Positions 1 to 41,890 of a DNA stretch of 41,890 bases are shown here, in pieces (position 1 is the first letter of the stretch; every line of letters begins with the position of its first letter). The notes below the pieces were generated by a model. The model made no database searches. It was not told the DNA's origin and saw only the letters and a program-made list of their open reading frames with translations. This stretch comes from Thermoplasmata archaeon (GTDB taxonomy: Archaea > Thermoplasmatota > Thermoplasmata > Lutacidiplasmatales > UBA184): NCBI GenBank assembly GCA_021821785.1, contig JAKACD010000010.1:1-41890 (forward strand). Direction: 5' to 3'. The position numbers and the translations under genes were made by a program.

Positions 1-1
1 G

Positions 2-463
2 CTCCGACGGTCCGGGACGCTCGGCCGGCAGATCCTGGTCGAACCGGTGAGCGTGCGGCTGACCGGGGCACAGCGCGCGACGCTCACGGCCCGCGCGGGC
101 GAGATCGCCGGGGCCGGGTTCGATGTCGACCCATTCGGGCCCGAGACCTACCGGGTGCGGTCGGTCCCGTCGTACCGGGGCCAGCGGGCCCGTCCGGAGG
201 CGCTCGCCGAGCTGTTGGACGAGCTGGCCGCCGGGGGCCGCCCGACGATCCCCGACGGCCTGGCGGAGCGAGCGGCCGCGACCCTGGCCTGTCATGCGGC
301 GATCCGGGCCGGGGATGTGGTCAGCGTCGAGGAGTTCACGCGGGTGCTCGACGCCCTCGGCGCGCTCCCCGACGCGCCTCCGTCGTGCCCCCACGGCCGC
401 CCGATCCTGGTCGGCATTCCCCGGGCTCGCCTCGATCGCTGGTTCCTGCGGAGCGGCGCGTGA
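2..463 (+). CDS. mutL: DNA mismatch repair protein MutL, C-terminal part (5' truncated by window edge)
   Basis: The frame is open from base 2 and enters from outside the window, so only about 153 C-terminal residues are visible. The visible part matches the MutL C-terminal dimerisation/endonuclease domain: an ACHAAIRAGD block, then SCPHGRP followed by a hydrophobic strand and a final RLDRWFLRSG helix. In bacterial MutL proteins that nick DNA, the ACK-AI and CPHGRP blocks form part of the zinc-binding endonuclease site, so this protein is probably a nicking-type MutL rather than the E. coli type. MutL is patchily distributed in archaea and normally works with MutS, which is not in view. The stop codon overlaps the GTG start of the next gene (GTGA), suggesting translational coupling. 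Identification is firm; the N-terminal ATPase domain cannot be seen. Confidence 0.9.
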   Translation, partial: LRRSGTLGRQILVEPVSVRLTGAQRATLTARAGEIAGAGFDVDPFGPETYRVRSVPSYRGQRARPEALAELLDELAAGGRPTIPDGLAERAAATLACHAAIRAGDVVSVEEFTRVLDALGALPDAPPSCPHGRPILVGIPRARLDRWFLRSGA

Positions 464-1020
464 GCGCCGCCCGACCCCGACGGGTCCGACTCTCCGAGGG
501 CGAGGTCGTCCGGATCGCGGCCGAGCACCTCGAGGAACAGGGGTACCGGGTCCGTGTCGACCTCGACGGGAACGACTACTTCGACCTCGTCGCCCGCCGC
601 GGAGAGGAGGTCGGCCTGGTCGAAGCGAAGGTGGCCGATTCGCGGACCGTCCTCACCCAGGCCCTGAAGCGGCGGGGCTGGGCCGACTGGACCGCGGTGG
701 TTCTCGCCGGTTCCCGGGCGGCCGAACGGCTGGTCGAACGGACCGAGCGGACCCGGGCTCGGCCGGTCGGGGTGTGGAGCGTGGTCGACGGCCAGGTCCG
801 TGTCCACCGAGCCGCGACGGTGTGGTCCTCTCCCGGAGCGCCCGACCCGTACGCCGAGCTCCGGGAGCGGTTCCGGGCCGTGCTCGATGCCCTGGACCAG
901 GGAACGATCCCGAGCGGTGTTCGCTGGGACGGGCTGATGCGCGAGATCCGGCGGGCCTCGGGGGGCCGGGGGTTCTCGGAGTGGCGGCTCGACGAGCCCG
1001 GTACGGGCCCGGACGCCTAG
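460..1020 (+). CDS. PD-(D/E)XK-fold nuclease-like protein, function unknown
   Basis: I chose the GTG at 460 because it overlaps the mutL stop codon by four bases; an earlier in-frame start would lie inside mutL. The protein is 186 residues. An N-terminal helix (GEVVRIAAEHLEEQGYRV) precedes a strand with a conserved Asp (DLDGNDYFDLVA) and then LVEAKV. This is the D...ExK arrangement of restriction-endonuclease-like PD-(D/E)XK domains. The following segment (LKRRGWADWTAVVLAG) fits the helix and strand that close that fold. The remaining ~80 residues, including VGVWSVVDGQVRVH, resemble the end of such domains plus a helical tail. Coupling to mutL suggests a DNA-repair role, but that is inference. 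Its stop codon shares the bases CTAG with the stop of the convergent glycosyltransferase gene. Confidence 0.72.
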   Translation: MSAARPRRVRLSEGEVVRIAAEHLEEQGYRVRVDLDGNDYFDLVARRGEEVGLVEAKVADSRTVLTQALKRRGWADWTAVVLAGSRAAERLVERTERTRARPVGVWSVVDGQVRVHRAATVWSSPGAPDPYAELRERFRAVLDALDQGTIPSGVRWDGLMREIRRASGGRGFSEWRLDEPGTGPDA

Positions 1021-2162
1021 GGGCGTTCGACGGCCAGCGCCCGATCGATCTCCGCGATCACCCGTTCGGGATCGAACGCCTCGGCGAACTCCTTCCCCCG
1101 CTGCGCCAGCTCCCGGGCCGCCCCGAGGTCCGCGACGAGCTCGGCCAGCGCGGAGGCGAGGTCCCCCGGATCCTCGGCGCCCACCGTGCGGATGGCGTTG
1201 GCGGGCGGGGCTGCCCCGACCGTCGAGCGATACGCGATCGTCGCGCAGCCGGCGCGCGCGGCGAAGACGATCCCCGGGTCGAAGCCCGGGCGGGTCGAGA
1301 CGATGAGCGCGACATCCCCTGCGGTGAGCGCGCCGGCGAACGCGACGGCGTCCCGGCCGGGGACGCTCACCACTCCAGGATCGGAAGGGACCTCGGTTCC
1401 CACGACCACGAGTCGGGCGCCGGGGAAGAACGGTCGCACGCGGCGGAACGCCTCCCGAGCGTGGTCGATGCCGGACTCCTCGGCCGACGGGCTCGCCGCC
1501 GGGACGACCACGACCGGCACATCGGTCGGGATCCCGAGGGCCCCGCGGGCCGCGTCCCGGCGGGGAGGTCCGGGGAGGTGCGGGACCGGCGGACGGCCCG
1601 CGCGCAGCCTCGGCGGCCCGACATGGTACTCCTGCTCGAGCGCCGACGCGAGGGCGGGGTCGTCGCAGAAGAGCGCGTTCGGCTCCTCGAGGGCCGCCCG
1701 CTCGAGCCGCCGGAGCGAGCGGCGGTCCCTCCAGCCATCGAGGCGATCGACGAAGCCGGTCTGCGACCGCCCCCCCCGCTCCCGGTCGAAGGCGGTGAGC
1801 TCGACCGCCCGGACCAGGCCCACGAGCCGCGCCCGGGGAGCCCGCGCCCGCACCCCGAGCGGCCCGATCCCGACCGGGTCGCGCAGGACGAGCTCGCTCT
1901 CGGGGCGCAGCCGATGGCCGGCCCGGCTCGCGAACTCGGCCTCCTCGCTCGCGGCACCGGGTCGACGCAGCGGCAGCGGGACCGCCGTGGCCCGGATCCC
2001 TTCGGGCGGCTCCGCTTCCTTCGGTCCTTCGGGGTACAGTACGTGGACCGTGGCGCCCTGATCAGCGTAGGCGCGCGCGAGCGCCCAGGTCCCGGCCGCC
2101 GGGGCGTACGGGTCGAGCGGGGGCGGGCCCCGCGCGACCAGGTCCACGCTCCGGGGCGCCAT
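1017..2162 (-). CDS. GT-B fold glycosyltransferase (GT4-like)
   Basis: 381 residues starting at the only ATG near the beginning of the recognisable domain (MAPRSVDLVARG). The N-terminal half has a GT-B pattern: an early glycine/proline-rich loop (DPYAPAAGTWALARAYADQG) followed by a strand (ATVHVLYPEG). The middle has LFCDDPALASALEQEY, the usual 'distrust the donor domain' linker. The C-terminal half has two Rossmann strands (VPVVVVPAAS and ARLVVVGTEVP) and the nucleotide-sugar region ending DPGIVFAARAGCATIAYRS, which resembles the GxxxxEAxAxGxPVva donor site of GT4 enzymes. It is predicted to transfer a sugar from an activated donor to a lipid, protein or polysaccharide; the substrate cannot be told. 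It lies 52 bases downstream of a phosphohydrolase gene on the same strand, so the two are probably co-transcribed. Confidence 0.62.
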   Translation of the reverse strand: MAPRSVDLVARGPPPLDPYAPAAGTWALARAYADQGATVHVLYPEGPKEAEPPEGIRATAVPLPLRRPGAASEEAEFASRAGHRLRPESELVLRDPVGIGPLGVRARAPRARLVGLVRAVELTAFDRERGGRSQTGFVDRLDGWRDRRSLRRLERAALEEPNALFCDDPALASALEQEYHVGPPRLRAGRPPVPHLPGPPRRDAARGALGIPTDVPVVVVPAASPSAEESGIDHAREAFRRVRPFFPGARLVVVGTEVPSDPGVVSVPGRDAVAFAGALTAGDVALIVSTRPGFDPGIVFAARAGCATIAYRSTVGAAPPANAIRTVGAEDPGDLASALAELVADLGAARELAQRGKEFAEAFDPERVIAEIDRALAVERP

Positions 2163-2214
2163 GCGCGCGGTCGGAGTGGCCTGTACCCGAAAAGCGTTCC
2201 GTTGGCGCGGCGCC

Positions 2215-3717
2215 CTACGTCGAGAGGCCCATCTCGGGGAGCAGCGAGCGGCCGCCGAGGTCGGCCGGCGGCGCGAGCCCCATCCCTTCGAGGATCGTGG
2301 GCGCGAGGTCGAGGAGGCTCGCCGGGGTCGAGCGCACCCGGGGGACGATGCCGTCCCCCGCCCCGATGAGGATCCCGTCCATCCGGTGGGTCCCTGAGCC
2401 GTAGAAGAACCCGGGGCGGTCGCGGATGAACGATGCGGGGTAGCTGAAGTCCATCCGAGGCTCGGTCCGCATGCTGTCGACCCGGATGAGCAGCGAAGGG
2501 CTCCGGGCCGGGTCGCCATGGCGATAGAGGTCGGCCGGGCCGAAGACCTCGATATGGGCCTCCGGGAACGCCTCGAGGCGTCGCCGGATATCCCGAAGCA
2601 ATTCGGCGCGGCGCGCGGGGGTGAGATCGGGATTGTTCGGATTGAGGTAGATCCCCTCGGGGACCGGGTAGGAGAAGGCGACGGTCCGCTGCCAGTCGAT
2701 CTTGTCGGCGACCTCCTCGAACGACATGCCGCCCTTCAGGAAGTCGGCGATCGCGGCCCGGCGCCCGATCCGGACGAAGTCGGCGACCCGCTGCGTCAGT
2801 CGCCGACCGACCCCGACCTTCTCGGCGTAGAGCAGGAGACGGGAGAGGAGGCGTCGGCGCAGGAGCTCGGCGTTCTCGCGGAAGACGAGGAGCTTCTGCT
2901 CGGCCAGCCATCGGTTCGTGAACAGCTCCGATCGGATCGGCCCGTGCCCGTGGTCGCTGATGACGAGGGTCACGGCAGGCCCGCCGCCCGAACGGAACGC
3001 CCGGTCGACGTCGGCGCAGGCCCGGTCGACCGCGCGCCAGAAGTCGAGGAGATCCGGGGGGATCTCGGAGACGGGGCGGCTGAGCTCGTTCCAGTGCTGA
3101 TGCTCGACCCGGTCGGTCTCCCGGAACAGCGCGAACAGGAAGTCCGGTCGATGATGCGCCGCGAGCACGCTCGCGGCTTCCGCGCGCAGGCGCACGGATT
3201 CGGTGGCCGAGGCGATCCAGCTCGCCCGCTCGAGGCTTCGGTACGGGGGGAGCTCCCCGGGGTAGCTCGTCCCGATCGCGGCCTCGATCTCCCCGGCGAC
3301 GGCGTTCGGGTACGTCGGGGCCGTGTCGCTGAACATCCCCGGGACGATGAAGCCGTGGAGCGGGTAGGCGCTCGGGAGGGGGAAGTTCACGATCCCGACC
3401 TTCGCCCCCCAGCGGGAGAGCCGATCCCAGATGGCCTCGGCCGGGCGGAACGACTGCACGAGCTTCGAGTGGCCGAGGACCCCGTCCGGCTCGGTGAACC
3501 CGTAGATCCCGAGCTCGCCGGGGTCCTTGCCGGTCGCGAAGGAGTACCACGCCGGGATCGTCTTCGCCGGATAGACCGAGCGGAGCGGGGCCCGGACCCC
3601 CTGATGGACGAGCGACCGAAGGTACGGGAGCTCCCCGGCCTCCATCAGGGGGTCGAGGAGATCGAACGTGCCCCCGTCCAGTCCGAGAACCAGGAACCGT
3701 CGGAGAGGTCGTTGCAT
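2215..3717 (-). CDS. Alkaline-phosphatase-superfamily phosphodiesterase / nucleotide pyrophosphatase family protein
   Basis: 500 residues, beginning at ATG 3717 with GGTGA about six bases upstream. It carries the metal and nucleophile motifs of type I phosphodiesterases and archaeal phosphomutase-like proteins. LGLDGGTFD near residue 14 provides a metal Asp, and AKTIPAW near residue 53 provides the Thr nucleophile. Later come ETDRVEHQHW, ISDHGHG and GTHRMDG, which supply the remaining metal ligands. No signal peptide or membrane helix is apparent, so it is likely cytosolic. Members of this family hydrolyse nucleotide-sugar or phosphodiester bonds, and archaeal ones often sit in glycan clusters. 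The neighbouring glycosyltransferase supports a surface-glycan or nucleotide-sugar role. Exact substrate unknown. Confidence 0.78.
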   Translation of the reverse strand: MQRPLRRFLVLGLDGGTFDLLDPLMEAGELPYLRSLVHQGVRAPLRSVYPAKTIPAWYSFATGKDPGELGIYGFTEPDGVLGHSKLVQSFRPAEAIWDRLSRWGAKVGIVNFPLPSAYPLHGFIVPGMFSDTAPTYPNAVAGEIEAAIGTSYPGELPPYRSLERASWIASATESVRLRAEAASVLAAHHRPDFLFALFRETDRVEHQHWNELSRPVSEIPPDLLDFWRAVDRACADVDRAFRSGGGPAVTLVISDHGHGPIRSELFTNRWLAEQKLLVFRENAELLRRRLLSRLLLYAEKVGVGRRLTQRVADFVRIGRRAAIADFLKGGMSFEEVADKIDWQRTVAFSYPVPEGIYLNPNNPDLTPARRAELLRDIRRRLEAFPEAHIEVFGPADLYRHGDPARSPSLLIRVDSMRTEPRMDFSYPASFIRDRPGFFYGSGTHRMDGILIGAGDGIVPRVRSTPASLLDLAPTILEGMGLAPPADLGGRSLLPEMGLST

Positions 3718-3766
3718 GCCGTCACCATAAGGGGGCGCGTAAGGCGGACAATGGACCCGGACGGTG

Positions 3767-3777
3767 CTATAAAGTGT
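3767..3777 (-). promoter_or_regulatory. TATA box for the phosphodiesterase-glycosyltransferase pair
   Basis: On the minus strand the sequence reads ACTTTATAGCA, an AT-rich island in GC-rich DNA. It lies about 50 bases upstream of ATG 3717, so transcription would start near 3746 and leave a leader of about 29 bases, enough for the GGTGA ribosome site. It lies in the 97-base gap after the fttA stop codon. Confidence 0.55.
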
Positions 3778-3814
3778 TTCGTCCCGTCCGCGCTGAGGCG
3801 CCGATAGCAGCGGA

Positions 3815-5719
3815 TCAGATCAGGCGCACGGCTTCCAGGTTGTACGGGGCGTGCGACTCGAGGTTGAACCGCTTGTGCAGGCTCGAGGCGAGGTCGAGGA
3901 TCTTCGACTCCTCCCCGTGGTTCAGGATGATCCGCTGCGGCCGCGGGTCGAGCGACGCCACGTAGTTCATCAGCTGCACCCGGTCGGAGTGGCCCGAGAA
4001 CCCTTCGATCGTGGCGATCTCGAGCTGGACCTGAACGGACGCCTGGCGGGAGCCATCGAGGAACGTCGCCTCGCTCATCCCCCGTTGGAGCCGACGGCCG
4101 AACGTCCCCTGTGCCTGGTACCCGACGAACAGGAGGCCGTTCTTCTCGTCGTGCGCCCAGCCTCGGAAGTACTCCATCACCGGGCCCCCGCTCATCATCC
4201 CGGAGGTCGCGAGGACGATGCAGGGCTCGCGGGAATCGACGATGCCCATGCGCATCTGGGAGGAATCGACCCGGTGGAAGACGTCCGAGAGGAACGGATT
4301 GTCGCCCTGCTGGAAGATCTGGGTGCGGAGCTGGCTGTTGAGGTACTCCGGGTACGCGGTGTGGATCGCGGTCGCCTCGAAGATCATCCCATCGAGGTAG
4401 ACCGGGACGCGCGGGATCTTGCCCTCGCGCATCTTCTCCTCGAGGACGAGCATGACCTCCTGGGACCGGCCCACGGCGAAGACCGGGATGATCAGGTGGC
4501 CGTTCCGCGCCAGGACCTTGGTCGCGAGCGCGCTCAGCTGTTCGGTCGCGTTCTGGCGGCTCGCCTGGACATCGCGGTACCCTCCGTACGTCGATTCCAG
4601 GACCAGCGTCTCCAGCCGCGGGAAGCGGTTCGATGCCGGGTTGAACAGCCAGCTGCGCTCGAACTTGATATCGCCCGAGTAGGCGAGGTTGTGGTCCCCC
4701 TCGCCGAGGTGGAAGTGGCAGATCGACGAGCCGAGGATGTGCCCCGCGTTGTGGAGCGTCAGCCGCATATCGGGCGCGATGTCGGTCGTCTCGCCCCACC
4801 GAAGTGGGATCGTGCGCGTGACGAGCTCACGGACGTGGGAGGAGTCGTAGAGGCCTCGCCGCGCCTCCTGGTTGACGACCTTGATCGCGTCGAGCAGCAT
4901 CAGGGTCATGAGGTCCCGCGTCGGCGCGCTGCAGTAGATCGGGCCCTTGTAGCCGTACTTGAGGAGGACCGGCACGAGGCCGCAGTGGTCGAGGTGGGCG
5001 TGGGTGACGACCACCGCATCGAGCGAGTCGAGCGGCAGGAGCTCGGGGGCGTTGAAGTACGGGGTATTGTCCGAGCCGGGGTCGATCCCGCAGTCGATCA
5101 GCACCTTCGAGTTCTGCGTCGTGAGCAGGTGGGCGCTCCGCCCGACCTCCCGGTAGCCGCCGAGCGCGGTGTTCCGGGCCCAGATCTTTTCGGGGAGGGG
5201 GTCGCGGGCGATCCGGATGCCGACCTTCTTGAGGAACGAACGACGGTCGTCGAAGGAGTTCCGGAGATGGATCCGCACCTCCTCGACGGTCTTCGAAGGG
5301 ATCGGGGGAGTGCGGACGACGGTCGGCACCCAGCCGATCTTGCGCTTGAGGTCGTTCAGGATCGCGCCGCCGCGACCGATCGCCGCCCCGGGGTTCGCCG
5401 CTTCGATCGTGACCTCGCCGGTCTCGGGCTCGAAGAACAGCTGGTTGATCTCGGCCTCGACCGGGATCATCTCGCGGATGCTCCGCTCGGCCTCCTTCGG
5501 CTCGATCAAGGAGGCGGGATCGGACCGGACCACGACCCGCCGGTGGAGCCGCTGGGCGACCTGGCGCAGGTAGTCCCCGCCCGAGAGGAACGTGTCGAGC
5601 TGCTTCGTGTAGAGGACGATATGCGGGCCTTCCAGCTCGATATCCGTGACCTCGATCGTCTCCGGCAGCACCTCTTTCAGTGCCTGCCGCGTTTGGTCTA
5701 GTAACGAGTCGAAACTCAT
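3815..5719 (-). CDS. fttA: Archaeal transcription termination factor / ribonuclease FttA (aCPSF1)
   Basis: 634 residues, the usual length of aCPSF1. The N-terminal ~150 residues form the family-specific KH region, with a GAAIGRGG loop at 111-118. A metallo-beta-lactamase domain follows with zinc-ligand motif THAHLDH at 239-245, AGHILGSS near 325, and SGD near 348-350. The beta-CASP insert holds VFAVGRSQE, and the closing motifs are FSGHSD (573-578) and HGE (601-603). All catalytic metal ligands are present. In archaea this enzyme cleaves nascent RNA and terminates transcription behind RNA polymerase; it is related to eukaryotic CPSF73. It sits alone between psmB and a phosphodiesterase gene. 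The start MSFDSLLDQ matches the family N-terminus. Confidence 0.96.
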   Translation of the reverse strand: MSFDSLLDQTRQALKEVLPETIEVTDIELEGPHIVLYTKQLDTFLSGGDYLRQVAQRLHRRVVVRSDPASLIEPKEAERSIREMIPVEAEINQLFFEPETGEVTIEAANPGAAIGRGGAILNDLKRKIGWVPTVVRTPPIPSKTVEEVRIHLRNSFDDRRSFLKKVGIRIARDPLPEKIWARNTALGGYREVGRSAHLLTTQNSKVLIDCGIDPGSDNTPYFNAPELLPLDSLDAVVVTHAHLDHCGLVPVLLKYGYKGPIYCSAPTRDLMTLMLLDAIKVVNQEARRGLYDSSHVRELVTRTIPLRWGETTDIAPDMRLTLHNAGHILGSSICHFHLGEGDHNLAYSGDIKFERSWLFNPASNRFPRLETLVLESTYGGYRDVQASRQNATEQLSALATKVLARNGHLIIPVFAVGRSQEVMLVLEEKMREGKIPRVPVYLDGMIFEATAIHTAYPEYLNSQLRTQIFQQGDNPFLSDVFHRVDSSQMRMGIVDSREPCIVLATSGMMSGGPVMEYFRGWAHDEKNGLLFVGYQAQGTFGRRLQRGMSEATFLDGSRQASVQVQLEIATIEGFSGHSDRVQLMNYVASLDPRPQRIILNHGEESKILDLASSLHKRFNLESHAPYNLEAVRLI

Positions 5720-5779
5720 TCCACTCTGGAAAAGGTTCGGCGGAAGAGGTTGGGAGCCCGTCCCGGACCCGCGAGGCGC

Positions 5780-6454
5780 TTAGGGAAGCGCGGGGGGCAA
5801 CGGTATCTTGAGGGCCTTCAGGCGTTTATTAATTTCGTCCTCGGAGAGTTCGCGGTATTCCTTGGCCGAAATGATGTTCACGAGGTAGCCGTCGCCGCTC
5901 GCGCTGTCGCGCTTCATCGCCGCCGTCAGGCCCCGCAGGGCGAGGTCGACCGCGTCGGAGGTGGACATGTCGCGGGAGTACCCCTCCTCGAGGATCCCGT
6001 ACGCGAAGTACGAGCCGGATCCGACCGAGACGAACTTGTCCTCGATGCAGCCGCCCGCCGGGTCGACGGAGAAGACGTGCGACCCCTTCCCGTCCACGCC
6101 GCCCAGGATCAGCCAGGCGTAGTACGGGTAGAAGCGGTTCCCGTTCAGGATGTTCGCGAGCAGCGTCGCGGCCCCTTCCGCGGTCAGGGGGGCACTCCGG
6201 CGCAGGCGGTACAGCGAGACCTCGGCCTTCAGGTAGCGGGCGAGGACCTGGGCGTCGCCGACGAGCCCCGCGATCGTGATCCCGATGTTCTGGTCGATCT
6301 TGAACAGCTTCTGGGTCTGCTTGTTCGAGATGACGTTGCCGGCGGTCGCCCGTCGCTCGGTGGCGAGGACGACCCCGTCCTTGCAGACGATCCCGATCGT
6401 CGTCGTGCCCTTCAACAGGCGCTCCTCGTCGGCCGCGCTGATGACGCTCTGCAT
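5780..6454 (-). CDS. psmB: Proteasome subunit beta
   Basis: 224 residues from ATG 6454, preceded by a GGAGGT ribosome site. A 16-residue propeptide ends in Gly, and mature processing would expose Thr17 (KG|TTTIG), the catalytic N-terminal nucleophile. Counting from that Thr, Glu17 (in ATERR) and Lys33 are retained, as is the SGSG/DSASG region that completes the active site. The family assembles into the inner rings of the 20S proteasome and degrades unfolded proteins delivered by PAN or other ATPases. No alpha-subunit gene is visible in the window. An upstream in-frame extension is open but would bypass the ribosome site and propeptide, so the shorter start is preferred. Confidence 0.96.
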   Translation of the reverse strand: MQSVISAADEERLLKGTTTIGIVCKDGVVLATERRATAGNVISNKQTQKLFKIDQNIGITIAGLVGDAQVLARYLKAEVSLYRLRRSAPLTAEGAATLLANILNGNRFYPYYAWLILGGVDGKGSHVFSVDPAGGCIEDKFVSVGSGSYFAYGILEEGYSRDMSTSDAVDLALRGLTAAMKRDSASGDGYLVNIISAKEYRELSEDEINKRLKALKIPLPPALP

Positions 6455-6500
6455 CGTTCTACCTCCGGGGACCCGGAAAGCGAAGGCCCGACCCGGGGTC

Positions 6501-6510
6501 GCTATATAAG
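6501..6510 (-). promoter_or_regulatory. TATA box of psmB
   Basis: Minus strand reads CTTATATAGC, a near-ideal archaeal TATA box centred about 50 bases upstream of ATG 6454. A start site near 6480 would give a leader of ~26 bases containing GGAGGT. It lies in the 209-base divergent spacer shared with sdhA. Confidence 0.75.
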
Positions 6511-6626
6511 GGCTCACGCGCCGATTACCGATGGGCCACTCGGGAACCCAAACGCACCTTGTCGCTCCGGGTGCGCGCCGGTGCTCCCGCGTCCCGGGAC
6601 CCGGAAACCCCTGCGCGGCGCGGAAT

Positions 6627-6637
6627 CGCTTAAAGTA
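6627..6637 (+). promoter_or_regulatory. TATA box of the sdh operon
   Basis: The sequence CGCTTAAAGTA is the only AT-rich stretch before sdhA. Its centre is about 30 bases upstream of ATG 6664, which places transcription start at or just before the start codon. The message is therefore probably leaderless or nearly so; no Shine-Dalgarno sequence is seen. Confidence 0.6.
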
Positions 6638-6663
6638 AAGTGCGTTCTGGGCGGACGATTCGG

Positions 6664-8346
6664 ATGCGGAAGCACGATGTCGTCGTGGTGGGGGCCGGTC
6701 TCGCGGGACAACGTGCGGCGCTCGCCGCGGTCGAGGCGGGGGTGGACGTGGCGATCGTATCGAAGCTGCATCCCCTGCGATCGCACTCGGGCGCGGCCCA
6801 GGGCGGGATCAACGCGGCCGTCGGCGCCGAGGACTCGGTCGACACCCACATCTACGACACGGTGAAGGGCTCCGACTACCTCGGCGACCAGGACGCGATC
6901 GAGTTCTTCTGCCGGGAGGCCGGGCCGACCGTCGTCGAAATGGAGCATTTCGGCACGATCTTCAGCCGCGGGGCGGACGGCTCGCTGGCCCGCCGGGCGT
7001 TCGGCGGCGCGGGGTTCCCGCGGACGATCTACGCGGCCGACCGCACCGGCCTCGCTCTCCTCCAGGGGCTCTGGGAGCGCCTCGGCACGGAGCGCTTCAC
7101 GCTCTACGAAGAGTGGGAGCTCGCCCGTCTCATCGTTCGGAACGGTCGGGTGCAGGGGATGATCGTGCTCGACCGCAAGCGGGGGGAGTTCGAGGCGATC
7201 GCCGCGAAGGCGGTCGTCCTCGCGACGGGCCCCGCCGGGCGGATCTACGGGCGGACGACCAACGCCCACAGCTGCACCGGCGACGGGATCTCGGCGGCGT
7301 ACGCCGCGGGCGCGTTCCTGAAGGACATGGAGTTCGTCCAGTTCCACCCGACGGCGCTGCTCGAGTCGAGCATCCTGATCACCGAGGGGGCCCGCGGCGA
7401 GGGCGGCTTCCTCCGGAACGCCCAGGGCGAGCGCTTCATGTCGAAGTACGCCCCGCACGTCCTCGAACTCGCGTCCCGGGACGTCGTCTCCCGGGCGATC
7501 GTGACCGAGGTCAAGGAGGGCCGGGGGTTCTCGGGTCCCTACGGGGGCTACGTCCATCTCGAGCTGATGCACCTCGGGAAGGAGAAGGTCGAGAGCCGCC
7601 TCCAGGAGATCTGCGACTACTGCCGGCACTTCGCGGGGATCGACCCGGTCACCGAGGCGATCCCGGTCTATCCCGCGCAGCACTACATGATGGGGGGGAT
7701 CGGGACGAACATCCAGGGCGCGACGAACCTCCCCGGCCTCTTCGCCGCCGGCGAGGCGGCCTGCGTCTCCATCCACGGCGCGAACCGGCTCGGGGGCAAC
7801 TCGCTCCTCGAGACCCTCGTTTTCGGCAAGCAGGCCGGGATCGCCGCCGCGGCGGCCGCCAAGTCCGCGGCGACCCCCGAGATGCACCCGAGCGACCTTG
7901 AGGAGGCCACGGCGCCGTACCGGGCCTGGGCCAGCCGGGCCGAAGGGGAGGATCCCTCGACGCTTCGGACGGAGATGCAGCAGACAATGGACCAGTACGT
8001 CGGCATCTATCGCACCGAGGCCGATCTGCTCGAGGGACTGAAGCGGATCCGCGCGCTGCGGGCGCGCTTCCAGCACGTGCGCGTGGTCGACCGCGCGAAG
8101 GTCTTCAATCTCAACCTCACCGATGCGATCGAGACGGGCCACATGCTGGATCTCGCCGAAACGATCGTGGTCGGGGCCTACGCGCGCCTCGAGAGCCGGG
8201 GCGCCCACTCCCGGATCGATTACCCCAAGCGCGACGATGCCCACTGGATGCGGCACACCCTCGCCCAGAAGGGGCCCGATGGCCCGGTCCTCTCCTACTC
8301 GGGGGTCGCCTATACTCGGTGGGAACCGAAGGAGCGAGTGTACTGA
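6664..8346 (+). CDS. sdhA: Succinate dehydrogenase / fumarate reductase flavoprotein subunit
   Basis: 560 residues from ATG 6664; the start is placed just before the FAD-binding strand ([16 protein letters not shown]). The dinucleotide-binding GAGLAG lies at 10-15. [10 protein letters not shown] at 39-48 contains His41, the expected site of covalent FAD attachment. The substrate-binding and proton-transfer region appears as [12 protein letters not shown] followed by TEGARGEGG, and [10 protein letters not shown] is the conserved capping-domain turn. The enzyme oxidises succinate to fumarate and passes electrons to the iron-sulfur subunit. The TGA stop overlaps the sdhB start (TGATG), indicating a coupled operon. 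Type E complexes lack classical cytochrome b anchors; see the following genes. Confidence 0.95.
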
Positions 8347-9317
8347 TGAGCGAACCTACCGTGCCCGTGTCGTTCGAGGTGTACCGATTCGATCCGGCGA
8401 CCGACACCCAGCCCCGGTACCAGCGCTACACCCTCGACCTCTCCCCCCACACCCCGGTGCTCACCGCCCTCCTCCGGATCCGAGCAGAGCTCGATCCCTC
8501 CCTCAGCCTGCGCTACTCCTGCCGGAGCGCCATCTGCGGCTCCTGTGCGATGCAGATCAACTCGAAGAGCCGGCTCGCCTGCGAGACCCACGTGGGGCCC
8601 GAGATGGAGCGCCACGGCCGCATCGTGGTCGAGCCGATGCGCAACCAGCCGGTGCTGCGGGATCTGGTCGTCGACCAGGCCCCGTTCTGGCGGGAGTACA
8701 ACGGGATCGAGCCGCATCTCAAGCTCGACCCGGCGCATCCGATGCCCGAGGGCCGCCCGACCTCGATGAGCCCGGAAGAGGTCGAGCGGTTCAAGGAGAC
8801 GCCGCGCTGCATCGCCTGTGCCGCCTGCTATTCGGCGTGTCCCGCCGTGGAGGCCGACTCGAGCTTCCCCGGTCCGATGGCGCTCGCCAAGCTCTACCGG
8901 TTCGTGGTCGACCCGCGGGACCAGGCCCACCAGGACCGCCTCGTCCGGATCCAGCCGAACGGCCTCTGGCTCTGCCTAAGGTGCCATCTCTGCACCGAAG
9001 CGTGCCCGAAGGATGTCCGGCCGAGCGAGCGGATCCGGGACCTGAAGGAGATGGCGATCCAAGTCCAGGGGGCGACCGAGCGCGGCTCGCGCCACGCGGT
9101 CGGGTTCAAGGACAATCTCGTGGACCGCGGGGTGCTGAACGAGATGAAGCTCGTTCGCCAGACCTACGGTATGGTCGGCATGCTCTCCCAGGTCGGGCAG
9201 GGGCTCAAGATCATGCGGAAGAAGCGCGAGATCATGCACAAGCCCCGCGCGATCCAGAACGTCGAGGAGGTCCAGAAGATCTACGAGGCGCTCGACACGA
9301 AGGAGGCGTCGCGATGA
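8346..9317 (+). CDS. sdhB: Succinate dehydrogenase iron-sulfur subunit (type E-like, two 4Fe-4S motifs)
   Basis: 323 residues. The N-terminal ferredoxin domain has Cys59, Cys64, Cys67 and Cys79 for the [2Fe-2S] cluster. The C-terminal domain has CIACAACYSACP (Cys155, 158, 161, 165) and CLRCHLCTEACP (Cys210, 213, 216, 220). Classical SdhB lacks one Cys in the last motif and holds a [3Fe-4S] cluster there. Here the extra Cys predicts a second [4Fe-4S] cluster, as described for archaeal type E enzymes. A C-terminal extension of ~70 residues (from about 250) is rich in basic residues and resembles the linker that joins SdhB to HdrB-like domains in thiol:fumarate reductases. It overlaps both neighbours by a few bases. 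Confidence 0.93.
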   Translation: MSEPTVPVSFEVYRFDPATDTQPRYQRYTLDLSPHTPVLTALLRIRAELDPSLSLRYSCRSAICGSCAMQINSKSRLACETHVGPEMERHGRIVVEPMRNQPVLRDLVVDQAPFWREYNGIEPHLKLDPAHPMPEGRPTSMSPEEVERFKETPRCIACAACYSACPAVEADSSFPGPMALAKLYRFVVDPRDQAHQDRLVRIQPNGLWLCLRCHLCTEACPKDVRPSERIRDLKEMAIQVQGATERGSRHAVGFKDNLVDRGVLNEMKLVRQTYGMVGMLSQVGQGLKIMRKKREIMHKPRAIQNVEEVQKIYEALDTKEASR

Positions 9318-10189
9318 AGCTCGCGTACTTCCCCGGGTGCGTCGCCCAGGAGTCGGGCAAGGAGCTCGACATGGCGACGCGGTGGGTCGCGAAGGCGCTC
9401 GGGATCGAGCTCGTCGAATTCCCCAACTTCTCCTGCTGCGGCTCGGGGTTCGTGGACGAGGCGAACGAGGTCCTGAACATCGCGATCAACGCGCGCAACC
9501 TCGCGATCGCCGAGCGGGCCGGGCTCGACATCCTCACCATCTGCTCGACGTGTCAGGGAATGCTCTCGCTCGCCAACCTGCGCCTCGAGGACCCCGCCGT
9601 CCGGACGCGGGTCGATGCGGCGCTGAAGCCGCTCGGAATGTCGTACTCGGGCCGCGTGAAGGTGAAGCACCTGCTCCGGGTGCTCTCCGAGGATATCGGC
9701 CTCGACGCCGTGAAGGCGAAGGTGCGCCACCGTCTCGAGGGCCTCAAGGTCGGCGCCTTCTACGGCTGCCACCTGCTCCGTCCCGCGGACGAGCTCGCGT
9801 GGGAGAACGGGGAGGAGCCGCATGCGTTCGAGGACCTCCTCGCCGCGCTCGGGGCGACCCCGGTCTACTACCGGGGGCGGGTGATGTGCTGCGGCTTCCC
9901 GATCCAGTTCGTGAAGAGCGAGACGGCGAGCCGCATCGCAGGTCGGCAGATCCTGGATGCGAAGGCGCACGGCGCCGACGCGATGGCGACCCCCTGCCCG
10001 CTCTGCCACATTTCGCTCGACGCCTACCAGAACGTGGCCGCGAAGGCGGTGGAGCGCCCGCTCGACATGCCGGTCTTCCACCTCCCCCAGGTCGTGGGGC
10101 TCGCGTTCGGAGCCTCCCCCGAGGAGCTCGGACTTCCCCGCCACATCGTTCCGGTGGGCCCGGCGCTCGCGAAGGTCGGGACCCACTGA
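9314..10189 (+). CDS. sdhE: Succinate dehydrogenase subunit with two CCG domains (HdrB-like, SdhE/SdhC of type E)
   Basis: 291 residues beginning MKLAYFPGCV; ATG overlaps the sdhB stop (ATGA). Two cysteine-rich CCG repeats are complete: Cys9, Cys41-Cys42, Cys77-x2-Cys80, and Cys152, Cys192-Cys193, Cys228-x2-Cys231. This pattern is shared with heterodisulfide reductase subunit B, where it binds an unusual non-cubane [4Fe-4S] centre. In type E succinate:quinone reductases it replaces the transmembrane cytochrome b subunit and probably handles electron transfer to quinone. No transmembrane helix is seen. No small SdhF-type subunit follows; the next gene is a RidA protein seven bases downstream. 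The naming of this subunit differs between organisms. Confidence 0.9.
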   Translation: MKLAYFPGCVAQESGKELDMATRWVAKALGIELVEFPNFSCCGSGFVDEANEVLNIAINARNLAIAERAGLDILTICSTCQGMLSLANLRLEDPAVRTRVDAALKPLGMSYSGRVKVKHLLRVLSEDIGLDAVKAKVRHRLEGLKVGAFYGCHLLRPADELAWENGEEPHAFEDLLAALGATPVYYRGRVMCCGFPIQFVKSETASRIAGRQILDAKAHGADAMATPCPLCHISLDAYQNVAAKAVERPLDMPVFHLPQVVGLAFGASPEELGLPRHIVPVGPALAKVGTH

Positions 10190-10196
10190 TCGCTCC

Positions 10197-10682
10197 ATGA
10201 TCCCGGGCCGGCGTCGGTACGCGAGCGGGACCCCCTGGGAGCCGAAGGTCGGCTACAGCCGGGCGGTGCGCGTCGGCGACCGCGTCCTCGTCTCGGGCAC
10301 GACCGCGACCGACGAGCATGGCCAGATCGTCGGGGTCGGCGACCCGTACCGCCAAGCCGTCCAGGCGCTCGACAACATCGAGCGTGCGCTCGCGGCCCTC
10401 GGGAGCTCCCGCGAGGAGGTCGTCCGTCTGCGGGCCTACATCACGGATTTCGGGGACTTCCCCGAGTTCGCGCGGGCGTTCGGGGAGCGGTTCCGCGCGA
10501 TCCGGCCGACGAACACGATGGTGAAGGTCGCGGGGCTGGTCGACCCGACGATGCGGATCGAGATCGAGGCGGAAGCGATCGTCGCCCGGCGCCGCGCCCC
10601 GCCGGGCCGGGTCAGTCGGACGGCCGGGACGCCGGGCCGTTCCCGGCCGACTTCAGCGCGTCGCCCCCCGCGCCGGCCGTGA
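10197..10682 (+). CDS. ridA: RidA family (YjgF/YER057c/UK114) protein
   Basis: 161 residues from ATG 10197, seven bases after the sdhE stop, so probably part of that transcript. Residues 1-130 are a complete RidA fold: the substrate-pocket strand SRAVRVGDRVLVSGTTA, the central helix region DNIERALAALG, and RPTNTMVKVAGL with the conserved Arg103. RidA enzymes hydrolyse reactive enamine/imine intermediates released by PLP enzymes, but several subfamilies lack that activity, so the reaction is tentative. The last ~30 residues are an Arg/Pro-rich tail unlike the family, and the final 24 codons are antisense to the next gene. The tail may simply be read-through in stop-poor GC-rich DNA. Confidence 0.88.
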   Translation: MIPGRRRYASGTPWEPKVGYSRAVRVGDRVLVSGTTATDEHGQIVGVGDPYRQAVQALDNIERALAALGSSREEVVRLRAYITDFGDFPEFARAFGERFRAIRPTNTMVKVAGLVDPTMRIEIEAEAIVARRRAPPGRVSRTAGTPGRSRPTSARRPPRRP

Positions 10683-10890
10683 CGTAGTGGTGCAGCCGGT
10701 CGCACATCCCTCGGAAGTAGGCGTTGCCGCTCCCGGGGCGGAAGTCGGTCGCGAGGTGCTGCGCGAGCTCCGTTTCGGTCCAGGCCGGGTCGACCTCGGG
10801 GGAGAACATGCAGGGGAAGACCACGAACCGGCGGCCCTCGACATCGAACCGGTCGCTCTCGGGGGCGCCGCAGAACGGACAGGCGAGCAC
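10612..10890 (-). CDS. Small CPFCGA zinc-knuckle protein, function unknown
   Basis: 92 residues from GTG 10890. The N-terminus MLACPFCGAPESD holds a CxxC knuckle, and a third Cys follows in FVVFPCMFSPEVD; a further Cys is in YFRGMCDRLHHY. These Cys and His residues could bind one metal ion. I do not recognise a named family. Base composition and codon use resemble neighbours, and the segment up to about residue 75 looks like a folded protein; the tail antisense to ridA is low in sequence information. It follows a ribbon-helix-helix gene by 45 bases on the same strand, so the pair may be an operon. Confidence 0.6.
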   Translation of the reverse strand: MLACPFCGAPESDRFDVEGRRFVVFPCMFSPEVDPAWTETELAQHLATDFRPGSGNAYFRGMCDRLHHYVTAGAGGDALKSAGNGPASRPSD

Positions 10891-10935
10891 GGACGAGCGA
10901 GGCCGCCGCGGGATTTTGCCTTGACGCCCCCCCGG

Positions 10936-11163
10936 TCAGTCGATGTAGCCGAGCGAGCGGAGCCGCTCCTTGAGCTTCCGCTCCTCCTCTTCGCTGAACG
11001 CTCCGGGGCCGGGTTCCTCGAGGAGGCGGGCGAGAACGAACGCCACGAACGAGTCGACCGAATCGAACGCCGAACCGTGGATCCGGGCCTCGATCGCCCG
11101 CACCAGTTCGTCCGAGAGCGTGATGGTGCGCGGGGGCGCCCGCGCCGGGGGGACGGAGGACAT
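10936..11163 (-). CDS. Ribbon-helix-helix (CopG/Arc-like) DNA-binding protein
   Basis: 75 residues. PRTITLSDELVRAIEARI provides the short beta strand and first helix typical of ribbon-helix-helix repressors, and FDSVDSFVAFVLARLLEE provides the second helix. A charged C-terminal helix ends KLKERLRSLGYID; similar 'RLRxLGY' tails occur in small archaeal CopG-like proteins. Such proteins dimerise and read an operator with the beta ribbon. No toxin gene is obvious alongside; the downstream small zinc-knuckle gene is the only candidate partner. Likely a regulator, target unknown. Confidence 0.72.
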   Translation of the reverse strand: MSSVPPARAPPRTITLSDELVRAIEARIHGSAFDSVDSFVAFVLARLLEEPGPGAFSEEEERKLKERLRSLGYID

Positions 11164-11186
11164 CCGGACGGCCGGGGAGTCAACGG

Positions 11187-11196
11187 ATTAGATAGG
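11187..11196 (-). promoter_or_regulatory. TATA box upstream of the ribbon-helix-helix gene
   Basis: Minus strand reads CTATCTAATC about 28 bases upstream of ATG 11163, consistent with a leaderless message. It lies in the 65-base gap after guaAB, so the small-gene pair is probably transcribed separately. Confidence 0.5.
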
Positions 11197-11228
11197 GGCT
11201 TCGCCGGCCGGGGCGACCGGGGAGGTCG

Positions 11229-12176
11229 TCACTCCCATTCGATCGTCGCGGGCGGCTTGTCGGTGACGTCGTAGAGGACCCGCACGACCTCTTTCGAGAG
11301 CTCGCGGGTGATCCGCTCCGCGATGCGGCCGAGGACCGCCCGCGGCAGCTCCATCGCCGTGGCGGTCATCGCATCGATCGACTCGACGACCCGAACGCTG
11401 ACCGCTTCGCCGTGCACCCGGTTGTCCCCGAGCACCCCGACGGTGCGGACGGGGAGGAGGACCGCGAAGTACTGCCAGGGGCGGGGGATCGTGTGGGCGG
11501 CGACCGCCCGTTCGATCTCCTCCTCGACGACCGCGTTCGCGACCCGCGCCCGTCGGACGCGCTCGGGCGTCACCGGGCCGCCGACGCGCACCGCCAGGCC
11601 GGGCCCGGGGAACGGCTGGCGCTCCGCCTCGGGCACGCCGAGGTGCCGGGCGAGCGCGCGGACCTCGTCCTTGTAGAGGTCCCGGAGCGGCTCGACCAGC
11701 GTGAGCCGCATGTCGGACGGAATCCCGCCGACGTTGTGGTGGGTCTTGATCGTGTCGCGGAGCGCGCCGCCGCTCTCGATCCAGTCGGGCGCGATCGTCC
11801 CCTGGACGAGTCGGTCGGCGCCGAACCGTTCGGCCTCCTCCTCGAAGAGCCGGACGAACGCGTGGCCGATGCGCCGGCGCTTCTCCTCGGGCTCCTCGAC
11901 CCCGGCGAGCGTGGCGAAGAATCGGTCGGCGGCGCGGAGCACGTCGAAGCGGAGGCCGCTCGCCCGGAAGAACTCGCTGACCCGCTCGACCTCGCCCGCG
12001 CGCAGTAGGCCGGTGTCGACGAAGACCGCCCGGACCCGTTCGCCGAGCGCTCGCTCGGCGAGCAATGCGGCGACCGTGGAGTCGATCCCGCCCGACGCGG
12101 CGATGATCGCCTTCCCCGGGACCTCGGTCCGGAGGCGGGCGACCGCCTCGTCCGTGAACTTCGCCGGGTCGATCAC
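11229..12176 (-). CDS. guaAB: GMP synthase subunit B (ATP-pyrophosphatase/synthetase subunit)
   Basis: 315 residues from GTG 12176, which overlaps the purE stop in a GTGA junction; an ATG 13 codons earlier is possible but lies inside purE. The PP-loop SGGIDSTVAAL near residue 29 binds ATP. GTIAPDWIESGG and TIKTHHNVGG are the conserved XMP/AMP-site segments. The C-terminal dimerisation domain ends KPPATIEWE, the standard terminus of GMP synthases. The protein aminates XMP to GMP; archaea keep the glutamine amidotransferase part as a separate subunit A, which is not in the window. Coupling with purE places it in a purine operon. Confidence 0.95.
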   Translation of the reverse strand: MIDPAKFTDEAVARLRTEVPGKAIIAASGGIDSTVAALLAERALGERVRAVFVDTGLLRAGEVERVSEFFRASGLRFDVLRAADRFFATLAGVEEPEEKRRRIGHAFVRLFEEEAERFGADRLVQGTIAPDWIESGGALRDTIKTHHNVGGIPSDMRLTLVEPLRDLYKDEVRALARHLGVPEAERQPFPGPGLAVRVGGPVTPERVRRARVANAVVEEEIERAVAAHTIPRPWQYFAVLLPVRTVGVLGDNRVHGEAVSVRVVESIDAMTATAMELPRAVLGRIAERITRELSKEVVRVLYDVTDKPPATIEWE

Positions 12177-12634
12177 GCGGGGCTCCCGGCGGGCGGGGTC
12201 GGCTCTTCCCGCCACTTCGCCCGGTAGCGCTCGAGGGCGGCGGTGAGGGCCGGGTACTTGAGCGCCAGGATCTCGACTGCCAGGAGCGCGGCGTTCTCGG
12301 CGGCGTCGAGCCCGACCGCCGCGACCGGGATGCCCGGGGGCATCTGGACGACCGAGAGCAGGCTATCGAGACCGAGCCCCCGGTGGAGCGGCACCCCGAT
12401 GACCGGTTTCAAGGTCCTCGCCGCGACGACGCCCGGCAGCGCGGCGGAGAGTCCCGCCATCGCGACGAAGACGTCGGTCTCGGGATCGCGAACGAGGCGG
12501 TCGACCTTGTCCGGATTGCGGTGGGCCGAGGCGACATGGACGTCGCACGCCACGCCGAGCTCCGTCAGCCGGACCCGGACCTTCTCGGCGATCTCGAGGT
12601 CGGAGCGGCTCCCTACAAGGACGGTGACCTTCAT
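12173..12634 (-). CDS. purE: 5-(carboxyamino)imidazole ribonucleotide mutase / AIR carboxylase, PurE
   Basis: 153 residues. GSRSDLEIAEKV at the N-terminus is the phosphate-binding loop, SAHRNPD carries the catalytic His, and AMAGLSAALPGVVAA and PVAAVGLDAAENAALLAVEIL complete the PurE core. It catalyses the carboxylation or rearrangement step forming CAIR in purine synthesis. Class I (with PurK) and class II forms cannot be separated confidently here; no purK is in view. It is the first gene of a two-gene unit with guaAB, and an AT-rich patch (minus-strand GGTTTTC around 12658) about 25 bases upstream may be its promoter. Confidence 0.95.
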   Translation of the reverse strand: MKVTVLVGSRSDLEIAEKVRVRLTELGVACDVHVASAHRNPDKVDRLVRDPETDVFVAMAGLSAALPGVVAARTLKPVIGVPLHRGLGLDSLLSVVQMPPGIPVAAVGLDAAENAALLAVEILALKYPALTAALERYRAKWREEPTPPAGSPA

Positions 12635-12718
12635 GCCGGCACGGAGCGCTCGAAAGAGAAAACCTTTCGTGCCGGGGCTTCCCGCATCCTCTTAGCAGGG
12701 AGCCTCTGTGGCTCCTCC

Positions 12719-13372
12719 GTGTCGTTGCGGCTCCATCGGGGGGGGCGGTTCCGCCGCTGGCTCGGGGCCTGCTTTGGAGGCGACGAAGCGCTCGGGGACC
12801 GCCTCTGGCGTCGCATCCTCCATGCGATCGGGGCGAGCTCGCTCCTCTACTTCGCCGTGCCCACCGATTTCTTCGTCGTCCTTCCCAAGTCGGCGGTGCT
12901 CCTCCTCGCGCTGACGGTCGTCCTCGTGCTCGAGGTGCTGCGCCACGCCGTCGGGCTCGAGCTCCCGACCCTGCGACCGTACGAGAAGCGGCGGATCGGG
13001 TCCTACGTCTTCTACGCGATCGCCCTCACCGGCGCGATCCTCCTGTTCCCGCGGCCGATCGCCTTCGCGGTCGTCCTCGGCACGTCCCTCGTCGATCCCC
13101 TCGCCGGAGAGCTCCGGGCCTCCCGTCGGTACCCCCGGCTCTATCCGGGGCTCCCGCTCGTCACCTACGCGCTGCTCGCGTTCGCCGGTCTCGCCGTCGG
13201 GGGCGGGTGGCCGATCGGGGCGTCGGCCGGCCTCGCGGTGCTCGCCGCGGCGGTGGGGATCGCGGTGGAGCGGCCGAAGCTCCCGTGGGTCGACGACGAC
13301 CTCGCGATGACCTTCGTGCCCGCGCTCGTCCTCTACGCGATCGGGGTCGTCGCCCTCGGCCTGCCGGCCTAG
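12719..13372 (+). CDS. Integral membrane protein, dolichol kinase / CTP-transferase-like
   Basis: The frame is open far upstream, but that part is antisense to purE; the membrane domain begins after GTG 12719, giving 217 residues. About six hydrophobic segments follow a basic N-terminus: around LLYFAVPTDFFVVL, AVLLLALTVVLVLEVL, SYVFYAIALTGAILLF, AFAVVLGTSLVDPLAG, LVTYALLAFAGLAV and MTFVPALVLYAIGVV. The GTSLVDPLAGELR motif between helices resembles the cytoplasmic nucleotide-binding loop of SEC59-type polyprenol kinases and phosphatidate cytidylyltransferases. A polyisoprenol or lipid kinase role would suit archaeal lipid or glycan carrier metabolism, but similarity is judged by eye only. It lies between two minus-strand genes and appears monocistronic. 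Confidence 0.6.
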   Translation: MSLRLHRGGRFRRWLGACFGGDEALGDRLWRRILHAIGASSLLYFAVPTDFFVVLPKSAVLLLALTVVLVLEVLRHAVGLELPTLRPYEKRRIGSYVFYAIALTGAILLFPRPIAFAVVLGTSLVDPLAGELRASRRYPRLYPGLPLVTYALLAFAGLAVGGGWPIGASAGLAVLAAAVGIAVERPKLPWVDDDLAMTFVPALVLYAIGVVALGLPA

Positions 13373-13379
13373 GGCTTTG

Positions 13380-14924
13380 CTAGACGACCGGGGTCAGCAC
13401 GGCGTGCGGCGCGCCCTTCTCCGGGTCGGGGCTGATCGCGTAGATCGTCGTGCGCGGCCGGATCCCGTAGATGCAGGGCGCATTGTCGATGTTGATGATC
13501 CGGAAGTACGTGTCCATCATGTTCAGGATCTCGCTCGACACGAGGAGCCCCGGCTTCAGGAGCCCGATGCCGAGGTTGCCGACGTGCTTCGTGCGGGAGA
13601 CCCCCTGGAAGTACATGCGGATCGCGACCTGGTCGCCCATGAGGCTCTCGAACGTGTCGAACGCGGTGTACTCGACGAACGGCTTGCGGTCCGGACCGGC
13701 GACCGCCTTCTCGGCGGTGACCATCGCCCGCATCGCTTCGTCGCGGCCGAACCGAGCCATGGGCAGGATGTACGGCTCCTCGGTCTCGTTCGCGGTGTAG
13801 TCGGGAACGCGCACGCGCGTGTCGAACTGGTTCGACGGGACGTGCCGCACGAGCGTCTCGCGGAGCTTCTCGGGTGACTCCCCCGCCGCCAGGACCGCAA
13901 TGATCCCCCGGCCCTGCGAGAGGAAGTTCAGGAACGTCGGGGTGAACAGCATGTAGTAGTCGTCGATCCCCACGTTGACGTCGACCTCGAACGCGTTGAA
14001 GCTTCCCCGGCGGAACCCGCCGCCGAGCAGCTTGTCGAAGTCCGGGATCCCCGTCGAGTAGTACCGCTCCGGGTCCGAGATCGGCTTCCAGGCGTTGCTC
14101 GCCGAGGCGCCCCCGGGTGCCGAGCGGGTCCCCAGCGCTTCGAACCGACCCCCGTTGAGCGTCACCGCATAGCGGGCCCGACCGATGTTCGTCGCGCGCA
14201 GCTTTTCGAGGCGGAGGTGACGGACCCGGCGCTCGTCAAGCTCCTCTCGCTGGATGGAGATGAGCCCGTCCACGAGATACTCGATCCCGCCGGCCTCGGG
14301 CTTCTCGAGGATCATCACGACGTCCGTGCTGGACCCCTCGACGAGGTCCTTCTGGAGCGCCATGACGAACTCTTCCATCTCGAGACCGTACTTGTGGGTC
14401 ACACCCTCGAGGGAATCGATGACGAGGAGCGACTTCTCCGGGAGCCCGCGCTCAATGCGCGTGTAGACGTTCTCGACCTCGGGCATCGGGCTCCGCTTGA
14501 GGAGCGCCTGGAGGTGCGTGCGGTCGACGCGGGTCGGGGGTCCCCGCTCCTGGCCGAACGAGCCGAGCATCTCCCGGCCCGCGCGGACCTTCCGCTGCTC
14601 GGACTCGGGGAGCTCGGGCTCCCGGTTCGTGGCGGTCGCGTTGATCGCATCGAGGAACAGCTTCGCGGAGTCGAGGATGCGGGTGCGCATCTCGGTGGTC
14701 CGGAGCCACGGGAACTGGCGGTAGAGCGCCTCGTCGCCGACCCGGGTGGAGAGGTAGTAGGACCGGTTCGGCTGGCCGACCCGCTCGAGGATCTCGAGCC
14801 CGAACGTCGTCTTCCCGGTCCCTGCGCCGCCCTTGACGATCAGAGAACGTCCGCCCTTCCCGCTGAGGAAGGTGACGACCTCCGGCGGTACGCCCCCGAC
14901 GGTGCTCCCCTCGTTTGCGCTCAT
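13380..14924 (-). CDS. KaiC/GvpD-like double RecA-fold ATPase
   Basis: 514 residues. I prefer ATG 14924 (MSANEGS) over an ATG six codons earlier. Domain 1 has Walker A GGAGTGKT at 32-39 and Walker B SLLVIDSLEGV near 165. Domain 2 starts YYSTGIPDFDKLLGGGF, a signature opening of KaiC-type repeats, but where the second P-loop should be it reads VDVNVGIDDYYM with no GxGKT; the second site looks dead. Proteins of this type are often labelled 'GvpD P-loop' in archaea, although no gas-vesicle genes are near. A signalling or regulatory ATPase is likely; the partner is unknown. It is followed by only seven bases to the convergent membrane-protein stop codon. Confidence 0.75.
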   Translation of the reverse strand: MSANEGSTVGGVPPEVVTFLSGKGGRSLIVKGGAGTGKTTFGLEILERVGQPNRSYYLSTRVGDEALYRQFPWLRTTEMRTRILDSAKLFLDAINATATNREPELPESEQRKVRAGREMLGSFGQERGPPTRVDRTHLQALLKRSPMPEVENVYTRIERGLPEKSLLVIDSLEGVTHKYGLEMEEFVMALQKDLVEGSSTDVVMILEKPEAGGIEYLVDGLISIQREELDERRVRHLRLEKLRATNIGRARYAVTLNGGRFEALGTRSAPGGASASNAWKPISDPERYYSTGIPDFDKLLGGGFRRGSFNAFEVDVNVGIDDYYMLFTPTFLNFLSQGRGIIAVLAAGESPEKLRETLVRHVPSNQFDTRVRVPDYTANETEEPYILPMARFGRDEAMRAMVTAEKAVAGPDRKPFVEYTAFDTFESLMGDQVAIRMYFQGVSRTKHVGNLGIGLLKPGLLVSSEILNMMDTYFRIINIDNAPCIYGIRPRTTIYAISPDPEKGAPHAVLTPVV

Positions 14925-15008
14925 GTGGATCCCGTTGTGCACGGCCGGACCGAGGGTCCCGGAGCCCAGCGAACCATTCCGTGTCCCGTGCCTTCATGGG
15001 CACCTACG

Positions 15009-15020
15009 GAAAGTAAAGGT
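15009..15020 (-). promoter_or_regulatory. Possible promoter of the KaiC/GvpD-like gene
   Basis: Minus strand reads AACCTTTACTTT in the gap after alaS, roughly 90 bases before ATG 14924. This is the only AT-rich stretch there and would give a leader of about 60 bases. It is a weak match to a TATA box. Confidence 0.35.
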
Positions 15021-15080
15021 TTCGCATGAACGGAGAGGCCCGGAACGGGTCGGGGCCTCTGGGCGGTGCCGGGGCGGCCG

Positions 15081-17645
15081 TTATGCACCGGCCGCTCCCC
15101 GCGCGTGGGTCCGCGCCGCCTCGAGGGCCGCGAGGAGGGGGGCGCCGGGCTCGCCGACCGCCGTCGCGGCCGCCACGTTCCCACCGCCCTTCCCGCCGAA
15201 CAACGGCTTCGCCGCGTCGATGACCGACTGGGCGGAGACCCCGGGCGCGGTCGACCCGATGAAGAGCGTCCCTCGTCCCTCCCGCTCGCCGGCGAGCAGG
15301 ACGACCCGCCCGGCCTCCTTCGACAGGAGCCGGGAGAGCTCCATGAGCTCCGCGCGGTCGAGGTCGAGCCGCGCGGCGATGATCGTGACGGACCCGACCG
15401 TCTCGGTCGAGGCCGGGTCGTGGAGGAGCCGCTCCGCCGTCACTCCGAGGTCCTCCTTGAGGCGGTCCTTCCGCCGCTTCCGCCCCTCCTCGATCTCCCC
15501 CAGCAGCCGGTCGATCCCGTCGGGCAGCCGCGCGACCGGCACGCCGAGCCGGCGCGCGGCCTCGCGGAGGATCTCCTCGTGCTCCTCCCGGATCTCGAGG
15601 GCCCGCTCCCCGCTCGCGTAGGAGAGGCGAACGACGCCGTCTTGGATCCGCTCGACCCCGAGGATCGCGATCGCGCCGACCTCGCTCGTATGGGTGCAGT
15701 GGGTGCCGCCGCAGGCCTCGACGTCGAACCCTTCGACCTCGACGATGCGCAGTTCGCGACCGGGCACCGCCCCGCCCTGGTAGAGTCGGAAGCCGAACCG
15801 GCGCTCCGCCTCGACCCGGGACTCGAAGTAGCTCTTCACGGGCCGGTCCTCGCGCACGATCTGGTTGACGCGCCGGTCGATCCGTCGGAGCTCCTCCTTG
15901 GAGAGCGGCCGGTAGTGGGTGACGTCGATGCGGGCCGCCTCGGGTGACTTGTACGCCCCCGCCTGCCAGACGTGGGGGCCCAGGATCTCGCGCAGCGCCC
16001 CGTTCATCAGGTGCGTCGCGGTGTGGTGCTGCATCAGCTGGGTGCGGCGCACCGGGTCGACCCGGCCCCGGACCCGGTCCCCGACGCGCCACGGCGCCGC
16101 CCGCTCGAGGCGGTGCAGGACGTACGGGCCCTGGCGCTCGACCTCGACAACCTCGAGGTCGCCGAGGTGGCCCCGGTCGGTGACCTGGCCGCCGCCGGTC
16201 GGATAGAAGAACGTGCGGTCGAGCGCGACGAACGGTCCCTCGCTCCAGACGACATGCGCGTCGAAGGCGACGGTGTAGGGGTCGAGGTAGTACAGGACCT
16301 CCGTCGACGGGATCCCTACGGGGACCTCGGGAAGGCCCTCGGTCTTCTCGGCGTAGTCGCTCGTCGGGCCCTCGTTCTCGTGCCGCGCGGCGACGCGGGC
16401 ATAGAAGTCGTCCGGAATCCGCGGGGGGTGCGCGAGCTCTTCGACCGCGACCTCGGGGGGAACGCCGAGCGAGTCGTACCACTCGAGCAGGTTCTCTTCG
16501 GTGATCGCCGTCCCCGTCGCGCTCGCCCGTTCCTCCGCGCGGTGGATCGTCTGGCGGGCCCGGCCGATCGCCTCGTCGTACCGCTCGATCTCGGCCTGCA
16601 CGACCTCGTGGAGGTCGTCCCGGTGGGCGCCGACCTCGGGGAAATGCTGGGCGATCTCCCGCGCGGCCCGGTCGAGGATCGCCGTCAGGGTCGGCGCCTC
16701 GGGGGCCTTCGCCAGGATCCGCTGCGACCGACGAAGGAGGAGGCGGGCGAAGTACCCTTCCTTGCTGTTGGACGGGACGACCCCGTCCGTGAGAAGGAAG
16801 TTGAGCGCCCGGGCGTGGTCGATCAGGATCGCCGCTTCCCGCGGCGGGAAGGTCCGGCGCAGCTCCTCGTACTCGGAGGCGAACACCGCCTCGTAGGCGC
16901 TCTTCGTTCCCTGGCTCGCCCAGACGAACCGCTCGAGGCCGTAGCCGGTGTCGACGACCGTGAGCGGCATCGGCTTCAAGCGGTCGCCGTCGCGGACGTA
17001 CTCCATGAAGACGAGCGTCGCCACCTCGAGCCCGCGGGCGCTGACGCTCAGCGAGGGCCCGAGGTTGCCCCCGCCTTCCCAGACCTCCTCCTTGTACGTG
17101 ATCAGCTTCGGATCGGCTCCGAGCTCGTGGACCAGGAGCTCGTGGCAGAGCTCGGTCGTGCGGTCCTTGAAGTAGACCTCGTGATCGGGCCGATTGAAGG
17201 CGTGATGCGCCATCATCTCGAAGAGCGTGAAGTGTCGGCCGCTGCGCCCGACCTCCTCGAGGTCGATGAACCGCAGGACCGGCTGGCTGATCGTGAGCGG
17301 GTTCGCCGGCGGCGGGACGGCGCCGCTCGTCACCCACGGCTGGAAGTCGTAGATCGACGCCTGGGTGAAGAAGACGTCGTTCCGCCACCGGGCGACCGTC
17401 GGGTAGCGGCGGAGACGCGTGTGGCCCCGGCGCTCGAAGAAGCCGAGGAACGTCTCGCGCATCTCGGCGAGCGCGTACGGGCGGTGGAAGATCGGGCGGC
17501 CGATGAATCCGTAGTCCTGGCACGGGGCTTCCTGGCAGCGGTCGTGGTCCCCGAGGGTCCAGAACGCGTGCCCGCAGACGACGCAGGTGCGCCGGTGGAA
17601 CCCCTCTCGGTGGAAGAACGGAAGGTCGTACTCGGCGCTGTCCAT
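15081..17645 (-). CDS. alaS: Alanine--tRNA ligase (archaeal type)
   Basis: 854 residues. An archaeal-type N-terminal zinc segment (CVVCGHAFWTLGDHDRC) precedes the class II catalytic core with FTQASIYDFQPW and the motif 2/3 region around TVVDTGYGLERFVW. The editing domain retains the HHTATH motif near residue 540 and CGGTHC near 643, both needed to clear mischarged Ser or Gly. A C-terminal C-Ala domain follows with a charged coiled region (EEHEEILREAARRL). Charging of tRNA-Ala is certain. The start ATG lies 28 bases from a TATA element, so the mRNA is probably leaderless. Confidence 0.96.
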   Translation of the reverse strand: MDSAEYDLPFFHREGFHRRTCVVCGHAFWTLGDHDRCQEAPCQDYGFIGRPIFHRPYALAEMRETFLGFFERRGHTRLRRYPTVARWRNDVFFTQASIYDFQPWVTSGAVPPPANPLTISQPVLRFIDLEEVGRSGRHFTLFEMMAHHAFNRPDHEVYFKDRTTELCHELLVHELGADPKLITYKEEVWEGGGNLGPSLSVSARGLEVATLVFMEYVRDGDRLKPMPLTVVDTGYGLERFVWASQGTKSAYEAVFASEYEELRRTFPPREAAILIDHARALNFLLTDGVVPSNSKEGYFARLLLRRSQRILAKAPEAPTLTAILDRAAREIAQHFPEVGAHRDDLHEVVQAEIERYDEAIGRARQTIHRAEERASATGTAITEENLLEWYDSLGVPPEVAVEELAHPPRIPDDFYARVAARHENEGPTSDYAEKTEGLPEVPVGIPSTEVLYYLDPYTVAFDAHVVWSEGPFVALDRTFFYPTGGGQVTDRGHLGDLEVVEVERQGPYVLHRLERAAPWRVGDRVRGRVDPVRRTQLMQHHTATHLMNGALREILGPHVWQAGAYKSPEAARIDVTHYRPLSKEELRRIDRRVNQIVREDRPVKSYFESRVEAERRFGFRLYQGGAVPGRELRIVEVEGFDVEACGGTHCTHTSEVGAIAILGVERIQDGVVRLSYASGERALEIREEHEEILREAARRLGVPVARLPDGIDRLLGEIEEGRKRRKDRLKEDLGVTAERLLHDPASTETVGSVTIIAARLDLDRAELMELSRLLSKEAGRVVLLAGEREGRGTLFIGSTAPGVSAQSVIDAAKPLFGGKGGGNVAAATAVGEPGAPLLAALEAARTHARGAAGA

Positions 17646-17669
17646 GCCGCGGCGCCGACGCCCAGCGGT

Positions 17670-17677
17670 GTTTAAAC
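17670..17677. promoter_or_regulatory. Palindromic TATA element between alaS and the MFS gene
   Basis: GTTTAAAC is a perfect 8-base palindrome and the only AT-rich block between the divergent genes. It lies 28 bases from the alaS ATG, an ideal TATA distance, and about 70 bases from the proposed transporter start. One element could serve both directions, with flanking BRE bases setting the preference. Confidence 0.6.
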
Positions 17678-17746
17678 GGTTTGGTCAGTGGGCCGGCGTC
17701 GGCCCCCGCGCGTCGGCGGGCCTACGATTCCGGGGGGAAACGGTCC

Positions 17747-19006
17747 GTGGGGGAGGAGTCGGACCTGCGCCCGTTGTCGCGGGGGTCGGTCCGCCGGGCG
17801 ACCGTGATCCTGATCGCGCTCCGGGTCGGGTATGCCTACAACTGGTTCTCGATCGGGCCGGCGCTCCTCCCGATCGGCGCCGAGTTCTCGGTGGGTCCCG
17901 CGGACTTCGGTCTCCTGATCGCCGTGTTCCTGGTCGGCGCGGGCCTCCTCCAGGTGCCGGCGGGATTCCTCGCCCGGCGCTACGGTGCCCGGGCGATCTC
18001 CCTCGCCGGCGTGGCCACGCTCGCGGTAAGCACCGTCGCGAGCGCGTTCGCCCCGTCCTTCGCCCTCCTCCTCGCGACCCGCCTGGTCGGCGGGGTCGGG
18101 GCGGCGCTGTTCTTCTCGCCCGCGATCGGCCTCGTCGCGAGCCTCTACCCGCCCGGCCGACGCGGGCTCCCCGTGGGCACCTTCAGCTCGATGTACAGCC
18201 TGGGCGCCGGGCTCGGCGTGCTCGGGAGCTCGCTCCTGATCCCGATCTACGGCTGGCGCGAGGCGGTCGCGTTCGGCGGGATCCTGCTGGGGGTCCTCAC
18301 GCTGCTCGCCCTCCCGCTGATCCCCCGCGCGGCCGGAGCACCCCGCCCCCCCGGCCCCCGGGCCCTCGGACCACGGATACCGGCCGCGCTGCGGTTCCGG
18401 GGCGCCTGGGCGGTCGGGTTCGCGTTCGTCGGCCTCGAGGGCGCCACGTTCGCGACCGGTCAGTTCGTGGTGCCGTACGGCCAGGTCGTGGAGGGCTGGT
18501 CGCTCGGGCTCGCCGGCCTCGTCGGAATGACGTTCGTCCTGCCGAGCCTCTTCGGCGGTCCCGTGGGGGGCCCCCTCGCGGAGCGCTTCTCCAACCATCG
18601 CACCCAGTTCGTCCTGGCCACGGGGATCGGCGCTGTCGCGATCGCGCTCCTGCCGGCCGTCGGCCTCGCGGGCGTGGTCGTCATCGGCGTCGTTTTCTCC
18701 TTCATGTACGGGGTCGTCTACGCCGTGATGTACGTGCTGCCTCACTTCTGGTCGAAGGTGCCGGCCGAGGAGATCCCGCTCGCGATCGGCCTATTCAACT
18801 CGATCGAGCTCGCGGGTGGGGCGTCGGTCTCGTTCGTGTTCGGCTGGATCGTCTCGGTCCGGTCGTACCCGTTCGCCTGGGAGATCCTCGCGGGGCTCGT
18901 CGTCCTCTCGCTCGTGGCGCTCGTCGCCCTCCCCCCGACCTCGGCGCGCGCGCTCGGTCCTCCGGTCGCGGGGGCGGCGTCCCGTCCCTCCGGGCCCGGC
19001 CCGTAG
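17747..19006 (+). CDS. Major facilitator superfamily transporter
   Basis: About 419 residues, with roughly twelve hydrophobic helices. The frame opens at TTG 17681, but the GTG at 17747 or a TTG near 17774 (after GGGGGAGGAG) are also possible; the first helix starts at VRRATVILIALRVGYAYNWF. The loop between helices 2 and 3 reads GFLARRYGARAIS, close to the MFS signature GxLaDrxGrr. [19 protein letters not shown] and PVGGPLAERFSNHRTQF mark the equivalent regions in each half. The substrate is not evident; the family covers sugars, organic acids and drugs. The last ~70 codons are antisense to the tail of nth. Confidence 0.85.
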   Translation: MGEESDLRPLSRGSVRRATVILIALRVGYAYNWFSIGPALLPIGAEFSVGPADFGLLIAVFLVGAGLLQVPAGFLARRYGARAISLAGVATLAVSTVASAFAPSFALLLATRLVGGVGAALFFSPAIGLVASLYPPGRRGLPVGTFSSMYSLGAGLGVLGSSLLIPIYGWREAVAFGGILLGVLTLLALPLIPRAAGAPRPPGPRALGPRIPAALRFRGAWAVGFAFVGLEGATFATGQFVVPYGQVVEGWSLGLAGLVGMTFVLPSLFGGPVGGPLAERFSNHRTQFVLATGIGAVAIALLPAVGLAGVVVIGVVFSFMYGVVYAVMYVLPHFWSKVPAEEIPLAIGLFNSIELAGGASVSFVFGWIVSVRSYPFAWEILAGLVVLSLVALVALPPTSARALGPPVAGAASRPSGPGP

Positions 19007-19652
19007 CGCACAGCTCGACGATCGGACAGGCGTCGCAGCGGGGCCCGATCGGTCGGCACAGGTTCTGCCCGTGCTGCACGAGCAACGGGTTGAGCGGGAT
19101 CCAGTACGGTCGGTCCAAAATCTCGCGGAGGCGGCTCTCGGTCTCGGACGGGGTCCGCGTGCGGACGACCCCGAGCCGGTTGACGATCCGGTGGACGTGG
19201 GTATCGACGGGGATCGCCGGGATGCCGTAGCCGAAGACGAGCACGCAGTTGGCGGTCTTCGGCCCGACCCCCGGTAGGTCGGTCAGCGTCTCGAAGGACG
19301 CGGGGACCTCCCCGCCGTGCCGCGCGAGGAGCGCCCGGGCGCAGTCGCGGATGACCCGGGCCTTGACGTGGTAGAAACCGGTCGCCCGGATCAACGGTTC
19401 GATCGCCCGGGCGGGGGCGCGGGCGAGCGACGGGGCGTCGGGGTAGCGTGCGAACAGGCGGGCGCTCGCGGCATCGGTGTTCGCGTCGCGGGTCCGCTGG
19501 GAAAGGATCGTACCGATGAGCACCTGGAACGGGTTCTCGGCGTGGTCCCGCAGGTACGGCGAGCGCCAGTCCCCGGTCCGGTAGAGGGCGCTCAACCGAT
19601 CGAGGACCGTCTCCCAGTAGGCCCCCTCGGGCCGCACCGGCGGGCGGCTCAT
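18795..19652 (-). CDS. nth: Endonuclease III (DNA N-glycosylase/AP lyase) with an unusual C-terminal tail
   Basis: 285 residues from ATG 19652, overlapping the folC stop (ATGA). The helix-hairpin-helix LPGVGPKTANCV contains catalytic Lys132, and VDTHVHRIVNRLG contains catalytic Asp150. Cys199-x6-Cys206-x2-Cys209-x5-Cys215 bind the [4Fe-4S] cluster, as in the E. coli enzyme. It removes oxidised pyrimidines and cleaves the abasic site. The conserved enzyme ends at Cys215; residues 216-285 are an Arg/Pro/Gly-rich tail that lies exactly antisense to the last 210 bases of the MFS gene. The tail may be a read-through by-product or a DNA-binding extension. Confidence 0.93.
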   Translation of the reverse strand: MSRPPVRPEGAYWETVLDRLSALYRTGDWRSPYLRDHAENPFQVLIGTILSQRTRDANTDAASARLFARYPDAPSLARAPARAIEPLIRATGFYHVKARVIRDCARALLARHGGEVPASFETLTDLPGVGPKTANCVLVFGYGIPAIPVDTHVHRIVNRLGVVRTRTPSETESRLREILDRPYWIPLNPLLVQHGQNLCRPIGPRCDACPIVELCATGRARRDGTPPPRPEDRARAPRSGGGRRAPRARGRRAPRGSPRRTGTTGPRRSSRTRTRPTPHPRARSS

Positions 19653-21067
19653 TCCGCTTCCCTCGCGGCGGCGCCCCCGGCCGCCGGGAGATGGGAGGCG
19701 GCGACCGGCGCGGGGGGGCCGAGCCCCGGATCCGAAAGGTCCGGTTCCTCGGACGCCCGCGAGCCCCGCAACAGCTCGCCGACGAGGTAGTCGCTCCCGG
19801 CCACGAGCGTATACCCGTCCGGGCCGGTCGCCGCCCGCGCGAGCTTGAGCCCCTCGGCGGCGGCCGGGGCGAGCACGATGCGGGGGAACCGTCCGATGGC
19901 CGCCGCGCGCAGTTCCGCCGGCGGAAGGCCGCGCTCGGATCGGACCGGGACGATCACGAGCGTCCGGGCGAGCGGGGCGAAGGCATCGAGGATCCGACGC
20001 ACATCCTTGTCCCGCAGACACCCGAAGAGGACGGCGCACTGGCTCGGATCGGCGAGCGGCGCGACCTCCGCGAGGCTCTGGGCGACCGCGCGCGCGCTCT
20101 CCGGGGTGTGGGCGACGTCGAAGTAGACCTCGGGTCGTCGTCCGACCCGCTCGAGGCGGCCGGGCCATCGCACTGTGCGGAGCCCGGACCGGAGCTTCTC
20201 CTCGTCCAGCGGGAGGTCGATCGAGGCGGCGAGCCGGTCCACCGCGGCCACGGCGAGAGCCGCGTTCGGCGGTTGGAACCGGCCGAGGAGCGGCAGCGCG
20301 AGACCGGACCGGAACGCGACCGGGGTCCGCACCGCGAACGTCTGCCCCGACTCCTCAAGGGCGCGGTCCTCGACGGCGACCTCCTTAGCGAGGTGCCAGA
20401 GGGGGACGCCGAGCCGCCGGGCCTCGGACTCGACGACCGCGGCGGCTTCCGGCACGAGCTCGCCGACGATGCCGGTCATCCCGGCATGGAAGATCCCGGA
20501 CTTCTCGCGCGCGATCGCCCCGACCGTCGGGCCGAGGACATCGGTGTGCTCGAGCTCGATCGTGGTGACGACCCCGACCCGGGCATCGAGGACGTTCGTC
20601 GCATCGAGCCGACCTCCGATCCCGACCTCGACGACGGCCGCCCGGACCCTTTGGGCGCGGAACCAGTCGAAGGCGAGCGCGGTCGTGACCTCGAAGAACG
20701 TCGGGGCGCGGTCGATCCGTCCGGACCGCTCGAGCTCCTCTCCGACCCGGTCGATCCGTCGGACCCCCTCGGCGACCGCCTTGGGCGGGATCATCCGACC
20801 ATCGACCCGGATCCGCTCCCGGTAGCTCACGAGGTGCGGGGAGGTGAAGAGGCCGACAGGGACGCCCTGAGCGGAGAGCATCGCCTGGGCCATCGCCGCG
20901 ACCGAGCCCTTGCCCTTGCTGCCGGTGATGTGGATCGCCGGGAAGCTCCGCTCGGGGTTTCCGAGCTCGTCGAGGAGCGCCCGGATGACCTCGAGCCCCG
21001 GCCGCATCCCGAAGCGTCGGCGGCGGAACAGCCGATCGAGCGTCGTGCGGTACTCGTCGCGGTCCAC
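19649..21067 (-). CDS. folC: Folylpolyglutamate synthase / dihydrofolate synthase family protein
   Basis: 472 residues. The Mur-ligase-type P-loop is ITGSKGKGSVAAM near residue 47. FTSPHLVSYRERIRVDG follows, then EVGIGGRLDATNV and the REKSGIF loop with the carbamylated-Lys region expected in FolC. The C-terminal domain has DVAHTPESARAVA and LFGCLRDKDVRRIL. The enzyme ligates glutamate to folate or a folate-like substrate. In archaea using tetrahydromethanopterin the same fold may act on another pterin, so substrate is open. It is 62 bases downstream of mcmA1 and overlaps nth at its 3' end. Confidence 0.92.
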   Translation of the reverse strand: MDRDEYRTTLDRLFRRRRFGMRPGLEVIRALLDELGNPERSFPAIHITGSKGKGSVAAMAQAMLSAQGVPVGLFTSPHLVSYRERIRVDGRMIPPKAVAEGVRRIDRVGEELERSGRIDRAPTFFEVTTALAFDWFRAQRVRAAVVEVGIGGRLDATNVLDARVGVVTTIELEHTDVLGPTVGAIAREKSGIFHAGMTGIVGELVPEAAAVVESEARRLGVPLWHLAKEVAVEDRALEESGQTFAVRTPVAFRSGLALPLLGRFQPPNAALAVAAVDRLAASIDLPLDEEKLRSGLRTVRWPGRLERVGRRPEVYFDVAHTPESARAVAQSLAEVAPLADPSQCAVLFGCLRDKDVRRILDAFAPLARTLVIVPVRSERGLPPAELRAAAIGRFPRIVLAPAAAEGLKLARAATGPDGYTLVAGSDYLVGELLRGSRASEEPDLSDPGLGPPAPVAASHLPAAGGAAAREAE

Positions 21068-21129
21068 GGGAACCCACCGGCCGAGCCGAACGGGCGCTTA
21101 AGCGTCGCCGACGGCGCCGGGAGCGCCCA

Positions 21130-22848
21130 TCAGTACATCGACCGCTCGCGGTACGGACCGAAGACGTCCTGGAACGCGCGGACGATCTCGCCGAGGGTCG
21201 CCCGGGCGCGCAGCGCGTCCATAACGGCGGGCATCGTGTTCTCCGACTCGGTCTCGGCGACGGCCCGCACGCGGTCGAGCGCCGCCGCGTGGCGCCGCGG
21301 GTCCCGTCGCTCCCGCAGGGCCCGGAGGCGCCGCGACTGCAGGCGGCGGGCCTCCTCGGAGATCTTGAGCCGGGGGACCTTGATCGGGGTGTCGGTGAGG
21401 TAGGCGTTGACGCCGACCACCTTCGTCTCGCAGCTCTCGACGGCCCGCTGGTAGCGGAACGACGCCTCTTGGATCTCCCGCTGGAAGAACCCGCGTTCGA
21501 TCCCGGCGACGACGCCCCCGAGCTCGTCGATCCGGTCGAAGTAGCGCTGGGTCTCCGCCTCCATCCGGTCGGTGAGCCACTCGACATAGTAGCTCCCGGC
21601 GAACGGATCGATCGTGTCCGCGACCCCGGACTCGGTGGCGAGGATCTGCTGGGTGCGGAGCGCGATCCGCACGGCATCCTCGCTCGGGAGCTGGATCGCC
21701 TCGTCGTAGGAGTTCGTGTGCAGCGATTGGGTGCCGCCGAGGACGCCGGCGAGCGCCTGGACGGTGGTGCGCACGATGTTGAGCTCGGGCTGCTGCGCCG
21801 TGCAGGAGCAGCCGGCGGTCTGCGTGTGGAAGCGGAGCCAGAGCGAGCGCTCCTTCTTCGCACCGAACTCCTCCCGCATCACCCGGGCCCAGATCCGCCG
21901 CGCGGCCCGGAACTTTGCGATCTCCTCGAAGAAGTCGTTGTGGGAGTTGAAGAAGAACGAGAGCCGAGGGGCGAAGTCATCGACGTCGAGACCCCGGGCC
22001 TTCGCTTCCGCCACGTAGGTCCGGCCGTCCGCCAGGGTGAAGGCGAGCTCCTGCACCGCGGTCGAGCCGGCCTCGCGGATGTGGTAGCCCGAGATCGACA
22101 CGGGATTCCAGCGGGAGGTCTCTCGCGTCGCGAACTCGATCGTGTCCGTGACGAGCCTGAGCGCCGGCCGAGGCGGGTAGAGGAACTCCTTCTGGGCGAT
22201 GTACTCCTTCAGGATGTCGTTCTGCGTCGTACCGCCGAGGCGGTCGAACGGCACCCGATGCGCCCGGCCCGTGAGCAGGTACATCCCCCAAACGATGTTC
22301 GCCGGGGCGTTGATCGTCATGCTCGTCGTGACGCGGCCGAGCGGGATGCCCTCGAGCAGACGACCCATGTCGTCGAGCGAGCTCACGTTGACCCCGCACT
22401 TCCCGACCTCGCCGAGGGCTTCCGGGTCGTCGGCGTCGATCCCGTAGAGCGTCGGGTCATCGAACGCGATCGACAGGCCGCTCTCGCCGTGCTTCAGGAG
22501 GTAGCGGAACCGACGGTTCGTGTCCTCGGGCGAGCCGAACCCGGAGAACATGCGCATCGACCAGAGTCGCCCCCGGTACATCGTGGGGTGGATCCCGCGC
22601 GTGAACGGGTACTGTCCAGGATAGCCGATCTGATCGAACCCAGAGGTGCGAGAGCGGGGCGTGTAGACGCGCGCCACCGGGATCCCGCCGAGCGTCGTGA
22701 ACTCCTCCTTGCGCTCGGGGTTCTTCGCGAGCGTCGGGGCGAGCACCTCCGCCTCCCACTGGCGCGTGCGGGTCGCGACCGGGTCGCTCGGGTCGGGCGA
22801 CGGGAGCGGGGCGGAAGGCGACGGTGCGCGGGCGCGGCTCCCCGACAT
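21130..22848 (-). CDS. mcmA1: Methylmalonyl-CoA mutase large (catalytic) subunit
   Basis: 572 residues. The TIM-barrel substrate domain has the marker YPFTRGIHPTMYRGRLWSMR, then RFRYLLKHGESGLSIAFD, and HTQTAGCSCTAQQPELNIVR. DTIDPFAGSYYVEWLTD is the conserved end of the barrel. The cobalamin-binding domain is absent, as in archaea, where it is a separate small subunit not seen here. The enzyme interconverts methylmalonyl-CoA and succinyl-CoA, so it connects odd-chain or branched carbon degradation with the succinate dehydrogenase elsewhere in the window. A Ser/Pro-rich N-terminal stretch precedes the domain. Its own TATA box suggests transcription apart from the upstream purine genes. Confidence 0.94.
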   Translation of the reverse strand: MSGSRARAPSPSAPLPSPDPSDPVATRTRQWEAEVLAPTLAKNPERKEEFTTLGGIPVARVYTPRSRTSGFDQIGYPGQYPFTRGIHPTMYRGRLWSMRMFSGFGSPEDTNRRFRYLLKHGESGLSIAFDDPTLYGIDADDPEALGEVGKCGVNVSSLDDMGRLLEGIPLGRVTTSMTINAPANIVWGMYLLTGRAHRVPFDRLGGTTQNDILKEYIAQKEFLYPPRPALRLVTDTIEFATRETSRWNPVSISGYHIREAGSTAVQELAFTLADGRTYVAEAKARGLDVDDFAPRLSFFFNSHNDFFEEIAKFRAARRIWARVMREEFGAKKERSLWLRFHTQTAGCSCTAQQPELNIVRTTVQALAGVLGGTQSLHTNSYDEAIQLPSEDAVRIALRTQQILATESGVADTIDPFAGSYYVEWLTDRMEAETQRYFDRIDELGGVVAGIERGFFQREIQEASFRYQRAVESCETKVVGVNAYLTDTPIKVPRLKISEEARRLQSRRLRALRERRDPRRHAAALDRVRAVAETESENTMPAVMDALRARATLGEIVRAFQDVFGPYRERSMY

Positions 22849-22872
22849 CGGACGAGGGAAGAACGTTCGACC

Positions 22873-22880
22873 ACTATAAC
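22873..22880 (-). promoter_or_regulatory. TATA box of mcmA1
   Basis: Minus strand reads GTTATAGT centred 28-29 bases upstream of ATG 22848, placing transcription start at the start codon (leaderless). It overlaps the stop codon region of the upstream methyltransferase gene. Confidence 0.65.
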
Positions 22881-23692
22881 CCTGAAGGAGCGCGGCCCCG
22901 GGCGCGGTCGCTCCCGCGGGGCGCGGCCGGGGCCGGTACTCTGAGGCCGACCAGGTCGGAACGGCCGCGCGCGAGGGGCCGAACCCCGAGGGACCGCGCG
23001 AACCGAGGGAACGCCTGCCCCGTCCAGACGGTATTGTCGGCGAGGACGACCGCGCCCGGAGTTAGCTTCGGCCGTACCGTGGCGAGCTCGAAGGCGAGAT
23101 GGGCCGGGGTGTGCCGACTGTCGTGCAGAAAGAGGCCGACCGACGAAAGCTCGTCCACGAGCTCGGGCAGCCTGAGTTCGCTCGGTCCGAGGCGCAGGTC
23201 CCAGCCGGCGCGCAGCTCCTCGGGGATCGCCCAGCCGCTCTCGCGGCCCGGCGGGAGGGCCACCGGGGTCTCCCGGGCGCCGTGCGTCGGGCCTCGCTGT
23301 CGGGTCGGAAGGTCGATCGAGTGAAGGACCCCACGACCGTTCCTGCGGAGCGCGAGCAGAAGGTGGGCCGAGGAGACCCCGCTGCTCACTCCGGTCTCGA
23401 TCACGTGGTCGGGACGAAGGTGGCGCACGAGGGCGTACAGCTCGAACGGCGCACGGAATTGGGCATAGTTCGGGCGACCGGCCTCCCGGTGCCGGCGTCG
23501 GATCTCCTGCTCCACCGCCGTCGCCTCGCCGAGCTCAACGAGGTACGGCGCCAGCGTCTTCGCCGGCGCATCGGCCAGGAACTCGAGCCAGAGGAGATTC
23601 GGTCTCGCGCGCGGGTCCCCGAGCGCCGCGCCGGCCCGCGCGACCGCGGCCCGCGCCCGGGCGGATCCCTGACCCCCGGCGCGCGCGCTCAT
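22874..23692 (-). CDS. Class I SAM-dependent methyltransferase
   Basis: 272 residues from ATG 23692, which overlaps the dph6 stop (ATGA). A helical N-terminal part (EQEIRRRHREAGRPNYAQF) precedes HVIETGVSSGVSSAHLLLAL, the glycine-containing motif I of SAM-binding Rossmann folds. HSIDLPT follows as motif II, and VGLFLHDSRHTPAHLAFELA plus GAVVLADNTVW are the motif IV-like segment. The pattern fits the Methyltransf_24/CmcI-like group of small-molecule or sugar O-methyltransferases. The substrate is unknown. Its last ~20 residues (PAPAAPRGSDRARGRAPSGL) look unstructured. It lies between dph6 and mcmA1 on one transcript, without an obvious functional link. Confidence 0.75.
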   Translation of the reverse strand: MSARAGGQGSARARAAVARAGAALGDPRARPNLLWLEFLADAPAKTLAPYLVELGEATAVEQEIRRRHREAGRPNYAQFRAPFELYALVRHLRPDHVIETGVSSGVSSAHLLLALRRNGRGVLHSIDLPTRQRGPTHGARETPVALPPGRESGWAIPEELRAGWDLRLGPSELRLPELVDELSSVGLFLHDSRHTPAHLAFELATVRPKLTPGAVVLADNTVWTGQAFPRFARSLGVRPLARGRSDLVGLRVPAPAAPRGSDRARGRAPSGL

Positions 23693-24387
23693 CCGGCGCT
23701 CCGCTGGGGCCGAGGCTTGTCCGCGAGCCGGGCCGCTTCGACGACGAGCCGCGCCGTGCTCCGGTCGATCTCGCGGCGCGCTCGCTCGAGCTCGAGGCGC
23801 TTCGACCAGAACGGCGTGTCCACGACCAACGTCTCGTACTCGCCGCCTTCCCCGGCGGGGTTCACGCGCCGCACCGAGCGGCTCCGTCGGCCGATCTCGG
23901 AAAGGGTCTCGAGGTCGAGCGTCCGACCGAGTAGGTCGGGGGTCAGCGGCTCGGCCGCGAGGTGTACGAGCCGGATGTCGAGGCCGGCCGCGATCTCCTC
24001 GCGCACCACTCGTTCCGGATCGACCCGCCAGAGCGGCGCGTAGACCCGCCGTCCGAGTCGGTCCGCGACGCGTACGACGCGGGCCCACTGGTACGAGGAA
24101 GCGATGGCCCCGACGACCACCGGCCCCCGGTCGCCCGACAACGCCCGCTCGAGCGCCTCTAGCTCGGCGGCTTCGTCCGAACCCGAAACGACCTCGGAGC
24201 GGTGGCGCTTCCCCCACGCCTCGGCCTGGAGGGCGACCAGATCGAGGTTCGGCGTGTGGAACATCAGGGAATCGGCGACCCGCGGCCGGAGCGTCACGAG
24301 CTCGTCGACCGGCCAGCCTTGCGTCTCCGCGAGGTACGCGGCGTAGAGCGAGTCCTTCCCGCCCGAGACCAGCGCGCTGACGGTCAC
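23689..24387 (-). CDS. dph6: Diphthine--ammonia ligase (Dph6-type ATP pyrophosphatase)
   Basis: 232 residues from GTG 24387. The PP-loop SGGKDSLYAAYLA begins at residue 8. VVVGAIASSYQWARV and YAPLWRVDPERVVREEI follow, and NPAGEGGEYETLVVDTPFW is the diagnostic Dph6 (MJ0570-related) motif. The enzyme amidates diphthine on translation elongation factor 2 with ammonia and ATP, completing diphthamide. The gene is 19 bases after purL and overlaps the following methyltransferase. That methyltransferase is not Dph5, which is a tetrapyrrole-methylase fold. Confidence 0.9.
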   Translation of the reverse strand: MTVSALVSGGKDSLYAAYLAETQGWPVDELVTLRPRVADSLMFHTPNLDLVALQAEAWGKRHRSEVVSGSDEAAELEALERALSGDRGPVVVGAIASSYQWARVVRVADRLGRRVYAPLWRVDPERVVREEIAAGLDIRLVHLAAEPLTPDLLGRTLDLETLSEIGRRSRSVRRVNPAGEGGEYETLVVDTPFWSKRLELERARREIDRSTARLVVEAARLADKPRPQRSAG

Positions 24388-24406
24388 GGTCGGTCGCTCC
24401 GATCCC

Positions 24407-26716
24407 TCACGGAAGGGCGAGGTCCCCTCGCCACCGGTCGTAGAGCGGCGCGAGCTCGAGGCGGGCCCCGGGGCGGTCGGAGGCGTCGAGGGTGCCGATC
24501 GGCGCCGCGTCGACCCGGCCGAGGCGAACGAAGGGCACGGAGCCGAGCGTCCGCTCGAACCGCGCGGTCGCCCGTTCCGCCACCTCGACGACCCAGCGGG
24601 AGCCGCCTTCCGCGGCCAGAGCGAGGCCCGGCGAGGGGAGCGAGATGCGGTCGAGGTCGACCTCGAAGCCGAGCCCGCCGCCGAACGCCATCTCCGCGAG
24701 CGTGACCGCGACCCCTCCGTCCGAAACATCGTGGACCGCGCGCAGCAGTCCCTTCGAGCCAGCGGCCAGGAGCCGCTCCCCCGCGACGCGGGTCGCCGCC
24801 GGGTCGGGCCGCGGGACCGCAAGGCCGGTCGCTCCGTGCCGTCGGGCCCAGAGCGAGCCCCCGAGCTCCGGTCGGGAGCGTCCGACGAGGTAGAGCGCGT
24901 CGTCGGCTTCCTTGAGGTCGACCGTGGTGGCCCGCGCGAGGTCGGGGACGATCCCCGTCGCGAGCAGCACCGGCGTCGGGGGGATCTCGGCGCCGAGACC
25001 GCCGTTGTAGAAGCTCACATTCCCGCTCGGCACGGCGAACCCGAGCGCCCGGGCCGCGCGACCGAGGCCCATCGTCACCCCGTCGAAGTCGCCGAGCACG
25101 CGCGGGTCCTCCGGGTTGCCGAAGTTGAGGCAGTTCGTGAACGCGTCCGGGCGCGCCCCGACCGCGTAGAGGTTCCGTGCGGCCTCCTCGGCCACGAGCG
25201 CGGCGCCGGCCGCCGGATCCTCCCGACAGGCCCAGGGCTGGGCTGCGGTCGCGATCGCGAGTCCCCGCCGGCTCGTCGGCCGCGGCTGGAGCACCGCGGC
25301 ATCGCCGTGGGAAGGGGAGACGACCCGACCCTGGAGCGGCTTCACCACCGTCCGGCCTTGCACCTCATGGTCATAGACCCGGATGACCGCCTCCCGCGAC
25401 AGGGAGTCCGGCGCCAGGACCAGCTCCTCGAACAGGGCCGCCAGGTCCGAGTCGGGCACCGGCGGCGCCGCGCGGACCGACCGTCGGCGGGGACGGACCG
25501 GCCGCCGCACCGGGGGCGGATCGACGCGGAATCCGAGGCGGAGGTGGCCGGCGAGGGCGCCGTTCCATTCGATGGTCTCGTACGGGTCGGCCGTGACCTC
25601 TCCGAGATCGGTGAGCGGCACGTCCTGCCGATGGAAGATCTCGGCGAGCGCCGGGAGGTCCCGGGGACGCACGTCGAGGACCATCCGTTCCTGCGACTCC
25701 GAGACCCAGACCTCCCACGGTCGAAGGCCTGGTTCGCGCAGCGGCACGCGGGCCAGATCGACCTTGAGGCCGAACCCACCGGCGTGCGCGAGCTCGCCGG
25801 CGGCGGTCGCGACGCCCCCGCCGCCGAGGTCCTTCAGGGCGCGCACGAGGCCCCGGTCGAACGCTTCGAGGCAGGCGTGGATCAGCGGCTCCTTCATGAT
25901 CGGGTTGCCGAGCTGCACCGCGCCCCGGCTCTCCGATTCGCTGCGGTCGGTGAGTTCCTTCGACGCGAACGAGACCCCGCCGATTCCGTCGCGGCCGGTC
26001 AGGCCCCCGACGAGGACGAGCCGGTCCCCGGCGGCCTGGGCGCGGTTCGGGCGGAGCCGGCGCCGGGGGAGGAACCCGACGCATCCCACGTTGACGAGCG
26101 GGTTCACGACGTACGCGGGGTCAAAGTAGATCCCTCCCGAGACCGTGGGAACCCCGACCCGGTTCCCGTAGTCGCGGATGCCGGCGATGACGCCCTCGGC
26201 GATGTACCGGGGCGCCTTCACTCCGGACGGCACCCGATCCGGGGCGAGGTCGAGGGGGCCGAAGAACAACGGGTCGGTCAGCGCGATCGGCTTCGCCCCG
26301 ACCGCGAGCACGTCGCGCAGGATCCCCCCGATACCGGTGGCCGCCCCTCCGTACGGCTCGACGGCCGATGGATGGTTGTGGGACTCGATCCGGAGGGCGT
26401 ACGCGTACCCGGGTTCGAACCGCATCACGCCCGCATCGCCGGTGCCGAGGACGCGGGGCGGTTCGCGGAGGCCGCGGAACGCCTTCCGCAGGAACGGACG
26501 GGAGCTCTTGTAACTGCAATGCTCGCTCCAGCTCTGGGCGAGGCCGGCGAGCTCGACGTCGGTCGGGTCCCGCCCCTCCGCGCGGAAGTATCCCCGGATC
26601 CGTCCGAGCTCCGCCCGGTCGAACCCGAGCCGTAGCTCGGCGGAGGTCCGCTCGAGGAGGGCCAGCGAGGCCGCCCGGAACGGGACGCGACCTACGTCGT
26701 CCGCCCACGCCTCCAT
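24407..26716 (-). CDS. purL: Phosphoribosylformylglycinamidine synthase subunit PurL (small type)
   Basis: 769 residues. LAQSWSEHCSYKSSRPFLR begins the FGAM synthase domain. RIESHNHPSAVEPYGGAATGIGG near 114 is the nucleotide-binding signature, followed by VGVPTVSGGIYFDP and DLGGGGVATAAGELA. The second half repeats the AIRS-like fold, with TNCLNFGNPEDP, VPSGNVSFYNGG and VHDVSDGGVAVTLAEM. With PurS and PurQ it converts FGAR to FGAM. It follows purS by four bases. PurQ is not in the window. The length fits small-type PurL. Confidence 0.96.
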   Translation of the reverse strand: MEAWADDVGRVPFRAASLALLERTSAELRLGFDRAELGRIRGYFRAEGRDPTDVELAGLAQSWSEHCSYKSSRPFLRKAFRGLREPPRVLGTGDAGVMRFEPGYAYALRIESHNHPSAVEPYGGAATGIGGILRDVLAVGAKPIALTDPLFFGPLDLAPDRVPSGVKAPRYIAEGVIAGIRDYGNRVGVPTVSGGIYFDPAYVVNPLVNVGCVGFLPRRRLRPNRAQAAGDRLVLVGGLTGRDGIGGVSFASKELTDRSESESRGAVQLGNPIMKEPLIHACLEAFDRGLVRALKDLGGGGVATAAGELAHAGGFGLKVDLARVPLREPGLRPWEVWVSESQERMVLDVRPRDLPALAEIFHRQDVPLTDLGEVTADPYETIEWNGALAGHLRLGFRVDPPPVRRPVRPRRRSVRAAPPVPDSDLAALFEELVLAPDSLSREAVIRVYDHEVQGRTVVKPLQGRVVSPSHGDAAVLQPRPTSRRGLAIATAAQPWACREDPAAGAALVAEEAARNLYAVGARPDAFTNCLNFGNPEDPRVLGDFDGVTMGLGRAARALGFAVPSGNVSFYNGGLGAEIPPTPVLLATGIVPDLARATTVDLKEADDALYLVGRSRPELGGSLWARRHGATGLAVPRPDPAATRVAGERLLAAGSKGLLRAVHDVSDGGVAVTLAEMAFGGGLGFEVDLDRISLPSPGLALAAEGGSRWVVEVAERATARFERTLGSVPFVRLGRVDAAPIGTLDASDRPGARLELAPLYDRWRGDLALP

Positions 26717-26720
26717 GAGC

Positions 26721-26987
26721 CTAGGCCGGCGCGGCGCGGACCGACACCCGGTGGATCACGGGGTTCGCGAGCAATCGATCGACCGCGGTCTCGGCGCGCC
26801 GACGGGCCTCCTCGGCCGATACGTCGGTGAACTCGAGATCGTAGATCCGCGCGGTCGTCACCCGACGGACCCCCGCGATGCCGAGTAGCCCGAGCGATTT
26901 CTCGATGCTCGCGGCTTCGGCGTCCATCACTCCGGGCTTGAGCTCAACGCGGACCTCCACGCGGACCGCGGAAGCGTCGGTGGTCAC
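26721..26987 (-). CDS. purS: Phosphoribosylformylglycinamidine synthase subunit PurS
   Basis: 88 residues from GTG 26987; an upstream extension is open but lies beyond the likely promoter. The core VRVEVRVELKPGVMDAEAASIEKSLGLLG and the strand VRRVTTARIYDLEF match PurS, the small structural subunit that bridges PurL and PurQ. ANPVIHRVSV forms the last strand. It is the first gene of the minus-strand run purS-purL-dph6. Confidence 0.9.
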   Translation of the reverse strand: MTTDASAVRVEVRVELKPGVMDAEAASIEKSLGLLGIAGVRRVTTARIYDLEFTDVSAEEARRRAETAVDRLLANPVIHRVSVRAAPA

Positions 26988-27020
26988 GAGGGGTCCCCCG
27001 GTCCGATGGACCGGTCGGAA

Positions 27021-27030
27021 GAGATAACCC
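27021..27030 (-). promoter_or_regulatory. TATA box of purS-purL
   Basis: Minus strand reads GGGTTATCTC, centred about 38 bases before GTG 26987. It is the only AT-rich element in the gap between purS and the AIM24 genes, and implies a leader of roughly ten bases. Confidence 0.5.
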
Positions 27031-27083
27031 TGCTGGCCTCGGGTCGAACGGACGGAGCGGTGCGGGACCCTCCCGCACATGCG

Positions 27084-27740
27084 CTAGCCCTGGGTCCCCG
27101 CGCGGTTCGTCGGGTCGACCGTCTGGAGCTCGAGGTGACCCGGGCCCTCCACGTGCAGCGCCTCGAAGCTCATCGCGTGCCCGGTCAGACCGCCGCCGAG
27201 CGGCTGGTTGAACGCGCGCACATTGACGTTCGCATCCTTCCGCAGGAGCGCCCCGTGGTCGATATCGATCGCCTCTCCGGACTTGAGGTCGAAGCCGAGG
27301 ATGTTCCCGTGGCCATGGTAGGCGATCGTCCCGGGTCCGGTGAGCCGGTCCATCCAGAACCCGACCATCCGGCCGATCCGTCCGGTGCCCGCGACGTAGA
27401 ACGTCGAGTACTGGACCGTGTTCGTTCCGAGGAGCAGCGAGTGCTCGGCGATGTCGACCGTCTGCCCCGCCGCGAGCTCGAGGGTGCGCACTTCCCCGGG
27501 GGCGAACCGGCTGAACGCGGCGTATCCCGGTCCCTGGTAGACGTGGAAGAAGAACGGAAGACCTCCGACCATCGTTCGGCGGATCACCTGACCGAGGCCG
27601 CCCTGGGTGAAGGGGCGGATCGCGAGCCGGACCGAGGGGTCGGAGTAGACCATGAGACCCGCTTCGCAGAAGATCTCCTCGCCGGCCCCCAGCTGGACCA
27701 GCGCCGCGGGGACGAGCTCGCCCTGGACCTTGATCTCCAT
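27084..27740 (-). CDS. AIM24 family protein, third paralogue
   Basis: 218 residues from ATG 27740, five bases after the stop of the second paralogue. It is an all-beta protein with AIM24 (TIGR00266-like) hallmarks: an early LGAGEEIFCEAGLMVYSD strand pair, VGGLPFFFHVYQGPGYAAFSR, GEVRTLELAAGQTVDIAEHS, GFWMDRLTGPGTIAYHGHGNIL and a closing FEALHVEGPGHLELQTVDP. AIM24 proteins are widespread and of uncertain role; the yeast member is a mitochondrial inner-membrane organiser. No membrane segment or signal is seen. It resembles the first paralogue most (GFWMDRLTGPG shared exactly). Confidence 0.85.
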   Translation of the reverse strand: MEIKVQGELVPAALVQLGAGEEIFCEAGLMVYSDPSVRLAIRPFTQGGLGQVIRRTMVGGLPFFFHVYQGPGYAAFSRFAPGEVRTLELAAGQTVDIAEHSLLLGTNTVQYSTFYVAGTGRIGRMVGFWMDRLTGPGTIAYHGHGNILGFDLKSGEAIDIDHGALLRKDANVNVRAFNQPLGGGLTGHAMSFEALHVEGPGHLELQTVDPTNRAGTQG

Positions 27741-27745
27741 GTTCG

Positions 27746-28396
27746 CTAGACCCCGCTGTGGACCATGATCGGACCCGGGCCGCGCACATCGAGGACCGGG
27801 CTCACCATGCCCCCGCCAAAGACCCCGGAGGCCCCGAGCCAGCCGACCTGCACGACGTTGCTCGGCGAGGCCATCAGGAGCCCCACGGTCGAGGTGCGGA
27901 CCGCCTCGGTCGCCGCGAGATTGAAGGAGAGGATGTTCCCGACCGACTGGAAGACGATCGTCCCCGGGCCGGTGAGCTCGTCGGCGAACAGGTACTGGGC
28001 CTCTCGCTCGTTCCCCTTCTGGATGTACCACTGGGCGAGGACCATCGGGTTGTAGCGGACCGACTCGTCGAAGCAGATGAGGTGGCCCGAGCGGAGCCGC
28101 ACGGTCTGGCCGGCCGGGAGGTTGAGCACCCGAACCTCCCCGCCCTTGTCCCGGGAGAACGTCACGTTCCCGGGGCCTTCGAACTCCGCGAAGAAGTACG
28201 CATCCTCGGTGTCCCCGCGCGCCTTCATCCCCATGAGATGGGCGCGGCTGACGCCGAGCTGCTTCATTGTCTTCCGGGCGATCTTCACCTGCCCGTCCAT
28301 GTGCAGCATGATCTCGTGCTCGGCGAGGATCTTCTCGCCGGGACGGAGCTCCACGAGCACCGCCGGTGTGATCGTTCCGATCGTGTCGGCCTTCAC
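27746..28396 (-). CDS. AIM24 family protein, second (divergent) paralogue
   Basis: 216 residues from GTG 28396, overlapping the zinc-ribbon stop codon (GTGA). It has the same repeated beta architecture: LRPGEKILAEHEIMLHMDG, AEFEGPGNVTFSRDKGGEVRVLNLPAGQTVRL, LADELTGPGTIVFQSVGNILSFNL in the form FADELTGPG, and GPGPIMVHSG at the C-terminus. It lacks the GFWMDR block of its neighbours and has a longer middle (KQLGVSRAHLMGMKARGDTED), so it has diverged. Co-translation with the zinc ribbon suggests the two proteins interact. Function unknown. Confidence 0.83.
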   Translation of the reverse strand: MKADTIGTITPAVLVELRPGEKILAEHEIMLHMDGQVKIARKTMKQLGVSRAHLMGMKARGDTEDAYFFAEFEGPGNVTFSRDKGGEVRVLNLPAGQTVRLRSGHLICFDESVRYNPMVLAQWYIQKGNEREAQYLFADELTGPGTIVFQSVGNILSFNLAATEAVRTSTVGLLMASPSNVVQVGWLGASGVFGGGMVSPVLDVRGPGPIMVHSGV

Positions 28397-28590
28397 GGGC
28401 TCGCTCCCTTCTCCGACGCCGCGACGTCGAGCGCGAAGGTGCCCCCGCAGTACTCGCAGCGGGCGTAGCCGCCCGAGATGTTCCGGGGGTCGATCTTGGC
28501 GCCGCAGCTGCGGCACTGGAGTTCCTGGAGGCTCGCCCGGCTGATCGTGACCTCGGTCCGCTTCTTGACGAACTCTTCGGGGATCGGCAT
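28393..28590 (-). CDS. Small zinc-ribbon protein
   Basis: 65 residues. LQCRSCGAKIDPRN and YARCEYCGGTFALD give a two-knuckle CxxC...CxxC zinc ribbon. An N-terminal basic helix (EEFVKKRTEVTISRASLQ) precedes it. A GGAG ribosome site lies upstream of ATG 28590. It is embedded between the first and second AIM24 paralogues and overlaps the latter. It could act as a metal-dependent adaptor for the AIM24 proteins or bind nucleic acid; neither is shown. Confidence 0.82.
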   Translation of the reverse strand: MPIPEEFVKKRTEVTISRASLQELQCRSCGAKIDPRNISGGYARCEYCGGTFALDVAASEKGASP

Positions 28591-28605
28591 CGCTCGCTCC
28601 TTCTC

Positions 28606-29253
28606 CTACGTGTGGGGCTTCTTCGGGTCGATGCTCTGCAGCGCGACCTTCCCGGGGCCGGTCAGCTCGAGGACCTCGTAGGACTCGAGCTTCCCGAGGA
28701 GACCGGAGCCGAACGGAAGGTTCCGCGACTTCGCGCTCACGCTCCCGCTCTTGAAGAGAAGGGCGCCGTAGTCGCACGTGACCGTCTCCCGCTCGCCGAG
28801 CGTCATGGAGATGATGTTGCCGTACCCGTGCAGCGCGAGCTTTCCCGGCCCGGTCAGGCGGTCCATCCAGAACCCGAGCATCCGTCCGACCCGGTTCGTT
28901 CCCGCGACGTAGAACATCTCGTACGGGATCCGGTTCTCCGCGCAGAGCAGCGAGCCTTCGGCGACATCGAGGACCTCGTTCGGAGCGAGCTCGAGGTCCC
29001 GGATCTCCCCGAGGCCGTCCCGGGAGAACGCCACGCTCCCGGGTCCGGTGTACTCGGCGAGGAAGAACGGGATACCGCCGACCGCGGTCCGCTTCGCGGC
29101 GGACAGGACGCCTCCCGACTGGATTGTCTTCCGCCCTACGGTGACCGGCGGGTCCTTGTAGAGCATGATGCCATGCTCGCAGTAGATCGACTCCTGGGGA
29201 CCGAGCGTCGCCAGGACGGCGGGCACGACCCCCTTGAGCGTCTCGAGCTCCAC
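28606..29253 (-). CDS. AIM24 family protein, first paralogue
   Basis: 215 residues from GTG 29253 (VELETLKGVVP). Beta-rich, with LGPQESIYCEHGIMLYKD, VGGIPFFLAEYTGPGSVAFSRDG, GEIRDLELAPNEVLDVAEGSLL, GFWMDRLTGPGKLALHGYGNI and YEVLELTGPGKVALQSIDP. These repeats align by eye with both other paralogues. It is the promoter-proximal gene of the four-gene unit; a TATA box lies about 34 bases upstream. Role unknown as for the family. Confidence 0.85.
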   Translation of the reverse strand: MELETLKGVVPAVLATLGPQESIYCEHGIMLYKDPPVTVGRKTIQSGGVLSAAKRTAVGGIPFFLAEYTGPGSVAFSRDGLGEIRDLELAPNEVLDVAEGSLLCAENRIPYEMFYVAGTNRVGRMLGFWMDRLTGPGKLALHGYGNIISMTLGERETVTCDYGALLFKSGSVSAKSRNLPFGSGLLGKLESYEVLELTGPGKVALQSIDPKKPHT

Positions 29254-29281
29254 TAACGTCCTCGCGCGTCGCAAGGGTGCC

Positions 29282-29292
29282 CGGATATAGTT
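29282..29292 (-). promoter_or_regulatory. TATA box of the AIM24 operon
   Basis: Minus strand reads AACTATATCC, a good TATA element about 34 bases before GTG 29253. It predicts a very short leader. Confidence 0.65.
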
Positions 29293-29428
29293 ATCAGTTG
29301 TGCCTTGACCGGGGGTGGGGCGCGAAACGGGGCGATCCAGCGCGTCGATCGGTCCCGCCGTACGGCCGCTCCGCCCTCCCCGGGCAGGGCCCCGGGACGG
29401 AACCGGCCCGCTTCCCCACTGCGAAAAC

Positions 29429-29438
29429 CTATATAGGT
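29429..29438 (+). promoter_or_regulatory. Strong TATA box of the 57-residue protein gene
   Basis: CCTATATAGG is palindromic and AT-rich at its core, preceded by GCGAAAA which could be a BRE. Transcription would start near 29460, about 20 bases before ATG 29480. It also faces the divergent AIM24 promoter. Confidence 0.7.
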
Positions 29439-29479
29439 GGCCTTTTTCGGCCGGTAGGCGCGGTGGGGGGCCGGCCATC

Positions 29480-29653
29480 ATGGAAGAGTTCATCTGTAGC
29501 GTCGAGTTTCTTCGCGGCCCGGCGGACCTGATCGCGCGCGTCTCGAGCGAGGCCGGCGGGGTCCGGGAGTACCGCGGACCGACGGCCGGGTCCGTGATCG
29601 ATCAGGTAGTCAACGACCTCCAAGAGGAGTTCGAGTCCGCCCCGGCGGCGTAA
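29480..29653 (+). CDS. Small 57-residue protein, function unknown
   Basis: Starts at ATG 29480 after a GGTGGGGGG stretch. MEEFICSVEFLRGPADLIAR contains an alternating pattern of a strand followed by a helix. A turn (YRGPTAGS) and an amphipathic acidic helix (VIDQVVNDLQEEFESAP) follow. The strong promoter and good codon fit argue that it is real. No family recognised; it could be a small regulator or subunit. The next gene starts 57 bases downstream with its own GGAGAG site, so they may share a transcript. Confidence 0.6.
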   Translation: MEEFICSVEFLRGPADLIARVSSEAGGVREYRGPTAGSVIDQVVNDLQEEFESAPAA

Positions 29654-29710
29654 GGTCGGCGGGTACGGGCATTCGCTTTCGGGAAGAGGGTACGCGGTCG
29701 GAGAGTCACT

Positions 29711-30052
29711 ATGGAGAACCCAGGTCCATCAAAGCCGCCGGTCAGTCGCGCTGTCGAGAGCGCCTTCACCAAGGTGTGGGGCGACGAGCATGTCGTGGCG
29801 CTGATTGCGCTCAAGGTCGAAACCGCCGAGGCGGACACCGTGGCGAGCGAGGTCGCGAAGTTCGCGGAGGTCGAGGACGTCTTCCTCGTGACCGGCGACA
29901 CCGACATCTTCCTCAAGGTCCGCTTCCCGCACTACGAGGAGCTGAAGGAGTTCGTGCTCCGCCGGCTTCCGGGCGTCCGCGGGATCCGCGAAACGAAGAC
30001 CCTGCTCGTCGTCACCGCCTACAAGGAAGCGGGGGAGACGCGGCCTGCATGA
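29711..30052 (+). CDS. Stand-alone Lrp/AsnC ligand-binding (RAM) domain protein
   Basis: 113 residues from ATG 29711 with GGAGAG five bases upstream. After a ~25-residue N-terminal region comes VVALIALKVETAEADTVASEVAKFAEVEDVFLVTGDTDIFLKV, a beta-alpha-beta RAM core. The final strand is RETKTLLVVTAYKE. No helix-turn-helix domain precedes it, so it does not bind DNA by itself; such proteins pair with Lrp-type regulators or sense amino acids. It overlaps the UPF0147 gene by four bases. Confidence 0.82.
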   Translation: MENPGPSKPPVSRAVESAFTKVWGDEHVVALIALKVETAEADTVASEVAKFAEVEDVFLVTGDTDIFLKVRFPHYEELKEFVLRRLPGVRGIRETKTLLVVTAYKEAGETRPA

Positions 30053-30366
30053 ACGCGCCGGCGACCCTTCCGGTCACGGGCCCTGCCGCGGTCCCCCCTC
30101 CGACCGGTCCCGGGGCGGAGAGCCCCGCGCTCCATCGCATCGTCGAGTCGCTGGCCCAGCTCGCCGGCGACTCTTCGGTCCCCCGCAACGTGCGCCGGGG
30201 GGCCCAGTCCGCGAAGGACGAACTCGCGAAGCCGCGCGTCGCGCTCGATGTCCGGATCGCGAGCGCGGTGTACGTCCTCGACGACCTCGCGAACGACCCG
30301 AACCTGCCCACCCACGGCCGCACGGCCATCTGGTCGATCATCTCGAGCTTGGAGAGCCTTCAGTGA
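30049..30366 (+). CDS. UPF0147 family protein
   Basis: 105 residues; ATG overlaps the previous stop (ATGA). After a Pro/Ala-rich N-terminus, SLAQLAGDSSVPRNVRRGAQSAKDEL and ALDVRIASAVYVLDDLANDPNLPTHGRTAIWSIISSLE match the small all-helical UPF0147 family found throughout archaea. Its function is unknown. It is the last protein gene before the tRNA-Lys and RNA polymerase cluster. Confidence 0.88.
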   Translation: MNAPATLPVTGPAAVPPPTGPGAESPALHRIVESLAQLAGDSSVPRNVRRGAQSAKDELAKPRVALDVRIASAVYVLDDLANDPNLPTHGRTAIWSIISSLESLQ

Positions 30367-30382
30367 GCCGCCACGGGCATAG

Positions 30383-30392
30383 GTTGAAATAC
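30383..30392 (+). promoter_or_regulatory. Probable promoter of tRNA-Lys (and possibly rpoH onward)
   Basis: GTTGAAATAC is the only AT-rich patch in the 59-base gap between UPF0147 and the tRNA. It lies about 38 bases upstream of tRNA position 1, giving a 5' leader of ~12 bases for RNase P. The match to a TATA box is moderate. Confidence 0.45.
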
Positions 30393-30447
30393 GGCGCCCG
30401 GGTCCCACCGGTCCGGATCGGGATCGGGCCCGTAGCTCAGTTAGGTT

Positions 30448-30476
30448 GGCCGGCGGGCACCGCCGCCGGTCCTACA
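30448..30476 (+). other. D-loop intron of tRNA-Lys (29 nt)
   Basis: The intron folds into a hairpin GCCGGCGG...CCGCCGGT. On its exon side, TAGG (30443-30446 in part) pairs with CCTA (30471-30474) as a 4-bp helix. The 5' side has a 3-nt bulge TTG and the 3' side a bulge CAA. Cutting each bulge after its second base gives exon ends ...GGTT and AAGAGC. The outer helix is weak, so this is a relaxed bulge-helix-bulge and the cut could be off by a base. Confidence 0.75.
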
Positions 30477-30516
30477 AAGAGCATCTGGCTTTTAACCAGG
30501 TGGTCGGGGGTTCGAA

Positions 30517-30554
30517 CGAGCGACCTCGCCGTCCGGGCGAAGTCGCTCCGGACG
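30517..30554 (+). other. T-loop intron of tRNA-Lys at position 59/60 (38 nt), canonical bulge-helix-bulge
   Basis: Outer helix: T-stem GGGGG/CCCCC. Central 4-bp helix: TTCG (30511-30514) with CGGA (30549-30552), one G-U pair. Bulges: AAC (30515-30517) and CGT (30553-30555). Inner helix: GAGCGAC (30518-30524) with GTCGCTC (30542-30548), extended by TCGCC/GGCGA around loop GTCCG. Cutting each bulge after its second base joins TTCGAA to TCCCCC and restores the universal T-loop. This matches archaeal splicing-endonuclease rules exactly. Confidence 0.9.
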
Positions 30555-30589
30555 TCCCCCCGGGCCCGTCCCGCTCCTCGGAGTACCGC

Positions 30590-30922
30590 ATGACCCCCTC
30601 CAGCATCCGCCGCACCCGCAAGAAGGTCGAAGCGCCCGCCGCACCGAAGCGTCCGTTCGTCGCCCACCATCTCGCCCCGCCCCACGAGATCCTCTCGGAG
30701 GCGGAATCCAACAAGGTCCTGGGAGAGATCGCCACGCCGGCGGAACGCCTCCCGAAGATCCTCGTCACCGACCCGGGGCTCAAGACCGATCCGAAGTACG
30801 AGGCGATGCGCGAGTCCGGGGAGAACCTCACCGGCCGCATCGTCCGCATCCGGCGGCCGAGCGCCACCGCGGGCGAGGCGATCGCCTATCGCTTGATCGT
30901 GCCCTCCGTAGGGGGAGATTGA
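30590..30922 (+). CDS. rpoH: DNA-directed RNA polymerase subunit H (Rpo5)
   Basis: 110 residues from ATG 30590, with GGAG six bases upstream. After a basic N-terminal ~25 residues (more than usual), VAHHLAPPHEILSEAESNKVL, RLPKILVTDPGL and SATAGEAIAYRLIVPS match the archaeal H subunit, homologous to the C-terminal half of eukaryotic RPB5. It opens the polymerase cluster, six bases ahead of rpoB. No TATA box separates it from the tRNA upstream. Confidence 0.95.
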   Translation: MTPSSIRRTRKKVEAPAAPKRPFVAHHLAPPHEILSEAESNKVLGEIATPAERLPKILVTDPGLKTDPKYEAMRESGENLTGRIVRIRRPSATAGEAIAYRLIVPSVGGD

Positions 30923-30928
30923 AGGTCC

Positions 30929-33900
30929 ATGCGCGAAATCGTCGACGGCTTCTTCCGAGAGCGATCCATCGTCAACCACCACCTCGCGAGCTTCAACGAC
31001 TTCCTGCCCACGAAGGACAACCCGAACTCGCGGATGCAGCGCATCGTCGACGAGGCGCGCGTCAGCGAGGATTCCACCGAGCGCGGGGTCATCCGCCTGG
31101 ACGTCCAGAAGACGAAGAGCTCGATCTACGTGCGGGTCGGGCGCCGTCGGGACGCGCGCGGCAACGTGAATCCGTCGGCCGAGCCGACGATCTTCATCGG
31201 GGCTCCGTTCGTCAAGGAGCCGGTCGGCTCGAAGCCGACGCTGACCCCGATGGAGGCCCGCCTGAGGAACCTCACCTACCAGGCCCCGATCTACCTCAAG
31301 GTCACGGTCGTGGAGAACGGCGTCGAGCGGGCGCCCGAGGACGTCCACATCGGCGACCTTCCGATCATGGTCAAGAGCCGTCCGTGCAACCTCAACCGCT
31401 ACAAGATCAGCGAGGACGACCAGATCTGGCTCTCGGACGACGAGTACCGCGCGAAGCTGGTCGAGTACGGCGAGGATCCGCTCGACCCCGGAGGGTACTT
31501 CATCATCGGCGGCACGGAGCGGGTCATCATCAGCCTCGAGGACCTCGCACCGAACCGCATTTTCGCCGAGTTCAACGAGCGCTACGGCACCCCGATCGAG
31601 AGCGCGAAGGTCTTCAGCCAGCGCGGCGGCTACCGGTCGCTGACGGTCGTCGAGAAGAAGAAGGACGGCGTGCTCCAGGTCGGCGTCCCGACGGCGAGCG
31701 GGCAGATCCCGCTCGTGGTCCTGATGAAGGCCCTCGGGATGAAGAACGACGAGGAGATCTTCCAGGCGGTCCTGGGAGAGCTCCTCCCGCTGGACGAACC
31801 GTTCGTCCAGACGATGAAGCACCTTCTGAACGTCAACCTCGAGGAGTGCGTCTCGAAGAAGGCGTATCCCCCCGAGGGGATCCTCACGACCGAGGACGCC
31901 CTCATCTTCCTCGAGAAGAAGTTCGCGACCGGGCAGGCCAAGGAGTACCGGCAGCGGAAGGTCGACGGGATCCTCGATCGCTCGCTCCTGCCGCACCTCG
32001 GCGACACGAAGGCCGACCGCCTGAAGAAGGCGCTCTACCTCGCGCGGATGGCCCGAACGGTCCTCGAGCTCCACCTCAAGGTGCGGGGCGAGGACGACAA
32101 GGACCACTACGCGAACAAGCGCCTCAAGCTCGCGGGCGACCTCATGGAGGACCTGTTCCGGGTCGCCTTCTCGCTGCTCCTGAAGGACCTCAAGTACCAG
32201 CTCGAGCGCTCGTTCGCGCGCAAGAAGGACCTTCGGATCGCGAGCGCTATCCGGCCCGACCTGCTCACGCAGCGGCTCGTCCACGCGCTCGCGACGGGGA
32301 ACTGGGTCGGTGGCCGTGCCGGGGTGAGCCAGGTGCTCGACCGGACGAGCCACATGTCGACGATCAGCCATCTTCGGCGGGTCACGAGCCCCCTCACCCG
32401 CAGCCAGCCGCACTTCGAGGCCCGCGACCTCCACCCGACGCAGTGGGGCCGTCTCTGCCCGAACGAGACCCCCGAGGGCCAGAACTGCGGGCTCGTGAAG
32501 AACTACGCGCTCGCGGTCGACGTCTCCGAAGGGGCGGACGAGGAGGAGGTCGCCCTCATCCTGCGCGATTTGAACACCCGCGAGATCGGCCCCGAGGTCT
32601 TCCAGGAAGGCGCCGCCCCGAAAGGCAAGCGCGCCGCCCGGGTCTACGTCAACGGGAACCTGGTCGGTCTCCACTCCCAGCCGGTCGAGCTCGTCAAGGA
32701 GATCCGCGAGCGGCGTCGCACGGGGACCCTCTCCCCGACGCTCGGCGACAAGACCTACGAGATCAACGTCCGCTACGACGACGAGATGAACGAGGTCATC
32801 GTCCACTGCGACTCCGGTCGCCTTCGTCGCCCGCTCATCGTCGTGAAGAACGGGGTCCCCCGGACCTCCCGCTCCGACCTCGATGAGCTCGCGCGGGGCA
32901 CGCTGTCGTTCAGCGACCTCATCCGCCAGGGGAAGATCGAGTGGATCGACGCGGAAGAGGAAGAGGACGCGCTCATCGCGGTCGAGCCGTTCGTGCCGCC
33001 GGACCGCTGCCCGAAGTGCGAGAAGGCGCTGAGCCGCAGCGACACCCGCTGGATGTCGATGGGGGACAAGGGCGATCAGGTCTCGGTCGAGTGCGGCCGC
33101 TGCCACTCGGAGTTCCCCACCGCAAGCCTGCTCCACGACCGCTACACGCACCTCGAAATCGACCCGAACCTCATGCTCGGAGTCTGCACGGGGCTCATCC
33201 CGTATCCGGAGCACAACGCTGCGCCGCGCAATACGATGGGCTCGGGGATGGCCAAGCAGGCGCTGGGGGTCGAGTCGGTCAACTATCGGCGGCGTCCCGA
33301 CACGCGGGGGCACCTGCTCCACTACCCGCAGGCGCCGTTGCTCCAGACTCAGACGATGCGCTACGTCCACTTCACCGAGCGGCCCGCGGGGCAGAACTTC
33401 GTGGTCGCGGTCCTCTCCTACGAGGGGTACAACATGCAGGACGCCCTCGTCTTCTCGAAGGGTGCGATCGACCGGGGTCTCGGTCGTTCGTCGTTCTTCC
33501 GGACGTACCGGGGGGAGGAGCGCAAGTACCCGGGCGGTCAGGAAGACCGCTTCGAGATCCCGCGACCGGATGTCGCCGGGGCGCGGGTCGATACCGCCTA
33601 CCGGAACCTCGGCGAGGACGGGCTGATCTTCCCCGAGCTCGAGGTCTCCGAGGGGGATGTCCTGGTCGGGAAGACCAGCCCGCCCCGCTTCCTCGAGGAG
33701 AAGACCGATCTCCTGACCCCGCAGAAGCGCCGGGAGACGAGCGTCACCGTCCGCTTCGGGGAGTCCGGCTGGGTCGACAATGTCATCCTGACCGAGGGGG
33801 AGAACATCTCGAAGCTCGTCAAGGTCAAGGTGCGCAACCAGCGGGTCCCTGAGCTGGGGGACAAGTTCGCGAGCCGGCACGGCCAGAAGGGGGTCATCGG

Positions 33901-34600
33901 TCTCATCGTGCCGCAGGAGAACCTGCCGTTCACGCGGGACGGGATCACCCCGGACCTTCTGATCAACCCGCACGCGATCCCGTCCCGGATGACGGTCGCC
34001 CACGTCCTCGAGATGCTGGGCGGCAAGGTCGGGGCCCTCGAAGGGCACACGGTCGACGGCACGGCGTTCTCGGGGGCGCGCGAGGAGGCGCTCCGGGAGG
34101 GGTTGAAGGCGCTCGGCCTCCACCCGTCCGGCCGAGAGACCCTGTACGACGGTCTGACGGGTCGACGGTTCGAGGCGGAGATCTTCGTCGGCGTGATCTA
34201 CTACCAGAAGCTGCACCACATGGTCGCGGGCAAGATGCACATGCGCTCCCGCGGTCCGGTGCAGATCCTGACCCGCCAGCCGACCGAAGGGCGCTCGCGC
34301 CAGGGCGGTCTGCGATTCGGTGAGATGGAGCGCGACTGTCTGATCGGCCACGGGGTCGCGATGGTGATCAAGGACCGGTTGCTCGATGAGTCCGACGGCA
34401 CGATCCAGTACGTCTGCGGGAACCCCGAGTGCGGCCACATCGCGATCCCGGACACCCGGGCGAGCTCGCTCCGGTGCCCGAGCTGCGGGAACACCTCCTC
34501 GATCTACCCGGTCGAGATGAGCTACTCGTTCAAGCTCCTCCTCGAGGAGCTGATCAGCATGGGCGTGATCATGCGCCTGCAGCTCGAGGAGATGCGGTAG
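30929..34600 (+). CDS. rpoB: DNA-directed RNA polymerase subunit B, unsplit (Rpo2)
   Basis: 1223 residues, a single chain covering both B'' and B' that many methanogens, Archaeoglobus and haloarchaea encode separately. [12 protein letters not shown] at the N-terminus, [11 protein letters not shown] and [17 protein letters not shown] in the fork/lobe region, and [15 protein letters not shown] near 976 are catalytic-core motifs. Zinc sites appear as CPKCEKAL with CGRCHSEF, and [11 protein letters not shown] with CPSCGNTSS at the C-terminus. The subunit forms much of the active centre and upstream cleft. A GGGGGAGATTGAAGG stretch upstream serves as ribosome site. Confidence 0.97.
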
Positions 34601-34611
34601 GAGGACGGACG

Positions 34612-37401
34612 ATGGCGCAGGGACTTTCCAAGCGGATCAAGAGCCTGCAGTTCGCCTTCCTCTCGCCGGACGAGATCCGGCGAATGAGCGCCGTGAAGAT
34701 CATCACGGCCGACACCTACGACGACGACGGCTACCCGATCGAGATGGGGCTCATGGACCTCCACCTCGGGGTCATCGAGCCGAACCTGCGCTGCCGCACC
34801 TGCGGCGGCCGGGTCAACGAGTGCCCCGGACACTTCGGGATCATCGAGCTCGCGATGCCGGTGATCCATGTCGGCTACGCGAAGGAGATCAAGCGGCTGC
34901 TCCAGTCGACGTGCCGCGCCTGTGGCCGCATCCTTCCCGGCGCCCCGAGCACGCGGGCCGAGCCGGTCAACGACTCGGACGAAGGGGGGGCCGCGCCCCG
35001 GGCCCGGGAGCCGAAGGAGGAACGCGTCTGCCCGCACTGCCACGAGGTCCAGCATCGGATCGTCCTCGACAAGCCGACGACCTTCCGCGAGAACAGCCAC
35101 AAGATCACGCCGAAGGAGGTCCGGGCCCGCCTCGAGCGGATCCCCGACGAGGACGTCCGGGCGCTCGACCTGAACCCCAAGTTCGGTCGGCCGGAATGGA
35201 TGGTGCTCACGGTCCTCCCCGTCCCGCCGGTCCAGGTCCGCCCCTCGATCACCCTCGAAAGCGGGGAGCGGAGCGAGGACGACCTTACCCACAAGCTCGT
35301 CGACGTGCTCCGGATCAACCAGCGCCTGCGCGAGAACCGCGACATGGGGGCCCCCCAGCTCGTCGTCGAGGACCTCTGGGAGCTCCTGCAGTACCACATC
35401 ACCACCTACTTCGACAACCAGACGAGCGGCATCCCGCCGGCCCGGCACCGGTCGGGCCGCCCCTTGAAGACCCTCGCGCAGCGCCTGAAGGGCAAGGACG
35501 GTCGGTTCCGGTCGAATCTCTCGGGTAAGCGGGTCAACTTCTCGGCCCGGACGGTCATCAGCCCCGACCCGCTGCTCTCGATCAACGAGGTCGGCGTCCC
35601 GATCGAGATCGCGCGGGGTCTCACCGTCCCGCTCGAGGTGACGGCGCACAACCAGGAGGTCGCGAAGGAGCTCGTCCGCCGCGGCCCGAGCCCGTCCCCG
35701 GACGAGGCGAACCGCTACCGCTGCGGGGTCAACTACCTCGTGCGCGAGGACGGCCAGCGGATCAAGGTGATGGAGAAGAACGCCGAGGCCTGCGCCGAGC
35801 TCGTCACGCCGGGCTCGATCGTGGAGCGCCAGCTCCTCGACGGCGACATCGTGCTGTTCAACCGGCAGCCGAGCCTGCACCGGATGAGCATGATGGCCCA
35901 CTTCGTCCGCATCCTGCCGCACAAGACGTTCCGGTTCAACCTCTGCGACTGCCCGCCGTACAACGCCGACTTCGATGGCGACGAGATGAACCTCCACGTC
36001 CTCCAGAGCCAGGAGGCGCGGGCCGAGGCAAAGGTCCTGATGAAGGTCGAGGAGCACATCCTCTCGCCCCGCTACGGCGGACCGATCATCGGGATGCTGC
36101 ACGACCACATCACCGCGGCGTTCCTGCTGACCTACCAGAACCCGACGTTCACGCGCCCCGAGGTCACCTACCTCCTCTCGAAGCTGAACTATCCGATCCC
36201 GCCCCCGGCGGGGAAGGACAAGGACGGCGAGCCGATCTGGAATGGGAAGCAGCTCTTCTCGCTCACCCTGCCGAGCGACCTCACGCTCGAGTTCCGCTCG
36301 AACATCTGGGCCCGCTGCGACTGCCAGCCGCTTCACTGCAAGCACGATGCGTGGGTCGTGATCGAGAACGGGGTCCTGAAGGCCGGTACGATTGACAAGA
36401 AGGCGATCGCCTACGAAAAGGGCGCCGTCCTCGATGCGATCGCGCGCAACGATGGCATGCCCCGCGCGCGGCAGTTCCTCGATGAGATGAGCCGCCTCGC
36501 GATCACCGCGATCGCGCTCAAGGGCCTCTCGACGGGGATCGACGACGAGGACGTCCCGGAGGACGCGCTCAAGGAGATCCTCGGCTCGCTCGAATCGGCC
36601 CGCGCGAAGGTCAACGAGCTGGTCGAGCAGTACCGCAAGGGCGAGCTCGAGCAGATGCCGGGCCGCTCGCTCGAGGAGACGCTCGAGGTGATGGTCCGAC
36701 GGGAGCTCGGGCAGGCTCGGGACACGGCCGGCGAGATCGCGGGCCGGTACCTCGGGCTCGAGAACCCGGCCGTGATCCTCGCGAAGTCGGGCGCCCGGGG
36801 CTCGATGCTCAACCTGACGCAGATGGCCGGCGCCGTCGGCCAGCAGTCGGTGCGCGGCGAGCGGCTCCTCCGCGGCTACGTCAAGCGGACGCTGCCGCAC
36901 TTTGCGCGGGGGGACCTCGGCGCGGACGCCCGCGGCTTCGTCAGCTCGAGCTACAAGCGCGGACTTTCCCCGACGGAGTACTTCTTCCACTCGATGGGCG
37001 GCCGGGAGTCGCTCGTCGACACCGCGGTCCGGACCAGCCGCTCGGGCTACATGCAGCGGCGGCTGATCAACGCCCTCGAAGACCTCAAGGTCGCCGAGGA
37101 CGGCACCGTCCGCAATACGGCCGGCACGGTGATCGAGTACAAGTACGGGGAGGACGGGATCGACCCGACGCGCTCGTACCAGGGCGCCCCGGTCTCGCTC
37201 GACGAGGTCGTCGCCCAGGTCCTCGGCCGCCGGGTCCGTACGTCGGAGGAACGCCGGGCCGATGGACCGGCGGGAGCCCCGCCCGTCTCCGAGGAAGAGA
37301 TGGACCTCCAGGCGGAGGCCCAGCTCGAGGAAGAGGCCGAAGAGGAAGAGGCCGAGGAGTTCGGTGCGCCCGAGGAAGGCCCCGAATTCGGAGGAGAGTA
37401 G
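34612..37401 (+). CDS. rpoA1: DNA-directed RNA polymerase subunit A' (Rpo1N)
   Basis: 929 residues from ATG 34612, 11 bases after rpoB with GGAGGACG upstream. The N-terminal zinc clamp reads [16 protein letters not shown], a second zinc site CRACGRIL...CPHCHEV, and the catalytic magnesium loop [10 protein letters not shown] lies near 450. The bridge-helix region appears around [23 protein letters not shown]. The chain ends in an acidic tail of about 35 residues (runs of Glu) before the stop, longer than I would expect from the family. The rest of the largest subunit is supplied by rpoA2. Confidence 0.97.
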
Positions 37402-37405
37402 GGCC

Positions 37406-38707
37406 ATGGCCGAGGAGAAGAAGGCGCCCCCGCGCGACCTGATCACGCGCATCCAGGAGATCGCGATCCGCGAGAACGGACTCCCGCTGCCCCCCTCGCT
37501 CGCCGAGGGGACGAAGGCGAAGCTGCAGAGCCTCCGGCTCTCGCCCGCCGACGCGACCAGGGTCGTCAAGGAGGTCGCGCGCCGGTTCCGCCGGGCCGAG
37601 GTCGATGCCCACGAATCCGTCGGGATTGTCGCGGCCCAGTCGATCGGAGAGCCCGGGACGCAGATGACCCTGCGGACGTTCCACTACGCGGGGGTCGCCG
37701 AAATGAACGTCACGCTCGGCCTGCCTCGGCTGATCGAGCTCGTGGACGCCCGCCGCGTCCCCTCGACCCCGATGATGACCGTCCATGTCGAGAAGAAGCT
37801 CAAAGGCGACCGCGACATGGTCCAGAAGATCGCCCTCCAGATCGAGGTGACGACGGTTCCCGACGTCGCGTCGATCAGCGCGATCGTGGAGGACCTGAAG
37901 GTCGTGGTGAGCCCCCAGGCGGCCCTGCTCGAGGCGCGCGGCGTGAAGCGCGCGGAGCTCGAGGCGGCGCTCATCGAGGGGCTCGACGCCCGCCTCTTCG
38001 AGGTCAAGCCGGGCTCGGGCAGCGGCGAGACCCGCTCGTTCGAGATCCACCTCAAGGAGTCGGTCGCGGGCGCGGCCAAGTCGCGGAAGGAGGAGCTCGT
38101 CGAGGACATGCCGTTCAAGAAGCTCCTCATTGCGAGCGAGCAGGCGAAGGGGATCCAGATCAAGGGCGTGACCGGGATCCGCCGGGCGCTCATCCGCCGC
38201 GAGAAGGACGAGTACGTGATCTACACCGAGGGTTCGAACCTCGAGGGCGTCATCGAGATCGCGGGCGTCGACGGGATCCGGACCACGACCAATTCGGTCT
38301 TCGAGATTTACCGGGTCTACGGCGTCGAGGCGGCCCGGGCGGCGCTGATCTTCGAGGCGAACCGGACGCTCGCCGAACAGGGTCTCGGGGTCGACATCCG
38401 CCACCTCATGCTCGTCGCCGACGTGATGACGAACGAAGGGGACATCCGGGCGATCGGCCGTCACGGGATCTCGGGCAAGAAGACGAGCGTGCTCGCGCGC
38501 GCCGCGTTCGAGATCACGGCGGCCCACCTCCTGCGCGCGGCGATCACCGGCGAGGTCGACGAGCTCAAGGGCGTCGCCGAGAACATCATCGTCGGTCAGC
38601 CGATCACGCTCGGAACGGGCGCGGTGAACCTCATCTACCGGCCGCTCTCTTCGACGACCGTGGTGACCCCCGCGGCGAAGATCGAGGACGCGAAGGAGGC
38701 GGCGTAA
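37406..38707 (+). CDS. rpoA2: DNA-directed RNA polymerase subunit A'' (Rpo1C)
   Basis: 433 residues; ATG follows the rpoA1 stop by four bases, with GGAGGAGAG upstream. [18 protein letters not shown] in the form [20 protein letters not shown] and [19 protein letters not shown] are the trigger-loop region. [12 protein letters not shown] and [21 protein letters not shown] form the conserved cleft end. It completes the largest subunit with A'. The split between A' and A'' is the normal archaeal arrangement, not a frameshift: each part has its own start and ribosome site. Confidence 0.97.
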
Positions 38708-38708
38708 G

Positions 38709-38996
38709 ATGGATCTCGCGCATGCGCTCAAGGTGGCGCTCGAGACCGGCAAGGTACGGGTGGGGCTCACCGAGACCCTCGCCGCGGCGAAGGCCAACAA
38801 GGCCCGCCTCGTCATCGTGTCGCGGACCTGCCCCGACCCCAAGCTCACGGGCGAGCGCCAGATCGGCAAGGCGCCGGTGTACCACTACGACGGCACCGCC
38901 GTCGACCTCGGCCAGGCGTGCGGCCGCCCGTACCCGATCAGCGCGATGGCCATCCTCGACCCCGGCTCGAGCGCGATCCTGAGCCTCGAGACGTAA
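38709..38996 (+). CDS. rpl30e: 50S ribosomal protein L30e
   Basis: 95 residues; ATG begins one base after the rpoA2 stop. DLAHALKVALETGKVRVGLTETL, ANKARLVIVSRTCP and the C-terminal strand PISAMAILDPGSSAIL match L30e of the L7Ae/L30e RNA-binding superfamily. Its place between rpoA2 and nusA is the conserved archaeal order. Confidence 0.95.
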   Translation: MDLAHALKVALETGKVRVGLTETLAAAKANKARLVIVSRTCPDPKLTGERQIGKAPVYHYDGTAVDLGQACGRPYPISAMAILDPGSSAILSLET

Positions 38997-39018
38997 CCCG
39001 GTCGTCGAACTCCTTCGT

Positions 39019-39444
39019 ATGGCCGAGATCGCCTTCGACACGACGACCCTCGGCTACATCCGTCTCTTCGAGGAGCGCACCGGCGCCCGGGTCAAGGACT
39101 GCTTCGAGACCGAGGACAAGCTCGTCATCCTTGTCCAGCCCGGTGAGGTCCACAAGGCCGTCGGGCCGGGCGGGGTCCTCGTCGACCGCCTAAAAGGGAT
39201 GCTCAAGAAGGAGATCCAGGTCGTCGAGTGGTCGGACGACCCCGAGGCCCTGGTGAAGAACATCTTCTACTGGTATTCCCCGAAGAAGGTCGACTTCGGG
39301 CCGAAGGGGAAGGGCCGGCACGCGACCGTGACGGTCGATCCGGCCTGGAAGGCCCGGGCGATCGGGAAGGCCGGTAAGAACCTCAAGGTCGCCCGGGCGA
39401 TCCTGCTGCGCCACTCGGATGTCGTCTCGGTGAGCGTGGCGTAA
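39019..39444 (+). CDS. nusA: NusA-like transcription factor (archaeal, two KH domains)
   Basis: 141 residues. It lacks the N-terminal polymerase-binding and S1 domains of bacterial NusA and consists of two KH domains. The first has RVKDCFETEDKLVILVQPG, and the second the GXXG loop in ARAIGKAGKNLKVARAIL. It is believed to bind nascent RNA in transcription elongation or termination. Usually rps12 and rps7 follow; here they do not. Confidence 0.95.
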   Translation: MAEIAFDTTTLGYIRLFEERTGARVKDCFETEDKLVILVQPGEVHKAVGPGGVLVDRLKGMLKKEIQVVEWSDDPEALVKNIFYWYSPKKVDFGPKGKGRHATVTVDPAWKARAIGKAGKNLKVARAILLRHSDVVSVSVA

Positions 39445-39583
39445 CGGGCCCGGCGCCGGCCGTCGGCCCCGGTCGCGTCCCGCGACCCCGAGGATCGTCC
39501 GCGGCCCCCCGGTCCATAACCTACGACGAGCCGTAGTAGCTGTGGCGGCTCCCCGACCCGGCCCTCCCCCCGGGGGTCAAGCG

Positions 39584-39598
39584 GCCTTCACCGAAGGC
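39584..39598. repeat. Perfect inverted repeat upstream of dps
   Basis: GCCTTC-ACC-GAAGGC, six-base arms with a 3-base spacer, 42 bases before the dps ATG. The 195-base gap from nusA also holds CTACG-ACGAGC-CGTAG around 39520-39537. Either may be an operator or an RNA hairpin; no clear TATA box or T-run terminator accompanies them. Confidence 0.45.
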
Positions 39599-39639
39599 AG
39601 AAGGGACCTCACGTCCCCTTGCGGCCGAGGGTGACTGCC

Positions 39640-40173
39640 ATGGAGTCCCGGGAGCCGAACCAGGTCGTCGAACAGCTTCGCCGCGAGCAAGCGAACGCCG
39701 TCCAGCTGTACTTCCTCTACAAGGGCTATCACTGGAACGTGGTCGGGCCGCTCTTTTACGACCTGCACCTCCTCTTCGACGCGCACGCGAAGGAGGTCCT
39801 CGACTCGATCGATCCCCTGGCCGAGCGCCAGCGGATCCTCGGGGCCCGGGCCGAATACCACCTCGACCTCCTGCGCCGCCTCGGTATCGTGGCCGGGGAG
39901 ACCAAGGTCCCCGAGACGCCGCGCGAAATGGTCGAGCACCTGCTCGACGCGCACCGGCTCATCCTCCGCGGGCTTCGAACGGGGGTCGAAATCGCCGACC
40001 GCGCGGGCGACCCGGGAAGCTCCGATCTCTTCACCCGCCTGACGGTCGTCCACGAGAAGATGGAGTGGTTCCTGCGCGAGCTCCTTGAATCGCGCCTCGG
40101 TCTGCTCGAAGGGCTCGGCTTCGGCGGCCCGGCGTCGGCCCGCTCGGAAGGCATCGCCCAGATGGGGGCCTGA
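39640..40173 (+). CDS. dps: Dps-like ferritin family protein
   Basis: 177 residues from ATG 39640; a TTG seven codons earlier is less likely. YKGYHWNVVGPLFYDLHLLFDAHAKEV, then DSIDPLAERQRILG, give the Dps ferroxidase signature: His in YHWN, His and Asp in LHLLFDAH, and the downstream acidic residues. A C-terminal helix (FTRLTVVHEKMEWFLRELLES) completes the four-helix bundle. Dps proteins form 12-mers that oxidise and store iron and protect DNA from peroxide. The final 15 residues look disordered. It stands between nusA and a HAD hydrolase, where rps12 would be expected. Confidence 0.88.
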   Translation: MESREPNQVVEQLRREQANAVQLYFLYKGYHWNVVGPLFYDLHLLFDAHAKEVLDSIDPLAERQRILGARAEYHLDLLRRLGIVAGETKVPETPREMVEHLLDAHRLILRGLRTGVEIADRAGDPGSSDLFTRLTVVHEKMEWFLRELLESRLGLLEGLGFGGPASARSEGIAQMGA

Positions 40174-40222
40174 GACGTCCCGGACCGACCAACGATAAGG
40201 GGCCCGGCCGCTGCCGTTGCGC

Positions 40223-40933
40223 GTGGGCAGCGCCTCCCCCCGGATCCGTGCGGTCCTGTTCGACCTCGGCGACACGCTGGTCGACCTCCGGGACTTCGAG
40301 GGCTGGTGCGAGGTCGCCCGCCGCTACTATCTCGAGCTCGATCCCGATGCGCTGACCCATTCGTTCCTCGAGGTCGAGCGGGAGCTCGACCTCGAGCCCG
40401 TGCACCACTCCCGGGAAGAGAGGCTCCTAGAGTTCTGGCAGCGCACGCTCTCACGGGCCGCCCAGAAGGAGGTCGGTCGCGAGGTCGTCGCGAAGTTCTG
40501 CGCCGACGTGCATGGCCCGGAGCTTTCGGTCCACCTCTTCTCCGACACCCGCCGCTGCTTGGACCAGCTGGCCGCGGAACACCGACTGCTCGGGGTGATC
40601 TCGAACTCGACGAGCGAGGCGAGGGTCCGGACAATCCTCGACCGGGCGGGGATCCTCGACTACTTCGCCCGCGTTGTCTCCTCCGGGACCGAGGGCGTGG
40701 AGAAGCCCGATCCCGAGATCTTTCGGCGGGCCGTGGCCCGCCTCCAGGTCCCGCCGGAGCAAGCGGTGTATGTCGGGAACCTCGCCCAGACGGATGCGAA
40801 GGCGGCCTCCGCCGCGGGGCTCCACGGGCTCTGGCTCAACCGCTACGGCTTCGGGTACGGGGAGGACCCCCCCGAGATCACGAGCCTGCTCGAAGTACCG
40901 CTCTGGGTGGCGCGACTAGAAGGAAGGGCCTGA
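40223..40933 (+). CDS. HAD superfamily hydrolase
   Basis: 236 residues from GTG 40223; TTG 40217 is an alternative. A short AT-rich stretch (ACGATAAGG near 40192) would put transcription start at this codon. Motif I is VLFDLGDTLVD: the nucleophile Asp is followed by Gly at +2 instead of the usual acid Asp. Motif II is VISNST, motif III KPDPEIF with the Lys, and motif IV YVGNLAQTDAKAA, where Asn replaces the first Asp of the GD pair. The helical cap lies between residues 20 and 95. The changes recall dehalogenase-like or less typical phosphatase branches; substrate unknown. Confidence 0.8.
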   Translation: MGSASPRIRAVLFDLGDTLVDLRDFEGWCEVARRYYLELDPDALTHSFLEVERELDLEPVHHSREERLLEFWQRTLSRAAQKEVGREVVAKFCADVHGPELSVHLFSDTRRCLDQLAAEHRLLGVISNSTSEARVRTILDRAGILDYFARVVSSGTEGVEKPDPEIFRRAVARLQVPPEQAVYVGNLAQTDAKAASAAGLHGLWLNRYGFGYGEDPPEITSLLEVPLWVARLEGRA

Positions 40934-41060
40934 GCCGTCCCGGGCGTCCCGGCCCTCCCCGAGCGCGGCGGCGCGGTCGGGAGGAGCGTCGATCCGGTCG
41001 GCGTCGCTCCCGCGAACCGGGTCGGGGTGCGACCGGTTTCCCGGGTCCGCACAGGGCTGT

Positions 41061-41070
41061 CCTTAAATAG
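41061..41070 (+). promoter_or_regulatory. Ribosomal RNA promoter (TATA box)
   Basis: CCTTAAATAG is a strong TATA element in the otherwise GC-rich 435-base gap between the HAD gene and 16S rRNA. Transcription should start near 41090, leaving a leader of about 280 bases. A second AT-rich element, CATATA at 41296-41301, could be a minor internal promoter. Confidence 0.75.
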
Positions 41071-41089
41071 GGTCCCCCTTTCCTAGAAC

Positions 41090-41369
41090 TGGAACGAGCG
41101 GCTTCTTCGGAAGACCGCGTCGTGCCGACGCCGCCACGGCGAGCCGGGGACGCATGATCCGAGCTCTTCCGGGCGACGCCACAGATGGCCCGACAGGGCG
41201 TGGAGCCCCGAGATCCCCTCCCCGGAGACGGGGAGCGACCTCTCAGGACTGACGGAGGAGACGTACGCGAAAGAGCGCTCAATCAGAGCGAAGAGCATAT
41301 ACCGCCAGTCAGTCGATCGTTCACGATCTTGAACACGTATTCCCGCACATTGCGAAAAGTGTGCGAACA
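41090..41369 (+). other. 16S rRNA leader with three predicted hairpins
   Basis: No protein gene is supported here. Three hairpins are visible: CTCCCCG-GAGA-CGGGGAG at 41218-41235 (seven pairs, GNRA-type tetraloop), GATCG-TTCA-CGATC at 41315-41328, and CGCACA...TGTGCG at 41344-41365, which ends five bases before the 16S 5' end. The leader should also provide the 5' strand of the 16S processing stem, whose partner is outside the window. Confidence 0.6.
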
Positions 41370-41890
41370 AATCCGGTTGATCCTGCCGGCGGGCACCGCT
41401 ATTGGAGTTCGCTTAAGCCATGCGAGTCGAGAGGGGTAAGCCCTCGGCGCACTGCTCAGTAACACGCGGACAATCTGCCCTCGAGACGGGGATAACCCCG
41501 GGAAACTGGGGATAATACCCGATAGACCTGAGATGATGGAAGGCTCCCAGGTCCAAACCCTGCGGGGCTCGAGGATGGGTCTGCGGCCTATCAGGTAGTA
41601 GGGGGTTTCACGGACCCCCTAGCCGAAGACGGGTACGGGCTTTGGGAGAAGTCGCCCGGAGATGGATTCTGAGACACGAATCCAGGTCCTACGGGACGCA
41701 GCAGGCGCGAAACCTCCACAATGTGGGCAACCACGATGGGGGAACTCCAAGTGCCTACACTATGTGTAGGCTGTTCTCGAGCCTAAAAAGCTCGAGAAGT
41801 AAGGGCCGGGTAAGACGGGTGCCAGCCGCCGCGGTAATACCCGCGGCCCGAGTGGTGCTCATTATTATTGAGCCTAAAGCGTCCGTAGCT
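41370..41890 (+). rRNA. 16S ribosomal RNA, 5' part (continues beyond the window)
   Basis: Begins near ATCCGGTTGATCCTGCCGG, the conserved archaeal small-subunit start. Later conserved sections include AAGCCATGCGAGTCGAG, GAGACACGAATCCAGGTCCTACGGGA, of which the first part is typical, GCAGCAGGCGCGAAACC and the 530 loop GTGCCAGCCGCCGCGGTAAT near 41820. About 520 of roughly 1470 bases are present. No 23S or tRNA is linked upstream. The exact 5' end may differ by a base or two. Confidence 0.97.

Follow-up and report, generated by a model that had tools for sequence, protein, structure and literature searches.

Does the segment at 30426-30568 (+) of the window, the whole 41,890-nt stretch of DNA from a soil-dwelling Thermoplasmata archaeon analysed here, hold a working tRNA-Lys(UUU) gene, and how would its transcript be turned into a tRNA? 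The preliminary description of this DNA had placed a tRNA-Lys(UUU) gene there, with junctions joining 30447 to 30477 and 30516 to 30555, and had held it to be unable to fold as a tRNA in its unspliced form and a 76-nt tRNA-Lys once two segments are removed. The coordinates and both junctions proved exact, the BHB rule giving the same ones, and ARAGORN rejects the unspliced form and accepts the spliced one.

Layout of the gene and its neighbours

The 143-nt pre-tRNA-Lys(UUU) gene carries two introns in a layout that is kept in relatives: GGGCCCGTAGCTCAGTTAGGTT, a 29-nt intron, AAGAGC...TTCGAA, a 38-nt intron, and TCCCCCCGGGCCCG. The gene and its surroundings comprise the following features:

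30049..30366 (+): upstream gene, UPF0147 (PF03685)
30385..30392 (+): TATA-like element TGAAATAC at -41 to -34, each base at 78-89% across 94 loci of the order Lutacidiplasmatales
30426..30447 (+): exon 1, with the acceptor 5′ strand, the D-stem 5′ strand and most of the D-loop
30448..30476 (+): D-loop intron, 29 nt, 3′ end uncertain by one base (minimum-free-energy BHB fold; covariation)
30477..30516 (+): exon 2, with the anticodon arm, variable region, T-stem 5′ strand and T-loop up to position 59
30491..30493 (+): anticodon TTT (UUU), from ARAGORN on the spliced form and an anticodon-arm match at 30485-30499
30517..30554 (+): T-loop intron at 59/60, 38 nt (covariance model R1; covariation)
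30555..30568 (+): exon 3, with T60, the T-stem 3′ strand, the acceptor 3′ strand and the discriminator G
30590..30922 (+): downstream gene rpoH, Rpb5 C-terminal domain (PF01191)
30929..34600 (+): rpoB, a single fused subunit (seven Rpb2 domains)

Downstream of tRNA-Lys(UUU), rpoH is found in 92 of the 94 order loci.

ARAGORN reports 0 genes in the unspliced sequence, nothing when the D intron alone is removed, and a wrong ‘tRNA-Stop(tta)’ when the T intron alone is removed. Removal of both introns (30448-30476 and 30517-30554) yields a full cloverleaf of 76 nt, called as tRNA-Lys(ttt). An Rfam search of the window at the gathering score returned no tRNA, leaving this gene unmatched; the expectation that a standard search would miss it is thus borne out by ARAGORN and by Rfam at its tRNA gathering score. 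The placement of the introns in the D-loop and T-loop rather than at 37/38 also holds, with sequence, BHB geometry and relatives in agreement and the T site at 59/60.

Splice motifs and splicing enzymes

Both introns present the BHB motif, a 4-bp helix between two 3-nt bulges, and the helices are kept in relatives:

30442..30445 with 30471-30474 (+): D-intron central helix, UAGG with CCUA
30446-30448 and 30475-30477 (+): D-intron bulges, 5′ UUG and 3′ CAA
30449-30456 with 30463-30470 (+): D-intron inner helix, 8 bp
30506-30510 with 30556-30560 (+): T-intron outer helix, which is the T-stem GGGGG/CCCCC, 5/5 paired
30511..30514 with 30549-30552 (+): T-intron central helix, UUCG with CGGA
30515-30517 and 30553-30555 (+): T-intron bulges, AAC and CGU
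30518-30524 with 30542-30548 (+): T-intron inner helix, GAGCGAC/GUCGCUC

The T intron is of the strict form, with an intact outer helix and 4-bp/3-nt geometry, and this strict BHB sits 1.7 kcal/mol above the lowest fold of the T-arm. Among 89 distinct order loci, the central helix is 4/4 paired in 81, the inner helix is at least 4/5 paired in 84 (random re-pairing: mean 35.9, maximum 50), and T60 is kept in all 89. A structure count over 32 T-loop introns gave a covariation of 0.528, vs. 0.166 when shuffled and at most 0.157 in slid versions. The covariance model R1 was built on alignment A2, consisting of 42 T-loop introns minus ten rows shifted by one base, and a second model, R2, let those ten rows re-enter through an R1 search; the Lys T intron scores 37.4 bits with R1, to whose training set it belongs.

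In tRNAs with A57, T-loop introns show a central-helix mismatch at that base. Of the 12 A57 cases listed, 11 have G at the opposite position and one has A, a regular purine-purine mismatch adjoining the bulge. The T-loop introns of tRNA-Asn have one or two mismatches.

In the D-arm, the minimum-free-energy fold is the BHB itself, and an internal loop (3 nt and 4 nt) separates its central helix from the D-stem; with the outer helix so interrupted, the motif is a relaxed one. Among 90 distinct loci, the central helix is fully paired in 89 (random re-pairing: mean 42, maximum 57) and the inner helix at least 4/5 paired in 87 (mean 68.9, maximum 78). The 4-bp/3-nt rule places the 3′ junction at 30476|30477, and a 5-bp central helix would place it at 30477|30478. 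The lengthening pair is absent from the window sequence and is Watson-Crick in 50 of the 90 distinct loci, vs. a shuffled mean of 30.7 and maximum of 44. This part of the covariation favours the 5-bp helix, and the 3′ end assigned here may be off by one base.

The window’s genome (G000) contains one EndA gene (G000:C98:19363-20163), encoding a protein of 354 aa, counted from an assumed start codon, in which PF02778 and PF01974 each cover two stretches, both PF01974 matches lying within one ORF. Matches to PF01974 occur in 96 of the 106 genomes of the order. By domain make-up this EndA is a single two-repeat α′ protein, and neither separate α and β genes nor the three-unit ε form describes it. 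Residues 66-336 align with Archaeoglobus EndA, and the protein, the only one aligned, has no specificity loop, its YGSRVGD being short like the YGSEKGD of A. fulgidus (1r0v, 305 aa). The chain 3p1y (315 aa) has an insertion at the site where the G000 protein is short; its length and a review’s account of such a graft suggest that it is the CSL-graft variant (PMC6379350). For RtcB there is one match in the genome (G000:C62:4584-5888), and the ligase is also present in the relative G042. A review classes the α′2 enzymes of Archaeoglobus and Thermoplasma as narrow (PMC6379350), which, together with the relaxed D motif, counts against the spliced reading; the homodimeric Ferroplasma enzyme can cleave a minimal BHB at 30 °C (PMC8707768). 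Where the T-loop has UUCG, most introns have a predicted strict motif and could be cleaved by an α′2-type enzyme; the predicted motifs are looser in the D intron, in the introns of tRNA-Asn and in T-arms with A57.

With the anatomy of the gene, its conservation and covariation, the conserved promoter-like element upstream and both enzymes established, this is very probably a working tRNA-Lys(UUU) gene whose two introns are spliced out by proteins. Its RNA would fold with one additional hairpin in the D-loop and another in the T-loop, each offering a 4-bp helix flanked by two 3-nt bulges. In the T-arm, the T-stem would serve as the outer helix and U54-U55-C56-G57 of the T-loop as one strand of the central helix. 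The single α′-type EndA would cut inside each bulge, and RtcB would join the exons into a 76-nt tRNA reading AAA. What we infer from sequence is that the gene is transcribed, that its transcript is cut and rejoined, and where exactly the D intron is cut at its 3′ end. Since the T-stem and TTCRA loop differ little among tRNAs, almost any tRNA could have an intron with matching end bases spliced out of it, in keeping with the 13 tRNA genes of this genome that carry T-loop introns.

T-loop and D-loop introns in other tRNA genes

The 13 T-loop introns of G000 occupy about a third of its tRNA genes: Arg(TCT), Arg(TCG), Gly(TCC), Ser(GCT), Ser(GGA), Ser(CGA), Gln(CTG), Ala(GGC), Asp(GTC), Asn(GTT), Lys(TTT), His(GTG) and Leu(TAG). 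The total of about 40 tRNA loci is made up of 37 Rfam matches (E up to 10), including one copy truncated by the end of its contig, and of Lys(UUU), Leu(UAG) and His(GUG), which the Rfam tRNA search missed. The relative G042 (100% complete) has 14 T-loop introns, Glu(CTC) being the additional one, among about 43 tRNA loci (42 Rfam matches with E up to 10, Lys included, plus Leu).

D-loop introns interrupt the initiator Met and Arg(GCG) tRNAs of both G000 (L026, L268) and G042 (L292, L277); their layout resembles that of the Lys D intron. The tRNA-Leu(UAG) of G000 (L269, from base 339), directly downstream of tRNA-Gln(CUG), carries a T-loop intron and a 24-nt D-loop intron whose 6-bp inner helix is fully paired, and removal of both gives 86 nt that ARAGORN calls tRNA-Leu(tag). 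G000 therefore has two doubly interrupted tRNAs, Lys and Leu, and the same two-intron layout is seen by eye in tRNA-Leu(UAG) of G042 (L279, from base 344). The survey of other tRNAs suggested in the preliminary description, carried out in part, thus brought 12 further introns at the T-loop site and three in D-loops (initiator Met, Arg(GCG) and Leu(UAG)). Two loci that our tRNA decoder read wrongly (L007, L023) are ordinary tRNAs by ARAGORN, two that it left undecoded (L180, L298) are tRNAs by Rfam score, and for L025, L274, L282 and L293 it gave the neighbouring tRNA; the introns of these four were read separately where needed.

The covariance models of a T-arm with intron (R1, R2) gave 12 matches in G000 and 13 in G042, and a class-wide survey gave at least one match in 228 of 380 genomes. 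In the window’s family, the 88 genomes listed with matches have a median of 9 (range 3-12); three genomes of the sister families f2 and f3 have 1, 2 and 2, and the other families listed with matches have 1-4 each. These counts are floors, since only 16 or at most 42 candidates were scored per genome; genomes without a match are partly listed. R2 was trained on introns of G000, G042 and other families, so matches there are not independent. Outside the window’s family, 19 loci of 16 genomes were inspected by eye, and tRNA contexts are present there. As a partial control among families with an intact Lys gene, genomes of f15 and f19 are listed without a match, and one f15 genome (G295) has a weak one. 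Genomes of f8 have a match, which in the three that were read (L345, L346, L347), with Lys(UUU) intact by pattern, is a short, real T-loop intron in tRNA-Arg(UCU).

Distribution among relatives and alternative readings

A core pattern for the interrupted tRNA-Lys(UUU) matched 89 of the 106 Lutacidiplasmatales genomes, and a looser pattern added five. From 92 of these 94 genomes, the window’s included and G016 and G100 left out, 94 loci (90 distinct) were decoded; the D intron is present in every one of them and the T intron in 93, and across them the intron sequences vary while the helices stay. Among the 17 genomes missed by the core pattern, five match the looser one, ten do not, and two (G093, G097) lie outside the looser sample. 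These 17 are 56-91% complete, and assembly gaps may be the cause for some. A natural empty site is found in G004, which lacks the T intron only and has the junction exactly as predicted (L168). The D-loop empty site is inexact: in family f9, D-loops without the intron fall one or two bases short of the predicted junction. One genome, G091, has three tRNA-Lys(UUU) loci (L140, L141, L142), all doubly interrupted; it may be a mixed bin.

An RpoB scan of named genomes, taken as the best 80 of 539 matches, included Candidatus Lutacidiplasma silvani (L192), and on this ground the window was assigned to Lutacidiplasmatales; its G+C content of 70% agrees with the value of roughly 69% for Lutacidiplasma (PMC9287336). 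The tRNA pattern occurs at 47 of those 80 loci. Twelve of the 47 were assigned outside the order by an RpoB identity of at most 68% and, for some, by sequence shared with loci of other families; 11 of the twelve have both introns, some of them named Methanomassiliicoccus sp., and L257 has the D intron only. L224 and L232, from metagenome assemblies named Methanomassiliicoccus, also show the pair. Of 33 loci picked from other families of the class, the pair is complete in 24, reduced to the D intron in one and to the T intron in four, and absent from four. Within f9, some genomes have both introns and others the T intron only (L152-L166). Class-wide pattern searches, the order included, matched the core form in 303, an intact T-loop in 142 (with false matches among them: the Lys(CUU) gene of G109, the intron-bearing G374 and G392, and some second matches) and an intact D-loop in 146 of 400 genomes, indicating that some families often lack the introns. 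The tRNA-Lys(UUU) genes of G452 and G436, which belong to another class of the phylum, have a T-loop intron and an intact D-loop. A published phylogeny groups the Lutacidiplasmatales with the Methanomassiliicoccales and three other orders (PMC9287336), a grouping that fits a shared ancestral double-intron state; the word ‘intron’ does not occur in the main text of that paper.

The preliminary description had called this double interruption unusual. It is so against the published rule for Euryarchaeota, whose tRNAs are described as having a single intron at the canonical site (PMC4090602) and among which three thermophilic methanogens are named beside an almost exclusively crenarchaeal set of non-canonical introns (PMC3218864). 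Within its own order the double interruption is normal, and several other families of the class share both introns. BHB tRNA introns are a known kind; the lineage, the enzyme type and the abundance of the T-loop site run contrary to the expectation of reviews, which tie multiple or non-canonical tRNA introns to heterotetrameric or ε2 endonucleases with an added loop. The introns of Thermoproteales, other Crenarchaeota and Thaumarchaeota are alike in being short BHB introns outside 37/38, with cases of two in one tRNA, and introns moving between tRNA genes are known from Fujishima 2010 as described in PMC4390854. Unlike in those groups, the T-loop site is dominant in the two genomes catalogued here (G000, G042), and the enzyme is a two-repeat α′ protein without the loop, whereas Crenarchaeota and Thaumarchaeota have a heterotetramer, with a specificity-broadening loop in Crenarchaea (PMC6379350). 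The 37/38 introns of Euryarchaeota with α4 or α′2 EndA (Archaeoglobus, Thermoplasma, Ferroplasma) resemble the Lys(UUU) case in enzyme type by domain make-up and in the strict 4-bp/3-nt geometry, matched by the Lys T-arm, but differ from it in intron position and number.

A branch of the Thermoplasmatota, Methanomassiliicoccus included, thus carries such introns, with an α′ enzyme lacking the loop in the window’s genome. Intron position is separable from motif type, as a strict BHB can form in a T-arm. Our literature search found no paper on such introns in Thermoplasmata, Methanomassiliicoccus or Thermoplasmatota. With one intron model trained on Crenarchaeota and Euryarchaeota, tRNAscan-SE 2.0 found 673 non-canonical introns in 217 archaeal genomes (PMC8450103), so its tables may already list some of the present ones. 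With tools that leave introns of this kind unmodelled, the tRNA annotation of these genomes is likely incomplete.

The lineage offers a tracing of intron gain, copying and loss over hundreds of genomes. Introns of the same tRNA in G000 and G042 are more alike (mean score 11.3) than those of different tRNAs (3.6), so the gains of introns present in both are probably older than the split between the two; this comparison shows no copying from one tRNA to another. In G452, of another class, tRNA-Gly(UCC) (L340) and tRNA-Arg(CCU) (L341) have an identical 45-nt T-loop intron, which looks like a recent copy. Tentatively, the Thermoplasmatota T-loop intron may be a site-specific mobile element of the tRNA set, copied among T-loop sites until, in Lutacidiplasmatales, about a third of the tRNA genes had it. 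Half of the splice motif would come from the T-stem and TTCRA loop, which are near-universal, and an α′2 endonuclease without a broad-specificity loop would handle all copies. The ancestral intron was perhaps that of tRNA-Lys(UUU), the sole tRNA traced across families.

An unlikely alternative is that the introns are retained for a use of their own, such as guiding modification or shielding the tRNA 3′ half from integrases. A T-loop intron splits the 3′ half of the tRNA gene that integrases use as a landing site. The occupation of this site in many tRNAs would agree with shielding, as would tRNA genes serving as integration sites, a subject named in a title in the reference list of PMC3218864, yet several families have one Lys intron or neither, so the introns are dispensable.

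The reading of a working, spliced tRNA-Lys(UUU) gene must also be weighed against that of a decayed or disrupted pseudogene whose function is supplied elsewhere, for example by tRNA-Lys(CUU). The genome has two intact, intronless tRNA-Lys(CUU) genes (L011, L012), and AAA codons are rare (1 AAA vs. 115 AAG in five window frames), so a poor Lys(UUU) copy might be tolerated. A CUU anticodon cannot read AAA by standard pairing rules, however, and an anticodon-arm pattern, which a Lys(UUU) copy with an anticodon-loop intron would evade, gave a single match at up to two mismatches in the whole genome (91% complete); the intact second tRNA-Lys(UUU) that the preliminary description had thought of as counter-evidence was not found by it. 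The exons and helices are moreover kept while the intron sequence varies over 90 distinct loci. That both introns recur in relatives at unchanged positions, and with helices that covary, argues against a pseudogene or an assembly error and indicates that neither insertion is due to chance; we regard a pseudogene as highly improbable.

An assembly or binning artefact has practically no probability left: every named relative close to the window is a metagenome assembly, but the same two insertion sites recur with differing sequences in 92 order genomes including the window’s, and in other families including the single-contig G160 and G240, and so many independent assemblies refute it.

Two further candidates were rejected. 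Introns of 29 and 38 nt are too short for a group I or II ribozyme core, and the Rfam search at the gathering score gave no match to a group I or II self-splicing intron in the window. A split or permuted tRNA is incompatible with exons colinear within 143 nt. The permuted tRNAs of Thermofilum pendens and Cyanidioschyzon share the 59/60 T-loop joint (PMC3218864); their exons are reordered, whereas here the exon order is normal, with an insertion between.
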